From NCBI RefSeq assembly GCF_014876185.1, contig NZ_JADALJ010000001.1, positions 3,701,501 through 3,765,500 on the forward strand: DNA of 64,000 nt, given 5' to 3'. The first letter of the stretch is position 1; every line of letters starts with the position of its first letter. The position numbers were made by a program, and so were the translations under genes. Below the pieces are notes generated by a model that was not told the origin of the DNA, ran no database searches, and saw nothing but the letters and a program-made list of their open reading frames with translations. This document shows, one piece after another, positions 1 through 64,000 of the stretch. Source of the DNA: Rufibacter sp. LB8 (GTDB lineage: Bacteria > Bacteroidota > Bacteroidia > Cytophagales > Hymenobacteraceae).

Positions 1-345
1 TGGGTAGCTGGACAGACCAGTGAGGTACGGTAACTCCAGCGGGTGCACGTACACGGGCGCTTGCCAGATATCAGCTAAAGTTTGCAGGGCGCCCACGTGG
101 TCAAAATGCCCGTGCGTGAGCAAAATAGCCTTAGGCGGATTGTCTTTCCCGAACCGTTCTTCGGCGGCCTTGCGTATTTTATCGGCGGAGCCGTACAGGC
201 CAGCGTCTATGAGTACCCATGATTTGTCTGGGTTTTCAATGAAGAACAGGTTCACAAACACTATTTCCATGCCCAGAATGCCGGGCGCTACTTGAAAGCA
301 GTTCTTCTGCTTTTGCTTGAGAATGGATGTTATTTGGTCTTGCAT
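1..345 (-). CDS. MBL-fold metallo-hydrolase (partial, C-terminus outside window)
   Basis: The minus strand from an ATG at 345 reads in frame to the window edge, giving the first 115 residues. The THGHFDHVGAL motif (HxHxDH) is the zinc-binding signature of the metallo-beta-lactamase fold. An upstream segment with a hydrophobic strand and LIDAG is the usual beta-strand/Asp lead-in of these hydrolases. The substrate cannot be told; hydroxyacylglutathione-hydrolase-like or other thioester/lactone hydrolases are all possible. No signal peptide is visible, so it is probably cytoplasmic. It starts 13 bases after the stop of the small acidic protein gene at 359-601, so the two are probably co-transcribed. 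Confidence 0.85.
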   Translation of the reverse strand, partial: MQDQITSILKQKQKNCFQVAPGILGMEIVFVNLFFIENPDKSWVLIDAGLYGSADKIRKAAEERFGKDNPPKAILLTHGHFDHVGALQTLADIWQAPVYVHPLELPYLTGLSSYP

Positions 346-358
346 AGGGCTGGTTTGC

Positions 359-601
359 TTAGCTGTCTAATCTGCCAAAAACGCTCATCTCATCATCTGT
401 GTCATGGCGGGAATTCTGGTCGCCGTCTGTGGCCTTGCCACCTTGTCCGCCCTGGCTGTTGCCCGGCTGCTGCCCGCCCTGCTGGGCGCTGGCGTTTCCT
501 TTGGCCTCGGCGCCCGGTTCTTCTGAGGTTTGCTTCAGGTCATCGGCAGACTGTTTGCCTTTTAGTTTTTCTTCCTCGTTGTATTTGTTGTCGGTGCTCA
601 T
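359..601 (-). CDS. small hydrophilic, probably disordered protein
   Basis: An 80-residue protein, very rich in Gln, Gly, Asp, Glu and Lys, with no hydrophobic core, no signal peptide and no recognisable domain. The middle (about residues 35-60) is a QGG/GNSQGG low-complexity stretch. The composition suggests an intrinsically disordered protein. It ends 13 bases before the metallo-hydrolase gene, which supports translation as the first gene of a two-gene unit. The opposite strand also has open frames here, but the acidic, low-complexity product and the operon-like spacing favour this frame. Function unknown. Confidence 0.6.
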   Translation of the reverse strand: MSTDNKYNEEEKLKGKQSADDLKQTSEEPGAEAKGNASAQQGGQQPGNSQGGQGGKATDGDQNSRHDTDDEMSVFGRLDS

Positions 602-853
602 ATAGGTAAATGGTTAGGTAGAAGATAAGTATGAACCGGCTGGGCGGTTTTTGTGTGTACGAAGAAGGGGGAAAGAGGGTGTCTTGGGTCGTAAAAAATC
701 TGGGGTGCCGTTGCACTTCTCAAAAAAGTTGTCTATACTAGTCCACACGTAGCCAGAAAGCCCTTTCAGTTCTTGGCGAGATTTTTGCACTACCGGAGAG
801 AGGTGACTGAAGGGCCGCCGGAATTTTTCTCAACCGCTTATCGTTTATAAGAC

Positions 854-1114
854 ATGGTAAATCTGATTTTTCCTCCCAGCTATATGAGCGTGTATGCCAA
901 GTGCATTGATGCTACTTTGCCTAGCTTTGAACCCGACGAATGGATTGAAGAAGGCCACGTGTACACCGTGAAACATTTCACTGAACCCTTGAACCTGGAA
1001 GAGGGCATGGCCCTGACCATTATTGACGAAGAAGGCGAAGAGATTCACCCCTCGCCGTCGCACTGGAGTTTTTCTTCCAGCCGGTTTGAGCTGTTCTCCA
1101 TTTTCCTGAACTAA
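854..1114 (+). CDS. small conserved-looking hypothetical protein
   Basis: An 86-residue acidic protein without signal peptide or membrane segment. It has alternating hydrophobic strands and Asp/Glu-rich turns (LTIIDEEGEEI), and ends in a hydrophobic SRFELFSIFLN. Such short beta-rich proteins are common in Bacteroidetes, but I do not recognise a named family. The gene is followed at once by a palindrome and a strong terminator, which supports it as a single-gene transcript. The overlapping minus-strand frame (845-1063) is a shadow. Confidence 0.6.
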   Translation: MVNLIFPPSYMSVYAKCIDATLPSFEPDEWIEEGHVYTVKHFTEPLNLEEGMALTIIDEEGEEIHPSPSHWSFSSSRFELFSIFLN

Positions 1115-1115
1115 G

Positions 1116-1156
1116 CGTTTTCCTGCTCATTTTCAGAAATGAGCCCTAAAACAGGA
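1116..1156. repeat. family-P intergenic palindrome
   Basis: Imperfect palindrome, about 40 bp, with core CTCATTTTCAGAAATGAG. It starts right after the stop codon of the 854-1114 gene and runs into the terminator. Confidence 0.8.
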
Positions 1157-1190
1157 AAGGCTACCCAACTGGGTAGCCTTTCCTGTTTTA
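1151..1190. terminator. bidirectional terminator
   Basis: A 16-bp near-perfect stem (ACAGGAAAGGCTACCC with its complement) with an AACT loop and flanking A/T runs. It lies between the convergent 854-1114 gene and the large minus-strand gene ending at 1204. Confidence 0.85.
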
Positions 1191-1203
1191 TAAGAGTCAG
1201 TGG

Positions 1204-4200
1204 TTAAAAGAAGAAACCGGCTTTGATCAAGGGCATGGCGTCTTCCTGAGATTTGGTGTAGCCCACCGAGATAATCACCTGGTTGAGCGGTGAGAGCCAC
1301 ACCCCGCCGCCGTAGCCGCTGTGCCATTCCTTGGAGTCTTCGCCTTTCACGAACACGCGGCCCACATCATGGAACCCAAACACGCCCACAGACGCCGGGA
1401 ACAAATAGGTGGTGAAGCTGAACAACCGCAGGCGGGCCTCAGTATTGTTGTAGAAAGCGCCTTCGCCGCTGAAACGGCTTCTGCGGTAGCCGCGCAGGTT
1501 GGCTAGTCCGTCTAAGTTCTGAGCCTGGAAGAACTCGATGTTGTCCCCGAAGGTGTAGCCGCCGCCAAAACGGGTAGCCAGGGTAAGCTTGAACGGAATG
1601 CGCAAGGTCTTGTAAATGGAGAACTGCGAATGTGCCCGCGCATAATCCCGGGAGCCAGACTTGGTGCCTTTCATGACGTCTGCGCTAATAGACCACAGTA
1701 CACCTTTAGAAGGCAAGGCCGGCAAATCACGCGAGTCCAGGACATATTGGGCTCTAAGCCCGGCGTAGGTTTTTGGGTCATAATACGTGGCCAGTCTGTC
1801 AGATTCTGTGGCGGCGTAGGATTCCAGGAAGCGGCCAGGTGTGCGCTCCACGTTCACCGTCTCCAGGGCTGGGCCTAGGAACAAAGTTTCATATTCGCCT
1901 ACTTTTCGGCCAAACAACACATTGCTGTAGAACTGCGAAGACCGGTAACGATAATAGTCAATGTCTATCTCATCATTGTACTTACTTTCATTGCTCAACC
2001 CGAAGAAGTTGTCTGAGAAGCCCGGGCTTTTGAAGTTCACGTTCACCTGTACATCCAGCCCCAGCCGCAGCCGCGTGAAATGCGCATTGTAGTCCACTAG
2101 AAAAGACTTGGTAGCGAAGGCGTAGCTGCCCATCAGGCGCTGGCGCATGCCAAACGGTTCTTTCTGGAAGCCCTGCGTCTCCAGCAACACCCCGGCGCCT
2201 AAGAGAAAGCGGTCATCGCGGTTAAATTCCAGTGATGCCAGCGGGCCCAGGTAGTTGTACTTAAAGGCTCTTCGGTCATAGGTGGCCGTGGGCTTGAGGT
2301 GCGTAAACTCGCGGGCCTCAGTGCCCAGTTCCAGTTTGGCTCCGTTGGGTTCGTCATATACATACGTCAGACGGCGCAGGCCCTCTACGCGTGATTTGTC
2401 AGTGATTTCATCTTGGCCGGGGCCGCCCACCAAACGCAGGCGTATGCCGTCTTCGCCCTGGCCGGTCACGGTGATCTGGTCATCGCCGCCTAAGCCGTAG
2501 ATTCTGATCTCACGCGTGTCTTCGGGCAGAAAGGTGCGGTGGTAAAAGCGGTTCTCTGGGGTTCTGTCATTCTTGTAGATAGACACCACGGTTACGCCTT
2601 TGGCCTGACGCTCTACCTCAAATAAATCGGGTTGGTCTGTGCCTACCACATCTACTTTCTGGGCCAGGAATTCATAGTAGTCCTCTGCGTCACGTTTAAG
2701 GGAAGACCGGCGCGCCTTGAGAATACGGGCCAGCTCTGGGCCTTTCAATTGGTAAATTTCCGGCGGAAGCTGGCGCACGGCTTCTTCTATCACCTCATCT
2801 GTGAGGGACGCGGCCACAGAATCTGCCATGGCTACCCACTGCGATCGCTCCAGTTCTGTGAGAAAGTACCGGTCAAAATAGCGGTTGTTGAAGTTGAAGC
2901 CTTTGATGTCACGCAGGCTCTCGTCAAAGCCCTGCACCTTGGGCAGAATCCAGCGGCGGCTGGCAATGTTTGGAATCACGCCCTGGTTCACGAAGAACGC
3001 CTGGTCACGGTCCCTGGGAATGGGTCTGTACACTTTGCCTTTGCCTTCTTTCTTGAACTCGGCCCAGCGCCACTGGTCATCATGGCGGTCCCAGTCAGCT
3101 ATGTAAAAATCCAGAAGCCGGGCGCGGAGCACAGAAAGTTGATCCACCACATCGTTCTGGTCTTCCTGCAGGTTCTCCAGGACTTTTTCGGTGCCCACTA
3201 CATTCTTGGCGTTGCCCATGCTGGCCAGGTGTGACATGTCCTCATCGCCGCGCTCCTCAAACAAACCAATGGTGTTGGCGAAGCCTTTCAAATAACGGCC
3301 AAACCTGGGGTCATCTGGAATAATAAAATACTTCGGGTTGGTATGGTACACGCCGGCGGCTCTGGCCAAGGGCGTGACTACCAGGGCGCCGTACGGGTGA
3401 GAGGCCGAAATCTGGTCTTTCACCACGTCGGCGGCAATGGTCTGGCGCAAGATGCGAGGCAGGGCGTCGTCGGGGTATTTTTCCACGGAGCGCAGCACGT
3501 ACTGTTTGCCGGTACTGTCTTCCAGGCGCAAAGACACGGTCTGGAAGCCGCCGCCGCGTTGAATCACTTTGAGACCGCCGTGCTGCGTACCTATGTCAAA
3601 CACGGGCAAAGTCACAGGTTGCTCCCATTCCGGGCGGTAGTTTTCGCCCATGAGCCAATGCCGGAAACCGCTTGATTTGTAGTAGTTACTGGCTGGCAAC
3701 GTGGCGGTTTTGCCCGCAAAGCTCAGTTTCATGTTTTTGATGCGCGCCTCCACCTGTTTTAACGTAGGCTTGCGCGAAAGCAGGGCGCGGTGCACTACCT
3801 GCGCGGTGGCGCTTTGGTTGTCTGGGGCGGTATAGATTTCCAGCCAGGCTTCGCCGTTGGGGTAGTACATGACTTTGGTGAAGCCGCTGGCCTGCTGCGA
3901 GAATGCCGTGGCGGCTTCTTTTACGGGCGAGATGTTGGTGGCCCCGGTGCCCGCGCCTAGGTAATGAATGCTGTCTAAGGTTTGGTACTGCAACGCGGGC
4001 GAATTGCCTTCTACATGAACCAAACCCTTGTGCTGCGAATAAAACTGGGCCAACTGCCGGTGCATGAGGCGGTGCTCCAGGCTTTTCATCTTAGGCGAAA
4101 TAGTGAGGCCCACCAGCAGGTTCTTGTCTTCATTGCTGCGCAACAGGTCATCTACGGCCGCCAATGTGGCCGTGGAACCGGTGTTGGGGCAGCCGCGCTG

Positions 4201-4758
4201 TTCCTCTTCCTCATCCAGACGGCGGCGGGGCAGAAGCCACTGCGTGTCTAGCAGCAGCAGGTGCACGTCATCTGTGAGGGCCAGCTCAGAAGGGCCGGGG
4301 CAGGTGTTCTCGGGCAAGAAGAGTTTGTCGTTCTGCAGGTATTGGGCAATGTAGCGTTCCTGGTTGCGCACGCCCTGGTCTATGCGGCCCTGGGTGTCAT
4401 GTTCGCCGGCCATAATGATGGTCTTGCCTTTGTAGCCTTGCACGTGTTGCAGCTGAATCTTCAATTGCACTTCCTGGGCCTGTCTGCCGGGTGCCGAGAC
4501 CCCAGGCAATGCCGATGGCAGAAACGGATTCCCCAGAAAGACCAGGGTGCTGTTCTCACCGGCCTGTTGCAAATGTGCCCGAAGCGCCGGCAAGGGTGCC
4601 GCACTGCCCAAGGTAGGCGCAGTACGGCCCACCAATAACACCGTGTGCGACGGTTGCCCGGCAGGCAGCGCAGGTAATTGAGCCCAACTTAAGAAAGGAG
4701 AGCCTGTGAGCAGACCCAAAAGAAAGAGAGTTACCCAACGGGGTAAGAGTGGTTTCAT
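1204..4758 (-). CDS. phosphoesterase-like / kinase-like / Omp85-barrel fusion, outer membrane
   Basis: 1184 residues from the ATG at 4758. The frame stays open to 4905, but that extension would translate a family-P palindrome, and 4758 begins a clear signal peptide ending in SWAQ. In order: residues about 30-330 resemble a degenerate calcineurin-like phosphoesterase (FLGNPF for GDN, MAGEHD for GNHD). Residues about 375-690 carry a Gly-rich GGGFQT, a VLRSVEK lysine, DWDRH (Asp557) and RDRD (Asp583/585), an arrangement like the Fam20/HipA/CotH atypical kinases. Around 755-790 there are Gly/Asp turns (GLGGDD, GGPGQDE). The last roughly 330 residues are a beta-barrel with a typical Omp85/surface-antigen end finishing in Phe. 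The phosphoesterase plus barrel architecture is known from Bacteroidetes; the kinase reading is my inference. Confidence 0.8.
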   Translation of the reverse strand: MKPLLPRWVTLFLLGLLTGSPFLSWAQLPALPAGQPSHTVLLVGRTAPTLGSAAPLPALRAHLQQAGENSTLVFLGNPFLPSALPGVSAPGRQAQEVQLKIQLQHVQGYKGKTIIMAGEHDTQGRIDQGVRNQERYIAQYLQNDKLFLPENTCPGPSELALTDDVHLLLLDTQWLLPRRRLDEEEEQRGCPNTGSTATLAAVDDLLRSNEDKNLLVGLTISPKMKSLEHRLMHRQLAQFYSQHKGLVHVEGNSPALQYQTLDSIHYLGAGTGATNISPVKEAATAFSQQASGFTKVMYYPNGEAWLEIYTAPDNQSATAQVVHRALLSRKPTLKQVEARIKNMKLSFAGKTATLPASNYYKSSGFRHWLMGENYRPEWEQPVTLPVFDIGTQHGGLKVIQRGGGFQTVSLRLEDSTGKQYVLRSVEKYPDDALPRILRQTIAADVVKDQISASHPYGALVVTPLARAAGVYHTNPKYFIIPDDPRFGRYLKGFANTIGLFEERGDEDMSHLASMGNAKNVVGTEKVLENLQEDQNDVVDQLSVLRARLLDFYIADWDRHDDQWRWAEFKKEGKGKVYRPIPRDRDQAFFVNQGVIPNIASRRWILPKVQGFDESLRDIKGFNFNNRYFDRYFLTELERSQWVAMADSVAASLTDEVIEEAVRQLPPEIYQLKGPELARILKARRSSLKRDAEDYYEFLAQKVDVVGTDQPDLFEVERQAKGVTVVSIYKNDRTPENRFYHRTFLPEDTREIRIYGLGGDDQITVTGQGEDGIRLRLVGGPGQDEITDKSRVEGLRRLTYVYDEPNGAKLELGTEAREFTHLKPTATYDRRAFKYNYLGPLASLEFNRDDRFLLGAGVLLETQGFQKEPFGMRQRLMGSYAFATKSFLVDYNAHFTRLRLGLDVQVNVNFKSPGFSDNFFGLSNESKYNDEIDIDYYRYRSSQFYSNVLFGRKVGEYETLFLGPALETVNVERTPGRFLESYAATESDRLATYYDPKTYAGLRAQYVLDSRDLPALPSKGVLWSISADVMKGTKSGSRDYARAHSQFSIYKTLRIPFKLTLATRFGGGYTFGDNIEFFQAQNLDGLANLRGYRRSRFSGEGAFYNNTEARLRLFSFTTYLFPASVGVFGFHDVGRVFVKGEDSKEWHSGYGGGVWLSPLNQVIISVGYTKSQEDAMPLIKAGFFF

Positions 4759-4780
4759 ACAGTGAATAGGTGAGGAACTT

Positions 4781-4820
4781 TCCGTTTTGGGGCTCATTTT
4801 CAGAAACGAAGCCCAAAACG
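4781..4820. repeat. family-P intergenic palindrome
   Basis: CCGTTTTGGGGCTCATTTTC paired with GAAACGAAGCCCAAAACG. It lies just upstream of the chosen start of the large fusion gene and argues against the longer frame. Confidence 0.8.
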
Positions 4821-5020
4821 CTAATTCCGCCAGCCATGGAGATGACCAGACGGTTTGCCGCTGTTTACGAAGTTTAGCCGGGTTTAGGTTAGCCCTTTTG
4901 CGCATTAGCGGCTTATAAATAATAAAAGATAGGAGAATCGCTATTATTAAAGAGGGAAATCACGGCAGCGGGAATAAAACACTGTGGTTTTTTGTTCTGT
5001 TTCTAGCCAATTGACCTGCC

Positions 5021-5575
5021 ATGCCTACCATTCCCCTAGATTTGAAAGCCGCCCTGCTGTCCATGCCCCAAACCCGCAAAGACAAACTGCTGCTGCAACT
5101 GCTGGCTCCTAACCAGTTGCTGCAAGATCGGCTGAGGTTTGAGTTGCTGGAAAACGGCCAAGAAGGTCTGGAGGCGCGCCGTGAAAAGTTACAGAACATC
5201 ATTCAGATCCAGGCTAGTGGCTTATATTATTCTGCGGCAGATTTGCTTACTAATCTGCGGTTGGTGTGTCCGCAGATTAGTTACCACGCCAACGTCACCA
5301 AAGACGCTTACGGCGAAGTACAGTTGCTTATAAGGCTTTTGAAGGAAGTGCTTTTTCACCAGAAAGGATTGCTCCAGACCTATTCAGGTGCCACCCAAGC
5401 CATCGGTCTTTTTCTGGCCAAGCGGGCCGAGGAGATGCTACGCAAACTTCAGAAACTGCCCCAAGATTTCCATGTGGAATTTGAAGCCGAAGTGAACATG
5501 GTCTTACCACTGCTGCATGCCTCAGCGGCAGGTTATGCAGCCCGGGCGGCTGGTGTACCTACTACTTGGAGCTAA
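5021..5575 (+). CDS. hypothetical helical protein
   Basis: 184 residues, rich in Leu, Gln and Arg with heptad-like hydrophobic spacing, so mostly alpha-helical. There is no signal peptide, membrane segment or motif I can name. It is divergent from the large outer-membrane fusion gene and convergent with vsr. The start is the first ATG in frame (MPTIPLDLKAAL). The frame continues cleanly to a stop just before a palindrome. Function unknown. Confidence 0.6.
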   Translation: MPTIPLDLKAALLSMPQTRKDKLLLQLLAPNQLLQDRLRFELLENGQEGLEARREKLQNIIQIQASGLYYSAADLLTNLRLVCPQISYHANVTKDAYGEVQLLIRLLKEVLFHQKGLLQTYSGATQAIGLFLAKRAEEMLRKLQKLPQDFHVEFEAEVNMVLPLLHASAAGYAARAAGVPTTWS

Positions 5576-5606
5576 AGAGGTACTTTCTATCGCATCGGGA
5601 ATAAAT

Positions 5607-5651
5607 TTCCGTTTTTGGGCTCATTTCTGGAAACGAAGCCAAAAACGGAAT
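5607..5651. repeat. family-P intergenic palindrome
   Basis: TTCCGTTTTTGGGCTCATTT with GAAACGAAGCCAAAAACGGA. Between the convergent 5021-5575 gene and vsr. Confidence 0.8.
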
Positions 5652-5681
5652 TACCAACTTTGCCCTTACTTATGTGACGTT

Positions 5682-6164
5682 CTACGCCGCCTCCAGCCAG
5701 TAACTGTCAGGAACACCGCCTTCATGCAAGGCTTTTATGGTGAAAAGACAGCCCGCCAAATCTTGCTCCAGTTGACATCCCCAAATTACCAGCACCTGCC
5801 AGCCGGCGGCTTTCAGTTGGGCGCGGTTTTTAAGGTCACGTTGTTGGTTTCGGGTGAATTTTTCTTGCCAGAAAGCAGTGTTAGATTTGGGCAGGGCGGG
5901 CAGACAATGCGGGCAGCGGTGCCAGAAACAGCCGTGCAGAAAGATAGCCAACTTACGGCCTGGGTAACAGACATCAGGTTTGCCGGGGAGTTGCTTCCAG
6001 TGCAGGCGGTAGCCACGGAGTCCGTTTTGCCAGAGCGCGCGGCGCAACAAAAGTTCTGGCTGGGTGTGTTTGCTCTTGTTGCCGCGCATGTAGCGGCTCA
6101 CACGCTCCTGGGCGGTGAGCGGCGCGGGAGCAAGAGCGTATTTCTTTTTCTTTCTGGTGGCCAT
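5682..6164 (-). CDS. vsr: very short patch repair endonuclease (Vsr family)
   Basis: 160 residues, the usual length of Vsr. The family signatures are present: an MRGNKSKHTQPE N-terminal segment, PGKPDVCYPGRKLAIF with the catalytic Asp, HGCFWHRCPHC (zinc-coordinating His/Cys), FWQEKFTRNQQRD, and a VLVIWGCQL strand near the C-terminus. Vsr nicks 5' of T:G mismatches produced by deamination of 5-methylcytosine. It normally sits beside a Dcm-type cytosine methyltransferase, but none is visible in this window. It starts with a basic KKKK stretch. Transcribed alone between two palindromes. Confidence 0.92.
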   Translation of the reverse strand: MATRKKKKYALAPAPLTAQERVSRYMRGNKSKHTQPELLLRRALWQNGLRGYRLHWKQLPGKPDVCYPGRKLAIFLHGCFWHRCPHCLPALPKSNTAFWQEKFTRNQQRDLKNRAQLKAAGWQVLVIWGCQLEQDLAGCLFTIKALHEGGVPDSYWLEAA

Positions 6165-6276
6165 AGCAGAATGGGGTATTCAGAAAACGCAAACTGCCGC
6201 TGCTAAGTGCCATGTTGCACCATTTCTCACCAAAAATATCACCACGGTTTCGCATGAAAACACCTGGCAAAAAAAA

Positions 6277-6318
6277 TCTGTTTTCGGGCTCATTTCTGGA
6301 AATGGGGCCGAAAACAGA
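6277..6318. repeat. family-P intergenic palindrome
   Basis: TCTGTTTTCGGGCTCATTTC with GAAATGGGGCCGAAAACAGA. Upstream of vsr, next to a terminator. Confidence 0.8.
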
Positions 6319-6353
6319 AGTACCTTCTTTAGATTAATTTGCTTCGCCAATAA

Positions 6354-6396
6354 TAAAAAAAGCCCCGCCGGAAAAAGCCAGCGGGGCGTCTTTTTT
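6354..6396 (-). terminator. terminator of the 6418-6687 gene
   Basis: Stem AGCCCCGC with GCGGGGC. On the minus strand it is followed by a run of seven T. Confidence 0.8.
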
Positions 6397-6417
6397 AGCA
6401 CGAAGCGGTCTGTCTGC

Positions 6418-6687
6418 TTAATGCTTCACTTCCTCTACCTCGGTGAACTGGTTGTTGCCGTAAGACACCAGCACAATGGCGCCAATGGCCACGGCGGCCA
6501 CAGAGAGAATCAATTGCACGGGTGTCATTTTCTGGCGCGCCTTCAACAACATGGCTCCGGCATCTGAAAGTAACTCCGGCAGAACGTCATGCTTGCCCTG
6601 GTACACGTGCATGATGGACTCCACCGTACGGGCGAAATCTTTGGGCTGAACCAATGAGGTAGAGGTGGTATTTGCTGCTTGTTCCAT
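6418..6687 (-). CDS. small single-pass membrane protein, hypothetical
   Basis: 89 residues from the ATG at 6687. The frame is open to 6783, but that extension would translate the upstream terminator, so it is rejected. There is a soluble N-terminal part of about 50 residues with a helical segment. One membrane helix follows (VQLILSVAAVAIGAIVLVS, about residues 54-75), with a short acidic tail (EVEEVKH). It lies downstream of the 6798-7067 gene on the same strand but behind that gene's terminator. Function unknown; the topology suggests a phage-shock- or YtxH-like accessory protein only very loosely. Confidence 0.65.
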   Translation of the reverse strand: MEQAANTTSTSLVQPKDFARTVESIMHVYQGKHDVLPELLSDAGAMLLKARQKMTPVQLILSVAAVAIGAIVLVSYGNNQFTEVEEVKH

Positions 6688-6716
6688 AGTAAGTCTTGGT
6701 TGGGTATAAAAAAGAA

Positions 6717-6757
6717 ACATCCCGGCCGGGGCGTTGGGCACCCAGCCGGGATGTTTA
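6717..6757 (-). terminator. terminator of the 6798-7067 gene
   Basis: Stem AACATCCCGGC with GCCGGGATGTTT. On the minus strand it is followed by TTTCTTTTTT. Confidence 0.85.
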
Positions 6758-6797
6758 TACGCAGCGTTCCCTTGTAAGGTCACACTTTTTTAGACAT

Positions 6798-7067
6798 TTA
6801 TGCCACCTGTCCGCCGGCGCCGCGCACGGCCTCGTTGATCTTCTGGATAATCTTGTCTGGGCTGAACATCATGCTGGCCGGAAAGCTCACCGCCACGTTG
6901 TTGATCTGCAGCTGCTGAGAAGCCTCATCATAGGCATAATCGGCGGTCACGCCTTGCTTAGACACGCGCCCGCTGTTGCCTTCCAGCTCAATGCCGGCGG
7001 CGCTGAGTTTGCCGCGTAAGTTGTTGTATAGTTCTGGGGTAATGCCGTTGTAGGTAGCGTTTGCCAT
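6798..7067 (-). CDS. small hypothetical protein
   Basis: 89 residues, no signal peptide. An N-terminal helix (ELYNNLRGKLSAAGIE) is followed by beta-strand-like segments with a repeated Tyr/Gln pattern (YAYDEASQQLQI) and an amphipathic C-terminal helix (DKIIQKINEAVRGAG). It looks like a small soluble alpha/beta protein; I do not recognise the family. A good terminator directly downstream supports an independent transcript. Confidence 0.65.
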   Translation of the reverse strand: MANATYNGITPELYNNLRGKLSAAGIELEGNSGRVSKQGVTADYAYDEASQQLQINNVAVSFPASMMFSPDKIIQKINEAVRGAGGQVA

Positions 7068-7156
7068 ATGCGTTGTGTAAGGGTTAAGGGTGGAATGTTT
7101 TTTTAACGCAACAGCCCCGGCTAAGGTTAACCGGGCCCATGCGAGTTAAAGGTAAT

Positions 7157-7195
7157 CGTTTTCGGGCTCATTTCCTGAAACGGGGCCAAAAACGC
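7157..7195. repeat. family-P intergenic palindrome
   Basis: CGTTTTCGGGCTCATTTCCT with GAAACGGGGCCAAAAACG, between divergent genes. Confidence 0.8.
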
Positions 7196-7267
7196 ACGCC
7201 GGGCAAGTTTTTAAACCTTTGGCTATTTTTATAGGTAAAGCTGAACTCTGGCAGACCAACGGCTTAC

Positions 7268-8881
7268 ATGAAAAAGAGCATCATACGTGCGGTAGTAGGA
7301 ATCCTGTGCCTGTATGGGTTGGCTCAACTTTTTTTCACGGACCAGCCCACCGCGCTAAGCCTGGGTTCCACCGCTTTCTTCGGCGAACGGCGCCTGCTCC
7401 AAAACCCGCCAGACAGTGTGTGGGCCACCGCGGGCCTGCAGTACAAAATCAGCAAAGTAGGGGCCTTTTTTCTGGGCAAGCATTACCGGCAGGTCTGGGC
7501 CACGCCCGTCAAGGCCAAGGTGTTCCACATGAACGAGCAGCAGGGTGGCCTGCGCATTGAGAAACTGGGGGGCGGCATGCAAACCACCAGCCTCACGCTC
7601 ACAGACTCACTGGGCCGCCGGTTTACGCTGCGGTCCGTGGACAAAGACCCCATTAGTGTGCTGCCCCCCTTCTGGCGGAAGACCTTTGTAGGTGCCTTTG
7701 TGCGGGACCAGGTCTCGGCCACCAACCCATATGCGGCCTTGGTGGTGGCGCCGCTGGCCGAGGCCGCGGGCGTGTTCCATCCAACCCCGCATCTGGTGTT
7801 TGTGCTGCCCACTGACCAGGATTTCAAGCAATATGCCCATCTGGTAGGCAATAAACTTTTCCTGATGGAAGAGAAATTCACCACCAGGGCTTCATTGACC
7901 AAGAAATTTGGGCAGGCCACTGACTTGGTAGACACTGAGACCATGCTAAGCCGCCATTACCGCTCGCCCAACCACCGCATTGACCAGTGGGCCTACGCCC
8001 GCGCGCGCCTGTTGGACTTGCTCCTTAGCGACTGGGATCGGCATGAAGGCCAATGGGATTGGGCCGAATACCACCAAGGCCCACAAGTTCTCTACAAACC
8101 CATCCCCAAAGACCGCGACCAGGCCTTGTGCCATTATGATGATGGCGTGATTCCGTGGCTGGCTACCCGCAAGTTCGCGGCGCGCAAGTTTGAGTCTTTC
8201 CACCCCGAGTTCAAAGATGTGTTTGGGCTTACCATCAACGCATCTTTCATTGATCAACGTGCCCTGGCCGAGGTTTCCATAGCTGATTTCAGGCGCCTGG
8301 CGCGGGAGTTGCAACTGGCCCTTTCTGACTCGGTGCTCCGGGCCGCGGTGAAGGAATTTCCCAAGCCCGTTTATGATTTAGTGGGCCAGCAAACCTACCA
8401 AACCCTCAAAAGCCGTCTGGCCCGCTTGCCGCAAGCCGCCGAGGAGTATTACCGCGTTCTGGCCAAGCACGTACTAGTGGCAGGCTCTGATGAACGCGAA
8501 CGCTTTGTGGTGCACCGCCTGTCACAGGGCAGAACGGTGGTAGAAGTGTTTGCCCTGAAAGAAAATGGGGTCAACGGCGAAAAACTCTTCAGCCGAACTT
8601 TTTTCGCCAATGAGACAGATAAAATAAGCCTGTACGGCCTGGGCCAAGATGATGTGTTTGTGCTACGCGGCACCGCCACTGAAGGAAGTTACGTGCATAT
8701 TTTTGGCGGCAGCGGCTTAGACGAAGTTACTGATGCCTCAACTGTAAAAGGCTGGCGCAAAAAAACCATTGTAGAAGACTCAGCGCACGGTGTGCTTGTG
8801 CAGGAAGGCCCCGAGACCGAAAGCCGCATTTCAGCGGTCATTTCAGAAGTCCCGGTTTTCGTACGGCACCGGGAGCGTTAG
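7268..8881 (+). CDS. envelope-anchored kinase-like protein, paralogue of the 1204-4758 middle domain
   Basis: 537 residues. An N-terminal hydrophobic segment (about residues 5-25) is a signal anchor or uncleaved signal, so the rest is probably periplasmic. The body lines up with residues about 375-790 of the fusion at 1204-4758: GGGMQT, TLRSVDK, SATNPYAALVVAPLAEAAGV, SDWDRH (Asp257), YKPIPKDRDQA (Asp282/284), then GLGQDD and FGGSGLDEVTD. It lacks both the phosphoesterase-like part and the beta-barrel. The glycine loop, lysine, DRH and DRD order resembles Fam20/HipA/CotH-type atypical kinases; activity and substrate are unknown. Flanked by palindromes, so monocistronic. Confidence 0.75.
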   Translation: MKKSIIRAVVGILCLYGLAQLFFTDQPTALSLGSTAFFGERRLLQNPPDSVWATAGLQYKISKVGAFFLGKHYRQVWATPVKAKVFHMNEQQGGLRIEKLGGGMQTTSLTLTDSLGRRFTLRSVDKDPISVLPPFWRKTFVGAFVRDQVSATNPYAALVVAPLAEAAGVFHPTPHLVFVLPTDQDFKQYAHLVGNKLFLMEEKFTTRASLTKKFGQATDLVDTETMLSRHYRSPNHRIDQWAYARARLLDLLLSDWDRHEGQWDWAEYHQGPQVLYKPIPKDRDQALCHYDDGVIPWLATRKFAARKFESFHPEFKDVFGLTINASFIDQRALAEVSIADFRRLARELQLALSDSVLRAAVKEFPKPVYDLVGQQTYQTLKSRLARLPQAAEEYYRVLAKHVLVAGSDERERFVVHRLSQGRTVVEVFALKENGVNGEKLFSRTFFANETDKISLYGLGQDDVFVLRGTATEGSYVHIFGGSGLDEVTDASTVKGWRKKTIVEDSAHGVLVQEGPETESRISAVISEVPVFVRHRER

Positions 8882-8884
8882 CTA

Positions 8885-8932
8885 ATTCCTATTTTCGGGC
8901 TCATTTCTGGAAATGAGGCCGAAAACAGGAAT
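8885..8932. repeat. family-P intergenic palindrome
   Basis: ATTCCTATTTTCGGGCTCAT with AAATGAGGCCGAAAACAGGA, just after the stop at 8881. Confidence 0.8.
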
Positions 8933-8935
8933 ACC

Positions 8936-9274
8936 CAAACCTTCTGCAGCTTTTATATAATAAGCTCCTGTAAACTGGGTTATAAAAGAGACTGATTTTA
9001 TGGTGAGAAAAGTTTGTCAAATTGGTTTGGCCTCATAAGAATAGGTTTCTAAGTCTTAAATATTTGTGTGCTAACAATTTATCTCTATTTTCGCCTAAAG
9101 CTGTTTTTACGCGTATTGATAGGAAGAATAGGCTGTTTGGGAGAGTATCTATGACTTTAGCTTTATAAATAACAATACTGAATTATTTTATATTTGCTTA
9201 TGCGAATATGTAAATTAGGTTATTAATCAACATTTTCTAATTTGCCGAAGCATTAGCAAGTACTTTCAATCATT
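8936..9274. other. AT-rich upstream region of sucA, no gene
   Basis: About 340 bases, clearly more AT-rich than the flanking genes, without a plausible ORF or RNA gene. It holds the candidate promoter at 9189-9196 and a leader of about 70 bases before the sucA ATG. Confidence 0.6.
9189..9196 (+). promoter_or_regulatory. candidate -7 promoter element of sucA
   Basis: TATATTTG matches the Bacteroidetes -7 consensus TAnnTTTG. No good -33 TTTG is seen at the usual spacing, so this is only a candidate. Confidence 0.4.
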
Positions 9275-12034
<2,760 letters not shown>

Positions 12035-12041
12035 TTGAGAA

Positions 12042-12498
12042 TTGGGAATTAAGAATTAGGAATGATGAAAGAGGAGAACGTCTTGCTGACCAAAAGTTAC
12101 AGCTTTGGCGTTCGAATCATCAGATTATACCAATTCTTAAGTGATGAGAAAAGGGATTACGTCATTGGTAAGCAGATTCTCAGAAGCGGAACCTCTATTG
12201 GGTCCAATGCTGAGGAAGCCGTAGGAGCCCAGAGCAAAAGAGATTTTATGGCTAAGCTTTGGATTAGCTACAAAGAAGCTAGAGAATCACATTATTGGCT
12301 GCGTTTGCTAAGAGACACTGATTACCTGACGCCCAACTTGGCAACTTCACTTTTAAACGATTGTGAAGAACTGCTGAAGATTATTGGATCAATTCTTAAA
12401 ACAATGCGGGGACAAGGAGATACAAGCTCCTCAGACTCTTAGACAACAGATAAAAAGATTTGGATAGGAATTCCTAATTCCTAATTCTTAATTCCTAA
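12042..12498. mobile_element. four-helix-bundle element A with terminal inverted repeats
   Basis: A 457-bp unit. The left arm 12042-12063 and right arm 12477-12498 are inverted copies of a 22-mer with 21 matches, made of GAATTAR heptamers. The unit starts 8 bases after the sucA stop and ends 11 bases before the sucB ATG, and contains only the 12062-12442 gene. No transposase of a known kind is present, so mobility is inferred. Confidence 0.65.
12062..12442 (+). CDS. four helix bundle protein (S23 / 23S rRNA intervening-sequence family)
   Basis: 126 residues (the start could be the ATG at 12062 or at 12065). Family features: an N-terminal LLTKSYSFGVRIIRLYQFL helix, then the conserved QILRSGTSIGSNAEEAVGAQS turn, a KLWISYKEARESHYWL helix, and a final helix LNDCEELLKIIGSIL. 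This is the fold of proteins encoded in 23S rRNA intervening sequences and of Avd proteins of diversity-generating retroelements. No reverse transcriptase is nearby. It interrupts the sucA-sucB spacer and is bounded by inverted repeats. Molecular role unknown, probably nucleic-acid binding. A second family member lies at 35887-36264. Confidence 0.88.
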   Translation: MMKEENVLLTKSYSFGVRIIRLYQFLSDEKRDYVIGKQILRSGTSIGSNAEEAVGAQSKRDFMAKLWISYKEARESHYWLRLLRDTDYLTPNLATSLLNDCEELLKIIGSILKTMRGQGDTSSSDS

Positions 12499-12509
12499 TT
12501 AATTAGACT

Positions 12510-14162
12510 ATGTCATTAGAAGTAAAAGTGCCGGTTGTAGGGGAATCCATCACGGAAGTAACTATTGCCAAATGGCTCAAACAAGACGGCGACCAAGTGG
12601 CCATGGACGAGGTGATCTGCGAACTGGAATCAGACAAAGCCACCTTTGAACTGCCCGCTGAGGCTGCCGGTATTCTGCGTATCAAAGCCCAGGAAGGCGA
12701 TACCATTGCCATCGGCGAGGTAATCTGTACCATTGAAGGCGGCGGTGCTGCCCAAGCGTCTGCTCCAGCACCAACCACAGTTGCTACCCAAGAAGGCATC
12801 ACCGAAACCAAAACCGTGACCGACCCGCAAAGCACCGTGGCTGCTGAGGCTACCCCTAATCGCGGTAACCAAAACGAGGCTACAACTGCTCCTGCAACCG
12901 GGGATAGCGCTGGTTCTGGTCAAACCCTGGACGTGAAAATCCCGACGGTAGGCGAGTCTATCACCGAAGTAACTATTTCCAAATGGCTGAAGGCTGACGG
13001 CGACCAGGTTTCTATGGATGAGGTTCTCTGCGAACTGGAATCGGACAAAGCTACGTTTGAACTTCCTGCCGAGGCAGCGGGTGTTTTAAGAATTGTGGCT
13101 CAAGAAGGCGACACTGTTGAAATTGGTGCTACTATCTGCCGCATTGAAGTAGGTGCCGGTTCTGGGGCTTCTGCTCCGGTTGCCGCGCCACAAGCCAGTG
13201 CCCCAGCGGCGCAGGCGGCTTCTGCTCCAGCTGGAGGTGCTTCTACTTATGCCAGCGGTACGCCTTCACCAGCTGCAGGTAAGATTTTGTCTGAGAAAGG
13301 TATTTCGGCTGCTGATGTATCTGGTTCAGGCCGTGACGGCCGCATCACCAAAGAAGATGCCCAGAATGCCCAGGCCAAGCCAGCTGCTCCGGCAGCGCAA
13401 CCAGCGGCTTCTTCGGCACCGGCTGCAGCTTCTCAATCTTCGGCGCCAGCCGCCGCGGGTTCCAGAAACTCACGCCGTGAGAAAATGAGCAGCCTGCGCA
13501 AAACCGTAGCGCGCAGATTGGTGTCTGTGAAAAATGAAACGGCCATGCTCACCACCTTCAACGAGGTGGACATGAAACCGATCATGGACATACGCGCCAA
13601 ATACAAAGAGACTTTCAAAGAGAAGCACGAAGTAGGCTTAGGTTTCATGTCGTTCTTCATCAAAGCTTGTACCGTGGCCCTGAAAGAATGGCCTGCGGTA
13701 AATGCTCAGATTGACGGTGCTGAAATGGTCTTCAATGACTTCTGCGATATCTCCATTGCCGTGTCTGCGCCGAAAGGTCTGGTAGTGCCGGTGATTCGCA
13801 ACGCTGAAGGCCTGAGCCTGGATGGCATTGAGAAAGAGGTAGTGCGCCTGGCTAAACGTGCCCGCGAAAACAAACTGGGCATTGACGAAATGACTGGCGG
13901 TACGTTCACCATCACCAACGGTGGCGTGTTCGGTTCTATGATGTCAACGCCTATCATCAACGCACCGCAGTCTGCCATTTTGGGAATGCACAACATTGTG
14001 AACCGCCCGGTGGCTATCAACAACCAAGTAGAAATCAGACCAATGATGTATTTGGCGCTGTCGTATGATCACCGTATTATTGACGGTAGAGAGTCGGTTA
14101 GCTTCCTGGTACGAGTGAAGGAGTTGTTGGAAGACCCGATGAGACTTCTGTTAGGCGTTTAG
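12510..14162 (+). CDS. sucB: dihydrolipoyllysine-residue succinyltransferase (E2 of 2-oxoglutarate dehydrogenase)
   Basis: 550 residues, longer than the common roughly 400-residue SucB because it carries two lipoyl domains. Domain 1 spans residues 1-75 with Lys43 in ESDKATFE; domain 2 spans about 140-215 with Lys180 in the same motif. Ala/Pro-rich linkers follow, then a peripheral subunit-binding domain (about 250-290, [20 protein letters not shown]), and the catalytic acyltransferase domain with [16 protein letters not shown] near the C-terminus, containing the active-site His and Asp. It transfers succinyl from the E1-loaded lipoyl arm to CoA. The two lipoyl domains are very similar to each other, suggesting internal duplication. 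Second enzyme gene of the sucA-sucB-lpd unit. Confidence 0.96.
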
Positions 14163-14260
14163 TATTTTGAAGTGGTGAAGGAGGGGTAGGCTTAGGTTTG
14201 CTCCTCCTTTATTATAATTGGCAGCGAAGCAGTAATTTCTAGCCATCTATATTCATTTTT

Positions 14261-14347
14261 TATCCTGGAAGGATCTAGGTGGCGTACTGTAGTGGCTTCT
14301 AGTAAGCGCTTTTCTAGCTTGCCCACAAAGTCCTTTCAGGATGATAG
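14261..14347. mobile_element. ORF-less miniature derivative of the GIY-YIG element
   Basis: TATCCTGGAAGGATCTAGGT at the left and CAAAGTCCTTTCAGGATGAT at the right form inverted arms around about 45 bases. Read on the minus strand, it continues with GGGCAAGCTAGAAAAGC, like the leader GGCAAGCTAGACAAGC of the GIY-YIG unit at 44407, and then with a piece resembling the 3' end of that unit. The GIY-YIG gene itself is missing. It occupies the sucB-lpd spacer. Confidence 0.6.
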
Positions 14348-14459
14348 AGGGGATGTGGGCTGATTTTGCAAAGAAGACCAAAACAGTGGGAGAGTAATTT
14401 TTCTACTGCCAACATAATTTTTGAAGAACGAGGAAATCCTTCCTCTTAAAAGAAAGAAC

Positions 14460-15863
14460 ATGAAATACGATGTAACGGTCATTGGTTCAGGTCCGGGTGG
14501 TTATGTGGCCGCCGTGCGTTGCGCACAGTTGGGTCTGAAAACAGCCATCATTGAAAAATATTCAGTATTAGGCGGTACGTGCTTGAACGTAGGCTGTATT
14601 CCGTCTAAAGCCTTGCTAGATTCGTCTGAGCATTACCACAACGCTGCACACACCTTTAAGGAGCACGGCATTGACCTGGAAAACCTGCAGGTGAATTTGG
14701 AGCAGATGATTAACCGCAAAAGTGGTGTGATCAAGTCGAACAATGACGGCATTGCCTATTTGATGAAGAAGAACAAGGTGGACGTGTACAACGGCCTGGG
14801 CTCCTTCGTGGACAAGAACACCATTAAAATCACGGGTCAAGACGGGGCCGAGCAGCAGCTGGAAACCGACAAAGTCATCATCGCTACGGGTTCTAAGCCG
14901 GTGAACTTGCCGTTCCTGCCCGTTGACAAAAACCGCATCATCACCTCAACTGAAGCTTTGACCTTGAAAGAAGTGCCTAAGCACATGATTGTGATTGGCG
15001 GCGGTGTGATTGGCCTGGAACTGGGTTCTGTCTATGCGCGTCTGGGGTCTAAGGTAACGGTGGTGGAATACACAGATGCCATCATCCCGACCATGGACCG
15101 TGCCTTGGGCAAAGAGTTGCAGCGCGTGTTGAAAAAGACCTTGGGTTTCCAGTTCTATTTCGGGCATAAAGTGACGGGGGCGCAGGTAGAAGGAGATGTG
15201 GTGAAAGTGACCGCAGAAAACCCCAAAGGCGAAACCGTGACGTTTGACGGAGATTACTGCCTGGTGTCGGTGGGCCGGAAACCGTATACTGAAGGTCTGG
15301 GCTTGGAGAACGCGGGTGTACAGCTAGGCGAGCGCGGCATGATTGCCGTAGATGACCATCTGCAAACCAACGTGCCCGGCATCTACGCCATCGGGGACGT
15401 AGTACGCGGAGCCATGCTGGCCCACAAAGCCGAAGAAGAAGGCGTGTTGGTAGCCGAGCAGATTGTAGGCCAGAAACCGCACATCAACTACAACCTGATC
15501 CCGGGCGTAGTCTATACCTGGCCAGAAGTAGCGGGCGTGGGCTTCACTGAGGAGCAACTGAAAGCTGACGGCGTTGCCTACAAAACCGGTTCATTTCCGT
15601 TCAAAGCATCTGGCCGCGCCAAAGCGTCTATGGACACCGACGGTTTCGTGAAAGTACTGGCAGATGCCAAGACCGATGAAATCTTAGGCGTACACATGAT
15701 CGGGCCACGCGCTGCGGATATGATTGCTGAAGCCGTAGTGGCTATGGAATTCCGGGCTTCCGCCGAGGACATTGCGCGCATGAGCCACGCGCACCCAACG
15801 TACACCGAAGCCATGAAAGAAGCTTGTTTGGCCGCTACTGAGAATAGAGCCATTCATATTTAA
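14460..15863 (+). CDS. lpd: dihydrolipoyl dehydrogenase (E3)
   Basis: 467 residues from the ATG at 14460, preceded by a purine-rich AAAGAAAGAAC; the TTG 39 bases upstream adds an unlikely tail. FAD-dependent disulfide oxidoreductase: VIGSGPGGYVAA Rossmann motif, redox-active GGTCLNVGCIPSK, second NAD-binding IGGGVIGLELGSVYARLG, AIGDVVRGAMLAHKAEEEG, and the C-terminal HAHPTYTEAMKEA with the His-Glu catalytic pair. It reoxidises dihydrolipoyl groups of SucB and probably of other lipoyl complexes. Last gene of the sucA-sucB-lpd unit, followed by a terminator. Confidence 0.96.
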   Translation: MKYDVTVIGSGPGGYVAAVRCAQLGLKTAIIEKYSVLGGTCLNVGCIPSKALLDSSEHYHNAAHTFKEHGIDLENLQVNLEQMINRKSGVIKSNNDGIAYLMKKNKVDVYNGLGSFVDKNTIKITGQDGAEQQLETDKVIIATGSKPVNLPFLPVDKNRIITSTEALTLKEVPKHMIVIGGGVIGLELGSVYARLGSKVTVVEYTDAIIPTMDRALGKELQRVLKKTLGFQFYFGHKVTGAQVEGDVVKVTAENPKGETVTFDGDYCLVSVGRKPYTEGLGLENAGVQLGERGMIAVDDHLQTNVPGIYAIGDVVRGAMLAHKAEEEGVLVAEQIVGQKPHINYNLIPGVVYTWPEVAGVGFTEEQLKADGVAYKTGSFPFKASGRAKASMDTDGFVKVLADAKTDEILGVHMIGPRAADMIAEAVVAMEFRASAEDIARMSHAHPTYTEAMKEACLAATENRAIHI

Positions 15864-15884
15864 TTCAGCCTTTTAATTTAAACC

Positions 15885-15926
15885 AAAAGCCCTTCCTTGA
15901 ATTTTCAGGGGAGGGCTTTGTTGTTT
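15885..15926 (+). terminator. terminator after lpd
   Basis: AAAGCCCTTCC pairs with GGGGAGGGCTTT; then TTGTTTT. Confidence 0.8.
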
Positions 15927-15970
15927 TCCCGTTTTTGGCCTCGTTTCTGAAAATGAGCCCGAAAACGGAA
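15926..15970. repeat. family-P intergenic palindrome
   Basis: TTTTTGGCCTCGTTTCTG with GAAAATGAGCCCGAAAACGG, between lpd and the convergent FadL-like gene. Confidence 0.8.
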
Positions 15971-16046
15971 TTTTACTTGTCAGGCGTTTACCTGCGCTAA
16001 CGCTCAACGAAAGCGTTTACGAGTTGAAAAATTCAAGTGAATTCCT

Positions 16047-16098
16047 GAAAAAAGCGAAGGCCTCTCCTGTGTGTACAGAAGAGGCCTTCGCTTTTTTG
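16047..16098 (-). terminator. terminator of the FadL-like gene
   Basis: An 18-bp stem (AAAAAAGCGAAGGCCTCT with its complement) and a loop of about 14 bases. T runs lie on both sides, so it may work in both directions. Confidence 0.85.
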
Positions 16099-16100
16099 GT

Positions 16101-16142
16101 TTCCGTTTTTGGCTTCATTTCTGGAAATGAGCCTAAAAACAG
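16101..16142. repeat. family-P intergenic palindrome
   Basis: TTCCGTTTTTGGCTTCATTT with GAAATGAGCCTAAAAACAGG, between terminator and stop codon. Confidence 0.8.
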
Positions 16143-16144
16143 GT

Positions 16145-17647
16145 TTAGAAATTCCACCCGAAGGTTACCACAAAATTGGTGTTCTCATGCTTGCTGTTTA
16201 CTTCTGGCGTGGTCAGGCCTTCATACTCTGAGCCCTGCACCGCGAAGTCTGAGTTCACATACGGAGAGTACACGCTGTTGAACTTGCTGTAGACCAGGGC
16301 GGCATCAATAAAGTAATTGGTCTGCCGTATGCCAAAGCCACCGGTCAAATACGTCTTGGCTTGGTCCACGCTGCTGTTCTTGAACGGGTCACCGTACAGG
16401 GCGTAACCGGCCCGCAGCCTGAACACGTCTAACCGCGCCTCAGCCCCTAATCTGTAGTTTACAGCGCTGGAGTACACGCTTTTGGCAGCCATGTTTTCAT
16501 CCTGGAAGTTGTAGTCACCGGCAGAAAGTTTGCCTGCGCTGTAGTCTACATACTCCATATCGGCGGTCACAAAACCATATTTACCAATAAAAGCAGCCAC
16601 GCCTCCATTGGCCCTGAACGGCGTGGTCAGGTTGTATTCATACACACCGTCATCAGTGGAAAACGTCTGGAAAAGATTCAGCGTGGGCTCTGGCGCTGTG
16701 TTGAAATTCACGTCAAGCTGCGTTCTGAAATTGTCTGTGAGCGTGTACCAGGTAGGCGTCTGCATTGAAACCCCAATCCGGAGGGCGTCTACCGGTTTGA
16801 AGAGCGCGCCAATTTTGATGTTCACCCCGGTTCCCTCAGTGCTGAGGTTGTCATAGAGCGTTACGTTGGAAATGTTAGCCGCAGGGTCTGTCTCTGTGTA
16901 GGTGCGGGTCTGCTTGAACTTAAGCGATGACAACCCGATGGAGGCGCCCAGAAACAGCTTGTCTCTGAAACTGGCCCCGTAAGAGAAATCCCACTGGTTC
17001 TGTGATCCGCTGGACTCAATGGTTTCCTGGTACGGGTTAGTCAAGCTCACATCCCTCAAAAAATACCCAAAGTCATCTTCAGACAACAGATAGGTTTCAT
17101 ACGCCAGCTCCTGCAATGAATTCAAGGTAAAGTCATGCGCGCCGGTGGGGTCATCTGCATTGGCCAACTGTGCGGCATATTCCCCGAAGCGCATGGAGTT
17201 CTGCCCCGCTACGCCCCGGTAGAAAACCCGTTGGTTAAAATTGTTCTGGCGCGTGAAGGAAATCCCGAAGTTGCTGGCCCGCCAATCACCTTCCTCGTCA
17301 TCTGCCTTTCTGGTGGAGAACACCGCTGAGAAGTGCGGAATGTTGAGGTTGTTACGGTTATTCATGCCGGCGCTGCCTTCTACCGTGGAATTGACCTCAT
17401 TGAAGTTCATGCCAGCAGAAACCGAGATCTCAGATCGCCGGAACAAGCCCAGGCCTGCGGGGTTGGAGTACAAGTTGCCGGCGTCGCCGCCAAGGCCTAC
17501 GTTGGCGCCACCAATGCCCATGGTGCGGGCAGTGCCACCGAAATCTGTGCGGGAATACCGAAGAATGTCAATCTCGGTTTGGGCAAAACCCTTCCCGGCA
17601 CTGCCTAGCAACGCCAGGCAGGCCAAAAGAAAGCTATATTTTTTCAT
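16145..17647 (-). CDS. FadL/OmpP1-like outer-membrane transport protein
   Basis: 500 residues with a cleavable signal peptide (MKKYSFLLACLALLGSAGKGFAQ, cleavage after FAQ). The mature N-terminus has DFGGTARTMGIGGANVGLG and SNPAGLGL, the signature of the FadL/PorV-type hatch region. The rest is alternating beta-strands ending in an aromatic TFGWNF, typical of outer-membrane barrels. FadL-type proteins carry hydrophobic compounds such as long-chain fatty acids; the presence of fatty-acid degradation genes in this window fits but does not prove that. Probably in one unit with the lipoprotein gene upstream (24 bases between them). Confidence 0.85.
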   Translation of the reverse strand: MKKYSFLLACLALLGSAGKGFAQTEIDILRYSRTDFGGTARTMGIGGANVGLGGDAGNLYSNPAGLGLFRRSEISVSAGMNFNEVNSTVEGSAGMNNRNNLNIPHFSAVFSTRKADDEEGDWRASNFGISFTRQNNFNQRVFYRGVAGQNSMRFGEYAAQLANADDPTGAHDFTLNSLQELAYETYLLSEDDFGYFLRDVSLTNPYQETIESSGSQNQWDFSYGASFRDKLFLGASIGLSSLKFKQTRTYTETDPAANISNVTLYDNLSTEGTGVNIKIGALFKPVDALRIGVSMQTPTWYTLTDNFRTQLDVNFNTAPEPTLNLFQTFSTDDGVYEYNLTTPFRANGGVAAFIGKYGFVTADMEYVDYSAGKLSAGDYNFQDENMAAKSVYSSAVNYRLGAEARLDVFRLRAGYALYGDPFKNSSVDQAKTYLTGGFGIRQTNYFIDAALVYSKFNSVYSPYVNSDFAVQGSEYEGLTTPEVNSKHENTNFVVTFGWNF

Positions 17648-17671
17648 CTGATGGTTGTAAAAGGAAAAGGG

Positions 17672-18745
17672 TTAATTTCTACCTCTGCGGCCGGAGCCTG
17701 AACTGCTTCCAGAGCTACTGCCCCCTGACGAACCAGAAGACCTGGTTGGCGGCTCATAGGAACGGGTTGGCGGTTCATACGAACGCGTGGGCGTAGACTC
17801 ACGACGTGGACTCACCTGGCCGGCGGAAGGAGTTGGTTCCTCACGGCGGCGTCTGCCTGGAGGAGGCGTCTGGCCACCACCCGTGTTGGAGCGGTTTTGC
17901 TGTGAAGGGATAATCACCTCACGGCGTCTGCCCGGCGCTGGTTGTGGGTTGGTCTGCGTACCTGGCTGTGTGCCGCCCTGGTAAATGGTGCCGTTTCTTC
18001 TGGTGCGGCCGGTTTGGCCCGGTTGTACCACGGCATCCTGTGCTCTGGATGTTCCCTGGTTGCCAACAGTACCACGACCCCCTCTAGAAATGTTTCGTCC
18101 GGCTACATCTGTGTTAGAGCTTCTATCTGTTCTGCGACCATAGCTTACGTTGCGGCTAGCCACTGCACTGCCCCGGTAGAAACCGTCATAATAGGAGTCA
18201 TACCCATAACCACCGTAGCGGTACGGATTGTAACCATACCCGTAGCCATAGCCCCAAGGGTTGTAACGACCATAGCCCAGGCCTATGCCAATAGAGAAAC
18301 CGGGGCGTCCCCACCACGGGTCATAAATGGCCATGCTCGGTCCCCAGAACGGGTCATAGAACGGGTCCATCCAAGGGTCAATCATTATGCCTCTGTAGTA
18401 GCGGCTGGGGGAGTAAAACGCTGATTGGTACGCCCAGTACGGGTTCCCGAAGGGCGCATCATAATAGGAGTACTGGTACGGCTGGTCATTGGTGTTGCGC
18501 CGGGTGTTGCTGTAGGTCTCGGGGTCGCTCACGCGCTCGGTCACCTCGCCAGATTCATTTCTGGCCACCTGGCTTTGCTCCGTGGTCTCAGTGGGGTATA
18601 CCGGTTCCACGTAGGTCACCTTGTCTCTGGAGGAAAAATACACATCATCTGTCTCGCTGGTCTGCAGGTTGGAGGTACCGCTGCACCCACTAACCAGCAA
18701 GCCCAGCAAAGGCAATAGGGCAAGCTTTATATTAGAGTAGTTCAT
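17672..18745 (-). CDS. Tyr/Gly-rich lipoprotein with low-complexity tail
   Basis: 357 residues. Signal peptide with lipobox LVSGCSG (Cys21), so lipid-anchored. Residues about 90-200 are full of Tyr, Gly, Pro and Trp (for example WGYGYGYGYNPYRYGGYG). The tail is Arg/Gly/Pro/Ser-rich with a SYEPPTR repeat and a GSSSGSSSGSG end, so it is probably disordered. I know no enzymatic function. It may be a cell-surface or structural protein. It ends 24 bases before the FadL-like gene and is likely co-transcribed with it. Confidence 0.8.
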   Translation of the reverse strand: MNYSNIKLALLPLLGLLVSGCSGTSNLQTSETDDVYFSSRDKVTYVEPVYPTETTEQSQVARNESGEVTERVSDPETYSNTRRNTNDQPYQYSYYDAPFGNPYWAYQSAFYSPSRYYRGIMIDPWMDPFYDPFWGPSMAIYDPWWGRPGFSIGIGLGYGRYNPWGYGYGYGYNPYRYGGYGYDSYYDGFYRGSAVASRNVSYGRRTDRSSNTDVAGRNISRGGRGTVGNQGTSRAQDAVVQPGQTGRTRRNGTIYQGGTQPGTQTNPQPAPGRRREVIIPSQQNRSNTGGGQTPPPGRRRREEPTPSAGQVSPRRESTPTRSYEPPTRSYEPPTRSSGSSGGSSSGSSSGSGRRGRN

Positions 18746-18948
18746 GTAAGTAAAGTGTTGGTAAAAGGATGCTTAATCAATTCACAAGCCAAGAAACACG
18801 AGTATCCGGTCTGCCAACGTTTCTATTCTGATATATTAACGTATTTTTGAGCCGAAAAGGTATAGGAGCGTTTAAAGAAAAATGAAGCAAATTCCGTGCC
18901 GATTTATTGTGATTTTACTATATTCTGTCTTTATCAAAGATACTAAAA

Positions 18949-20427
18949 ATGAGCAAAGGGTTGCCTAAACGCAGTGAAGATTATTCCCTCTGGTACAATG
19001 AGTTGGTGAAGCGTGCCGGCCTGGCCGAGAACTCCGCCGTGCGCGGGTGCATGGTCATTAAACCGTACGGGTACGCCATCTGGGAGAAAATGCAGCGCAT
19101 ATTAGATGATATGTTTAAAGCTACAGGACACTCCAACGCCTACTTTCCCCTATTTGTGCCCAAAAGTTTGTTTGAGGCCGAAGAACAGAACGCCGAGGGT
19201 TTCGCCAAAGAGTGCGCCGTGGTTACCCACTACCGCCTGCAAAACGATCCCGACAAACCCGGAAAACTGCGCGTGGACCCCAATGCTAAACTGGAAGAAG
19301 AGCTAATTGTTCGGCCTACCTCAGAAGCTATTATCTGGAGCACCTACAAAGGCTGGATCCAAAGCTACCGCGATTTGCCGTTATTGATTAACCAATGGGC
19401 CAACGTGGTACGCTGGGAAATGCGCACGCGTCTGTTCCTGCGCACCGCCGAGTTTCTCTGGCAGGAAGGTCACACCGCCCACGCCACCGCCAAAGAAGCC
19501 GTAGAAGAAACCGAACGCATGTTGCACGTGTACGCCGACTTCGCTGAGAATTTCCTGGCCTTGCCGGTCATAAGAGGAAAGAAGACACCTAACGAGCGCT
19601 TCGCGGGAGCCTTAGATACTTATTGCATTGAAGGCTTAATGCAAGACGGGAAAGCCCTGCAGGCTGGAACTTCTCACTTCTTAGGCCAGAACTTTGCCAA
19701 AGCATTTGATGTGAAATTCGCGACCAAAGAAGGCGGGCTGGAGCATGTGTGGGGAACGTCTTGGGGTGTGAGCACGCGGTTGATGGGCGCTTTGGTCATG
19801 GCCCATTCTGATGATGAAGGTCTGGTGCTGCCTCCAAAGTTGGCGCCTATTCAAGTGGTGATTGTGCCCATCTACAAAGGAGAAGAGCAACTGGCCCAAA
19901 TCTCAGAGAAAGTCCTAGGCCTAAAAAAACAACTGGAAGCCAAAGGCATTTCCGTGAAATTTGATGACCGCGACACCGAGCGCCCTGGCTTTAAATTCGC
20001 CGAATGGGAACTGAAAGGTGTGCCCGTGCGCATCGCTATTGGTGGTCGTGACCTGGAGAACGGCACCGCCGAAGTGGCCCGCCGCGACACCAAAGAAAAA
20101 TCGTCACAGCAATTTGATGACTTAGTGAATCTGGTGCCTGCGTTGCTAGACGAGATTCAAACCAACATCTACCAACGCGCCTTTAACTTCAGAGAAGCCA
20201 ACACCACCAAAGTAGATTCTTATGACGAGTTCAAGCGCCTGCTAGACGAAAAACCTGGCTTCATCTTGGCCCACTGGGACGGCACCCCAGAAACCGAAGA
20301 GCGCATCAAAGAAGAAACCAAAGCCACCATCCGCTGCATTGGGTTGGATTCTCCGGAGGAAGAAGGTGTGGACATGGTTACCGGCAAACCGTCATCGCGC
20401 CGCGTGTACTTCGCGAGAGCTTACTAG
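18949..20427 (+). CDS. proS: prolyl-tRNA synthetase (archaeal/eukaryotic-type, short form)
   Basis: 492 residues, without the editing insertion of the long bacterial form. Class II features: [21 protein letters not shown] start, motif 2 [32 protein letters not shown], and motif 3 around [28 protein letters not shown]. The anticodon-binding domain (about 290-400) contains [20 protein letters not shown] and [16 protein letters not shown]. The C-terminal domain ends in tyrosine, which is usual for this subclass. It attaches proline to tRNA-Pro. Single-gene unit with its own terminator. Confidence 0.97.
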
Positions 20428-20466
20428 GTGATTTGAAGATTTGGAAATATGGAGATGTGGAAATGT
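20428..20466 (+). repeat. purine-rich quasi-periodic arm after proS
   Basis: GATTTGAAGATTTGGAAATA and its continuation repeat GATTTG/GAAAT-like words every 7-8 bases directly after the proS stop. This resembles, in pattern but not in sequence, the arms of the four-helix-bundle elements. Confidence 0.4.
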
Positions 20467-20479
20467 CTCTTAAGATTTT

Positions 20480-20518
20480 GGAACGGGAGCTGCATATGCG
20501 GTTCCCGTTCCTGTTTTT
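20480..20518 (+). terminator. terminator after proS
   Basis: GGAACGGGA pairs with TTCCCGTTCC; then TGTTTTT. Confidence 0.8.
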
Positions 20519-20554
20519 GGCCTCAATTCTGAAAACAAGCCCGAAAACAGGAAT
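20509..20554. repeat. family-P intergenic palindrome
   Basis: TCCTGTTTTTGGCCTCAATT with GAAAACAAGCCCGAAAACAG, overlapping the proS terminator and ending 4 bases before the stop of the convergent ternary-system gene. Confidence 0.75.
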
Positions 20555-20557
20555 AGC

Positions 20558-22285
20558 TTATCGCAAAGATTTCCGATGTAGCTTATAAGCCATAATGTCC
20601 TTCGTCAGGTTCTTGTCTTTCTTGTTAAATGAGCTGAGTTCAGAAGCTACGTTTGGGTTCTGAGGCAATTGTTGAGCTACAATCTCGTAGGCAATATCTT
20701 TGATGCTCTCTGCAACAGTTGGGTGCTTCTGGTATTCATGTTTTAACAACTGTAAAAAACTTACCCTATTTTTAGACGTGGTTTCTTTGGCATAGATGGC
20801 TTCTACTTCGGTCAATAAAAGCATAGAATCTTCAAACGTGGCAAAATAGTTGTTCAGACAATTGAAGGCGTCTTTTTCAATTCGCCACCCCTCTAGCAAC
20901 AGGGCTTGTGCCTGAGCGGTATCCCTTATCTTGTTCCGATAAATTAGCGCTGCTTTTACATATTTGCCAACTCCTTTGTGGGTAGATATTACTTTTTCAT
21001 AATACCTGTGGGCTTCTGCGGTGTTATTGATTCTAAGGTACAGGTCACCAACTTTTTCATGATTGTTCAGCTCTTTATACAACTCAATAGACTGAGACAC
21101 CATGCCCCCTTTTTCATAGCATTCAGCGGCATTGGCCTTGGCTTTAATTTTTAGGTAAACGGCGGCGGCCTCTGAATAAAGTTTTCCGTTCTCCAGCGTC
21201 TGCGCAGCCATGAAATCGTTTTTCAGAAGCTTCATGTACACAAAGGCAGCTTTATGAAATTGGTTGTTAGTTACAAAGTCTTTGGCCGCTTGGGTATATT
21301 GAGCTTGAAGCCGCTGAAAGTGCTCGTTGGGCAAAATAGAAGCACCACCAACAGACATATTGAAATTCCTGTTACTAAACAGGGAGAAATCTCCCCAAAG
21401 TTTTGAGAAGGTAAACAAGCCTAGGTCACCGCCCCTGCTAGCGCCATCCATATCTAAGGGAATAGAATATTTGATTGCCTCCTCTGGATTCTTCTTGAAC
21501 AGGTCCAGCAGTTTGTCAATTTCGCTTTGGTTGCGCCTGGTAAGCTCATCAAAATCTACTTGTAGTTTATCTACAATTTCTGTTTTCTCACCTTTGAGAA
21601 ATTTAGCTAATTTTTCAAACCAACTGGCAGGTGTAGCTGGTTGAATGGAAGCTAGGTTGCTGTTTTTAGGCTCCTTTTTGAAAATAAGGCTCAAAGCGCC
21701 CAGCTTGGCTTTCTCCAGTAAAGTAAGCGGCTTGTCTTTCAACGGCTCTTTCTTTGGAAAAAAGCCCTCCTCCAATTTCTTAATGACTTCTTCTGGCGGA
21801 AGCTCAAAGATTTGGGCGCTCTTGATTTGACCAGGGATTTTAACGCCCTTTGCTGGCTTGGTAACGTGTAGGCTTTTCTGCTGGGTAATCTTTAGAAGGC
21901 CATGCCAGTTCACCTGTTCCTCTAACTCCGTCAAACCCACTTCAGGGTGAAAAAGGTGCAGGTTGCGGGGAAACAGATTTTGCAGCTCCTCATTAGATAA
22001 CGTTGGTTGAATCACAGAATTCTCTGGCAGGTAAATATGCTCTCTCAGAACTTGACAATAGGTGCTTTTGCCGATGGCAGTAGGAAGAACGCCCCCCTTG
22101 AAAAGGAGCAGACAACCCCAGAGGCTGTTAGGGGTTATATTGGGCACAGGGTAGACCTCTACTTGACTCAAGGCTACCCCCATGTACTGAATTTGTTGCA
22201 CCCACTCCCTAACAGAGGGACTCTTTATCAAGACGCCGCCTAAAGGATATAGATTTCGGGGTGCTGGTGTGATTCTAATTTCCAT
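20558..22285 (-). CDS. helical-repeat component of a MoxR-vWA ternary system
   Basis: 575 residues from the ATG at 22285 (the in-frame TTG at 22291 is less likely). Residues about 1-110 form an alpha/beta region (LYPLGGVLIKSP, VALSQVEVYPV). A Lys-rich linker follows, then from about 330 TPR-like helical repeats (FVTNNQFHKAAFVYMKLL, KLYSEAAAVYLKI, HEKVGDLYLRINNTAEAHRY). This looks like a scaffold or solenoid protein. It overlaps the end of the vWA gene by 11 bases and is the last gene of the five-gene operon. A family-P-like sequence lies inside the coding frame near 21661-21700. Assignment to a ternary-system (bpX-type) component rests mainly on context. Confidence 0.75.
   Translation of the reverse strand: MEIRITPAPRNLYPLGGVLIKSPSVREWVQQIQYMGVALSQVEVYPVPNITPNSLWGCLLLFKGGVLPTAIGKSTYCQVLREHIYLPENSVIQPTLSNEELQNLFPRNLHLFHPEVGLTELEEQVNWHGLLKITQQKSLHVTKPAKGVKIPGQIKSAQIFELPPEEVIKKLEEGFFPKKEPLKDKPLTLLEKAKLGALSLIFKKEPKNSNLASIQPATPASWFEKLAKFLKGEKTEIVDKLQVDFDELTRRNQSEIDKLLDLFKKNPEEAIKYSIPLDMDGASRGGDLGLFTFSKLWGDFSLFSNRNFNMSVGGASILPNEHFQRLQAQYTQAAKDFVTNNQFHKAAFVYMKLLKNDFMAAQTLENGKLYSEAAAVYLKIKAKANAAECYEKGGMVSQSIELYKELNNHEKVGDLYLRINNTAEAHRYYEKVISTHKGVGKYVKAALIYRNKIRDTAQAQALLLEGWRIEKDAFNCLNNYFATFEDSMLLLTEVEAIYAKETTSKNRVSFLQLLKHEYQKHPTVAESIKDIAYEIVAQQLPQNPNVASELSSFNKKDKNLTKDIMAYKLHRKSLR
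21661..21700. repeat. family-P-like sequence inside a coding region
   Basis: TGTTTTTAGGCTCCTTTTTG followed by AAAATAAGGCTCAAAGCG resembles the palindrome. It lies in frame within the 20558-22285 gene. Arms are weak, so this may be chance. Confidence 0.35.
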
Positions 22286-24872
22286 GGTCAACTACCTGTG
22301 AGATAAAACCTTTGATATAGGTTTCATAGAAGGTTTTAGAATTAATGAGCTGTAGTTCGCTTGTCCGGTCAGGATTATAATAGCTGCTGCCGGCAAAATA
22401 ATGTTGAGTGGCTACTCCCAAAGCCCCATCAATCACAGAGGGAATGTAGGCCACATTGCCTTTCTGGGCAACAACAACTTCGGCAACCCCGCCAAACTCG
22501 CCTATGTCCATGCTCAATACATCTGCCTCTGTCTTGCTTATTTTTGATTTAATTATCCTTGGGGCGAATTCTACAATGTCTTTCGCATACCTCTGCCTAA
22601 GATTTGTTCTTGCCTGAATAGCTCTTACTAAATTTTCTTTATTGGATCCAGCGGTTTGTAGAATAACGTCATACAATTCCTCTTCTTCTGATTCAGAAGA
22701 TGTCAAAATAAACACTCCAGACCGGTTCAGCGTGACGGTACACCCATTAGGAAAGACGAATTCATTGTCAGTTGTAGTGGGTTGGGCTTCTATAATAGCT
22801 TCCCTATTAGATTCTGCCGTGGTTTTCAGTTGAATAATGCCGTGGTCATTCAGTTGTAAGGCATGTTTATTGAATACCAGATTCCGGTTTTGGTTGATAT
22901 AAACCTCAGAGAGATTTTTGAGTACTGAAAGCGAAATAGGCTGAAATGCATTAACCGCTTTTTTCAATTGTTCCTGCCTGTCTGTGTAGGCTTGGTTTAA
23001 CTCCATTCCAGAATTGGTATGTTTTACAAGTTGCCACTTTGGGAACTGCTCAATTTTCCAGTAGTGGGATATAGTTACATAATAGAAGGCGCCTTGATAA
23101 AAGAAGAATTCTGGAAAGGTAGAAGATTGCCAGTCATTAAAATATAGAACCTCCTTTTCATTGGTAGTTAGATTGTGCAAAGTGATTTCGCGGGTATTGT
23201 TCTTGAAGCAAAGGAAGATGTAGTCCCCATTTTCGTCTGGGCCTATTTCATAAGAAGACACCCCAGAAGGCAAATTTTCCAGCCAAAGCTCCAAGCCTTT
23301 TTGGGCAGGGGTTGAGTTCAACCCATAAAAATACAGAAGCTTTTTCTCAGGGGTAACCAGAAAGTAGTCATCGCCGGAGCTCAGGAATTTTTTATAGTTG
23401 GCCGTGTAGGGAAATAGAAGAGGAACAGCAGCATGGTGCCCTTCATTTATTACAGGCTGTGTAGAGGCAACTACGGGGCGTTTCCAGAGCTCTTCCAGCG
23501 GAAGGTGCATTTTGTGAACCAGCTTTTTGCTGTTGTGCTGGTTTTTGTAGAATTCTAGTGTACCCTCCTGACTGGTGGTAATCCAATATTTAAAGCCGCT
23601 TTGGAAATCACTTATCACCTTCTGCACTTCGGGGTGCTTTAACGTGTCTGGCGAAGAGATAAAAAGAACCTCAGTCTTCTTACCAGAGTTGTATTCTTGA
23701 AAAAACTGGGCAAGGCCTTTGGCAGGATTGAGTACGCCTTCTACTTTGTTTACGCTTTCTATGACTTCATCTACCGTGTCAAAATGCAGACGCTGGTACG
23801 TGTCACTCACCGCGAACGCTGTGCAGGCAATATCAGTTTTAGGGTGTTTGGCAATGGCTATCAGTGCAGAGAATGCCAAAAGCTTAGGCGTGCCCCAGCT
23901 TTTCAGCGAAACATCCAAAAGGAGTACCCGCTCTAATTTATCTGTAGTAGGCGGCGTTTCACGGTGCAGGTAGAGGGCTTCATTATTTGCGAGCCTAGAC
24001 AGGAAGACCAAATCATCATTGGCAAACTCAGAAATTAAGAGTTTGTCAAAATTCCCTTTGTTGGCCAAGTCAGAAACACCGCCCAAAGGCTGCTCGCTGG
24101 GCAGCAGATTGTGCAACTGTATGTTCAGCCCAGACCAGATATGCTTGACCAAAGAACCTATCTGAAATGTTTTACTATTGCTGGTAAGCTCATCTAAGAA
24201 TTCCTCTGAACTTTTCCCAGTGGCAGCTTGCTCAGGCAGCTCTATCTCTACCTCTGGTAAGGGTACCACCGCCGCCATGCTGGCAATGATTGACTCAGTG
24301 TCTGGGAATTTTTTTATCAGAAGGCCAATGCACCTGAAGTCTTTCTTATAAGTGCCAATAATAAAGGTTTCCTGTCTTTCCAGCACATCAATAAAGCTGC
24401 CTTTGTGGTGCGCCAATGTGTGCTTTATACTCCCTGCCAGCTTTTTGGCCTTCACATTGGAGACCAGATTATGACAATTCTCAAACAGCACCTGGAATAA
24501 CTGAAGTCGTTTATTGCCTTGGGTATAGGCAGGAGGTAATTGCGCCAGGATTTTTAAAAAAACTAAAGCATCTTTTAAAGGCACATAATCAACATGGTTC
24601 TGGGGAGAAGAATGTATGGCGTCATGAATGGCGCTTGTCATTGCCTCTTCTACTTGCTTTAAATCCTCTCCCATAGAATGGTTGGTAGCGATAGTAGCCA
24701 ACAAAAGAGCACCAAATGGTGGAAGCCCCTGCTCAGAAAGATGCTCTAACGCCTGGAGCACAAAGTCACGGTAGACAATAGTGCTGCCGTTAGGGATAGC
24801 CAGCACTTCAGTATGATCTTCCCAACGCCAAAAGTAGCTTTTGTAAGACTGCAAGTATTCGTGAAACTCCAT
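22275..24872 (-). CDS. vWA-domain and predicted beta-propeller protein of a MoxR ternary system
   Basis: 865 residues. The N-terminal roughly 200 residues are helical. Around 313-450 lies a von Willebrand A-like fold: VLLLDVSLKSWG is a degenerate MIDAS (D-x-S kept, fifth position Lys instead of Ser), with IALFxx-like strands such as TDIACTAFAV and VLFISSPD. The C-terminal roughly 400 residues are strand-rich with repeated FLVTPEKKLLYFY, GDYIFLCFKNN, FFFYQGAFYYVT units, consistent with a beta-propeller. It follows the MoxR ATPase and the 248-residue protein on the same strand with gaps of a few bases. vWA/MoxR pairs act as chaperone-like machines; beta-propeller-bearing versions are described as conflict-related ternary systems. 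Confidence 0.78.
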   Translation of the reverse strand: MEFHEYLQSYKSYFWRWEDHTEVLAIPNGSTIVYRDFVLQALEHLSEQGLPPFGALLLATIATNHSMGEDLKQVEEAMTSAIHDAIHSSPQNHVDYVPLKDALVFLKILAQLPPAYTQGNKRLQLFQVLFENCHNLVSNVKAKKLAGSIKHTLAHHKGSFIDVLERQETFIIGTYKKDFRCIGLLIKKFPDTESIIASMAAVVPLPEVEIELPEQAATGKSSEEFLDELTSNSKTFQIGSLVKHIWSGLNIQLHNLLPSEQPLGGVSDLANKGNFDKLLISEFANDDLVFLSRLANNEALYLHRETPPTTDKLERVLLLDVSLKSWGTPKLLAFSALIAIAKHPKTDIACTAFAVSDTYQRLHFDTVDEVIESVNKVEGVLNPAKGLAQFFQEYNSGKKTEVLFISSPDTLKHPEVQKVISDFQSGFKYWITTSQEGTLEFYKNQHNSKKLVHKMHLPLEELWKRPVVASTQPVINEGHHAAVPLLFPYTANYKKFLSSGDDYFLVTPEKKLLYFYGLNSTPAQKGLELWLENLPSGVSSYEIGPDENGDYIFLCFKNNTREITLHNLTTNEKEVLYFNDWQSSTFPEFFFYQGAFYYVTISHYWKIEQFPKWQLVKHTNSGMELNQAYTDRQEQLKKAVNAFQPISLSVLKNLSEVYINQNRNLVFNKHALQLNDHGIIQLKTTAESNREAIIEAQPTTTDNEFVFPNGCTVTLNRSGVFILTSSESEEEELYDVILQTAGSNKENLVRAIQARTNLRQRYAKDIVEFAPRIIKSKISKTEADVLSMDIGEFGGVAEVVVAQKGNVAYIPSVIDGALGVATQHYFAGSSYYNPDRTSELQLINSKTFYETYIKGFISQVVDHGN

Positions 24873-24875
24873 GAG

Positions 24876-25622
24876 CTAAGAAGGCATAGGTTTCACATTC
24901 AGTGACAACCGCACAGAACTGATAGATAAAGGTTGTAACTGGCTTTTTTCAATGAAGCTGTATGTACCGTCTTCGCTCCAAAGCACCCAGTGCTCTTCTT
25001 CTGGATTTATGCTCTCCTGAATGACATCGGCTAGAATAGATAACTCAAAATCATAGCCCGTTGGTAGTAAATGACTGTTTCTCTTCCAAAACGTAGCTCC
25101 AGAAATGGGAACTGTAGGTGTGCCTAGAACCAAGGCATTCACTTGGTTCAGAATAACCCAATCTAAGTTTTGTAGTCTGATGGCTGGGGCAGTTTGGGCA
25201 TAGGCGCTTAAGCTCTCTGTAGAGGTGAGAAGCCCAAAACAAGGCTGCTCCAGTTCTGATGGTGCCAGCTTTACCGGTAGCTTCTCTTGCAGGCCAAAGA
25301 AGTTGTGGTTGTAAACAGGCAAGGTAACTGGCAAGCCGCGTTCCAAGGGTGTCCACAGCAGCGAAGTGGCCATACGCTTGACCGGCAACTTACTGCCATC
25401 TGGGAACAGCAAATTGTTTTGCAGCGTGTATAGTTGCTTGAACGGAATACTTTTAACTTCTATGGAATCAATTTGGCTTTGGGTAAAGTCCTTAATCCAG
25501 TAGGTTTCTTTTTCACGCGCTATTTTCAGATTGTGCCAATGCCGGATGGAGGTAAGATATGGTGCGTGCTCCTGCGCTATCTCCAGTAGAAAAGTTAGAC
25601 GGTCTGTAGAATCTTCTGCCAT
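24876..25622 (-). CDS. unknown component of the MoxR-vWA ternary operon
   Basis: 248 residues, no signal peptide and no membrane helix. It starts with a helix (LTFLLEIAQEHAPYL). Proline- and Leu-rich strands follow (LPVKRMATSLLWTPLERGLPVTLPVYNHNFFG), and it ends with a strand-rich piece (HWVLWSEDGTYSFIEK). I recognise no catalytic motif. Its start lies within the MoxR gene (28-base overlap), and its stop is 3 bases before the vWA gene, so it is translationally coupled to both. Probably one of the accessory subunits typical of MoxR-vWA-beta-propeller systems. Confidence 0.7.
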   Translation of the reverse strand: MAEDSTDRLTFLLEIAQEHAPYLTSIRHWHNLKIAREKETYWIKDFTQSQIDSIEVKSIPFKQLYTLQNNLLFPDGSKLPVKRMATSLLWTPLERGLPVTLPVYNHNFFGLQEKLPVKLAPSELEQPCFGLLTSTESLSAYAQTAPAIRLQNLDWVILNQVNALVLGTPTVPISGATFWKRNSHLLPTGYDFELSILADVIQESINPEEEHWVLWSEDGTYSFIEKSQLQPLSISSVRLSLNVKPMPS

Positions 25623-26725
25623 AGATTTTCTATTTCCTGCTGGATATACTTTTTCTGTTCTGGGTTATTAATCCACTCACAGCGGGTTTGCACATACCGG
25701 AGTTTGTCTTTGATTATGTTCTGCTCCTCAAAAGAAAGGTCTTCTGTCTGCCATTTCTGGGTGAGGTACGTTACTTCTTTTAGTACTTCCTCTGGGTTAG
25801 GTAGCTTGTTGTAAAGTGCCTGCGGATGGGCTGCCTCTACTGTTGTTTTTTCTATCAGGTTATTGATGATGCCGGCCAAAATCTCAATTTGTTCCTCTGT
25901 GTCCCAAATGTATTTCAGCACCCAGAGATCAGAGACATTGGCTGCAGTGCGTTTACAGACCAGCGCACTGGCGGCAATCAGATTTTGGAGCTTTACAGCT
26001 CTTCGGTCAGACACTTTAATGCCGGTGTTCCGCAAGCTGTGGATCAGGTCTACGTAGTGTTTTCTGATAGGCGTTAAATCTACCAGCCTCGCCTGTTTCT
26101 GTAAGTCTATGATCTGGTCAGGCGTAATGGTTGGGTGTTCACCAGCAGCGTTGTTCTCCAGTTTCCATCCAGCTAAAAGTACCTCGTGCAGTAAGTCTGG
26201 GTCTACATAGTCACAATTCACCCGAATTAAAAAGCGGTCAAGCAGCGCGTTCAAAGCTTCATCTTCTGGAAGCACATTGCTGGCGCCTACAAACATAAGG
26301 GCAGGCAGCTTTTTGGTTTCCTTTCCGCGCCTGAATATCTTCTCGTTCAAGGCTGTGAGCAAACTGTTCAGGATAGCGCTGTTGGCGTTGAAAATCTCGT
26401 CCAGAAAAACCAAGGAAGCCTCTGGCAACATGCCTTCTGTATTGGTCACCAATTCTCCTTCCTTTAGTTGCCTAATATCAAATGGCCCGAAAATTTCATT
26501 GGGCTCTGTGAATCTGGTGAGAAGGTATTCAAAATTTTTTCCGCCTTCAAGACAGGTAGAAAGCTGACGGACAATGGCACTCTTAGCCGTTCCGGGCGGG
26601 CCCAGCAGGAAAATATTTTCTTTGGCAATCAGGCTGATACCCAGCAGATCAATGATTTCGTCTTTGCCAATGAAAGAATTTTTGATGTAAGAAAGTACGC
26701 TGTTTAATGTGTCAATTTGGGTCAT
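25595..26725 (-). CDS. MoxR-family AAA+ ATPase
   Basis: 376 residues from the ATG at 26725. The frame is open to 26866, but the extension overlaps the upstream gene and has no family similarity. Walker A LLGPPGTAKSAIVRQL, Walker B SLVFLDEIFNANSAILNSLL, sensor 1 MFVGASN, and LLDRFLIRV with the arginine finger are all present; a C-terminal helical lid follows. MoxR ATPases use ATP to remodel client proteins, usually with a vWA partner, which here is two genes downstream. The stop overlaps the next gene by 28 bases. It lies in an operon that is lower in GC than its neighbours. Confidence 0.9.
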   Translation of the reverse strand: MTQIDTLNSVLSYIKNSFIGKDEIIDLLGISLIAKENIFLLGPPGTAKSAIVRQLSTCLEGGKNFEYLLTRFTEPNEIFGPFDIRQLKEGELVTNTEGMLPEASLVFLDEIFNANSAILNSLLTALNEKIFRRGKETKKLPALMFVGASNVLPEDEALNALLDRFLIRVNCDYVDPDLLHEVLLAGWKLENNAAGEHPTITPDQIIDLQKQARLVDLTPIRKHYVDLIHSLRNTGIKVSDRRAVKLQNLIAASALVCKRTAANVSDLWVLKYIWDTEEQIEILAGIINNLIEKTTVEAAHPQALYNKLPNPEEVLKEVTYLTQKWQTEDLSFEEQNIIKDKLRYVQTRCEWINNPEQKKYIQQEIENLWQKILQTV

Positions 26726-26730
26726 GGATT

Positions 26731-27351
26731 CTAAGATAAAGCGCTCCAGAAAGTAGAAGCGTAATGGCCTAAGCTGGCTTTTATTTGTTCTTTGACAGGT
26801 GCCTGTTCTGCTAATTTCAAGGCTTTCCGGTCTATTATCCTGTCTGCATACAATTGCAAAAGGCATTGGTTTTTTAGCACCTCCTCAAAATTCAGTTTCT
26901 CCAAGGGCAGGTCATAACCAATAGCAGAATAATGCCACTGTTGCAGATGATTCTCTAGCACAGACACTAAGGCATCTTCTGGGTTAATGGCAAACGCTTG
27001 CTGGAGCAGAGGTGGCAGGAACCTAAGACAAAGGTCTGCAGAGAACATAGCGGCGGCAGTAGGTGGCTTATTGTATTCTGGCAAAAGGAGCGGAATCTCT
27101 GTGCCTGGCTGCTCACGGTACAAAAGCAACTGCGATGCAAAATACACGGTTCTGGCGCCCCAAAGGGCAGCGTCTGCAGTAAAGGCAGGTGCGCTGAATG
27201 GGAAATTCAAGCTTTCCTTTTCATACTCAAAAGCCAGCAACTCTGCTACCAACACCTCTTCCTCTGCACCAATCTCCATTGTTTTGGTAAACAACATCAG
27301 TTCCTCCTTCCGCCGGAGGCTGTCTATGGTCTGAAAAAAAGGATGTTGCAT
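26731..27351 (-). CDS. first gene of the MoxR-vWA ternary operon, unknown helical protein
   Basis: 206 residues, mostly alpha-helical, no signal peptide. Segments such as LPPLLQQAFAINPEDALVSV and LQLYADRIIDRKALKLAEQ suggest a helical bundle or scaffold. No motif recognised. It ends 5 bases before the MoxR start codon, and the 244-base region upstream holds no further gene on this strand, so it is the likely promoter-proximal gene. Function is inferred only from its position. Confidence 0.7.
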   Translation of the reverse strand: MQHPFFQTIDSLRRKEELMLFTKTMEIGAEEEVLVAELLAFEYEKESLNFPFSAPAFTADAALWGARTVYFASQLLLYREQPGTEIPLLLPEYNKPPTAAAMFSADLCLRFLPPLLQQAFAINPEDALVSVLENHLQQWHYSAIGYDLPLEKLNFEEVLKNQCLLQLYADRIIDRKALKLAEQAPVKEQIKASLGHYASTFWSALS

Positions 27352-27496
27352 CTTGTTGTCTCCGTTGCCCTAAACATACTTCTTGAAAAGGGTTGTAAAA
27401 ATTTCTTCCGCTCTCCGCCCGAAGATAGTTCATTACCCAATTTATAGATAATTTAATCAAGCGCCAGTTTTTAGTCTTTGTTGGGTAATGAACGAA

Positions 27497-27543
27497 TTCC
27501 CGTTTTTGCCTTCGTTTCCATAAATGAGCCCCAAAACAGAAAT
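27497..27543. repeat. family-P intergenic palindrome
   Basis: ATTCCCGTTTTTGCCTTCGT with AAATGAGCCCCAAAACAGAA, between the divergent ternary operon and the LOG gene. Confidence 0.75.
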
Positions 27544-27561
27544 CAATTAGTGGCACTTTCC

Positions 27562-27569
27562 TACCTTTG
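27562..27569 (+). promoter_or_regulatory. -7 promoter element of the LOG-family gene
   Basis: TACCTTTG matches TAnnTTTG, 26 bases before the ATG at 27596. Confidence 0.55.
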
Positions 27570-27595
27570 GCTTTATAACTTCAACCAAAACGCAT

Positions 27596-28177
27596 ATGAA
27601 AAGCATTGCCATTTTCTGCGGGGCCAACAGCGGCCAGAACCCGGTTTACCAAGAAGCGGCGCGAAGCTTGGGAACGCTCTTCGCAGAGCAGAAAATAAGA
27701 TTAGTGTATGGCGGCGGAAAAGTGGGCTTGATGGGCGTGATAGCAGATGCGGTCTTGGCCGGCGGCGGCGAGGCCATTGGGGTGATTCCGAAGAGCCTGG
27801 TGGACATGGAGGTGGCGCACACCGGCCTCACCAAACTACATGTGGTACAGACCATGCACGAGCGCAAAGCCATTATGGCCGCGGAGTCAGATGCGTTTAT
27901 TGCCATGCCCGGCGGTTTCGGGACGTTTGACGAGATCTGCGAGATTATTACTTGGAACCAGTTGGGCATCATTCAGAAACCAGCCGCTTTTTTGAACGTG
28001 AACGGCTACTTCAATCCGTTTCTGCAGATGATAGACCAAGCCGTGGAAGAAGGATTCATCAAAGCAAACCAAAAGAGCGGTTTACTTATATCCGACCAAC
28101 CCAATGAATTGCTGCAACTGGTGCTGCAAAAAGCCGCTGCTACCTCGCAAGATTTTGTAGACTTCAAGAGAATTTAA
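27596..28177 (+). CDS. LOG-family nucleotide phosphoribohydrolase (TIGR00730)
   Basis: 193 residues, the family length. MKSIAIFCGANSGQNPVY is the canonical N-terminus. YGGGKVGLMG and the signature MPGGFGTFDEICEIITWNQLG (PGGxGTxxE with Glu in the active site) identify the lysine-decarboxylase-like Rossmann fold, now known as cytokinin-riboside or AMP phosphoribohydrolase. It hydrolyses 5'-monophosphates of adenosine or N6-modified adenosine to base and ribose-5-phosphate. Monocistronic, with promoter and terminator both visible. Confidence 0.93.
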   Translation: MKSIAIFCGANSGQNPVYQEAARSLGTLFAEQKIRLVYGGGKVGLMGVIADAVLAGGGEAIGVIPKSLVDMEVAHTGLTKLHVVQTMHERKAIMAAESDAFIAMPGGFGTFDEICEIITWNQLGIIQKPAAFLNVNGYFNPFLQMIDQAVEEGFIKANQKSGLLISDQPNELLQLVLQKAAATSQDFVDFKRI

Positions 28178-28181
28178 GCAT

Positions 28182-28224
28182 TTCCGTTTTAGGCTTCATT
28201 TCCGGAAATGAGCCCGAAAACAGA
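28182..28224. repeat. family-P intergenic palindrome
   Basis: TTCCGTTTTAGGCTTCATTT with GGAAATGAGCCCGAAAACAG, 4 bases after the LOG stop. Confidence 0.8.
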
Positions 28225-28230
28225 ACCTCA

Positions 28231-28273
28231 AAAAACAGAAAAGCCACCGAAATTTCAGTGGCTTTTCTGTTTG
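28231..28273. terminator. bidirectional terminator between the LOG gene and hemH
   Basis: AACAGAAAAGCCACCG pairs with CAGTGGCTTTTCTGTTT; A and T runs on both sides. Confidence 0.85.
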
Positions 28274-28283
28274 TAAGATGTCG

Positions 28284-28304
28284 TGCTACGTGATACTTGC
28301 TACG
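28284..28304 (-). repeat. solo arm of the GTAGCAA/GTATCAG periodic family
   Basis: On the minus strand it reads GTAGCAAGTATCACGTAGC, a few bases after the hemH stop. Same words as at 30565, 44342 and 62485. Confidence 0.5.
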
Positions 28305-28309
28305 TACAA

Positions 28310-29341
28310 TCAAGCATCATGAATCATGTCTACCACGGCGTTGACCCAGGTTGGGTGCGTGTTGCAGCTTTCCACCAGTTGCCAGTGTTCGCCGCCGGCG
28401 GCCTCAAACTCTTCCTTAAACTCTTGGCCCACTTCAATGGTGGTTTCCAGGCAATCGGCCACAAACGCGGGGCTGAAGGCCAGCACGCTTTTCACGCCGG
28501 CTGCCGCCAAGTCCTTCAACACGAAATCTGAGTACGGCTTGAGCCACGGGTCTTTGCCCAACCTTGACTGGAACGAGACGGTGTATTTATCCTCGAGAAT
28601 ATTCAACGCTTTGGCCAGCTGCCGCGAAGTCTCAAAACACTGCGCGCGGTAACAGTACCGGTTTCTAGAATGGTACGTGTTGCAGCAGACGCCCAGTTGG
28701 CAGTAACCCTTGGTACTGCCTTTCAGAATCTGGCGCTCGGGCAGGCCGTGGTAACTGAACAGCACGTGGTCATAGTCGCGTTTGGCCATGTGCTCCCGCG
28801 CAATCTCGGCGAAGGTGTTGATAAAGCCCGGGTGGTTACAGAACGTACTGATGAACTTGATATCCGGAATGATTTCCCACTTGCTCACCAGTTCCATCAC
28901 TTTCTCCTGTACTGAGCCCGTGCTGGCCGAGGCGTACTGCGGAAACAACGGTAACACAATAATGCGGTCCACCACTTTGTCTTGCAGTTCTTTGAGGGCG
29001 TTCTCAATGCTGGGACTCTGGTAGCGCATGCCAAAGGCCACGTGGTAACTCTTGCCCAGTTTTTCCTGCACCAGCTTCTGCAAATCCAAGCCATGGAACA
29101 GTAATGGTGAGCCGCGCTCGGTCCAGAGCTCTTTGTAAATCTTCGCGGATTTTGGGGCCCTGAACGGGGCTATGACGCCGTTCACCAGCGCGTAGCGGGC
29201 AGGCGCCGAAATGTCCAGCACGCGTTTGTCTAGCAGAAACTCCCGCAGGTACTTGCGCACGTCTGGGGTATTAGGCGAGTCTGGCGTGCCCAGGTTCACT
29301 AATAAGACACCGGTTTTACCAGATAAAGCTTCGTTCTTCAT
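28310..29341 (-). CDS. hemH: ferrochelatase
   Basis: 343 residues from the ATG at 29341 (the longer frame adds 13 untypical residues). Signatures: GVLLVNLGTPDSPN, RKYLREFLLDKRVL, ELWTERGSPLLFHG, VAFGMRYQSPSIENAL, and HVLFSYHGLPERQ with the catalytic His; FSPAFVADCLETTIEVGQEF near the C-terminus contains the second conserved Glu. It inserts ferrous iron into protoporphyrin IX as the last step of protoheme synthesis. The Cys cluster CxLGVCCNTYHSRNRYCYRAQC in the middle could reflect the iron-sulfur or zinc site seen in some ferrochelatases. Monocistronic. Confidence 0.96.
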   Translation of the reverse strand: MKNEALSGKTGVLLVNLGTPDSPNTPDVRKYLREFLLDKRVLDISAPARYALVNGVIAPFRAPKSAKIYKELWTERGSPLLFHGLDLQKLVQEKLGKSYHVAFGMRYQSPSIENALKELQDKVVDRIIVLPLFPQYASASTGSVQEKVMELVSKWEIIPDIKFISTFCNHPGFINTFAEIAREHMAKRDYDHVLFSYHGLPERQILKGSTKGYCQLGVCCNTYHSRNRYCYRAQCFETSRQLAKALNILEDKYTVSFQSRLGKDPWLKPYSDFVLKDLAAAGVKSVLAFSPAFVADCLETTIEVGQEFKEEFEAAGGEHWQLVESCNTHPTWVNAVVDMIHDA

Positions 29342-29439
29342 GCGCTCTAATTGAAATGCAAAGATACGGAAATAGGCCATTTCAGCCAGCTCCCTCTTTT
29401 ATGATATTCGTCATGCCCAGAACCAACTTGTGAGAAGTT

Positions 29440-29480
29440 TGTTTTTGGCTCCGTTTCCAGAAATGAGCCCGAAAACGGAA
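29440..29480. repeat. family-P intergenic palindrome
   Basis: GTTTTTGGCTCCGTTTCCAG with AAATGAGCCCGAAAACGGAA, between divergent hemH and era. Confidence 0.8.
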
Positions 29481-29637
29481 ATATGGTTGATTGGAGCTAT
29501 GGCTTCCGCCGAGTTTGTTCTGTTTGGGGTTGTTGCCAATCAGCATGACTTCAAATGAACCTGGCAATTTTTTCGTCTTTCAACCAATAAACAATTAACA
29601 ATCAACAACTCCAGACACAGAACTCGTTTTAAAACCG

Positions 29638-29645
29638 TACCTTTG
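29638..29645 (+). promoter_or_regulatory. -7 promoter element of era
   Basis: TACCTTTG fits TAnnTTTG, 16 bases before the era ATG, so the leader would be very short. No clear -33 element. Confidence 0.5.
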
Positions 29646-29661
29646 CAAATTGTTTTGAGAG

Positions 29662-30564
29662 ATGGAGAATAACGCAACAGAGAAGCCGCACAAAGCGGGG
29701 TTTGTAAGCATCATTGGCAAGCCCAACGTGGGCAAGTCTACCCTGATGAACGTGATGGTGGGGGAGAAACTTTCTATCATTACGTCTAAGGCCCAGACCA
29801 CGCGCCACCGCATCATGGGTATTTTGAACAGTGACGATTTCCAGATTGTCTATTCAGATACGCCCGGCATCATTCAGCCCCAGTACGAGCTGCATGAATC
29901 CATGATGCGCTTCGTGCACGCCTCTTTAGAGGATGCGGATGTGATTCTGTTCGTGACCGATATCTACGAAAAGCACGACGAGAGCGAAGTGGTGGAGCGG
30001 TTGCGCAAAGCCAAAGCGCCAATTCTGCTTTTGATTAACAAGATTGACCAGGCCACCCAGGAAGAAGTAGTTGCCAAAGTAGAATACTGGAAAGAACAGC
30101 TTCCGGCCCATGAATACTTAGCCATCTCGGCGCTGCACAGCCAGGGCACCAACGGCGTTTTCCAGAAGATTCTGGATTTGCTGCCCGAGCACCCCGCCTA
30201 TTACCCCAAAGATGAACTAACCGACAAGCCTGAGCGTTTCTTTGCCGCCGAGATGATACGCGAGAAAATCTTCTTGAATTACAAAAAGGAGATTCCGTAC
30301 AGCTGCGAGGTAGTGCTGGAAGAATTCAAGGAAGACGACACCATCATTAGAATGCGCGCCGAAATCTCTGTGGAACGCAAAAGCCAGAAAGGCATTGTGA
30401 TTGGGGACAAAGGCGCGGCCCTTAAAAAAGTAGGCACCCAGGCCCGTCTGGACATGGAAGAGTTCTTCGGCAAAAAAGTGTTCCTGGACCTCTACGTACG
30501 CGTGAACGAAAACTGGCGCGCTGATAAGCGTTTGCTGGACCGGTTTGGATATAATAGCTTATAA
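29662..30564 (+). CDS. era: GTPase Era
   Basis: 300 residues, the family length. G1 IGKPNVGKST, G2 region with TTRHRIMG, G3 DTPGIIQP, G4 NKID, G5 SALH. The C-terminal KH domain (about 200-300) carries VERKSQKGIVIGDKGAALKKVG, the GxxG RNA-binding loop, then FGKKVFLDLYVRVNENWR. Era binds the 3' end of 16S rRNA and helps 30S assembly. It is followed after 198 bases by der, another ribosome-assembly GTPase; the spacer holds an inverted-repeat unit. Confidence 0.97.
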   Translation: MENNATEKPHKAGFVSIIGKPNVGKSTLMNVMVGEKLSIITSKAQTTRHRIMGILNSDDFQIVYSDTPGIIQPQYELHESMMRFVHASLEDADVILFVTDIYEKHDESEVVERLRKAKAPILLLINKIDQATQEEVVAKVEYWKEQLPAHEYLAISALHSQGTNGVFQKILDLLPEHPAYYPKDELTDKPERFFAAEMIREKIFLNYKKEIPYSCEVVLEEFKEDDTIIRMRAEISVERKSQKGIVIGDKGAALKKVGTQARLDMEEFFGKKVFLDLYVRVNENWRADKRLLDRFGYNSL

Positions 30565-30660
30565 GAGTAGCAAGTAGCAGGTATCACGTATCAAGATTTT
30601 TCGGAAAGTCTTGCTACCTGATACTTGCTACTCACTACGTGATACTCACAACGTGATATC
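30565..30660. repeat. inverted-repeat unit of the GTAGCAA/GTATCAG periodic family
   Basis: The arm 30565-30596 begins at the base after the era stop (GAGTAGCAAGTAGCAGGTAT). The arm 30609-30633 is its inverted counterpart (TACCTGATACTTGCTACTC), with a further partial copy to 30660. There is no ORF inside. Confidence 0.6.
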
Positions 30661-30762
30661 ATCAAAATTCCCTAGCGGCGCCACGAAGGCGATACCGCAG
30701 GTTTAACCCGCGTGTTGGGAGTGATTCCTTAAAAGGAGCCTCAAGACGCACATTTCAAGTTT

Positions 30763-32076
30763 ATGGCACAAAATACCATCGCCATTGTAGGACGCCCCAA
30801 CGTGGGCAAATCAACCCTTTTCAACCGCTTAGTAGGAACCCGCAAAGCCATCATGGACAATGAGAGCGGCGTAACCCGTGACCGCCACTACGGCCACGGC
30901 AACTGGGTTGGCAAATATTTTACGGTTATTGACACCGGCGGCTATGTGCGCGGCTCAGATGATATTTTTGAGGGAGAAATTAGAAAGCAGGTAGAATTGG
31001 CCATTAAAGAAGCCGATGTGATTCTGTTCATGGTAGACGTAGACGCGGGCCTCACTGGCTTAGACCAGGAATTTGCCGATGTCTTGCGCCGCTCAGACAA
31101 ACCCATTTACATAGTAGCCAACAAAGCAGATACGCACGCCCGCGGGCATTTGGCCGGTGAGTTTTACGCACTGGGTTTTGACGCTGAGATTTTCCCGGTT
31201 TCCAGCCAGAACGGCTCAGGCACCGGTGAATTGCTGGATGCCGTGGTCAAACATTTCCCGGAGGAAGGCATTGAAAACCCCGAGGCCGGTATTCCGCGCA
31301 TTGCCGTAGTGGGCAGACCTAATGTGGGCAAGTCGTCCTTCGTGAATCTGTTGTTGGGCGAAGAGCGCAACATTGTGACAGATGTAGCCGGTACCACGCG
31401 TGACTCCATCCATTCGCACTACAACGCGTTTGGCAAGGAATTCATTATTGTAGACACGGCTGGGCTCAGAAAGAAAAGCAAGGTGCATGAAGACATTGAG
31501 TTCTACTCGGTGCTCAGGTCTGTGCGGGCGTTGGAGGAAAGTGATATTGTGATTGTGATGCTAGACGCCACGCGCGGAATTGAGGCCCAAGACATGAACA
31601 TTATTGGCCTGGCAGACAAAAACCGGAAGGGCTTGCTTATTATAGTGAACAAGTGGGATCTGATTGAAAAGGAAACCAACACCATGCGTGACATGGAGCG
31701 GGCCATTTATGAAAAGATCGCGCCTATCGCCTACCCGCCCATTGTGTTTGTGTCTGTGCTGAACAAGCAGCGCGTGCACAAAGCCATTGAGACCGCCATT
31801 CAGGTGCATGAGAACCGGAGCATGAAAATACCTACCAGCAAGCTGAATGACGCCATGCTGAAGGAGATTGAGCGCTATCCGCCACCCAGCATCAAAGGCA
31901 AATTCGTGAAGATCAAATACGTGACGCAGTTGCCCACGCACACGCCCACGTTCGCGTTTTTCTGTAATTTGCCGCAGTATATCAAAGAATCTTACACCCG
32001 CTTTCTGGAAAACAGGCTGCGCGAACATTTTGGTTTTGAAGGGGTTCCTGTTAACTTAGTCTTCAGAAAAAAATAA
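30763..32076 (+). CDS. der: GTPase Der (EngA)
   Basis: 437 residues with two consecutive GTPase domains, the defining feature of Der. Domain 1: VGRPNVGKSTLFNRLVG, DTGGYVRG, NKAD. Domain 2 (from about residue 176): VGRPNVGKSSFVNLLLGEERN, DTAGLRKKSKV, NKWDLIEKE. The C-terminal KH-like domain (about 350-437) has PSIKGKFVKIKYVTQLPTHTPTFAFFCN. It works in 50S subunit assembly. No terminator is obvious directly after the stop; the mini-lipoprotein gene at 32129 follows after about 50 bases. Confidence 0.97.
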   Translation: MAQNTIAIVGRPNVGKSTLFNRLVGTRKAIMDNESGVTRDRHYGHGNWVGKYFTVIDTGGYVRGSDDIFEGEIRKQVELAIKEADVILFMVDVDAGLTGLDQEFADVLRRSDKPIYIVANKADTHARGHLAGEFYALGFDAEIFPVSSQNGSGTGELLDAVVKHFPEEGIENPEAGIPRIAVVGRPNVGKSSFVNLLLGEERNIVTDVAGTTRDSIHSHYNAFGKEFIIVDTAGLRKKSKVHEDIEFYSVLRSVRALEESDIVIVMLDATRGIEAQDMNIIGLADKNRKGLLIIVNKWDLIEKETNTMRDMERAIYEKIAPIAYPPIVFVSVLNKQRVHKAIETAIQVHENRSMKIPTSKLNDAMLKEIERYPPPSIKGKFVKIKYVTQLPTHTPTFAFFCNLPQYIKESYTRFLENRLREHFGFEGVPVNLVFRKK

Positions 32077-32128
32077 AAATGCTCCTGGAGAAACATGGTT
32101 TCTGTCTTACCCATTTAGTTTGATTGAC

Positions 32129-32314
32129 ATGAGAAGAGTAGTTGTTCTGTTGGCAGTAGTAGGGATAATGGGGTTTTCCGCCTGTGAACCAAAGAAAATG
32201 GAAAGCACGGCCACCCTAGAGGAAGCATCTGATGCCACAGACATAGCCGAGACCACCGCTGCCCCGCTTGACACCCTCACCACCGCGGGTGACTCTGTTG
32301 AAGTACAGAAATAA
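32129..32314 (+). CDS. mini-lipoprotein 1
   Basis: 61 residues from the ATG at 32129 (a TTG 9 bases upstream is less likely). Signal peptide with lipobox GFSACEP, so a lipid-anchored protein of only about 42 mature residues. The mature part is rich in Thr, Ala, Glu and Asp and ends in VQK. It is followed by a strong terminator. It shares size and layout with the two genes downstream but little sequence. Function unknown. Confidence 0.7.
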   Translation: MRRVVVLLAVVGIMGFSACEPKKMESTATLEEASDATDIAETTAAPLDTLTTAGDSVEVQK

Positions 32315-32333
32315 TTGATTGTCTTTCATTTAA

Positions 32334-32380
32334 TGGCCCACCCAAGCTGTATAAGGCAGTTTGGGTGGGCCTTTTTTGTT
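32334..32380 (+). terminator. terminator after mini-lipoprotein 1
   Basis: GGCCCACCCAA pairs with TTGGGTGGGCC, followed by TTTTTTG. Confidence 0.85.
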
Positions 32381-32547
32381 TTTTACAAAGACATTCATAG
32401 CATTCTCTGAATATCTGTCGCTAAAAATATATCTTTTATAGAATACCTCCGTACAAATGCCCATGACTGCGTTTTGGCATCCGTATAAAACACAAGGGTG
32501 TAAGAATTCTAAAACGCTTTCAAGAGATAACCAGACAAAATAAAACT

Positions 32548-32742
32548 ATGAAAAAATCATTGTGTCTGTTAGCCGTCTTGGCCGGATTGGGCAGCATGGC
32601 CTCCTGTGACTCCAAGAAAGAAAACAACATGGAAGACCAGGCAGAGAAAGTTGAACTGCACGCCGAAATGGCCGGTGACACGGCGCTGGCAGAACAAGCC
32701 AGGCAAGCCAAAGACAGCATTGACAAAGTAGACCCTAAATAA
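32548..32742 (+). CDS. mini-lipoprotein 2
   Basis: 64 residues: signal peptide with lipobox SMASCDS, then a mature part of about 44 residues, acidic and Ala/Glu/Lys-rich, predicted as one amphipathic helix (EDQAEKVELHAEMAG, LAEQARQAKDSIDKVDPK). The C-terminal DSIDKVDPK parallels DSVDAVDPQ of the next gene, so the two are paralogues. In size and helix content it recalls Lpp-type lipoproteins, but no homology is claimed. Confidence 0.72.
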   Translation: MKKSLCLLAVLAGLGSMASCDSKKENNMEDQAEKVELHAEMAGDTALAEQARQAKDSIDKVDPK

Positions 32743-32767
32743 GGTCTTGCCTTTCTGCTGATTATTA

Positions 32768-32775
32768 TACCTTTG
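32768..32775 (+). promoter_or_regulatory. -7 promoter element of mini-lipoprotein 3
   Basis: TACCTTTG fits TAnnTTTG, 25 bases before the ATG at 32801. It shows that the third gene has its own promoter. Confidence 0.55.
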
Positions 32776-32800
32776 CTACTTACACCTACAAAATAAAACT

Positions 32801-32995
32801 ATGAAAAAGACATTTTTAACTTTCGCGTTAGCCGCCGGTATGGTTGGCTTCACCGCCTGTGACTCTGCCAATGAAAACAGAGCCGAAGACAAAGCCGAAC
32901 AAATGGAAGACGCCGCTGATGACGCAGACAACCCGGCTGCTGAGGAACGCGCCGAAGAATTGGAAGACAGCGTTGACGCCGTTGATCCTCAATAA
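32801..32995 (+). CDS. mini-lipoprotein 3
   Basis: 64 residues with lipobox GFTACDS. The mature part is extremely acidic (Asp, Glu and Ala dominate, for example QMEDAADDADNPAAEERAEE) and predicted as one helix. It ends in EDSVDAVDPQ like mini-lipoprotein 2. Own promoter upstream and a strong terminator downstream. Function unknown; the high acidity could mean cation binding or electrostatic contact with the cell wall, which is speculation. Confidence 0.72.
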   Translation: MKKTFLTFALAAGMVGFTACDSANENRAEDKAEQMEDAADDADNPAAEERAEELEDSVDAVDPQ

Positions 32996-33009
32996 CCCAC
33001 CTTACTGCA

Positions 33010-33054
33010 TATAAAAAGAGGCGGCACCTACCAGGGTGCCGCCTCTTTTTATAT
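33010..33054 (+). terminator. terminator after mini-lipoprotein 3
   Basis: ATAAAAAGAGGCGGCACC pairs with GGTGCCGCCTCTTTTTAT, nearly perfect over 18 bp. Confidence 0.88.
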
Positions 33055-33101
33055 GCTTACGGCAGAAAAACAGCTGTAAATGAAATTGCTCAGCGTGTAG
33101 G

Positions 33102-33146
33102 TTTCCGTTTTTGGCCTCGTTTCTAGAAATGAGCCCCAAAACGGAA
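33102..33146. repeat. family-P intergenic palindrome
   Basis: TTCCGTTTTTGGCCTCGTTT with GAAATGAGCCCCAAAACGGA, just before the stop of the convergent 33158 gene. Confidence 0.8.
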
Positions 33147-33157
33147 TACTTATATGC

Positions 33158-33727
33158 TTAACTGCCCAGCCGTTTCTGCATGAGTCCGTCTACCACCTGA
33201 AACAACTGCGGCGGCGTGAGCGTGCGCCACGGAATCTTGTCCAGGGTTCCGCCAAAATTGATGTAATAGTCTACGTGGAACTGCTGCATCTCCTGCACCA
33301 CAAAATCCTGAAACCCCAAGCCGGCAATCCAGCCTTCCTCCACTTCGTCAAACCACTCTTCATAATAGGCGTCATCTGAGCCGTGGAAGTTGAACACGTT
33401 CTCCCCAATAAGAATGTAATGGTTAATGCCTTCGCCAATCATGAGGTCCAGAATGTTGCGCTTGAGGGTCATGATGTCATTGTTGAGCGTGTCATTCCAC
33501 TCGCCAATGAGTTCAATCACCGCATACCGGTCATTGTAATCCACGTACAGAATCTTGAGGAAAAGCGTCTCAGAATCCATGTCGTCCCACTGCGGGTGAA
33601 TGTAGTAGCCGTAGATGGTGTGCGTGTACTCGTTCTCATTATTCTCCGCGCCGTAGAGCGGCGATTTCTCGTCTTCAGAGGCGTTATAGGCTTCCAGCCA
33701 ATTATAGAAGGGTTCAATTGTGTGCAT
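33158..33727 (-). CDS. hypothetical acidic protein
   Basis: 189 residues from the ATG at 33727. The longer frame to 33838 would translate the murQ terminator and is rejected. It is rich in Asp, Glu, Trp and Tyr, with no signal peptide. Alternating strands and helices (LFLKILYVDYNDRYAVIELIGEW, ILDLMIGEGINHYILIGENVFNF) suggest a compact alpha/beta protein. I recognise no family; in Bacteroidetes such proteins are annotated only as hypothetical. Confidence 0.65.
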   Translation of the reverse strand: MHTIEPFYNWLEAYNASEDEKSPLYGAENNENEYTHTIYGYYIHPQWDDMDSETLFLKILYVDYNDRYAVIELIGEWNDTLNNDIMTLKRNILDLMIGEGINHYILIGENVFNFHGSDDAYYEEWFDEVEEGWIAGLGFQDFVVQEMQQFHVDYYINFGGTLDKIPWRTLTPPQLFQVVDGLMQKRLGS

Positions 33728-33791
33728 AGGTTTGAAAACAGCTGCAGAAATTGCTAACGTAGAAAGCCGGTGCCAAGATGAAAAGAAGGCA

Positions 33792-33828
33792 TAAAAAAAG
33801 ATTCGCCGGTCAGACGAATCTCTCTTTT
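33792..33828 (-). terminator. terminator after murQ
   Basis: GAGATTCGTC pairs with GGCGAATCTT on the minus strand, followed by TTTTTTAT. Confidence 0.75.
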
Positions 33829-33839
33829 GTATTGGCAAT

Positions 33840-33882
33840 TTCCGTTTTCGGCTTCGTTTTCAGAAATGAGCCCGAAAACGGG
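33840..33882. repeat. family-P intergenic palindrome
   Basis: TTCCGTTTTCGGCTTCGTTT with GAAATGAGCCCGAAAACGGG, between murQ and its terminator. Confidence 0.8.
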
Positions 33883-33888
33883 AAAATT

Positions 33889-34695
33889 TTAGTGCGAATG
33901 GAACGAGGTAATGGCCGCGCGAACGCTGCCGTGCAAATCCAGCAATTCCTTGGCTTTCTCCTCAGACACCTGCAGTTCATCCATGATCATGCGGCGGCCG
34001 CGGTCTACCAGTTTGTGGTTGGTGAGTTGCATGTCTACCATTTTGTTGCCTTTCACCTTTCCCAGCTGGATCATGATAGAGGTAGTGAGCATGTTCAAGG
34101 CCAGTTTCTGGCCGGTGCCGGCTTTCATGCGCGTGCTGCCCGTCAGGAACTCTGGGCCGGTCACAACTTCCACGGGGAACTGTGCCACGGCGGCTACTTT
34201 GCTGTCTGCATTGCACACCACACAGCCGGTAGTGATGCCGCGCTCATTGCAGGCCTGCAAGCCGCCAATCACGTAGGGCGTACGGCCAGAGGCGGCAATG
34301 CCCACTACCACGTCATTTGCGGTCAGGTTGTAGGCGTCCAGGTCTTTGATGGCTTGATGGTCATCGTCTTCGGCAAATTCCACGGCTTTTCTAATGGCGG
34401 TGTCACCACCGGCCATAATACCGATGACCATGTCAAAGGGCACGCCAAACGTAGGAGGGCACTCAGACGCGTCTACCACGCCCAAACGGCCGCTGGTGCC
34501 GGCGCCAATGTAAAACAGGCGTCCGCCGTCTTTCATTTTGGCCACGGTGGCTTCTACCAGTTTCTCCAGTTGCGGAATGGCTTTCTCTACGGCCAAAGGC
34601 ACGGTTTTGTCCTGCTCGTTGATGTTGGTCAGCAGCTCCCGCACAGACATCTGCTCTAGATTGTCATAGTGCGAGGCGGTTTCTGTAGTACTCAT
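33889..34695 (-). CDS. murQ: N-acetylmuramic acid 6-phosphate etherase
   Basis: 268 residues, a little shorter than E. coli MurQ. SIS-type sugar isomerase fold: TVAKMKDGGRLFYIGAGTSGRLGVVDASECPPTF, GDTAIRKAVEFAEDD, VVVGIAASGRTPYVIGGL, and GPEFLTGSTRMKAGTGQKLALNML. It cleaves the lactyl ether of MurNAc-6-phosphate, giving GlcNAc-6-phosphate and lactate in cell-wall recycling. The start overlaps the stop of the upstream sugar-kinase gene (ATGA), so the two are translationally coupled; this fits a kinase that supplies the phosphorylated substrate. Confidence 0.95.
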   Translation of the reverse strand: MSTTETASHYDNLEQMSVRELLTNINEQDKTVPLAVEKAIPQLEKLVEATVAKMKDGGRLFYIGAGTSGRLGVVDASECPPTFGVPFDMVIGIMAGGDTAIRKAVEFAEDDDHQAIKDLDAYNLTANDVVVGIAASGRTPYVIGGLQACNERGITTGCVVCNADSKVAAVAQFPVEVVTGPEFLTGSTRMKAGTGQKLALNMLTTSIMIQLGKVKGNKMVDMQLTNHKLVDRGRRMIMDELQVSEEKAKELLDLHGSVRAAITSFHSH

Positions 34696-35543
34696 GCGGT
34701 GATTTTTTGCTGATGGTATTGGCTTAGGCCGGCAATGGGGTTCTCCAGAATGGTGCCCAGGCGTACGTTGTACTGGCGGGCCACCGTGCGTAGAATGTCA
34801 CTGAAGTGGAACGCAATGGAGCCTACAAAATGGGTTTCCTTGTTCTGGTAATCTGGGTACCTGATGATGTTTTTCTCAAAGAAGTCTGCCAGGCACCGGT
34901 AAATCATTTGGTAAATGAACGGATGGGTGCGGTTGTCATACAGAAACTTGGCGAACCCGGCCATGTAGCGGTTTGGGTACGGTTTGCTGTACACGTTGTC
35001 TATGATCTCATCACGGTCTGTCTGGTAGCGGTCCACAAAGGCCTGGTGCAGGTCTTGGGGAAGTTCCAGGTTGAGGTAGGCCTGCACAATGCGTTTGCCC
35101 ATGTAGCCGCCGCTGCCCTCATCACCTAAGATAAAGCCCAGGTTGGGCAGGTTCTCCACAATCTTCTCGCCGTCATAGAGGCATGAGTTGGAACCGGTGC
35201 CCAAGATACAGGCAATTCCCGCCTCATGGCCGCACAGCGCGTGGGCGGCCGCCTCCAGGTCATGGTGCACGTGAATGTCGCTGCCCGGGAAGAGTTGCGA
35301 CAATGCCTGGGCCACAATATCCTTCTTCTCTTTTGCGCTGCAGCCGGCTCCGTAGAAATAGATTTCATGCGGCCTGAAACCGTTAAGCTGCGGTAATAAG
35401 TTCTCCCGCAGGGTTTGGGCAATCTGGTCAGTATTCTGATAATACGGATTAAAGCCTATGGTATCAGCCTGCCCCATTATCCCTTCCGTCTCTATTTGTC
35501 GCCATGAGGTTTTGGTAGAGCCGCTGTCAGCGATTAAAATCAT
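34692..35543 (-). CDS. BadF/BadG-type amino-sugar kinase (GlcNAc/MurNAc kinase-like)
   Basis: 283 residues. N-terminal ADSGSTKTSWRQ is the phosphate-1 motif of the ASKHA ATPase fold. GIACILGTGSNSCLYDGE (phosphate 2) and LGDEGSGGYMGKRIVQAYL are typical of N-acetylglucosamine kinase-like proteins of the BadF/BadG/BcrA/BcrD family. The 4-base overlap with murQ suggests it phosphorylates MurNAc and/or GlcNAc at O6 (MurK-like) in peptidoglycan recycling; this substrate is inference. Cytoplasmic. Confidence 0.85.
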   Translation of the reverse strand: MILIADSGSTKTSWRQIETEGIMGQADTIGFNPYYQNTDQIAQTLRENLLPQLNGFRPHEIYFYGAGCSAKEKKDIVAQALSQLFPGSDIHVHHDLEAAAHALCGHEAGIACILGTGSNSCLYDGEKIVENLPNLGFILGDEGSGGYMGKRIVQAYLNLELPQDLHQAFVDRYQTDRDEIIDNVYSKPYPNRYMAGFAKFLYDNRTHPFIYQMIYRCLADFFEKNIIRYPDYQNKETHFVGSIAFHFSDILRTVARQYNVRLGTILENPIAGLSQYHQQKITA

Positions 35544-35604
35544 ATGGTTTGCCTTAAGATGAGCATAAGTTGCTCAAATTTCTTAAAAAGTATTGAAAGA
35601 ATTG

Positions 35605-35838
35605 TTATTTTTTTAGAATTCCTACAATAGAAAATTTATCAAATACGAATTCCGTATGTGGAGCGTCTTTTAATTCAGCGGTGAGATCTTGCCCGGCCCA
35701 GTGCTCATAGTGGTTTCCGCGCCGCCAGAGCCTTGACTTCTGCACGTCATAGATCATGCCGTTGTAGGCCACCCAGATTTCGTCTCGGTCCTGTCCATTA
35801 CGCAAGGCCAGCTGGGAGGTAGTGTATTCTGGAAGCAT
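35605..35838 (-). CDS. cytochrome b5-like heme/steroid-binding domain protein
   Basis: 77 residues, a single domain. It begins YTTSQLALRNGQDRDEIWVAYNGMIYDV, the pattern of prokaryotic cytochrome b5-like proteins. HYEHWAGQDLTAELKDAPH contains the region of the axial heme ligands, but the classic HPGG is replaced by RRGNHYEHW, so heme binding is uncertain. The start codon is 3 bases from the end of four-helix-bundle element B. It is downstream of the ureohydrolase-like gene on the same strand and may once have been directly behind it. Confidence 0.78.
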   Translation of the reverse strand: MLPEYTTSQLALRNGQDRDEIWVAYNGMIYDVQKSRLWRRGNHYEHWAGQDLTAELKDAPHTEFVFDKFSIVGILKK

Positions 35839-35841
35839 TTT

Positions 35842-36386
35842 TAATGAGTGAAGGAGTGATTTAGTGAAGGAGCGAATGTCGGGAAATTATTTGGTGGTGT
35901 TTTTTCTGGCTTTTGACAAAACGAATAAAATCTCTGAAGCTTCCTGCAACAAGGGCGCAGTGGTAGATGATAGCACCGTTTCAGATTCAGTTAATAACTC
36001 TAGCCAAAAAAGGGTTTCATCAGCTTCCTCTACACAGATGCTCAATTTAGCGTGAAACTCTGCAGCAGACCGTGCCCGGCAGGCCGCTCGGTAATTGGCC
36101 GCCACTGAGGTGGCAGACCTGAGCAATTGCCTTTTCATGATGGTTGCCTCTTCTGTTCTAGGGAGTTGTTGACTAAAGCGAATTACTTGTAAGGCCAGCT
36201 GTTTTGTTCTCTGCCTAAACCGTGTTACGAATTCCTGCTTTGATAACCGTGTTATTTGTTCCATTGAAAATAAATGTATCCCTCCAAACACGCAGATGCA
36301 AGAATAATTCAAACCCTTCAAAAATGTTTAAATTGCACCCTCTGATTTCTATTGACTCCTTCACTAAATCACTCCATCACTCATTA
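35842..36386. mobile_element. four-helix-bundle element B with terminal inverted repeats
   Basis: A 545-bp unit. Arms 35842-35872 and 36356-36386 are inverted copies of a 31-mer with 30 matches, built of GAGTGAAG/GAGTGATT-like 8-nt words. On the minus strand, the first three bases of the unit (TAA, 36386-36384) are the stop codon of the ureohydrolase-like gene, and it ends 3 bases before the ATG of the cytochrome b5-like gene. It contains only the 35887-36264 gene. Mobility is inferred. Confidence 0.65.
35887..36264 (-). CDS. four helix bundle protein (S23 / 23S rRNA intervening-sequence family)
   Basis: 125 residues from the ATG at 36264 (the 19-codon extension to 36321 looks untranslated). 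Helix 1 FVTRFRQRTKQLALQVIRFSQ, then the family turn MKRQLLRSATSVAANYRAACRA, helix SAAEFHAKLSICVEEADETLFWL, and a final helix LLQEASEILFVLSKARK. It is clearly the same fold as the 12062-12442 product, although the sequences differ a lot. The transcript runs in the direction of the neighbouring ureohydrolase-like and cytochrome b5-like genes. Role unknown. Confidence 0.85.
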   Translation of the reverse strand: MEQITRLSKQEFVTRFRQRTKQLALQVIRFSQQLPRTEEATIMKRQLLRSATSVAANYRAACRARSAAEFHAKLSICVEEADETLFWLELLTESETVLSSTTAPLLQEASEILFVLSKARKNTTK

Positions 36387-37532
36387 CATCCTTGACTGGG
36401 TGAGAATCCAGCGGTGGGGTACTTCGCCGTCGGCGGCCATGAGGTAGTCTTGGTAGGTGCAGGGCACCAGCAATGGAGGGCGCTGGCCCGCCAGATCGTC
36501 TACCTGCATCCACCATTTCTCGGTCTGCCGGTGTTTATAGAACAGCATTTTGTTGGGGTTGTCATGAAAGCCCACTGAAAAGCGCAGGAACTGGTTGCTG
36601 TGGAAGTCCAGGTTTTTTTGCCGGTGGTAAAAGCCTTCCAACACATACCACACCATGGTGGCCAGCGTGGTGGCCGTCAATGACCGGTTGTCAAACTCAG
36701 GCCGGTAGCCATACAACCCAAAGGAACTGAGCGTTTCATTCTGCCCGGCGTACCAGCAGAGCTGGCAGGCCTCTTCACCGGTGAGCCCAAACGGGTTGGC
36801 GTGCAGTTGCCCGGGAGCATCTTGGTGCCGAATAGCCGACACGTCAAAACTCAACAGATCGGCTTGCCGCAGCACGGGTTCCATGTCTTTGAGGTTCTGG
36901 CGCACCTGCCCAATCCGGAACAGTTCAAAATGCAGTTTCTCCAAAGCGGCCACGGTGTTGTTATCCGTAAAGTAGGTCTGGTGCCCCAGATGACTGAAAC
37001 TGAAAAGGTAGTTGGGTTCATGCAACAGCACGCGGTGCAAATGGCTGTCTTCTGGCGCGGCGTCTGGGCTTTCCTGCAGGTCCAGCTGGCTGTCCACCAT
37101 CACCAGGTTCACCGTTTTGGCCAGGTGCTCATAGCCCAGGAACTGCCCGTAGCTGAGGTCATGCGAGCCGCCCAGCAGAATGGGGAACTTGCCGGCGTCC
37201 ACCAGGGTCTCCACCACTTCTTTCAGGCGCAGGTACGTGTCTTCCACGGCAATTCCGGGCAATAAGTTACCCAGGTCCATGGCCAGCCAGGAACCGGTGC
37301 CTTTCATGAGCCGGTACAGTTCCTTTCTAATGAGGTTGGGCCCCTGGAACGTGGCTTCTGTACTATTGGCCGCACCGCGGTACTCGGGTAGGCCCAGCAA
37401 GACCACTTCGGCGGCCCGCCAGTCTGGGAACGAATGGATGAACGGCGCTATGTAACTCCCAACAGAGGCGGGGTGCGTGGGGTACCCAAACGTGTCTTCT
37501 GGCAGAGGCTCAAAAAAGATGGATAAATTCAT
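36384..37532 (-). CDS. ureohydrolase-like protein (arginase/formimidoylglutamase family, degenerate metal site)
   Basis: 382 residues. The fold is recognised by VVLLGLPEYRGAANSTEAT, PILLGGSHDLSYGQFLGYE, and a C-terminal domain with FGLYGYRPEFDN. The arginase metal motifs are altered: DAHxD appears as DSQLD (His to Gln), and the SxDxDxxDP motif appears as SFDVSAIRHQDAP (second Asp to Ser). GGSHD keeps its His. Such a site may not hold two Mn ions, so activity is doubtful. No hut genes are nearby. On the same strand and upstream of element B and the cytochrome b5-like gene. Confidence 0.8.
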   Translation of the reverse strand: MNLSIFFEPLPEDTFGYPTHPASVGSYIAPFIHSFPDWRAAEVVLLGLPEYRGAANSTEATFQGPNLIRKELYRLMKGTGSWLAMDLGNLLPGIAVEDTYLRLKEVVETLVDAGKFPILLGGSHDLSYGQFLGYEHLAKTVNLVMVDSQLDLQESPDAAPEDSHLHRVLLHEPNYLFSFSHLGHQTYFTDNNTVAALEKLHFELFRIGQVRQNLKDMEPVLRQADLLSFDVSAIRHQDAPGQLHANPFGLTGEEACQLCWYAGQNETLSSFGLYGYRPEFDNRSLTATTLATMVWYVLEGFYHRQKNLDFHSNQFLRFSVGFHDNPNKMLFYKHRQTEKWWMQVDDLAGQRPPLLVPCTYQDYLMAADGEVPHRWILTQSRM

Positions 37533-37682
37533 GCAGGGCTAGGGGCAAAAATCAAATTTAGGCAATAATCCCCTTGCGCACGTAGGCTTCTTTGACAAAT
37601 ATGCGTTGCTCATGCGTATTGCTTGAATTTTTTTTAACCATATTTTACGTTATCTTAACCACACAAACCAGACGACACCGCT

Positions 37683-39449
37683 ATGAAAGTAACCCGCGTT
37701 TTTGATCTTTTAACGCAGCAAGTGCAGGAATTCCCGCAACCAGATTGCCTGGGGGCCAAAATTAACGGCGAATGGGTGAAGTACAGCACGCAGGAAGTGG
37801 TGGACACCGCCAACAAACTGAGCCTTGCCCTGATCAAGATGGGCATACGCAAAGATGATAAAGTGGCGCTCATCTCCATGAACCGCCCAGAGTGGATTTT
37901 CGCCGACTATGGCATTCAGCAGACCGGCGCGGTGAGCGTGCCCATGTACCCCACCATCACGGTAGAAGATTACCGCTACATCCTCAAAGACTCAGAAACC
38001 AAACTGATTCTGGTGTCTACCGAGGACCTGTACAACAAAGTGAAAGAGGCCGCCACTGAGGTGCCCGGCATTCAAGAAATCTACACTTTTGACCACGTGC
38101 CCGGCGCCAAGCACTGGACTGAGCTGTTGAAACTGGCCGAAGGCGAGGATGTCGCCTCGCTGGAACCGTACAAAGCCGCCGTCACCCCGCAAGATTTACT
38201 TTCCATTATCTATACCTCCGGCACCACCGGCGCGCCTAAGGGCGTAATGCTGAGCCACAACAACTTGGTGAGCAACTTTACCAACGTGAAGCCTTTTGTG
38301 CCCGTGAACAAAGAACACCGCGCGCTCAGCTTCTTGCCGCTGTGCCATATCTATGAGCGCATGGTGTCCTGCATCTACTTCTCGGTGGGCGTGTCTATCT
38401 ATTTCGCCGAAAGCATTGAAAAAGTAGGCGATAACCTGAAGGAAGTAAGCCCAGACATTTTTGTGACCGTGCCGCGCCTGCTGGAGAAAGTCTATGACAA
38501 GATTGTGGCCAAAGGCGGCGAACTCACCGGCGTGAAAAAAGGACTCTTCTTCTGGGCGCTGGGCCTGGGGCAGAAATACGACACCCGCACCTCGCCGGGC
38601 TTCTTCTATGACCTGCAGCTTAAAATGGCCCGCAAGCTCATCTTCTCTAAATGGAAAGAAGCGCTGGGCGGAAAAGTGAAAGTGATTGTGTCTGGTGGTG
38701 CCGCCCTGCAGCCGCGCCTGGCCCGCGTTTTCTGGGGCGCCGACATCCGGATCATGGAAGGTTACGGTCTCACAGAGACCTCGCCGGTAATTGCCGTGAA
38801 CCGCTATGAGCCCGAAAACAACGTGATTGGCACCGTAGGGCCGGTCATCAACAACGTAGAAATCAAAATTGCCGAAGACGGCGAAATCCTGACCCGTTCT
38901 GAGAGCGTGATGGTAGGCTACTACAAACGCCCAGACCTCACCGCCGAAGTGATTGACCCAGACGGCTGGTTCCATACCGGCGACATAGGCACGCTGGTGG
39001 AAGGCAAATTCCTCAAAATCACTGACCGCAAGAAAGAGATCTTCAAGACCAGTGGTGGAAAATACATTGCGCCGCAGCTTATTGAGAACAAACTTAAGGA
39101 GTCTCTGGTGATTGAGCAGGTGATGGTGGTGGGCGAAGGCGAGAAATTCCCCGGGGCCCTGGTGGTGCCTTCTTTTGACGGCCTGCGCGACTGGTGCAAG
39201 ATCCATAACATTGCCTACACCTCTAATGAGGAGATGATTGCCAAGCCAGAGATTGTGGCCAAATTCCAGAAGGAGATTGACCGCCTCAATGAGCAGCTGG
39301 CCCAGTATGAGAAAATCAAGAAGTTTGTGCTGCTGCCCAAAGTCTGGAGCGTGGAAACCGGCGAGATGACCCCCAAACTCAGCATCAAGCGCAAGGTGTT
39401 GAGCACAAACTACAAAGAGTTGATTGACGGCCTGTACCGTACCGCGTAA
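37683..39449 (+). CDS. long-chain fatty-acid CoA ligase (AMP-binding)
   Basis: 588 residues. AMP-binding motif IIYTSGTTGAPKGVMLSHNN, A4-A5 region LPLCHIYERM, EGYGLTETSPV, and TGDIGTLVEGKFLKITDRKKEIFKTSGGKY with the hinge. It lacks the N-terminal membrane anchor of eukaryotic ACSLs but otherwise resembles the FadD/FAA1 type. It activates fatty acids to acyl-CoA, feeding the beta-oxidation genes downstream. It has its own terminator, so it is a separate transcript from the marR/HADH unit. Upstream, ATATGCGTTGC and ATGCGTATTGC may be a weak version of the operator at 39561. Confidence 0.94.
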   Translation: MKVTRVFDLLTQQVQEFPQPDCLGAKINGEWVKYSTQEVVDTANKLSLALIKMGIRKDDKVALISMNRPEWIFADYGIQQTGAVSVPMYPTITVEDYRYILKDSETKLILVSTEDLYNKVKEAATEVPGIQEIYTFDHVPGAKHWTELLKLAEGEDVASLEPYKAAVTPQDLLSIIYTSGTTGAPKGVMLSHNNLVSNFTNVKPFVPVNKEHRALSFLPLCHIYERMVSCIYFSVGVSIYFAESIEKVGDNLKEVSPDIFVTVPRLLEKVYDKIVAKGGELTGVKKGLFFWALGLGQKYDTRTSPGFFYDLQLKMARKLIFSKWKEALGGKVKVIVSGGAALQPRLARVFWGADIRIMEGYGLTETSPVIAVNRYEPENNVIGTVGPVINNVEIKIAEDGEILTRSESVMVGYYKRPDLTAEVIDPDGWFHTGDIGTLVEGKFLKITDRKKEIFKTSGGKYIAPQLIENKLKESLVIEQVMVVGEGEKFPGALVVPSFDGLRDWCKIHNIAYTSNEEMIAKPEIVAKFQKEIDRLNEQLAQYEKIKKFVLLPKVWSVETGEMTPKLSIKRKVLSTNYKELIDGLYRTA

Positions 39450-39457
39450 ATCTTAAG

Positions 39458-39486
39458 AAAGCCCTGCCACCGCGGGGCTTTTTTGC
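39458..39486 (+). terminator. terminator after the acyl-CoA ligase gene
   Basis: AAGCCCTGC pairs with GCGGGGCTT, then TTTT. Confidence 0.78.
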
Positions 39487-39488
39487 CT

Positions 39489-39530
39489 TTCCGTTTTGGG
39501 GCTCATTTTCAGAAATGAGCCCCAAAACGC
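39489..39530. repeat. family-P intergenic palindrome
   Basis: TTCCGTTTTGGGGCTCATTT with GAAATGAGCCCCAAAACGC, between two same-strand units. Confidence 0.8.
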
Positions 39531-39560
39531 ATTTTAGGGGGATAGGCTAAAAAAATCTTT

Positions 39561-39588
39561 AAATTTAGTATGCAAGCATAACAAATTT
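39561..39588 (+). promoter_or_regulatory. candidate MarR-type operator
   Basis: An imperfect 28-bp palindrome: half-sites AAATTTAGTATGC and GCATAACAAATTT differ at two positions when folded, with a 2-base centre. It lies 111 bases before the marR gene and just after a palindrome, so it may be the autoregulatory site of the MarR protein and of the beta-oxidation unit. Confidence 0.5.
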
Positions 39589-39699
39589 TTCTAAATTTGG
39601 TAAGAGCAAAGGGATCAGCTCCCCTATGGGGCCTAGGACTGACTACCTGGCCTTCGTGAAAAAGGGAACCCACGTTTTGCTCTACCCAGAACCGGCAAC

Positions 39700-40155
39700 A
39701 TGAAAGCAAACGAAACCGTTGACTATAACATAAAAGTGTGCTGGCACGCCATTGCCCGCATGTATAACACAGAGGCGGCCAAGAATGACATCACCACCTC
39801 CATTGGGTTTGTGCTGCTCAACATTGACCCAGAGAAAGGCACGCCGGCCACCAAGATTGCCCCGTTGCTGGGTCTGGAGGCCCGCAGCCTTACCCGCATC
39901 TTGAAAAGCATGGAAGAGAAAGGCCTCATCTACAAAGTGGCAGACACCCAGGACAAACGCTCGGTGCGCATTCTGCTCACAGAACTGGGTCTGGAGAAAC
40001 GCGAAATCAGTCGGCGCACGGTCAAGCAATTCAACTACAAGGTGCGCGAAGTCATTCCGGAGAGCCAGTTGCAGGTTTTCTTCCAGGTCATTGGCCAGAT
40101 AAATGGGTTGATTGAGGCCAAGGAGATTTACCCCGCTAAACCGTCAACCAAGTAA
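39700..40155 (+). CDS. MarR-family transcriptional regulator
   Basis: 151 residues. Winged-helix region: IGFVLLNIDPEKGTPATKIAPLLGLEARSLTRILKSMEEKGL (helix-turn-helix with recognition helix) followed by the wing VADTQDKRSVRILLTELG, whose Asp/Arg pair is typical of MarR. N- and C-terminal helices form the dimer interface. It lies directly upstream of the HADH/ECH fusion, thiolase and acyl-CoA dehydrogenase genes, so it probably represses fatty-acid degradation and responds to acyl-CoA or fatty acid; this is inference from context. Confidence 0.9.
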   Translation: MKANETVDYNIKVCWHAIARMYNTEAAKNDITTSIGFVLLNIDPEKGTPATKIAPLLGLEARSLTRILKSMEEKGLIYKVADTQDKRSVRILLTELGLEKREISRRTVKQFNYKVREVIPESQLQVFFQVIGQINGLIEAKEIYPAKPSTK

Positions 40156-40159
40156 CGTT

Positions 40160-40204
40160 TTCCGTTTTTGGCTTCGTTTCCAGAAATGAGCCCGAAAACA
40201 GGAA
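40160..40204. repeat. family-P intergenic palindrome
   Basis: TTTCCGTTTTTGGCTTCGTT with GAAATGAGCCCGAAAACAGG, 4 bases after the marR stop. Confidence 0.8.
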
Positions 40205-40298
40205 TTGAACATAGAGTGAACCGTGCTGTCTGGGCACCTTGTCTGAGAAAAAGGAGCACAGCAGCACATTGGTATATTAGCACATTACAAGCGTAACT

Positions 40299-42701
40299 AT
40301 GAAGAGAATAATCAAGAAAGTGGCGGTCTTAGGCTCCGGAATCATGGGTTCCCGCATTGCCTGCCACTTCGCCAACATTGGGGTGCAGGTCCTGCTTCTG
40401 GACATGGTACCCCGCGAACTGCTACCCGAGGAACAGGCCAAAGGTCTGACCCTGGATAACAAGCCCGTTCGCAACAGAATTGTCAACGCGGCCCTGCAAA
40501 CGGCGGTTACCTCCAACCCATCGCCCCTTTATAAGAAAGAGGATGTGCGCCTGATCCAGACCGGTAACTTTGATGATGACTTAAAAGACATCGCCGGCTG
40601 TGACTGGACCATTGAAGTGGTGGTGGAGAACCTCAAAATCAAGCAGTCTATCTTAGAGAAGGTAGAGCAGTTCAGAAAGCCGGGCACCCTTATTACGTCT
40701 AACACCTCGGGTATTCCTATCCACTTGATGTTGGAAGGTCGCTCAGAAGATTTCCAGAAGCACTTCTGCGGAACCCACTTCTTTAACCCGCCGCGCTACC
40801 TCAAATTGTTGGAGATTATCCCCACTGACAAAACCGACCCAGAAATCACGGCCTTCTTATTAAAATATGGTGACCTGTTCTTAGGTAAAACAACTGTTCT
40901 AGCTAAAGACACGCCGGCGTTCATCGCCAACCGTGTGGGTATCTACGGCATCATGCAGGTCTTGCACGTGATGGAGAAACTGGGCTTGAACGTGGACGAG
41001 GTTGACCGCCTCACCGGTCCGGTGGTAGGTAGACCAAAATCGGCTACATTTAGAACCTCTGACTTGGTAGGTTTGGACACGCTTGCCAAAGTAGCGCAGG
41101 GCTTGTACCAAACCGGCGAGAACGATGAGAAGCGTGACCTGTTCCAACTGCCCGCTTACATCCAGCAGATGGTAGAGAAGAACTGGCTAGGCGACAAAAC
41201 CAAGCAGGGCTTCTACAAGAAAACCAAGAACGAGCAAGGCGCTACGGAGATTCTGACGCTGGACCTCAAAACCATGGAATACGGCCCTAAACAGAAGGTC
41301 AAATTCCAGAGCATGGAAATCCTGAAGCCCATTGAAGATTTGCGCAAGCGTCTTAAGGCCTTCAGCCAGGTGCAGGACAAAGCCGGTGATTTCTTCAGAG
41401 AGACATCGTATGGCTTGTTCCAATACGTGACCAACCGCATCCCTGAAATATCTGACGAACTGTATCGCATTGACGATGCCATGCGTGCCGGTTTCGGATG
41501 GGAACTAGGGCCGTTTGAGACCTGGGACATCTTTGGCGTACGCGAAACCGTGAGCGCCATGGAAGCCGCCGGTTACAAGCCTGCTGACTGGGTGTATGAG
41601 ATGCTGGAAGGCGGTCATGAGAGCTTCTACCGCAGCCAGAACAACCAGCGCCAGTACTATGACATTCCGTCTAAGACTTATAAAGTAATTCCGGGCACCG
41701 AGAGCTTCGTGCTATTAGATGTCTTGCGTGGCACCAACGTGGTTTGGAAAAACGCCGGTGCTTCATTAATTGACCTGGGCGATGGCATCCTGAACGTAGA
41801 GTTCCACACCAAAATGAATGCGCTGGGCTCAGAAGTGATTCAAGGCCTGATGAAAGGCGTGGATTTAGCCGAGCAGGACTTCAGAGGTTTGGTTGTAGGC
41901 AATGAAGCCGCCAACTTCTCGGCGGGTGCTAACCTAGGTTTGGTATTCATGTACGCCCTGGACCAAGAGTATGATGAGCTGAATCTGATGATTCGACAGT
42001 TCCAAAATGCCATGATGCGACTGCGCTACTCAGCTATTCCGGTAGTGGCCGCACCTCATGGTTTGACCTTGGGCGGGGGCTGTGAGCTTTGCCTCCACGC
42101 CGATCACGTGCAGGCCGCCGCTGAGACGTACATTGGCTTGGTGGAGTTTGGTGTAGGCTTAATCCCGGGCGGGGGTGGAACCAAAGAAATGACCTTGCGC
42201 ACCTCGGCTGAATATGAAGAAGGCGATACTGAGTACAACTCGCTCCGCAACGCATTCATGACCATTGGTACAGCCAAAGTTTCTACCTCGGCCGCAGAGG
42301 CTTATGATTTGAAATTCCTGCGCCGCGGCGATGGCATCACGCTCAACAACAACCGCCAGCTAGCCGAAGCCAAAGCCGCCGCTATTGCTTTGGCAGAAGC
42401 CGGTTACACCAAGCCAACGCCTAAGACCAACATCAAGGTACAAGGCCGTGGCGGATTGGGTATGTTCACGACCGGTGCTTACGCCATGCAGGTCGCTGGT
42501 TTCATCTCAGACCATGACCGCAAAATCTCTGAGAAGCTAGCCTACGTGATGTGCGGGGGTGACTTGTCCATGCCGTCTGAAGTTTCGGAACAATACCTGC
42601 TAGACCTGGAGCGCGAAGCCTTCCTGAGTTTAACGGGTGAGCGCAAGACCTTGGAGCGTATCAAAAGCATCTTGACCACGGGTAAACCGCTGAGGAATTA
42701 A
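40299..42701 (+). CDS. 3-hydroxyacyl-CoA dehydrogenase / enoyl-CoA hydratase fusion
   Basis: 800 residues. N-terminal NAD-binding domain VAVLGSGIMGSRIACHFANIG and HFFNPPRYLKLLEII of 3-hydroxyacyl-CoA dehydrogenases. The middle part has the dehydrogenase C-terminal domains (RVGIYGIMQVLHVMEKLGL, GFGWELGPFETWDIFG). The C-terminal crotonase domain (about 500-700) contains AAPHGLTLGGGCELCLHAD and GLVEFGVGLIPGGGGTKEM with the hydratase glutamates. It performs two beta-oxidation steps. The domain order, dehydrogenase first and hydratase last, is the reverse of FadB/FadJ, as is common in Bacteroidetes. It is followed by a GIY-YIG unit and then the thiolase gene. Confidence 0.93.
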   Translation: MKRIIKKVAVLGSGIMGSRIACHFANIGVQVLLLDMVPRELLPEEQAKGLTLDNKPVRNRIVNAALQTAVTSNPSPLYKKEDVRLIQTGNFDDDLKDIAGCDWTIEVVVENLKIKQSILEKVEQFRKPGTLITSNTSGIPIHLMLEGRSEDFQKHFCGTHFFNPPRYLKLLEIIPTDKTDPEITAFLLKYGDLFLGKTTVLAKDTPAFIANRVGIYGIMQVLHVMEKLGLNVDEVDRLTGPVVGRPKSATFRTSDLVGLDTLAKVAQGLYQTGENDEKRDLFQLPAYIQQMVEKNWLGDKTKQGFYKKTKNEQGATEILTLDLKTMEYGPKQKVKFQSMEILKPIEDLRKRLKAFSQVQDKAGDFFRETSYGLFQYVTNRIPEISDELYRIDDAMRAGFGWELGPFETWDIFGVRETVSAMEAAGYKPADWVYEMLEGGHESFYRSQNNQRQYYDIPSKTYKVIPGTESFVLLDVLRGTNVVWKNAGASLIDLGDGILNVEFHTKMNALGSEVIQGLMKGVDLAEQDFRGLVVGNEAANFSAGANLGLVFMYALDQEYDELNLMIRQFQNAMMRLRYSAIPVVAAPHGLTLGGGCELCLHADHVQAAAETYIGLVEFGVGLIPGGGGTKEMTLRTSAEYEEGDTEYNSLRNAFMTIGTAKVSTSAAEAYDLKFLRRGDGITLNNNRQLAEAKAAAIALAEAGYTKPTPKTNIKVQGRGGLGMFTTGAYAMQVAGFISDHDRKISEKLAYVMCGGDLSMPSEVSEQYLLDLEREAFLSLTGERKTLERIKSILTTGKPLRN

Positions 42702-42737
42702 GGATTAGGGAGCTACGGCAAACGGCCTTCTCTTACT

Positions 42738-43122
42738 CTTTGTCATCCTGAAAGGACCTTGTGGGCGAACTAGACAAGCAGAAGCTATGAAAGACCATAA
42801 CTACTTTGTCTACATCATTAGTAATCCTGGTAAGACGGTTCTTTATACTGGGGTTACTAATAATTTGGAAGTTCGCTTACAGCAACACAAAGAGAATCGT
42901 GGCCAAGCAGACACTTTCGCTGGTAAGTTTTACTGTTACAAATTGTTGTACTATGAACGGTATGCCAATGTAGAACAGGCCATTGAAAGGGAAAAGGAAA
43001 TAAAGTTACTAGGGCGAAAAGCGAAGGAGGAATTGATAAAGTCAATGAATCCAAAGATGAGCTTCTTGTACATAGCAAGCTGAGTTACAATTCGCCCACA
43101 AGGTCCTTTCAGGATGACAAAG
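42738..43122. mobile_element. GIY-YIG element 1 with perfect 32-bp terminal inverted repeats
   Basis: A 385-bp unit. Left arm 42738-42769 (starting CTTTGTCATCCTGAAAGGAC) and right arm 43091-43122 are perfect inverted copies, 32 of 32. The leader ACTAGACAAGCAGAAGCT lies directly before the ATG of the only gene. It sits in the spacer between the HADH/ECH and thiolase genes. Mobility is inferred from the second copy at 44407 and the remnant at 14261. Confidence 0.75.
42787..43083 (+). CDS. GIY-YIG family endonuclease-like protein (UPF0213 type)
   Basis: 98 residues, a single GIY-YIG domain. NYFVYI and LYTGVTNNLEVRLQQHK correspond to the GIY and YIG strands; Arg30, His34, Glu57 (YYER) and the EREKEIKLL helix match the conserved positions of the family. 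Stand-alone UPF0213/YhbQ-type proteins have this size. The gene is encoded inside an inverted-repeat unit, which makes it the candidate mobility or maintenance protein of that unit. By hand alignment 65 of 98 residues are identical to the product of 44461-44757. Confidence 0.88.
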   Translation: MKDHNYFVYIISNPGKTVLYTGVTNNLEVRLQQHKENRGQADTFAGKFYCYKLLYYERYANVEQAIEREKEIKLLGRKAKEELIKSMNPKMSFLYIAS

Positions 43123-43162
43123 TGGGGGAGGATTTTAAAGCAAAACACAAACAGAAAAGAAA

Positions 43163-44341
43163 ATGCAAACTGCCTATATAGTTGCCGGATTCAGAAGTGC
43201 AGTGGGGAAAGCGCCCCGCGGCGTGTTCCGTTTCACCCGGCCAGATGATTTGGCCGCCGATGTCATCAAGCATTTGCTGGCATCGGTGCCACAACTAGAC
43301 CCCGCCCGCGTAGATGACCTTTTGGTGGGCAACGCGGTGCCTGAGGCTGAGCAAGGGCTTCAGATGGGACGCATGATTTCCCTCCTGTCTTTGCCCATCA
43401 ACGTGCCCGGTGCCATCATGAACCGTTACTGCGGGTCTGGGATTGAGACCATCGCTACCGCCGCCTTCAAAATACAAGCCGGCATGGCCGACTGTATCAT
43501 TGCCGGTGGTGCCGAGTCGATGAGCATGGTGCCCGTGATTGGCTGGAAAACCGTGCCTAACTACAAGATCGCCAAGGAGCATCCAGAGTATTACCTGAGC
43601 ATGGGCTTAACGGCAGAGGCCGTGGCCAATGACTTTAAAGTAAGCCGCGAAGACCAGGATGCTTTTGCCTACGCTTCGCACCAGAAAGCCATCAGAGCCA
43701 TTGAAGAAGGCCGGTTCAAGGACCAGATTGTGCCCATCAATGTAGAAGAGACCTACTTGGATGAGAACGGCAAGAAGAAAACCCGCTCCTACGTGGTAGA
43801 CACAGATGAAGGCCCGCGTGCTGATACCTCTGTGGAGAAACTAGCCAAGTTGCGTCCGGTATTTGCCACTAATGGTTCGGTGACGGCCGGTAACTCCTCG
43901 CAGACCTCAGACGGGGCCGCCTTCACTATTGTGATGAGTGAGCGCATGGTCAAAGAACTGAACCTGGAGCCTATTGCCCGTTTGGTGTCTTATGCCGCCG
44001 AAGGCGTGGACCCACGCATCATGGGCATGGGCCCTGTAAAAGCCATCCCGAAGGCCTTGAAAAACGCCGGCATGAGCTTGCAGGACGTGGACCTGTTTGA
44101 ATTGAACGAGGCCTTCGCTTCTCAATCCATTGCGGTCATCAGAGAACTAGGCATTGACCCAGAGAAAGTTAACCCGAACGGAGGCGCCATTGCCTTGGGT
44201 CACCCGCTGGGTTGCTCCGGCGCTAAATTGAGCGTTCAGCTTTTCAATGAGCTTCGTCGTCAGAACAAGAAGTACGGAATGGTCACTGCCTGCGTAGGTG
44301 GTGGCCAAGGCGTAGCCGGTATTTATGAGTTGCTTAAATAG
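43163..44341 (+). CDS. acetyl-CoA acyltransferase (thiolase)
   Basis: 392 residues, the family length. Active-site Cys in MNRYCGSGIETIATAA, then AGGAESMSMVPVIGWK, GNSSQTSDGAA, NEAFASQSIAVIRELG, GGAIALGHPLGCSGAKL (catalytic His) and TACVGGGQGVAGIYE (second Cys). It cleaves 3-ketoacyl-CoA into acetyl-CoA and a shortened acyl-CoA, the last beta-oxidation step. It lies between two GIY-YIG units and is probably part of the same transcript as the HADH/ECH fusion and the acyl-CoA dehydrogenase. Confidence 0.95.
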   Translation: MQTAYIVAGFRSAVGKAPRGVFRFTRPDDLAADVIKHLLASVPQLDPARVDDLLVGNAVPEAEQGLQMGRMISLLSLPINVPGAIMNRYCGSGIETIATAAFKIQAGMADCIIAGGAESMSMVPVIGWKTVPNYKIAKEHPEYYLSMGLTAEAVANDFKVSREDQDAFAYASHQKAIRAIEEGRFKDQIVPINVEETYLDENGKKKTRSYVVDTDEGPRADTSVEKLAKLRPVFATNGSVTAGNSSQTSDGAAFTIVMSERMVKELNLEPIARLVSYAAEGVDPRIMGMGPVKAIPKALKNAGMSLQDVDLFELNEAFASQSIAVIRELGIDPEKVNPNGGAIALGHPLGCSGAKLSVQLFNELRRQNKKYGMVTACVGGGQGVAGIYELLK

Positions 44342-44370
44342 TATCAAGTAGCAGGTATCAGGTAGCAAGA
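44342..44370 (+). repeat. solo arm of the GTAGCAA/GTATCAG periodic family
   Basis: TATCAAGTAGCAGGTATCAG and GTAGCAAG directly follow the thiolase stop, 36 bases before GIY-YIG element 2. Confidence 0.5.
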
Positions 44371-44406
44371 ATAAAGTTGGCTGGCAGAATCTACTAAGTT
44401 CTGCCT

Positions 44407-44801
44407 CCCTTCTTTGTCATCCTGAAAGGATCTCGGAGGCAAGCTAGACAAGCAGAAGCTATGAAACAGCATAATTACTTTGTCTACATCACGTCAAATC
44501 CAACAAAGACCGTTTTCTACGTGGGCATGACCAATGATTTGGACAGAAGGCTGTTTGAACACCGAGAGAATAGAGGCAAGCCAGAGACGTTTGCCGGGAA
44601 ATACTACTGCTACAAACTACTTTACTATGAACGGTTTACGTACGTGCAACACGCCATAGAGACAGAAAAGGAATTGAAGCTATTAAACAGAGAAGAGAAA
44701 GTTGCTTTGGTCAAAACGATGAATCCAAAGATGGTTTTTCTGACAATAGCTGACTGAGTTACAGTTCGCCACCGAGATCCTTTCAGGATGACAAAGAAGG
44801 G
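44407..44801. mobile_element. GIY-YIG element 2 with 34-bp terminal inverted repeats
   Basis: A 395-bp unit. Left arm 44407-44440 and right arm 44768-44801 match at 33 of 34 positions. The outer CTTTGTCATCCTGAAAGGA is shared with element 1. The inner half differs from element 1 (TCTCGG instead of CCTTGTG) but is matched between the two arms of this unit. Spacer between the thiolase and acyl-CoA dehydrogenase genes. Confidence 0.75.
44461..44757 (+). CDS. GIY-YIG family endonuclease-like protein (UPF0213 type)
   Basis: 98 residues, paralogue of the 42787-43083 product with the same length. NYFVYI, FYVGMTNDLDRRLFEH, Arg30, His34 and Glu57 (YYER) are kept, and TFAGKYYCYKLLYYER is almost unchanged. 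The strongest divergence lies in residues 21-40 and in the last third. All key positions remain, so both copies could be active; neither shows decay. Encoded alone between the inverted repeats of element 2. Confidence 0.88.
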   Translation: MKQHNYFVYITSNPTKTVFYVGMTNDLDRRLFEHRENRGKPETFAGKYYCYKLLYYERFTYVQHAIETEKELKLLNREEKVALVKTMNPKMVFLTIAD

Positions 44802-44890
44802 ATGAAGTAACAGTAGATTGACTGCCACTAGGTGAGTCAATCAGTATGAAAAGTCTAAAATCTAACTACTAGAATCTAGCACCTAACAAT

Positions 44891-46678
44891 ATGGAAACTA
44901 CCAACAAAACCCTAAAAGGCGGTGAGTTCATCATCAAATCAACCAGCGCCCAGGATATTTTCATCCCAGAGGAATTCTCTGAGGAACAGCGCATGATGGC
45001 CGACATGGCCCAACAGTTTGTACACACCGAAGTACACCCGCTGGTGGAGCGTTTAGACAACCACGAAGAAGGCCTGATGGAAGGTCTTATGAAAAAGGCC
45101 GGTGATTTGGGTTTGTTCGGGGTGGCCATTCCGGAGGAGTACGGTGGGCTGAACATGGACTTCAACTCATCTTTGCTCGTGACGGAGTCGGTGGGGTCAG
45201 GGCATTCGTTCCCGGTGGCCTTTGCGGCACATACCGGTATTGGCACCTTGCCTATTTTGTACTTCGGCACCGAGGAGCAGAAAGCCAAGTATATTCCTAA
45301 ACTGACCTCGGGCGAATGGGCGGCTTCTTACTGCTTGACCGAGCCCGGTTCTGGGTCAGATGCGCTGGCGGCCAAAACCAAAGCTGTCTTAGATGCCGCC
45401 GGTGAGAACTACATCCTGAACGGGGTGAAAATGTGGATCACCAACGCGGGCTTCGCCGATGTGTTCATTGTGTTCGCGCAGGTAGACGGTGACAAGTTCA
45501 CGGGCTTTATTGTAGAGAAAGGCTATGAAGGTCTGAGTCTGGGTCCCGAAGAGCACAAAATGGGCATCAAAGGTTCTTCCACCCGCCAGGTGTTCCTCAC
45601 AGACTGCAAAGTGCCAAAGGAAAACGTGCTGGGCCAGATTGGCAAGGGTCATTTGATCGCCTTTAACATCTTGAACATTGGCCGTATTAAGCTGGCGGCG
45701 GCGTGTTTGGGTGCCTGTAAGCAAGTAACCGACCTGTCTGTGAAGTATGCCAACGAGCGTATTCAGTTCAAGATTCCAATCTCTAAGTTCGGGGCGATTC
45801 GGCATAAATTGGCCGAGCAGGCCATTAGAATTTTTGCCGTGGAGTCTGCCTTGTACCGTTGCGGAAACGACATTCACAACAAAGAACAGGAGCTATTGGC
45901 CGCCGGAAAAGGCTATAATGAAGCGGTGCTGGAAGCGGCCCGTGAGTTCGCCGTAGAAGCTGCTATCTTGAAAGTGGACAGCTCTGAGGTGCTGGATTAC
46001 GTGGTAGACGAAGGCGTGCAGATTTACGGCGGCTACGGCTTCTCGGCAGATTATCCTATGGACCGCGCGTACCGTGATGCCCGCATCAACCGCATCTTTG
46101 AAGGCACCAACGAGATTAACCGCATGCTCATTGTGGACATGGTCTTGAAAAAAGCCATGAAAGGCGAGCTGGATTTAATGGGCCCCGCCGCCGCCGTGCA
46201 GCAGGAATTGATGGCCATCCCAGACTTCGGTGACGAAGACAACAGCCTGTTCGCCGCCGAGAAAAAAGCCGTGGATAAGTTCAAGAAAGCTGTGCTCTTG
46301 ACCGCCGGTACCGCCGTGCAGAAATTCATGATGACCTTAGACAAAGAGCAGGAAGTCCTGATGTACATCGCTGATATGGCCATTCAGACGTACATTGCCG
46401 AGTCTACCTTGCTGCGCGTGGAAAAACTGGTGAGCAAAAACGGCGAGGAAGCCGCCCAGCGCCAGCTAGACATGGTGCGCGTGGTCATCAATGACGCCGC
46501 TGACCGCATCAACAAAGCTGGCAAAGAAGCCCTGGCCGCCATGACCGAGCCCGGCGATGAGCAGAAACTGTTGCTGATTGGCCTCAAGCGCTTCACCAAA
46601 CTGGAGCCGTACAACACCAAAGAAGCCCGCCGCAGAATTGCAGCTGAGATGATCAAGTCCAACGAGTTCGTGTACTAA
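44891..46678 (+). CDS. acyl-CoA dehydrogenase
   Basis: 595 residues, longer than the classic roughly 380-residue enzyme because of a C-terminal helical extension typical of the VLCAD-like type. FGVAIPEEYGGLNMDF, YCLTEPGSGSDALAAKTKA (FAD binding), MWITNAGFADVF, and YGGYGFSADYPMDRAYRDARINRIFEGTNEINRM with the second FAD signature are clear. It performs the first, FAD-linked beta-oxidation step. Last gene of the fatty-acid degradation unit; a palindrome and a terminator follow. Electrons would go to ETF, which is not in this window. Confidence 0.95.
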   Translation: METTNKTLKGGEFIIKSTSAQDIFIPEEFSEEQRMMADMAQQFVHTEVHPLVERLDNHEEGLMEGLMKKAGDLGLFGVAIPEEYGGLNMDFNSSLLVTESVGSGHSFPVAFAAHTGIGTLPILYFGTEEQKAKYIPKLTSGEWAASYCLTEPGSGSDALAAKTKAVLDAAGENYILNGVKMWITNAGFADVFIVFAQVDGDKFTGFIVEKGYEGLSLGPEEHKMGIKGSSTRQVFLTDCKVPKENVLGQIGKGHLIAFNILNIGRIKLAAACLGACKQVTDLSVKYANERIQFKIPISKFGAIRHKLAEQAIRIFAVESALYRCGNDIHNKEQELLAAGKGYNEAVLEAAREFAVEAAILKVDSSEVLDYVVDEGVQIYGGYGFSADYPMDRAYRDARINRIFEGTNEINRMLIVDMVLKKAMKGELDLMGPAAAVQQELMAIPDFGDEDNSLFAAEKKAVDKFKKAVLLTAGTAVQKFMMTLDKEQEVLMYIADMAIQTYIAESTLLRVEKLVSKNGEEAAQRQLDMVRVVINDAADRINKAGKEALAAMTEPGDEQKLLLIGLKRFTKLEPYNTKEARRRIAAEMIKSNEFVY

Positions 46679-46720
46679 GTTTTAGACACAAAACGAAAGA
46701 CTGTCTCCATTTTATACTTG

Positions 46721-46758
46721 CGTTTTCGGGCTCATTTCCAGAAATGAGCCCGAAAACA
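46721..46758. repeat. family-P intergenic palindrome
   Basis: CGTTTTCGGGCTCATTTC with GAAATGAGCCCGAAAACAG, almost perfect, after the acyl-CoA dehydrogenase gene. Confidence 0.85.
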
Positions 46759-46797
46759 GAAAAGCCCCGCCAATTGGTGGGGCTTTTCTGTTTTTGT
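46757..46797. terminator. bidirectional terminator
   Basis: CAGAAAAGCCCCGCCA pairs with TGGTGGGGCTTTTCTG; T run to the right. Between convergent genes ending at 46678 and 46810. Confidence 0.87.
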
Positions 46798-46809
46798 GGA
46801 CGAAGGGAT

Positions 46810-47406
46810 TTACCCGCGGCGTCTTTCCAGCAGAATCATCATCATGAGGCTGAGCACAATGCGTTCCTGTTCGCCGGGTTCAAAGTCGCTTTCCTGCGTG
46901 ACCGTGAATTTTCTTCCGAAGAAGGATTTCTGTTTTTTGAGCGTGGCAATGCGCGTGCCGTCTGGGCGGGTGACGGTGTAGCTGGGGTTGAAGAAGTAGC
47001 CGGTCAGCAGGTTGACTACCGGAATCTCGCTCAACAGCGCATCGCCCAGCCTGATCCAGACGTTGCCTTCGCGTATGGTGAAGTCCTGCTGCTGGTGTTG
47101 GTCATAGACCTCGTAATGCGCTTTCCACATAGAGGCCCAGCCTTTGCGGGCCACCCGGCCCACTTCTTGCCCGGCGGCGTCTCTGAAGACATAAGCCGCC
47201 GAAAAATCTATCCACTTGTTGGCCTTAATGGTGTAAAGCAGGTCAGACTGTGACTCATCTGTGAACACGTTCACTTCTTCCACCAGCTTGAACATTTTCT
47301 GGCGCACGTAGCAAACCGTGAGGCCGCCCGCGTTTTTTACGGTGAAATCATTGGCCAGCGTAGTGACCTTAAACTGGAAATCTAATGGGAAATCAAAATC
47401 TTGCAT
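46810..47406 (-). CDS. LURP-one-related / scramblase-like fold protein
   Basis: 198 residues, no signal peptide. A series of short beta-strands with turns (FKVTTLANDFTVKN, YVRQKMFKLVEEVNVFTDE, LYTIKANKWIDFSAAYVF, GQEVGRVARKGWASMWKAHYEV) is the pattern of the LURP-one-related (LOR) twelve-stranded barrel fold shared with Tubby and phospholipid scramblases. A hydrophobic helix near the C-terminus (RIVLSLMMMILLERRRG) fits the central helix of that fold. Function in bacteria unknown; probably membrane- or nucleotide-associated. Confidence 0.75.
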   Translation of the reverse strand: MQDFDFPLDFQFKVTTLANDFTVKNAGGLTVCYVRQKMFKLVEEVNVFTDESQSDLLYTIKANKWIDFSAAYVFRDAAGQEVGRVARKGWASMWKAHYEVYDQHQQQDFTIREGNVWIRLGDALLSEIPVVNLLTGYFFNPSYTVTRPDGTRIATLKKQKSFFGRKFTVTQESDFEPGEQERIVLSLMMMILLERRRG

Positions 47407-47431
47407 AGGTTTGTCTGTATAAGTTTGGCGG

Positions 47432-47472
47432 GCGTTTTCGGGCTCATTTCTGAAAACGAGCCCGAAAACGGA
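47432..47472. repeat. family-P intergenic palindrome
   Basis: GCGTTTTCGGGCTCATTTCT with GAAAACGAGCCCGAAAACGG, just before the stop of the 47477 gene. Confidence 0.85.
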
Positions 47473-47476
47473 AATT

Positions 47477-48934
47477 TTATTTAAACGTGAGGCGGCTCAA
47501 CCTGAGACCGGCCGATGCTTTGGAAGGGCGGGTGACGGTGATGATGGTGCGTTCGTCCAGCCAGGTGGTGAAGTCTTTGGCGTAGGCCACTTCCATGTCA
47601 TTGGCTACGTTCAAACCCACGGCTTTGGGCGGTTCGGCGGCGCCGGTGAGCAGGTGCAGGGAACGGTTGTACAGATCGGTCTTGCCCTTGAGCGTCTCCA
47701 GGGTGAGCAGCTGTAGCCGGTTCCCGAACAAATTGGCCCTGTAGGAAATGCCTGAGAAGCCTTCCTGCGACGGAGCGGTCTGTTTTTTGAGAATCACGGA
47801 GTTCCAGGTGGGTTTCTGGTATTCATCATAGGCGAAGAGCAGAAGTTCACGGGCGTGGTAGGGGCTGGTCTCGCCCCCTTCGGTGAATTTCTTTTCGGCC
47901 ATAATCAACGAGTGGCCCTCTGCGCTTACCAGAATGTCTGAAAGGTAAATGTCTTCCATGCGCTCTGCGCCGGTGGCCTGGTTGAGCTTCTGGGTGAAGG
48001 CGGGCGTGAACTGAAACTCATCCGCGAAGCGCATGTTGTTGATGGTGTAGTCAAACTTGACCATTTTAAGGGCCTGGTAGGTGCCGGTATTCTCTTCGGC
48101 TACAAGTACGGCGGCGTAGAGGCTGCTGTCTTGCTGCACCTTGTAAAAGGCATCTATCACGTACATTTTTACACCATTGAACACGCCGCCTACCATTACT
48201 TCCATGACCTTGATCTCATTGTCCTGGTTGTTGTAGCGGCGCACGCTCAGGCGCATGGCGTTGTCGGTGAGCAGGGTCACGTACTGGAACCCGGCATTGT
48301 CAATCATAACCCGCGCGCTCACCTGGCCCTGCGAAGTCCTGAAGTCATAGAGGCGGTCGCGCAGTTTCTGCAAAGAGGCGTCAAACACCTGGGCCTGCAT
48401 GGACTGCAGCTGCTCATCTTGCGTGATGGTGTGGTAGGTGACCAGCTTAGACCCATCTTCAGAAAGGGCCACATTCAGCCGCCTGCTTTTGCTGGGGGCT
48501 TCCTGCAATTTCTTCTGTTGTACTTCTTTGCCGGTGGTGAGGTCTATCAGGCGGGCATACAGGGCCTGGCTTCCCTGGTCGGCCAGCAAGCGGTGGGTGA
48601 TGACCAGGGCAGTGGTGCCGTTTACAGAGAAAGCTTCTACGGTTTCCTGCCTTAGCAGAGCAATGGGCGAAGACCATTTGGTTTTGAGGTCTGCCCCGTA
48701 ACGCTCCACCGCGTAGGCATCCGCCGATTTCCGGCTTAAGATGACAAAATCAGCACCGCCCACCGGGAACGCCTTGCGCGGAATGCGCTGGTTGTAGAGG
48801 TCACCGGTGGTCTCAGGGGCGTAGGAGAATGCTACAGATTTTATCTTCTGCGCCGTGGCTGCTTGTTGGCAAAAAAGGAGGCAGAGCACGGCAAGCCATG
48901 ATGTTCTAAAGAAATAGAGCCGCATAAAATTCAT
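47477..48934 (-). CDS. secreted hypothetical protein
   Basis: 485 residues with a signal peptide (MRLYFFRTSWLAVLCLLF, cleavage near ATAQ; the start may be the ATG at 48934 or the one 9 bases inside). The mature part is strand-rich with repeated blade-like units (KLVTYHTITQDE, ALVITHRLLADQG, FQYVTLLTDNAMRLSVRRYN), which could be a beta-propeller. No catalytic motif. Periplasmic or surface-exposed. Function unknown. Confidence 0.72.
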   Translation of the reverse strand: MNFMRLYFFRTSWLAVLCLLFCQQAATAQKIKSVAFSYAPETTGDLYNQRIPRKAFPVGGADFVILSRKSADAYAVERYGADLKTKWSSPIALLRQETVEAFSVNGTTALVITHRLLADQGSQALYARLIDLTTGKEVQQKKLQEAPSKSRRLNVALSEDGSKLVTYHTITQDEQLQSMQAQVFDASLQKLRDRLYDFRTSQGQVSARVMIDNAGFQYVTLLTDNAMRLSVRRYNNQDNEIKVMEVMVGGVFNGVKMYVIDAFYKVQQDSSLYAAVLVAEENTGTYQALKMVKFDYTINNMRFADEFQFTPAFTQKLNQATGAERMEDIYLSDILVSAEGHSLIMAEKKFTEGGETSPYHARELLLFAYDEYQKPTWNSVILKKQTAPSQEGFSGISYRANLFGNRLQLLTLETLKGKTDLYNRSLHLLTGAAEPPKAVGLNVANDMEVAYAKDFTTWLDERTIITVTRPSKASAGLRLSRLTFK

Positions 48935-49331
48935 ATTTGTACCTACCGTAAATATACGCCATGCCGCCTTAGGAACTGTTTAGCGCATGAAAGAGAATTA
49001 CTAAAATAGTATTGATGAAAATGTAAATAATTAATTGCTAGCCTATTAATAAAATTGCGCCTATCTTTGCACCCGCATTGGGCAGGCTGCTAAATACCAT
49101 AGCATTCTGTGTGAAAGTACTATTTACGGTCATACTGCAACTTGTGGATAAGTTTTTATGCCAGTTGCAGAACCTCAACAAAGGTTGCCCGTACATACCT
49201 AGGCTTATTGAGTTGATAAGTTCAGGTGGGGGAGAGCGGTGTGGTGGTAAGCAAAGAAATTAAAGTAAAACTATCTCTTCTAAAGCCCCTGCGCTAGAGC
49301 CTGATAGCAAGTGAAAATTAACGAGTAGTAT
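48935..49331. other. gene-free region with promoter and structured leader
   Basis: About 400 bases. The left 100 bases are AT-rich. A TATCTTTG box at 49062 faces right. The following roughly 250 bases contain a perfect 8-bp stem (CTGCAACT 49135-49142 with AGTTGCAG 49163-49170). A 61-codon frame at 49078-49263 has no protein-like features. Confidence 0.5.
49062..49069 (+). promoter_or_regulatory. -7 promoter element with long leader
   Basis: TATCTTTG fits TAnnTTTG and is followed by CACCC. The next gene starts 263 bases further on. A TTG lies 24 bases upstream, wider than usual. Confidence 0.45.
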
Positions 49332-49562
49332 ATGAAATTTATTTTTAAGATGTTGGTGCTGGTGGGAATGATTCTGGTCGGAAAATTCTTAAAAGAAGAC
49401 GCTTCAACAACAATTGTGAAACAAAACGGAGTGGCTACACAGAATATTTATTCTTTAGGAGAAAAGCCTTCTTTGCCGTTTGCACAGCCTACTAATCAAA
49501 AAAACGAACCTGTAACTAAAATAGGAAATCCTGAGAAAAACTTTACTTACTCGTTGAACTAA
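49332..49562 (+). CDS. small secreted or membrane-anchored peptide, hypothetical
   Basis: 76 residues. An N-terminal hydrophobic segment (FIFKMLVLVGMILVGKFL) is a signal or anchor; the rest is polar, rich in Asn, Lys, Pro and Thr and probably unstructured. It is preceded by AACGAGTAGTAT with little Shine-Dalgarno. Isolated between divergent and convergent neighbours. Could be a small envelope protein; no family recognised. Confidence 0.5.
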   Translation: MKFIFKMLVLVGMILVGKFLKEDASTTIVKQNGVATQNIYSLGEKPSLPFAQPTNQKNEPVTKIGNPEKNFTYSLN

Positions 49563-49598
49563 GAATTTTTTCCCTCTTTCAGAGGCCCTGACTTTAGT

Positions 49599-51695
49599 CT
49601 AACTGATCCGGCTCCAATTCACGGCGTTGGCACTCAGTGACCGAATATGCCGCAACAAGTTGGCATGCTCCGGAAGACTTAAGTCAGGGTCTTTTTCTAT
49701 GATCGCCTGCGCCGCCACCCGGCTCTCTTTTAAAATGGTGGCATCTTTAGACAGATCTGCAATCAGCAAGTCCAGCACCCCGCTCTGTTGGGTGCCCATC
49801 AAGTCTCCCGGTCCGCGCAGTTTCAGGTCAATATCGGCAATCTCGAAGCCGTTGTTGGTACGCACCATGGTCTCAATGCGCGTTTTGCCTTCTTTGCTGA
49901 GTTTGTAGCCCGTCATTAAGATGCAGTAGCTTTGGTCAGCACCCCGGCCCACGCGGCCTCTTAGCTGGTGCAGCTGCGCCAATCCAAATCGTTCGGCATT
50001 TTCAATCACCATTACGCTGGCGTTTGGCACGTTCACGCCTACTTCAATTACGGTGGTGGCCACCATAATCTGCGTCTCGTGCTTCACGAAGCGCTGCATT
50101 TCGTAGTCTTTGTCGGCTGGCTTTAATCTTCCGTGTACCATGCTCACTTGGTACTCTGGGAACGCGCGGGTGATGCTCTCGTAGCCGTCCATTAGGTCTT
50201 TGTATTCCAGACCTTCAGATTCTTCAATGAGCGGGTACACAATGTAAATCTGCCGCCCCAGCTTTATCTGCTCTCTAATAAACCCGAAGACTTTCAGGCG
50301 GTTGCTGTCATAGCGGTGCACGGTGATGATCTCTTTTCTTCCGGCGGGCATTTCGTCAATCACAGAAACATCCAGGTCGCCGTACAGGGTCATGGCCAGC
50401 GTGCGGGGGATTGGCGTGGCCGTCATGACCAGCACGTGCGGAATGATGCGTGGGTTCTTCTGCCAGAGCTTGGAGCGCTGCGCCACACCAAAGCGGTGCT
50501 GTTCGTCAATGATGCAAAGCCCGAGGTTCTGATACTGCACTTCGTCTTCCAGCAGGGCGTGTGTCCCAACAATCATTTTCATTTCGCCGGAACGGAGTTG
50601 TTCGTGTAGGATTCTTCGGTCTGCTTTTTTGGTGGAGCCGGTGAGTTTGCCCAGCAGGATGCCTAGTTTCTCTGCGAAATGCTTTAAGCCTTGGTAATGT
50701 TGGTCAGCCAGAATTTCTGTGGGTGCCATGATACAGGCTTGCGCGCCGTTATCCGTAGCTAAGAGCATGGTCACGAACGCGACGATGGTTTTGCCGCTGC
50801 CCACATCGCCCTGCAACAGTCGGTTCATCTGCTTGCCCGCTATTACGTCTTGGTAAATCTCGCGCACCACGCGTTTTTGGGCGCCGGTGAGGTCAAAGGG
50901 CAGGTGGTTTTTATAGAACTCGGTGAGCGTGGGCGTTTTGCTGAAAATTTGTCCGGCCAGTTCGGCTTTGCGTTTGGTGCGGGTGCGCAGGAGCTTGAGC
51001 TGGGTGTAGAAGAGTTCCTCAAACTTGAGCCGGAACCGCGCGGCCTGCAGCGTGTCCCAGTTTTTGGGGAAATGAATCTGAATCATGGCCTCGCGCTTAG
51101 ACACCAGGCGGTAGTTGTCCACCAGGTCAGGCGTGAGCGTTTCGGGTAGGTGCGTGGGCGACAGCTTGAGCAGTTCCATCATCATTTTACTGATGACTTT
51201 GCTGTCTACGCGGTGGTTCTTGAGCTTGTCGGTGGTGTGGTAAACGGGCTGCAGGTAGGTTTGCTCCACCTTTACTTCAGAGGCTTCCTCCAGGTCAGGG
51301 TGAGCCATGTTAAACCTGCCGTTGAACAAACTGGGCTTCCCGAATGCGATGTATTCCTGGTTCACCTTCAGTTGCACGTTCATCCATTTCACGCCCTTGA
51401 ACCAAACCAGCTCCATCTCCCCAGACGCGTCTCTAATGATGGCACTCAAGCGTTGCTTTCGGCCTTCACCCAAGAGGTTTTTCTCTAAGATTCGACCTTT
51501 GATTTGCACGTATTGCATGTCTTCATTCAGATCCGCGATGGCGTGGAACTGCGTGCGGTCCATGTACCGGAAGGGATAGTGCTGGATGAGGTCGCCGTAC
51601 GTGAAAATGCCCAGCTCCAGCTGCAGCAGGTTCGCGCGTTGGGGCCCCACGCCCTTCAGAAACTCAATTTTGGTATGGAAAAAACCGGAAGACAC
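49599..51695 (-). CDS. recG: ATP-dependent DNA helicase RecG
   Basis: 698 residues, normal length. The N-terminal wedge/OB domain (FLKGVGPQRANLLQLELGIFTYGDLIQHYPFRY) is followed by superfamily-2 helicase motifs: RLLQGDVGSGKTIVA (Walker A), IIDEQHRFG (DExH), VMTATPIPRTLAMTLYGD, and QIMVATTVIEVGVNVPNA with QLHQLRGRVGRG (motif VI). It drives fork regression and branch migration in recombination and repair. The translated start is just downstream of a family-P palindrome. Single gene. Confidence 0.96.
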   Translation of the reverse strand: MSSGFFHTKIEFLKGVGPQRANLLQLELGIFTYGDLIQHYPFRYMDRTQFHAIADLNEDMQYVQIKGRILEKNLLGEGRKQRLSAIIRDASGEMELVWFKGVKWMNVQLKVNQEYIAFGKPSLFNGRFNMAHPDLEEASEVKVEQTYLQPVYHTTDKLKNHRVDSKVISKMMMELLKLSPTHLPETLTPDLVDNYRLVSKREAMIQIHFPKNWDTLQAARFRLKFEELFYTQLKLLRTRTKRKAELAGQIFSKTPTLTEFYKNHLPFDLTGAQKRVVREIYQDVIAGKQMNRLLQGDVGSGKTIVAFVTMLLATDNGAQACIMAPTEILADQHYQGLKHFAEKLGILLGKLTGSTKKADRRILHEQLRSGEMKMIVGTHALLEDEVQYQNLGLCIIDEQHRFGVAQRSKLWQKNPRIIPHVLVMTATPIPRTLAMTLYGDLDVSVIDEMPAGRKEIITVHRYDSNRLKVFGFIREQIKLGRQIYIVYPLIEESEGLEYKDLMDGYESITRAFPEYQVSMVHGRLKPADKDYEMQRFVKHETQIMVATTVIEVGVNVPNASVMVIENAERFGLAQLHQLRGRVGRGADQSYCILMTGYKLSKEGKTRIETMVRTNNGFEIADIDLKLRGPGDLMGTQQSGVLDLLIADLSKDATILKESRVAAQAIIEKDPDLSLPEHANLLRHIRSLSANAVNWSRIS

Positions 51696-51711
51696 CTATA
51701 GCAGACGCAGC

Positions 51712-51753
51712 TCCGTTTTTGGCCTCGTTTCCGGAAATGAGCCCGAAAACGCC
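51712..51753. repeat. family-P intergenic palindrome
   Basis: CTCCGTTTTTGGCCTCGTTT with GAAATGAGCCCGAAAACG, upstream of recG. Confidence 0.8.
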
Positions 51754-51934
51754 CGCCAAGCCGCTCTGTAAAATTACAGAAAAGACCTGACGCGGACTAA
51801 TTTGCCCTGCAGGTTTGCCCGCTGAACTTCGACTTTAAATTTGTTGGTGTGCTCTGGCGAAATGCCGTATTTGTTCCTTTTGAAAACGCAGCTAAAAATA
51901 GAAGCTTTCGTATATAGATTATCTACTCACCAAA

Positions 51935-52055
51935 GAAAGGAGGGACAATCTGCGCTAGGCTAGTACGGGTTACTGGTAAGCACCTTCCACGCTGGTAAGC
52001 GTTACGCCATTGAGTGGCAATTGGAAGCCCCGGTTTAGCCGGGGCTTTTCTTTTT
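51935..52055 (+). ncRNA. candidate small structured RNA
   Basis: No ORF, but a chain of stems ending in a terminator: CTTCCA with TGGAAG encloses CGCT/AGCG, and GGTAAGC is repeated twice. The class is not known to me, and a 5' end is not defined. Confidence 0.3.
52026..52055 (+). terminator. terminator without an upstream ORF
   Basis: AGCCCCGG, TTTA loop, CCGGGGCT, then TTTCTTTTT. It faces right and ends a transcript that carries no visible gene. Confidence 0.8.
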
Positions 52056-52064
52056 GGGGAGATG

Positions 52065-52102
52065 TATTTTCGGGCTCGTTTTGAGAAATGAGGCGGAAAG
52101 CA
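52065..52102. repeat. decayed family-P palindrome
   Basis: TATTTTCGGGCTCGTTTTGA with GAAATGAGGCGGAAAGC. The right arm has lost its match. Confidence 0.6.
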
Positions 52103-52214
52103 ACTTTTTTAGTGATTAAATAAGTTAATTTAGGGTGGTGGATAAATATTCAATTGAAGTTATCCAATGTTTAACCTCACCAGATTCGCTGACTGTCAAT
52201 TCAGTGCGTTAAGG

Positions 52215-53342
52215 CTATATTAAATTGTCTATTACAATTCCTTCTGTACGTATCTTATATTGTTCAATTCTTGCAAGAAGGTCAGTTAGTTTTTGAGCAA
52301 CTGCGGCTATTTCTGCATCTGTGTCAAACTTGAAATATATCAATCTGTCATTTCTTTCAAAATTTTCGAGGGGCTGTGGCAAAAAGTCTTTGTTCTGACA
52401 CATAATGTTGAAAAGATACTCTGCTGATTGGTTGTTTCTGCCGAAAAGCTGAATTTCCCAACCATTAATATCGATACATGTGTCAATTGATATAAAATAT
52501 AAGTTGTTTATTTTGTAATCATGTACTAATGCTAATTTATTGTGACCTTCTCTCCTTCCATCCCAAATCCATTGTTTTTTGACTAGAGGAGCAAACTCAC
52601 TTTGTGGTAAAGTCTCGTTCAATCTATATACTTGCTGATATAGTGAGTTCCTGTATGATGTAAAACCATCTGTTAATTCTTGAATTGCTTCTGAATTATT
52701 TTTAAAAAATGCCCATAAGGCTCTGTTTTCCATAGTTTTTGGAGTTAAGTTTTCTATAGTTTTCATGAAATCATTTAAATGATTGACATAACTCAAATTG
52801 TTGCTACTTAAGTGCTTGCCAATATTCTTTTTGATGTTCAAGAAAATTTGCTCGTAAGTAATATTAATGAAATTGCTGTTGTTTATTTTTTCTATATCTT
52901 CTACAGAAGTTAATTTGTTTAAAGACAAAACAATACAGATTGGTTTGCGGGAATTGTAACAATATGAATTTACAGTATTGTTATAGTCTCCCAAGTCATT
53001 ATGTAAGTGATGGAAAATTTTGTTTTCAATTCCAATCGCATAATTTTCTGTTAGAATTAATAAGTCTAGCCTTTTGTCATTTATGGTTTTAATCTCCCTA
53101 AGAATTTCGACTTCTTCAAAGTCTATATCAAATTTAAAATTCTTATCAATTAGGCGGGCTAAGGAATTAATTACTAAATCTTTTAATTCATGTTCATTTT
53201 TTGGATTGAGATAGAATTTTAAAATGTTACTACAAACATTTTCATAATGTGGATACCCAGAAATCTCCATAAAAGTCCGAGTTCTTTTAATTCGTGGTAT
53301 GGATTTAAAATCTAGTAAAACCTTTGTATAGTCTTTTTGCAT
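52215..53342 (-). CDS. PD-(D/E)XK nuclease superfamily protein, AT-rich
   Basis: 375 residues. KRLDLLILTENYAIGIENKI (D, then E-x-K) is the core motif of the PD-(D/E)XK fold. Upstream LKFYLNPKNEHELKDLVINSLARL is the helix usually preceding it in PDDEXK_4-type proteins. The C-terminal half is unknown. The gene is strikingly AT-rich (many Asn, Ile and Lys codons) compared with both neighbours, so it is probably acquired. Proteins of this type occur as lone accessory genes in defence or mobile regions; no partner methylase or ATPase is present. Confidence 0.78.
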   Translation of the reverse strand: MQKDYTKVLLDFKSIPRIKRTRTFMEISGYPHYENVCSNILKFYLNPKNEHELKDLVINSLARLIDKNFKFDIDFEEVEILREIKTINDKRLDLLILTENYAIGIENKIFHHLHNDLGDYNNTVNSYCYNSRKPICIVLSLNKLTSVEDIEKINNSNFINITYEQIFLNIKKNIGKHLSSNNLSYVNHLNDFMKTIENLTPKTMENRALWAFFKNNSEAIQELTDGFTSYRNSLYQQVYRLNETLPQSEFAPLVKKQWIWDGRREGHNKLALVHDYKINNLYFISIDTCIDINGWEIQLFGRNNQSAEYLFNIMCQNKDFLPQPLENFERNDRLIYFKFDTDAEIAAVAQKLTDLLARIEQYKIRTEGIVIDNLI

Positions 53343-53401
53343 GGTGTATTTTTAAAATGATAACTACATTAAATATTTAGATAATTTTTTCCCAATTATA
53401 A

Positions 53402-53446
53402 ACAAAAAAAGCCGGACAGCATCCTCAAGATACCGTTCGGCTTTCA
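53402..53446 (-). terminator. terminator of the gldE-gldD unit
   Basis: AAAGCCGAACGGTATC pairs imperfectly with GATGCTGTCCGGCTTT on the minus strand, followed by TTTTGTTT. Confidence 0.75.
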
Positions 53447-53462
53447 CATTTCCTTTCTCGCT

Positions 53463-53507
53463 TTCCCGTTTTGGGCTTCATTTCCAGAAATGAGCCCGAA
53501 AACGGAA
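53463..53507. repeat. family-P intergenic palindrome
   Basis: TTCCCGTTTTGGGCTTCATT with GAAATGAGCCCGAAAACGGA, just behind the gldD stop. Confidence 0.85.
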
Positions 53508-53510
53508 AAT

Positions 53511-54116
53511 CTACTTCTTCACCTGGTCTGTCCAGTGCAGGGTGTTCAGTAAATGCACGATGTCTTTTTTCATATACTCAATCACGGGGGCCAGCGAGTC
53601 ATTGGCGGTGGAGGTTCTGAAGTAGAGGGCGCCCCTGAAGAAATGCTTGCTGCTGTCGGTTAGGTAGAACTGGAACTGGCTGGGGACTTCGCCCTCTAGT
53701 TCAAACACGCTGGCCGTGATGCCAGTGGGCGTCTGGATCTGGCTTTCCTCAATGGCGTAGGCTTTAATCTGGTGCCGGCCGGTGAGCTTGCGCGCGTCTT
53801 CCACCAAGTCATTGAACACTTTGGGATCTTGGTTAAAGTTCTTGTAGGTAAGCTGCACGTTGGCCTTGAACTGCGGGTAATACAGGTCTATCCAGTGCGG
53901 TTCAGCCAGGCGAGAGGAATCTTTGAGCACCTTGGCGTATACTGAGTGCTCAAACGTGTACGGGTGCTTTTCTTGCAGGGGCTGGTATTTGGCCTGCGGC
54001 AGGTCAATGCGGTTGTAGCCTTTGGGCTTGGGCGTGTAGTCATCAGAGGCACAACTGGCCAAAAATAAACTGACGCAGAAGGCCGCAGCCGCAAACAGGG
54101 ATTTGCTATTCTTCAT
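53511..54116 (-). CDS. gldD: gliding-motility lipoprotein GldD
   Basis: 201 residues from the ATG at 54116; the 8 extra codons upstream overlap gldE. Signal peptide with lipobox FLASCAS. The mature part starts with YTPKPKGYNRIDLPQAKYQPL, a hallmark of GldD, and contains PQFKANVQLTYKNF, LTGRHQIKAYAIEESQIQTP, and FFRGALYFRTSTANDSLAPVI. GldD is needed for gliding and is often linked to the type IX secretion machinery. The start overlaps the gldE end by 11 bases. Confidence 0.93.
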   Translation of the reverse strand: MKNSKSLFAAAAFCVSLFLASCASDDYTPKPKGYNRIDLPQAKYQPLQEKHPYTFEHSVYAKVLKDSSRLAEPHWIDLYYPQFKANVQLTYKNFNQDPKVFNDLVEDARKLTGRHQIKAYAIEESQIQTPTGITASVFELEGEVPSQFQFYLTDSSKHFFRGALYFRTSTANDSLAPVIEYMKKDIVHLLNTLHWTDQVKK

Positions 54117-55458
54117 TGTTGTGGTGCGGCACCGTTTCATGCACGCGTACTTGCTTTATTTTTTTACTGTCGGCGGCTTCAATCTTGAACACGTAGGGCC
54201 CTAGCGTAATCTCCTCGCCGGTATGCGGAATGCGGGAGAACAGCCGCAGCATGAGCCCCGCCACCGATTCCACTTCCTGGCGCACGTCTTTCAGAAGTTC
54301 GGCGGGTGGGTCTACAATCTTGCAGAAATCATGCAGAGAGGTGCGGCCCTCAAACAGGAACGTGTGATCATCTATACGCGTATAGTAATGGTCCTCTTCG
54401 TCGTCTAATTCGTCATGTATTTCGCCTACAATTTCCTCAATCACATCTTCCAGGGTCAATAAACCGGTGGTGTCGCCGTATTCATTTACCACAATGGCCA
54501 TGTGCACGCGGCGTTCCTGGAATTCGCGGAGCAGTTCGTCAATCTTTTTGGTCTCGGGTACAAAGTACGGTGTTCTGATCAGGTTCTGCCAGACAAAATC
54601 CTGGGGCGCGGTAAGGTACGGCAACAAATCTTTCACATACAGCACCCCGTCCATTTTGTCCAGCCCATCAGTAAACACCGGAATTCTGGAATAGCCGTGC
54701 TGCTGAATCTGCTTGATAAGGGCCGGAAAAGGCAAGCGCCGCTGAAACGCCACCACTTCCACCTTGGAGCGCATGATCTGCCGAACGGTAATGGAGCTGA
54801 AATTCACGATGGCCTTCAGCAAGCCTTTTTCCTGCGGCGACATGGGCTGGTTGTTGGCGGTCTGGTCCAGACTATTGGTCAGTTCTTCGGCGGCGGTGGG
54901 TGCGCCAAAGGCGGTTCTGGTGCGCTGGGTCATGTTCCGGAGCGGCAGGAACACCGCCACAAACGGGGCGCCCAGGGTGTTGGCCATTTGGGTAATGGGG
55001 AAGAACGCCGGCTGACCGTCGGTGCCCTGATGCTTGCCCCAGGCAACAGCCATGGTCTTGACCAGCCACAAAGCAAGCGCCAGGCCGCTGGCCAACCATA
55101 ACAGGTGCTGCCAATCAAATGCCTCTAAAATAGTGGTGGTGAAAAACCGATAAGCACAGAATGCCAGCAGCAAATGCAACAGACTGTTCACAAACACGCC
55201 GGCCAGTACTACCTTTTCTGGGGTTTGCAGCAAATTCTGCAGCTTGGCGCCTTCTTTGGTGCCCAAGGGTTTGTCTTGGTAGGGTGCTAAAAAGCGCTGG
55301 AACGAGGCCATGGCGGCCGTAAGCAGGAAAATGGAAATGAAAAGCAGGCCCGCCACGGCCAGCAGGCCATACGCTTGGGACTGATTGCTTTCAGTGAGGG
55401 TGAAAAGAAGCGGAGAGCCCCAACTGGAGGGCTCTCCTAAGGGAGGTATACTTTCCAA
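54106..55458 (-). CDS. gldE: gliding-motility-associated protein GldE (CNNM/CorC-type)
   Basis: 450 residues. The N-terminal half has about three to four membrane helices (LLAVAGLLFISIFLLTAA, VVLAGVFVNSLLHLLLAFCA, LASGLALALWLVKTMAV) forming a CNNM/DUF21-like domain. Then come two CBS domains (IPVFTDGLDKMDGVLYVKDLL, AIVVNEYGDTTGLLTLEDVIEEIVGEI) and a CorC/HlyC domain near the C-terminus. This is the architecture of putative ion transporters and of GldE. Overlaps gldD; about 30 bases after ssb. Confidence 0.92.
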   Translation of the reverse strand: MESIPPLGEPSSWGSPLLFTLTESNQSQAYGLLAVAGLLFISIFLLTAAMASFQRFLAPYQDKPLGTKEGAKLQNLLQTPEKVVLAGVFVNSLLHLLLAFCAYRFFTTTILEAFDWQHLLWLASGLALALWLVKTMAVAWGKHQGTDGQPAFFPITQMANTLGAPFVAVFLPLRNMTQRTRTAFGAPTAAEELTNSLDQTANNQPMSPQEKGLLKAIVNFSSITVRQIMRSKVEVVAFQRRLPFPALIKQIQQHGYSRIPVFTDGLDKMDGVLYVKDLLPYLTAPQDFVWQNLIRTPYFVPETKKIDELLREFQERRVHMAIVVNEYGDTTGLLTLEDVIEEIVGEIHDELDDEEDHYYTRIDDHTFLFEGRTSLHDFCKIVDPPAELLKDVRQEVESVAGLMLRLFSRIPHTGEEITLGPYVFKIEAADSKKIKQVRVHETVPHHNNEE

Positions 55459-55487
55459 AGTATAAGCGTTAGTTCAACAAATAGGGA

Positions 55488-56009
55488 TTAGAACGGCAGA
55501 TCGTCGGGCTCAGCGTCATAAGAAGAAGAGGCCGAAGCTCTGCCGCCGCTGGTTTCTTTGGCCGCCCCGCCACCGCTGTTGCCACCGTTGCTAGCCGACA
55601 TGTTACCACCGCCGCCGCTGTTAGAAGATTCATTGCTGTAGCTTCCGCCACCGCCGCCGTTTTGGGACCCGCCTTCGTTGCGGCTGCCCAGCATGGTCAT
55701 GTTGTCGGCCACAATCTCGGTGCTGTAGCGCTGCACGCCTTCTTTGTCCTGGTAGCTGTTGGTCCTGATCTTGCCCTCAATGTACACCGACTGGCCTTTT
55801 TTAAGGTATTTCTCAGACACCTCTGCTAGGCCGCGCCACAACACTATGTTATGCCATTCTGTACGCTCCTGGCGCTCGCCGTTCTTGTCTTTGAAGGTCT
55901 CAGAAGTAGCCAACGGGAAGCGGGCCACAGCCACACCACCTTCTAAATGACGCACTTCGGGGTCTTTGCCCAGGTTGCCAATCAAGATTACTTTGTTAAT
56001 GCTTGCCAT
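55488..56009 (-). CDS. ssb: single-stranded DNA-binding protein
   Basis: 173 residues. OB-fold N-terminus ([68 protein letters not shown]), then a Gly/Ser/Asn-rich linker and the acidic tail EPDDLPF that recruits partner proteins. Binds ssDNA as a tetramer in replication and repair. Lies between mutY and gldE on the same strand, an arrangement I recall as common in Bacteroidetes. Confidence 0.96.
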
Positions 56010-56109
56010 AGGGTTTATAAAGGGGGTACAAACTTATTTATCAGGAGCTACCTTGAATTCTTGCCTTCGCGCCGCGAAATCAGACTTCAAATATGCTCTT
56101 ACAATATAA

Positions 56110-57186
56110 CTAAAAAAAGCGTTCTCTCAAAAAAGAATCAATAAGCACCGGCTTGGGCAAGGCCTCTATCTGGTCCAGTGAATATAGCTGCAAGCCTATG
56201 TTCTCTAGCTGCTCCTCCCTTAAACGGCTGGGCAACGAAACCAGATAAAATTGCGCGAAGATTTTTTGATGGCTCAGCACATGCTTGTACACTTTGCCGG
56301 TGCTCACCAGCGTGGTAGCAGGTTCTGCAAGCAAATGCCCGGCCTGTTGCTGCAAGGTTTCTGGCGGCAAAGCCCTGGTCTCGGTTTCTAAGCTATAAAA
56401 ATCATAGAGGCTCTGCCAGATGTCGTTGCCCGGGCGTTTGCGCAGATAAAGGCCGTTTTCATGCTGAAGTACCAGGTAATGGAAAAACCGTTCGCGGCTG
56501 CTTTTGGCCTTCTCTTTCACGGGTAGCACGTTCACCAAGCCATGCTGAAACGCATAGCACGTCTGCTGCAGCGGGCAGAAAAGGCAATCTGGGGCTACCG
56601 GCGTGCACTGAATAGCCCCAAACTCCATAATGGCCTGGTTAAAGGTGTCTGGTTCTGCGGCCGGAATCAAGTCATTGGCCAGTTGCTCAAACACTTTTTT
56701 GCTGGCAGGGGCTGCAATGTTTTCGTGCCTGCCGAAGACCCGGGCCAAGACCCGGTACACGTTGCCGTCCAGCACGGCCACGGGTTCTCTGTAAGCAAAA
56801 GATGCAATGGCCGCCGCGGTATAACTGCCTACGCCCTTGAGCTGTAACAGACCCTGGTATGATTCAGGAAACCGCCCCCCAAATTCAGTCACTACTTGTT
56901 TGGCCGTGAAGTGCAGGTTGCGGGCCCGCGAGTAATACCCAAGGCCTTGCCACAGGCGCAATACTTCGTCTTCTGGGGCGTTAGCTAAAGCGTGGACCGT
57001 GGGGTAACTCTCTATGAATCTGAGGTAATACGGCAAGCCCTGGCGCACGCGCGTCTGCTGCAGGATCACCTCAGACAGCCAGATGGCGTAAGGGTCTGTG
57101 GTTTCGCGCCAGGGCAAAGGGCGGCGGTGGCGGTGGTACCAGGCAATAAGCGTTTGGCTGAAAAAAGAAGGCGAGGCTGCGGCCAT
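56110..57186 (-). CDS. mutY: A/G-specific adenine glycosylase
   Basis: 358 residues. HhH-GPD fold: PYAIWLSEVILQQTRVRQG, the VGSYTAAAIASFAYREPVAVLDGNVYRVLARVFG helix-hairpin-helix with catalytic Asp, and a 4Fe-4S cluster QCTPVAPDCLFCPLQQTC (C-x6-C-x2-C-x5-C). The C-terminal Nudix-like domain (about 225-355) recognises 8-oxoG. It removes adenine mispaired with 8-oxoguanine. Divergent from the HU gene. The gap of about 100 bases to ssb holds no gene. Confidence 0.96.
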   Translation of the reverse strand: MAAASPSFFSQTLIAWYHRHRRPLPWRETTDPYAIWLSEVILQQTRVRQGLPYYLRFIESYPTVHALANAPEDEVLRLWQGLGYYSRARNLHFTAKQVVTEFGGRFPESYQGLLQLKGVGSYTAAAIASFAYREPVAVLDGNVYRVLARVFGRHENIAAPASKKVFEQLANDLIPAAEPDTFNQAIMEFGAIQCTPVAPDCLFCPLQQTCYAFQHGLVNVLPVKEKAKSSRERFFHYLVLQHENGLYLRKRPGNDIWQSLYDFYSLETETRALPPETLQQQAGHLLAEPATTLVSTGKVYKHVLSHQKIFAQFYLVSLPSRLREEQLENIGLQLYSLDQIEALPKPVLIDSFLRERFF

Positions 57187-57279
57187 GCAAGGGGTTTAAC
57201 GTGTTGGTTTGCTGCTATTACGCTGTGGCAAGTTCAACAGATTTTTAAATAAATAGTTTTTCTAACCAAAAAAGGCCCT

Positions 57280-57287
57280 TACCTTTG
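57280..57287 (+). promoter_or_regulatory. -7 promoter element of the HU gene
   Basis: TACCTTTG fits TAnnTTTG, with a T-rich AGTTTTT about 17 bases upstream as a possible -33 box; then TGCCCCC. Confidence 0.55.
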
Positions 57288-57365
57288 TGCCCCCGTTTGA
57301 GGGGTGCCGTAGCAATGCGGTAAAGACAAGACAAAATTACTCAATTACTTAAAATCAGTTAAAAA

Positions 57366-57671
57366 GTGACTAAAGCAGAAGTTATATCAGAGATTGCGGA
57401 TAAGACAGGGATTGAGAAATCTGACGTTGCGGCTACAGTAGAGGCATTCTTCAAAGTAGTGAAGGATTCTATGGCCGATGGTAATAACATCTACGTGCGT
57501 GGCTTTGGAAGCTTTGTGAACAAGAAGCGCGCTAAAAAAGTGGCCCGTAACATTTCCAAAAACACCTCTATCATCATTGACGAGCACTTTATTCCTAGCT
57601 TCAAGCCTTCTAAGACGTTTGTAGCCAAAATCAAGAACAGCAAGAAGATCAAAGAAGCCGTAGTTTCCTAG
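57366..57671 (+). CDS. HU-family DNA-binding protein
   Basis: 101 residues starting with GTG at 57366. TKAEVISEIADKTGIEKSDVAATVEAFF forms the dimerising helices; NIYVRGFGSFVNKKRAKKVARNISKNTSI is the strand with the DNA-binding arm (the usual RKGRNPxT is replaced by a divergent sequence); IPSFKPSKTFVAKIK closes the fold. Nucleoid-associated architectural protein. The alternative start is unusual but no ATG precedes it in frame. Divergently transcribed from mutY. Confidence 0.93.
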   Translation: MTKAEVISEIADKTGIEKSDVAATVEAFFKVVKDSMADGNNIYVRGFGSFVNKKRAKKVARNISKNTSIIIDEHFIPSFKPSKTFVAKIKNSKKIKEAVVS

Positions 57672-57730
57672 TTTTTAGTATCTTTACCCCCTAACTCATT
57701 GTTTTATAATTATTTCCGGTCAAGTAGCGT

Positions 57731-58633
57731 ATGTCAAAAGGTAAGATAGCCCTGGTTGTAACGGCTGTGGTGCTCGTCGTGCTCATGGCGCTGTTGCCCA
57801 AAGTAATCATCAACAAAGAGAAAGGGGCCGGTGAATTTGCCGCAGCCGGCGCAACTGCCACTCCTGACGCGTCAGACCATGACCCCAACCATCCGGGCCA
57901 TGAGGACCACGCCACAGAGGCAGCTGCCCCAGCAAACGCAAACCCCGCCAACGCCCACATTGTAGCCAGCCCCGCGCAGTTGAAAGAAATTGCTGACATG
58001 CGGGCCAAGTTCAACCGGGAGGCCAACAGCCAGGCCAAAGCCAAACTAGCTGATGAACTGGCGCAGAAATACGCGGCCATTGCCAAGCATGACAGCGCCG
58101 GGTACTTCTACGAGCAGGTGGCCCAGGTAAAGCCAGGTGAGCAGAGTTTCAGGAAAGCAGCCGACCAGTACTTTGAGGCGTTCACCTTTGCGGCAACGCA
58201 GGAGCGATCTGCCCAATTAAGCCAGAAAGCCCAGAGCCTGTACCAACAGGTCCTGAAAAACAACCCGGCCAACCTGAACGCCAAAACCAACCTGGCCATG
58301 ACCTACATTGCCGGCCCAACGCCCATGCAGGGCATCACGCTGCTGCGCGAAGTGCTAGCCGCTGACCCTAAAAATGAGAAGGCCATTTTCAACCTGGGGG
58401 TTTTGTCTATGCAGTCCAACCAATATGAGCGGGCGGTAGAGCGTTTCAGGGAGTTATTGGCCGTGAACCCCAACCACGTAGACGGTACGTTCTACCTGGG
58501 TGTGTCATTGGCCGAGACCGGCAAAAAGCAAGAAGCGCAGAAAGCGTTTCTGAAAGTAAAGGAACTGAGCAAAGAGCCCGAGGTATTGGCATCTGTAGAC
58601 AGTTACCTGCAACGCCTCAACAGCGCCGAGTAA
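57731..58633 (+). CDS. TPR-repeat membrane-anchored protein
   Basis: 300 residues. One N-terminal membrane helix (IALVVTAVVLVVLMALL) points the rest to the periplasm. A His/Asp/Pro-rich linker (DHDPNHPGHEDH) follows, which could bind metal. From about residue 85 there are TPR helices with clear signature pairs (AKYAAIAKHDSAGYFYEQ, LAMTYIAG, AIFNLGVLSMQSNQYERAVERFRELL, VDGTFYLGVSLAETGKKQEAQKAF). Probably a scaffold in envelope assembly or division. Same strand as the COX24-type and RNase G genes. Confidence 0.85.
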   Translation: MSKGKIALVVTAVVLVVLMALLPKVIINKEKGAGEFAAAGATATPDASDHDPNHPGHEDHATEAAAPANANPANAHIVASPAQLKEIADMRAKFNREANSQAKAKLADELAQKYAAIAKHDSAGYFYEQVAQVKPGEQSFRKAADQYFEAFTFAATQERSAQLSQKAQSLYQQVLKNNPANLNAKTNLAMTYIAGPTPMQGITLLREVLAADPKNEKAIFNLGVLSMQSNQYERAVERFRELLAVNPNHVDGTFYLGVSLAETGKKQEAQKAFLKVKELSKEPEVLASVDSYLQRLNSAE

Positions 58634-58673
58634 ACAAGAGTCAAAATATTTTCAACCATAAAAAATCAATACT

Positions 58674-58763
58674 ATGCCTTGCGGTAAAAAAAGAAAAAGA
58701 CATAAGATTGCTACTCACAAGAGAAAGAAGCGTCTTAGAAAGAATAGACATAAGAAAAAATAG
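58674..58763 (+). CDS. AURKAIP1/COX24-domain mini-protein
   Basis: 29 residues, extremely basic, starting MPCGKKRKRHKIATHK and ending in NRHKKK. This matches what I know of the bacterial COX24/AURKAIP1 C-terminal domain, the family of mitochondrial ribosomal protein mS38, which in Bacteroidetes is a lone peptide of about 30 residues. Probably a small ribosomal-subunit-associated protein. The ATG at 58674 lies 40 bases after the TPR gene stop, and the next gene (RNase G) begins about 90 bases later, so all three are likely one unit. Confidence 0.8.
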   Translation: MPCGKKRKRHKIATHKRKKRLRKNRHKKK

Positions 58764-58851
58764 GCATTCGCTTATTTAACTACTAGCCCACATTGCCGCC
58801 TTGCGGTGATGCTGGGCTTTGGTATATTCTTCTAACTTAGACACTAAGACA

Positions 58852-60456
58852 TTGAGTAACGAATTAATTATTAATTCTACTCAAGATGGAGAACGAATAG
58901 CCCTTCTGCAGGACAAGCGCCTGGTAGAGTATCACTTTGATAGAAATGATACCAACTACTCTGTAGGAGACATTTTTCTGGGAACCGTGAAGAAAGTGAT
59001 GCCCGGTCTGAACGCAGCGTTCATTGACATTGGCTACACCAAAGACGCGTTCCTGCACTACCATGATTTAGGGGAGAACATCAAGACTCTCAATAAATAC
59101 GTGAAAGCGGTGCAGACCCAGAAAAACACGTCTACCAAGCTAACCGGCCAGAAGTTTGAACCCGAGATAGACAAGTTGGGCAAAATGGCTGATGTCCTTA
59201 AAAAAGGGCAGCAGATCTTGGTCCAGATTGTAAAGGAGCCAATCTCCACCAAAGGGCCCCGGCTCTCTTGTGAGATTTCTCTGGCAGGCCGCTACCTGGT
59301 GCTGGTGCCATTTTCTAACACGGTAAGCGTGTCTAAGAAAATAGTGAGCAAAGAAGAGCGTACGCGTCTAAAGCGCCTCATTATGTCCATTAAACCGGAA
59401 AATTTTGGGGTGATCATCCGTACCGTGGCCGAAGGCCGCGAAGTGGCGGAACTAGACAAGGACCTCCGCGGCATGTTGGCTACCTGGGAAGAAGGCATCA
59501 CCAAATTGCGCACCGCCAAGGAGCGCGACAAGGTAATTGGGGAGCTAGGCCGCTCCTCCTCCATGTTGAGAGACATATTGAATGAAAGTTTTGACAGCAT
59601 TGTGGTGGATGACGCCAAATTACATGACGAAATCAAGACTTACATTGAGACCATTGCCCCAGACAAGCTGAAGATTCTGAAGCATTACTCGGGCAAAGTC
59701 AAGACCTTTGAACACTTTAACATTGAAAAGCAGCTGAAATCCCTGTTCGGGAAGACAGTGAGCATCCCGGGCGGCGGGTATCTGGTGATAGAACACACAG
59801 AGGCGCTGCACGTGGTAGATGTAAACAGCGGGAACAAATCCAACTCCGAGACGGACCAGGAAGCCACCGCTTTGAATGTGAACCTTACCGCGGCAAAAGA
59901 GGTAGCGCGTCAGTTGCGCCTCCGGGACCTGGGCGGGATCATTGTGATTGACTTCATTGACATGAAATCTGCCGAGAACCGCCAGAAAGTGTTTGATGTA
60001 GTCAAAGACGAGATGAAGAAAGACCGGTCTAAGTACACCGTGCTGCCCATCTCCAAGTTTGGTTTGTGCCAAATCACCCGCCAGCGCGTACGGCCTGAGC
60101 AGAACATTGTAACCGGCGAAGTTTGCCCCACCTGCCAAGGCAGCGGTAAAATCTCAGCCAGTATTTTGGTCACCGATGACATAGATCAGACCATTGAAGA
60201 TCTATTGACGCGGCAAAACCAGAAAAACATTAGCTTGTACGTGCACCCGTTCCTGCACGCGTACTACACCAAGGGCTTCATCTCCAAACAGCGGAGGTGG
60301 TTTTTGAAGTACATGAAGTGGGTGAACATTGTCAAAGACACGTCTTTGGCCCTCACAGACTTTAAAGTGATGGACGAACACGGCGACGAGATAGAATTGA
60401 AATCGGCGTATTCAGAAGTGAATGGTCTCCAGGACCGCGCCGTAGAAGCAGAATAG
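58852..60456 (+). CDS. rng: ribonuclease G/E family endoribonuclease
   Basis: 534 residues starting with TTG at 58852; the protein then begins MSNELIINSTQDGERIALL, the standard N-terminus of the Bacteroidetes form, while the open frame upstream (to 58819) has no similarity. S1 domain: GDIFLGTVKKVMPGLNAAFIDIG, inserted GTKGPR-like SRKGPR segment (EPISTKGPRLSCEISLAGRYLVLVP), catalytic VDVNSGNKSN and VIDFIDMK (Mg-binding Asp), and the Zn-link CPTCQGSGK. It processes rRNA and mRNA. Closes a strand-uniform group with a terminator after it. Confidence 0.94.
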   Translation: MSNELIINSTQDGERIALLQDKRLVEYHFDRNDTNYSVGDIFLGTVKKVMPGLNAAFIDIGYTKDAFLHYHDLGENIKTLNKYVKAVQTQKNTSTKLTGQKFEPEIDKLGKMADVLKKGQQILVQIVKEPISTKGPRLSCEISLAGRYLVLVPFSNTVSVSKKIVSKEERTRLKRLIMSIKPENFGVIIRTVAEGREVAELDKDLRGMLATWEEGITKLRTAKERDKVIGELGRSSSMLRDILNESFDSIVVDDAKLHDEIKTYIETIAPDKLKILKHYSGKVKTFEHFNIEKQLKSLFGKTVSIPGGGYLVIEHTEALHVVDVNSGNKSNSETDQEATALNVNLTAAKEVARQLRLRDLGGIIVIDFIDMKSAENRQKVFDVVKDEMKKDRSKYTVLPISKFGLCQITRQRVRPEQNIVTGEVCPTCQGSGKISASILVTDDIDQTIEDLLTRQNQKNISLYVHPFLHAYYTKGFISKQRRWFLKYMKWVNIVKDTSLALTDFKVMDEHGDEIELKSAYSEVNGLQDRAVEAE

Positions 60457-60477
60457 CCCCGGCTGTTCAAATGAACA

Positions 60478-60520
60478 TAAAAAGAGCCCCGCCTGTAAAA
60501 GCGGGGCTCTTTCTTTTTCC
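60478..60520 (+). terminator. terminator after rng
   Basis: AAAGAGCCCCGC pairs with GCGGGGCTCTTT; then CTTTTT. Confidence 0.87.
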
Positions 60521-60525
60521 TTATT

Positions 60526-60570
60526 TTCCGTTTTCGGCTCCGTTTCCAGAAATGAGCCCTAAAACGGAAA
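60526..60570. repeat. family-P intergenic palindrome
   Basis: TTCCGTTTTCGGCTCCGTTT with GAAATGAGCCCTAAAACGGA. Confidence 0.85.
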
Positions 60571-60585
60571 GCAATTTTACCTTAT

Positions 60586-60709
60586 CTGCCGCAAGTTTAG
60601 CGCGAGCGTAACTTGTGGCTGCACACGTTGTAAGTTTATAAACTTACATTCGTTTATAAGCTCACCAGATTTAAAACCACAAGTTACGCTATAGCTAAAC
60701 TTGCGGCAG
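60586..60709. repeat. nested inverted-repeat unit (miniature-element-like)
   Basis: Arms 60586-60618 and 60677-60709 match at 30 of 33 positions (CTGCCGCAAGTTTAGC outside, CGTAACTTGTGG inside). The middle holds the perfect 18-bp palindrome GTAAGTTTATAAACTTAC at 60630-60647. No ORF. Confidence 0.65.
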
Positions 60710-60718
60710 AAAAACATA

Positions 60719-60763
60719 TTCCTGTTTTCGGCTCCGTTTTCAGAAATGAGCCCCAAAACGGGA
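60719..60763. repeat. family-P intergenic palindrome
   Basis: TTCCTGTTTTCGGCTCCGTT with GAAATGAGCCCCAAAACGGG, directly before the end of the barrel gene. Confidence 0.85.
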
Positions 60764-60764
60764 A

Positions 60765-61427
60765 TTAAAACTTAATCCCTAAATCAAGGGAAAAGCCGCT
60801 GTTCTTGATTTCTACGTTGCTGTTGCCTTTGCTCAGGTTGTCGTCCACGTTGGTGAGGCCGTGGTGATACGAAAGACCGCCAAAGATTTTTGTGCTGGGG
60901 CCCATCTGCAGTTCGGCGCCGGCACCTAGCAAGGCTCCAAACTCAAACAGATTGAATTGCTTGGTGTACTTGTCGCCTTCTGCGTCTGCTTTCTCTCCAT
61001 CAATGCGGGCACCCACTAAAGTGTTCAAAGAACCACCCGCCATGAAATATACGCGCGTGTCGGTGGCTATCTCGTTGGTATATAGTTTCAGGGCCAGCGG
61101 AATCTCAATGTAATGCAGGCCAACTTCCTGTTCCATCTTGCCAGCGCCATCTGGCTGCACAGAGATGCTTCCGCCTTTGGAGTTGAACAACAAGCCAGAA
61201 CTGAACGCATAATTGGTCCCGAAGAAATAATCTGCCACCACGCCAAAGCCAATGCCTACTTTGGAGCCTTCGCTCTGGAGGTTGAAAGCAGCCGGGGCAG
61301 AGGTGCGCAGGTACGTGAGGGACGGGCTGACCTTCAAGCCTATTTCTATTTGGGCGGCAGCTTTCTGGGAAAATAAAAATAAAAGGGCGGCCATACAAAA
61401 TAGGGCGCGGACAGAGATCGTCTTCAT
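60765..61427 (-). CDS. outer-membrane beta-barrel protein (PorT-like)
   Basis: 220 residues with a signal peptide (cleavage after AAAQ). The mature N-terminus IEIGLKVSPSLTYLRTS and strands such as VGIGFGVVADYFFGTNYAFSSGLLFNSKGGSI, LHYIEIPLALKLYTN, and the final FSLDLGIKF are typical of small eight-stranded OmpX/PorT-like barrels. Some PorT proteins belong to type IX secretion, and gldB lies divergently next door, but the family is broad, so the role is open. Confidence 0.82.
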   Translation of the reverse strand: MKTISVRALFCMAALLFLFSQKAAAQIEIGLKVSPSLTYLRTSAPAAFNLQSEGSKVGIGFGVVADYFFGTNYAFSSGLLFNSKGGSISVQPDGAGKMEQEVGLHYIEIPLALKLYTNEIATDTRVYFMAGGSLNTLVGARIDGEKADAEGDKYTKQFNLFEFGALLGAGAELQMGPSTKIFGGLSYHHGLTNVDDNLSKGNSNVEIKNSGFSLDLGIKF

Positions 61428-61485
61428 AGGTAGAGAGGTATTGGTGAATGTTGAGTAGTTTTGGGTAAAGATAACTTAAGAATTC

Positions 61486-62481
61486 ATGCGAGGATATAGT
61501 TGGTTGTGTTTTACGCTTTTGGTGCTTTTTGGGTGCCAGAAAGAATCTGCCTGTGACATGGCCCCCGAAGTGCAGAAAGTACCGGTAGAAGTCACGGTGG
61601 AGCGTCTGGAGAAGGACTTCTTCCAAATAAAAGATGCCGCGCAGATGCAGGCGTTCCTGCAAAAGAACCCTTTGTTCGCCGATAAGTTTCTGCAGCGCGC
61701 CGGCTACCCGTCAGAAGAGATCCTGACGCAGAGCCTGCTCAAACTGGCCACTGATACCAGCATCGCCAAGCTGGCGCGGGAGTCAGACGCCACGTTCAAA
61801 GACCTGAAAGATGTGGAGCAGGAGCTGGAGAATGCGTTCAAGCACGTGAAATACTATTACCCCAAGTTCCACGTGCCACCCGTGAAAACGTTCATCACCG
61901 GCCTCAGCCGTGATCTGTACGTGGGCGACAGTCTGATTGTGCTGGGTTTGGATTTTTTCATCGGGAAGAAAGCCTCATATCGGCCGCAGGCGCCGCAGTA
62001 CATTTTGAACCGCTATGAGAAACCCACCATGGTGCCCGCCGCCATGCTGTTGGTCTCCAATAAATTCAACAAGACAGATTTCCTGAACAAAGAAATGCTG
62101 GACGAAATGATTGACTACGGCAAGTCATACTACTTCGTGGAAAAAGTGATGCCCTGCACGCCAGATTCTTTGATTATTGGGTTCACCGGCCAGCAACTAG
62201 CAGACGTGCAGTACAACGAAGGCAAAATCTGGGGCCACTTCATTGAGAAAGGCCTGCTCTACGAAACCGGCCAGTTCACCATCAGGAAATACATTGGCGA
62301 GCGCCCCACTGTGCCCGAGATCAGTGAACGTTGTCCCGGCCGCATTGGCACCTGGGTGGGCTGGCAGATTGTGCGCACCTACATGGAAAACAACCCAGAC
62401 GTCACGCTGCAGCAACTCATGGAAGAGAAAAACGCCCGCAAGATTCTGGAGCATTCCAAATACAAACCGAAGAAAAAGTAG
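61486..62481 (+). CDS. gldB: gliding-motility lipoprotein GldB
   Basis: 331 residues. Signal peptide with lipobox VLFGCQK. The typical VTVERLEKDFFQI beginning, NPLFADKFLQRAGYPSEEI, the FHVPPVKTFITGLSRDLYVGDSLIVLGLDFFIG block, RYEKPTMVPAAMLLVSNKF, and EGKIWGHFIEKGLLYET followed by CPGRIGTWVGWQIVRTYMENNPDV identify GldB, which carries a DUF2268/gliding-type fold. Required for gliding motility in related species. Divergent from the barrel gene; followed by a repeat-rich region. Confidence 0.92.
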   Translation: MRGYSWLCFTLLVLFGCQKESACDMAPEVQKVPVEVTVERLEKDFFQIKDAAQMQAFLQKNPLFADKFLQRAGYPSEEILTQSLLKLATDTSIAKLARESDATFKDLKDVEQELENAFKHVKYYYPKFHVPPVKTFITGLSRDLYVGDSLIVLGLDFFIGKKASYRPQAPQYILNRYEKPTMVPAAMLLVSNKFNKTDFLNKEMLDEMIDYGKSYYFVEKVMPCTPDSLIIGFTGQQLADVQYNEGKIWGHFIEKGLLYETGQFTIRKYIGERPTVPEISERCPGRIGTWVGWQIVRTYMENNPDVTLQQLMEEKNARKILEHSKYKPKKK

Positions 62482-62484
62482 TGG

Positions 62485-62576
62485 GTATCAGGTAGCAGGT
62501 AGCAAGTATCAGGTAGCAAGTATCAAGTAGCAGGTATCAGGTAGCAAGAATTCCTATTTAGGTGCTACTGCTACCT
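62485..62576 (+). repeat. GTAGCAA/GTATCAG quasi-tandem array with inverted end
   Basis: About nine 7-nt words such as GTATCAG, GTAGCAG, GTAGCAA in succession right after the gldB stop, followed by an inverted copy GGTGCTACTGCTACC. Same family as 30565. Confidence 0.6.
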
Positions 62577-62612
62577 TTAATTCATGCCCAGGCTTTCTCT
62601 ATAGAAGTCAAT

Positions 62613-62722
62613 AGCCCCTGGCTTTGGCCAGGGGTAACCCATAGTAGTGTGAACGGCTTTAGCCAAATTTATTTTTGGCTAAAGCCCCGAAATGTTGCTA
62701 GCTGAGCCCTGGCTGAAGCCAA
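62613..62722. repeat. REP-like hairpin cluster
   Basis: Three hairpins in a row: CCCCTGGCTTTGGCCAGGGG (62614-62633), the 13-bp stem GGCTTTAGCCAAA with TTTGGCTAAAGCC (62655-62686), and TGGCTGAAGCCA (62711-62722). They resemble the REP sequences mobilised by RAYT/IS200-type transposases; no transposase is present. Confidence 0.5.
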
Positions 62723-62832
62723 GACCTATTCATTAGGAATGTTTGCATACAGCGGTGCACAGAGCTACTACATCTCTAGTAAAACAAAGGCCAGGAAGCT
62801 GAAAATCTGAGCACAACTTTATTTTTAAGGCG

Positions 62833-62873
62833 CGTTTTAGGGCTCATTTCTGAAATTGAGCCCTAAAACGGAA
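62833..62873. repeat. family-P intergenic palindrome
   Basis: GCGTTTTAGGGCTCATTTCT with GAAATTGAGCCCTAAAACGG, 20 bases before the glycosyltransferase ATG. Confidence 0.85.
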
Positions 62874-62893
62874 ATCCCCGTTCAAAAGCATCT

Positions 62894-64000
62894 ATGCACA
62901 TCGCGCTGTTTCACCAGTACCACCATAACCCTGACTGTGCGGCCACGTGCCGGCATTACACGTTTATGGCAGAACTGGTAAAGCGCCACCAGATCACACT
63001 CATCACCTCCAACGCCTGGGAAAGCAAACGCCTCACGCAGTTGTATGATTGGGTGCCGCCCGGCGTGGAACTGGTTTCGGTGCCCGTGCCGTACCACAAC
63101 AAAATGGGGATTGGGCAGCGCGTGAAAGCCTTCGGGGAGTTTGCCGTGAAAGCCTTACTGGCCGGCCGTAAAATTGCTAAGCCCGATGTGATCTGGGGCG
63201 TCTCTACACCGTTGACCACGGCCTGGGCCGCCGCCCGTGTAGCCAAGTACCACCAGGTGCCCTGGGTGTTTGAGGTGCAGGATTTGTGGCCATCGTTCCC
63301 CATCCAAATGGGCGCGGTCCCTTTCAAGCCGGCGCAGAAACTTCTCTATCATCTGGAGAAGAGCCTGTACCAAAGCGCGGCGCATATCATTCCGTTATCA
63401 ATGGGCATGGAGCAGTACATTTCTAGTCTGGGAATTCCGGCTCAGAAAATGACCACCTTGGTCAACGGCACCGAGGTTCCTGAAAGGCCACTGTCTTTTA
63501 CTGAACGGGAAGCCTTACGGGAAAAGCTGGGCTTGGCCGGAAAACAAGTGGTGCTGTATGCCGGAACCTATGGCCGGGCGAATGATATTCCCATGCTGGT
63601 ACAGGCCGCAGAATTACTACAGAATCATCCGCAGATTCACTTCGTGTTTGCCGGGCAGGGGTTTGACGAGCCTTTGTTGCAAAGCGCGGCGCAGAAACAG
63701 CAGAACATTCTTATGCTTCCGCCGCAGCCGCGCCACCAGATGCTTGAGTTGTTTTCCATGGCCGCGGTCTCCCTGGTTTCCTTTATAGATTTGCCAGTGT
63801 TAGCCGCTAACTCGCCTGGTAAATTGTTTGACAGCCTGGCCGCCGGAACACCCGTAGTGGTCACCAACCCCGGCTGGACCAAAGACTTGGTGGAAACCCA
63901 CCATTGCGGCTGGTACTCACCCGCTGGAAATGCTGAGGCTTTGGCCAATTCCTTATTAATGCGATTACAAAACCAGGCTGAACTAGAAACTATGCGTGAA
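62894..64000 (+). CDS. glycosyltransferase family 4 (partial, C-terminus outside window)
   Basis: 369 residues from the ATG at 62894 to the window edge, without a stop. GT-B fold: HIALFHQYHHNPDCAATCRHY start, DVIWGVSTPLTTAWAA, VFEVQDLWPSFP (common in WbuB-type enzymes), a second half beginning KQVVLYAGTYGRANDIPMLV, FVFAGQGFDEP, and NSPGKLFDSLAAGTPVVVTNPGW with the ligand-binding SPGKLFDxLAAG motif of nucleotide-sugar binding. Probably transfers a sugar in polysaccharide or glycan biosynthesis. The acceptor is unknown. Confidence 0.9.
   Translation, partial: MHIALFHQYHHNPDCAATCRHYTFMAELVKRHQITLITSNAWESKRLTQLYDWVPPGVELVSVPVPYHNKMGIGQRVKAFGEFAVKALLAGRKIAKPDVIWGVSTPLTTAWAAARVAKYHQVPWVFEVQDLWPSFPIQMGAVPFKPAQKLLYHLEKSLYQSAAHIIPLSMGMEQYISSLGIPAQKMTTLVNGTEVPERPLSFTEREALREKLGLAGKQVVLYAGTYGRANDIPMLVQAAELLQNHPQIHFVFAGQGFDEPLLQSAAQKQQNILMLPPQPRHQMLELFSMAAVSLVSFIDLPVLAANSPGKLFDSLAAGTPVVVTNPGWTKDLVETHHCGWYSPAGNAEALANSLLMRLQNQAELETMRE

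Follow-up and report, generated by a model that had tools for sequence, protein, structure and literature searches.

A stretch of 64,000 nucleotides from Rufibacter sp. LB8 (the window) contains a small GIY-YIG nuclease gene between two inverted repeats. This unit is probably the gene-bearing form of a REP-like repeat family, with the 98-residue GIY-YIG protein as the dedicated nuclease of that family. The association of the gene with tagged hairpins is well supported; we infer that the protein would cleave these hairpins and spread them. As judged from sequence comparison, gene and repeats co-occur across genera and phyla, and arms, dispersed repeats and protein type match one another. By the same comparison, orthologous sites may have the unit, lack it, or hold a broken one or one of the other type. 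Of the two readings in the original prediction, a minimal transposon and a RAYT/REP-like system that uses another nuclease, the latter fits, since the arms are dispersed REP-like hairpins.

Unit 1 starts with the left arm at 42738-42769 (plus strand), a GTC-tagged hairpin repeat with the tag GTC at 42742-42744, a TCCT/AGGA stem at 42746-42756, a GAA loop and the tail CCTTGTGGGCGAA. An inner part of the left repeat (CTAGACAAGCAGAAGCT, 42770-42786, plus strand) reaches the start codon of gene 1, and the similar AACTAGAxAAGC is present in many dispersed repeat copies. GIY-YIG nuclease gene 1 (42787-43083, plus strand) encodes 98 amino acids. The right arm at 43091-43122 is the hairpin repeat inverted, with its tag GTC at 43118-43116 on the minus strand. 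Exact 32-bp inverted arms around one 98-residue GIY-YIG gene, starting 17 bases after the left arm and set between two genes without damage, had been described in the original prediction, and all of this was confirmed. The arms are 32 nt each, 100% complementary and separated by 321 nt; the Pfam match of protein 1 to GIY-YIG has an E value of 5.9e-15; and the flanking frames, of which the one before the unit (800 aa) ends at 42701 and the one after it (392 aa) begins at 43163, are both unbroken. These neighbours are presumably HADH/ECH and thiolase, as named in the original prediction and by sequence recognition.

Beyond that description, a second unit, a dispersed arm family and a conserved repeat longer than 32 nt were found. 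Unit 2 lies in the spacer next to that of unit 1. Its left arm (44401-44445, plus strand) holds TTTGTCATCCTGAAAGGA at 44413-44430 and the tail TCTCGGAGGCAAGCT, and its right arm (44763-44807, minus strand) has the minus-strand core at 44795-44778; the 45-nt arms are 89% complementary. GIY-YIG nuclease gene 2 (44461-44757, plus strand) encodes 98 amino acids, 67% identical to gene 1. The 18-mer TTTGTCATCCTGAAAGGA recurs in the window more often than by chance, with 6 occurrences at up to 3 mismatches versus 0.04 expected. A probable decayed pair of the unit 1 arm repeat without a gene was located at 14256-14348 (no strand assigned), with 3 mismatches at 14256-14273 (plus) and 2 at 14348-14331 (minus). 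Only two small GIY-YIG genes of this kind were found in the 4.75-Mb genome (E up to 0.01). The PF01541 search of this genome added only genes in frames of 601 and 467 aa, which we take from sequence recognition to be UvrC and a Pol III epsilon-type exonuclease. No copy of the arm repeat was found within 400 bp of UvrC or of the 464-aa GIY-YIG ORF.

The distribution of the arm repeat in the whole genome was investigated with the pattern GTCATCCTGAN{0,12}AAGGA. It gave 81 matches; the reversed control pattern gave 0. The matches comprised 59 short-loop copies (GTCATCCTGAAAGGA followed by a conserved tail), the kind that forms the arms of unit 1, and 22 longer-loop copies, at least one of which, in L111, perhaps matched by chance within a coding frame. 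The expectation that the arm would have many copies was thus borne out by the 59 dispersed short-loop copies. The short-loop repeat showed a sharp start at TTTGTC, conservation to about +37 and fading about 40-45 nt inside. Outside ORFs of at least 100 aa lay 56 of the 59 short-loop and 15 of the 22 long-loop copies; among 500 random window positions taken as control, 429 fell inside such ORFs. Nine facing short-loop pairs were found, all head-to-head, with start spacings of 72, 72, 73, 124, 154, 201, 362, 362 and 727, and the two pairs spaced 362 enclose GIY-YIG genes 1 and 2. Most copies in this genome are single. By a loose pattern, the tails of the 59 copies were assigned as 34 GTGGGC (the gene-1 kind), 20 GGTGGC-like (the gene-2 kind) and 5 neither. 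Each of the two nucleases in this genome has its own arm subtype, and most of the dispersed repeats can be assigned to one of these subtypes. Among the 22 long-loop copies of this genome, no inverted pairs and no matching gene were found. This long-loop GTC-tagged repeat is GTCATCCTGAGCYTGTCGAAGGATCTAACGAAGAT (for example in L003, L024 and L104), and a gene with similar long-loop arms is present in G021 (L286).

The flanks of related genes were investigated in Bacteroidota. A protein match (E up to 1e-5) was present in 36 of 58 relatives, or 37 of 59 genomes with the own genome. Flanks were inspected for 61 of the 82 match rows; these come from 33 genomes, among them the own one. Left out were 21 rows, namely fragments, matches of lower strength and one strong, intact row (G027:C1:5479671), the position of which is bracketed by repeats. 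In a ranking made without assuming the tag, GTC was the first of 64 tags before a 5-bp stem on both sides, with 21 units (next 3, median 0). Among 1024 5-mers, GTCAT ranked first for occurrence on both sides in the sense facing the gene, with 42 of 61 units (median 2), and an inverted GTCAT pair in either sense occurred in 47 of 61. With a perfect 6-bp stem required, GTC ranked far from the top, since the stem in Bacteroidota has 5 bp; the 5-bp version reported here was run afterwards. A perfect 5-bp stem beginning with AT was present in 55 of 122 arms, with eight different stems. No inverted GTCAT pair was seen in the inspected flanks of 14 of the 61 units, of which G018a, G035a and G006 keep matching arms or tails. 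The repeat was on one side only in G025b and G020b, the G052 unit runs into a contig end, and none of the three G045 units had an inverted GTCAT pair in the flanks inspected. A second set held 29 loci of the phylum, drawn as best-scoring matches and not at random from 296 sampled genomes, 172 of which matched at 1e-12. Here too GTCAT came first (18 of 29) and GTC was the first tag (10 on both sides).

The arms matched each other and the protein. The same stem occurred on both sides in 21 of 21 units, with 4.1 expected and a maximum of 12 in 10000 shuffles, and the partner of a foreign stem was found in 0 of 2502 swaps. Among the 46 units (of 61) whose left arm could be used, arm similarity followed protein similarity with a Mantel r of 0.71; 0 of 2000 permutations reached this value, the maximum being 0.21. 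Within the genus, the arm tail tracked the paralog and not the species. Among the 12 of 13 genus units listed, five of gene-1 type had CTTGTGGGC arms and six of gene-2 type had CTYGG arms (CTYGGTGGC, CTCGGTAAC, CTCGGAGGC). The G012 protein, with similarities of 0.78 and 0.75 to the gene-1 and gene-2 types, had one arm of each kind. The thirteenth unit, G007b, agreed with the match of arm and paralog. The inner tails differed consistently in the genus, being AACTAGAC-like on the left and AACTGTAA- or AACGGTAA-like on the right.

That the arm type tracks the nuclease type argues against a passenger role, in which a nuclease with another job (e.g., repair) is carried between repeats moved by, for example, a RAYT. 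Such a role is very improbable, even if it agrees with the persistence of repeats without the gene and with the six Y1-transposase (PF01797) matches in the own genome (L264-L269). Four of these matches have clear inverted repeats of other sequence (e.g., GAATGGGTTTTAACCCATTC, GGACAGGTCGCGACCTGTCC) and two have little or none, and a RAYT of the own genome was rejected as the partner of the repeat on this ground. The pattern GTCATCCTGA..AAGGA, which was the one scanned, did not occur within 400 bp of any of the six. A different small gene, of the 23S_rRNA_IVP family, carries quite different repeats at the thiolase-ACAD spacer of relatives, and Di Nocera et al. 2013 (PMC3733652) report that no RAYT/IS200 gene has CGTC units at its flanks. 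In this genome, RAYT-like systems may exist alongside the GIY-YIG system.

Other genera had their own repeats. GTCATTCAGRAGGAANCT is one arm type of the units of genus g4 (G018, G027, G031, G035); it had 11-221 copies in each of the 5 g4 genomes searched, and none was found in 15 others. In G031, 30 of the 42 copies listed formed pairs 37 bp apart, and G023 had 21 copies of the g4 repeat and no gene match. GTCATGTCGA..GACATC, one arm type in g5 (G019, G032, G036), had 7-156 copies in the 5 g5 genomes searched, 73 in G025, 2 in G020 and none in the other 13. In G025, exceptionally, the two genes examined have flanks other than this 73-copy repeat. Repeat hits without a gene match were found in six genomes of the family (33 in G004, 13 in G005, 43 in G008, 62 in G013, 9 in G023 and 28 in G029), with both loop types pooled in these counts. 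The repeats therefore persist without needing the gene, and a prediction of repeat number from gene presence was not supported.

The hairpin structure was investigated with 26 distinct 25-nt forms of the g5 repeat among the matches listed, obtained with a search pattern that left the inner stem free. In the inner stem, 92.3% of cells were paired versus 66.8% in shuffled forms, and 13 double changes were counted versus 2.9; 0 of 500 shuffles reached either value. Slid versions of this stem paired in 14-50%. The same picture was given by a set of 29 hairpins with four more outer stems, which was hand-selected (six for different outer stems, three listed forms omitted), so that the count of 26 forms is the one relied on. 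The diversity of pair types was not above shuffles (458 of 500 for the 26 forms, 468 of 500 for the 29 hairpins), and a GA/GA step in the stem was invariant in both sets. To judge by these forms, the hairpins change by compensation. The window arm folded alone as a single strand was not more stable than shuffled sequence (z -0.07). Of six arms folded, only the S. meliloti type exceeded shuffles (z -4.74), the five others giving z values of -0.84 to 0.27, and the predicted fold of the g5 arm differed from the expected hairpin.

Orthologous spacers were compared in 16 genomes of the genus, including the own one. At the HADH-thiolase spacer (spacer 1), a unit was present in 8 of 16 genomes and absent in 8, so that sites without the unit, counted as support in the original prediction, do exist, in spacers too diverged to show an exact empty site. 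The units at this spacer were those of the window, G010, G003, G012 and G009 (broken), with the gene-2 type in G001, G002 and G011. At the thiolase-ACAD spacer (spacer 2), gene 2 was found in three genomes (that of the window, G007 and G015) and a broken gene-1 type in G012. This spacer held a different small gene with unrelated inverted repeats in 7 genomes, and was short in the remaining 5 (18 bp in 4, 110 bp in 1). The small gene was identified as 23S_rRNA_IVP (PF05635; Pfam E 4.1e-40) in the one scanned of the 7, and the other six resemble it by eye. One repeat pair of the own genome, adjoining a RidA-like gene, was absent in 13 of 13 relatives examined.

If this were simply a conserved gene whose flanking stem-loops serve as terminators, all relatives would have the unit at this locus and further copies would be missing; this pattern was looked for and was not observed. 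The hairpins at both gene ends are the one feature in favour of such a gene. Half of the 16 genus genomes have no unit at the site, the repeats are dispersed, and terminator or known RNA was rejected for the arms, where no terminator-like and no Rfam match was found. With the unit absent in relatives and copies dispersed, this explanation is refuted, and we assign it almost no probability.

Several further observations were made at these sites. The IVP-type loci are L115 (1082-1453) and spacer 2 of L117, L118, L120, L121, L125 and L128. The IVP gene is flanked by inverted, tandem-like repeats (GTCTTGAGTCTTACGTC... or GATACTTGATACACGATAC...), and a short pattern of one kind of these had 1-12 occurrences in 9 of 16 genus genomes. 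A possible remnant lies at window positions 44339-44372. The 23S_rRNA_IVP gene and its flanks are possibly another gene-plus-intergenic-repeat system. The G012 unit at spacer 1 (L067 / L122), with a protein about equally like both types and one arm of each, looks chimeric, which suggests recombination between the gene-1 and gene-2 systems. The RidA-adjacent spacer (L237, L240, L246, L248) holds long inverted arrays of degenerate units (gagatggggagatttg, gagtgaatgaatgag, gtgctgatgtgctaa), which differ between species.

Recent copies were compared in 20 stretches from 6 genomes. G130 contained two gene-plus-arms copies 6.5 kb apart, which agree in 99.3% of 417 bp and lie in different surroundings. 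On the right, the block that they share stops three bases past the tag; on the left, its edge falls within an array of the same repeats; both transposition and recombination are therefore possible. The G143 pair was 91.7% identical over 420 bp and the tandem copies of G123 91-94%; others were lower. G348, G204, G123, G199 and G290 had 11-14 matches to the GIY-YIG gene, and in several Bacteroidota genomes some of the matches were at contig ends, as expected of multicopy elements.

A minimal self-mobile transposon, in which the gene and two terminal inverted repeats move together and single repeats or pairs are deletion derivatives (MITEs), could produce the near-identical copy in G130, the up to 14 gene matches in one genome (G348) and the units missing at orthologous spacers. 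The consistent difference between left and right inner tails in the genus would also resemble distinct ends. However, the own genome has two gene copies versus 59 repeats, as in RAYT/REP, and the G130 twin, 6.5 kb away in arrays of the same repeat, is explained equally by recombination. No target duplication was seen in a comparison with unit-less spacers that are heavily diverged, and the protein has no known transposase domain (Pfam). A transposon of this kind is therefore unlikely. The gene-bearing REP-like unit was further examined outside Bacteroidota.

A tblastn search in PLSDB gave 26 records, and the flanks were inspected in 16. Tagged hairpins were present on both sides of the gene in 11 of the 16: S. 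meliloti, Rhizobium, two Shinella, Neorhizobium, Azospirillum lipoferum (where the gene is located between sufB and sufC), Sphingobium, Aeromonas, N. gonorrhoeae, Spirosoma and Planktothrix. The N. gonorrhoeae repeats are presumably of the dRS3 kind. The hairpin arms of Novosphingobium and Sinorhizobium K101 had an altered form, and Photobacterium had one repeat, 178 bp from the gene. No tagged hairpins were found in the flanks of the Arsenophonus gene and the YazA-like Radiobacillus gene. In 80 rhizobial and related alphaproteobacterial loci, strict hairpins (7 bp, tag GTC, within 200 bp) preceded the gene in 41 loci, followed it in 34 and stood at both ends in 26 of 79, with a background of 8 in 218 windows. 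Among 28 listed loci without strict hairpins, several had decayed, outward or one-sided repeats and several had none within 110 bp. In one group of Rhizobium loci, L167, L175, L181 and L182 had a single outward upstream repeat, and L168, L170 and L171 had no repeat within 110 bp.

Variation between related sites was found as well. Repeats varied in presence or length at the RidA spacer, on S. medicae plasmids and at Rhizobium pcaQ-pcaD; no clean junction was seen at these places. At the gltA-lpxB site, S. meliloti Ak57 has gene and repeats, and Sinorhizobium sp. K101 has the repeats without the gene, with flanks about 95% identical. A second copy of the GIY-YIG 3' part with the right repeat, 89% identical, is present in Ak57 (L132, 500-767 / 996-1261); this duplication is array-like. 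The K101 repeats without the gene are what a free-standing homing endonuclease would leave if it cut gene-less repeat pairs and repair copied the gene in; they are equally explained by gene loss. Homing would also suit the gene-1 and gene-2 types at the same spacer in different species and the weak similarity, under the cut-off of the model, to group I intron endonucleases. It does not explain the spread of the repeats to many gene-less sites, and genomes exist with repeats and no gene match. Homing into the repeats is thus improbable.

The protein was compared with known folds. The predicted structure of protein 1 showed a GIY-YIG fold (pLDDT 93.3). Y9, Y20, G22, R30, H34, E69, N88 and P89 were invariant in 28 aligned proteins, and the conserved Tyr, Tyr, Arg, Glu and Asn of the GIY-YIG superfamily, residues of known roles, are present. 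Pfam gave GIY-YIG only for protein 1 and GIY-YIG with a weak T5orf172 for protein 2; no DDE, HUH (Y1, PF01797), serine or tyrosine transposase domain was found by Pfam in either. In a VIA-align comparison restricted to the candidates of Foldseek itself, the Z values were modest, with the top rows tied: Slx1 7.4 (rmsd 2.9 over 90 residues), UPF0213 BH0048 7.1, HIGLE 6.9, I-TevI 5.8 and UvrC 5.7. In Foldseek, only BH0048 was under an E value of 0.001 (8e-4), and Slx1 had 0.03. By sequence, the nearest solved relative was UPF0213 (1zg2, E 3.7e-5). Since Slx1 acts on branched DNA according to its entry titles, an extruded hairpin would be a reasonable substrate.

We propose the GIY-YIG nucleases as partner of the CGTC/TGTC-tagged REPs, RAYT-like in working and unrelated to RAYTs. 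Gene and repeat change together, and their pairing is found again in many bacteria; the nuclease therefore looks like the partner enzyme that a large class of bacterial repeats has been missing. The protein would recognise the GTC-tagged hairpin, single-stranded or extruded as a cruciform, as RAYTs do GTAG-tagged REPs, and would cut at or beside the GTC tag. Host repair could then copy the repeat pair into the break, either together with the gene or alone; alternatively, the cut pair might be released and re-inserted. GIY-YIG enzymes are hydrolytic nucleases, so re-joining of the strands would need host ligation or recombination. Cutting with repair or re-insertion would multiply the repeat pairs and homogenise the arms, and the gene-less inverted pairs would be a small non-autonomous form. 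More broadly, and more tentatively, small GIY-YIG proteins may form a second class of REP-mobilising enzymes that evolved independently, the partner of CGTC-REPs in Bacteroidota, Proteobacteria and Cyanobacteria, which would spread tagged hairpins by cutting and without a transposase. If so, REP biology would have two unrelated enzyme classes that converged on a tagged hairpin, a low-copy gene and intergenic pairs. Genes annotated merely as 'GIY-YIG nuclease family protein' would gain a possible function, and a hydrolytic nuclease of some 100 residues would drive DNA mobility with no transposase involved. With a 98-residue candidate enzyme and two matched repeat types in one genome, the partner question is directly testable.

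Among known systems, UPF0213 (YhbQ-YazA) is similar in size and fold. The one example inspected, from Radiobacillus, differs in lying between methyltransferase genes without repeats and in the absence of the C-terminal NP..W/DL part of the repeat-linked proteins. Slx1, which is eukaryotic and has the partner Slx4, was at the top in VIA-align and acts on branched DNA (entry title), but its Foldseek E value was only 0.03, and we know of no link of Slx1 to repeats. Homing endonucleases of the I-TevI type share the catalytic domain (Z 5.8 to I-TevI). Unlike these, the gene here is intergenic between intact ORFs and flanked by dispersed hairpins, no intron or intein was seen, and 98 residues leave no space for a separate DNA-binding tail. 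IS elements and MITEs share the terminal inverted repeats, but no DDE, HUH, serine or tyrosine transposase was found in the unit.

The RAYT/REP system is alike in the low-copy enzyme gene between inverted copies of a dispersed, intergenic, tagged hairpin, in the partly inverted pairs (REPINs) and in the match of enzyme type with repeat type. It differs in that the enzyme here is a GIY-YIG nuclease and not Y1/HUH, and the tag is GTC and not GTAG. No paper on the pairing of GIY-YIG with REP or hairpin repeats was found among the open-access titles and abstracts listed. A word search of RepRanger 2025 (PMC12306157) gave no mention of RAYT, nuclease or transposase. In PMC3733652, REPs are split into GTAG and CGTC superfamilies, with RAYTs belonging to GTAG. 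The CGTC-tagged REPs seem there to be without a dedicated transposase, a lack for which extinction or the use of borrowed transposases is suggested. They are placed in five phyla, most often in Alphaproteobacteria, and those of Neisseria are equated with dRS3. The definition given there (stem 8-9 bp, loop 4-5, tail CCA) fits many alphaproteobacterial arms, whereas the window arms have 4-5 bp, 3 nt and TCT/CCT. By their shorter stem and other tail, the window repeats are filed, on that definition, as a relative of the CGTC REPs and not as a member of the four families. They share with these the unpaired TGTC/CGTC tag, the AT stem start and the head-to-head pairs. The gene is flanked on both sides by such repeats in the S. 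meliloti, A. lipoferum and Neisseria records, and all three are named as CGTC-REP hosts in PMC3733652.
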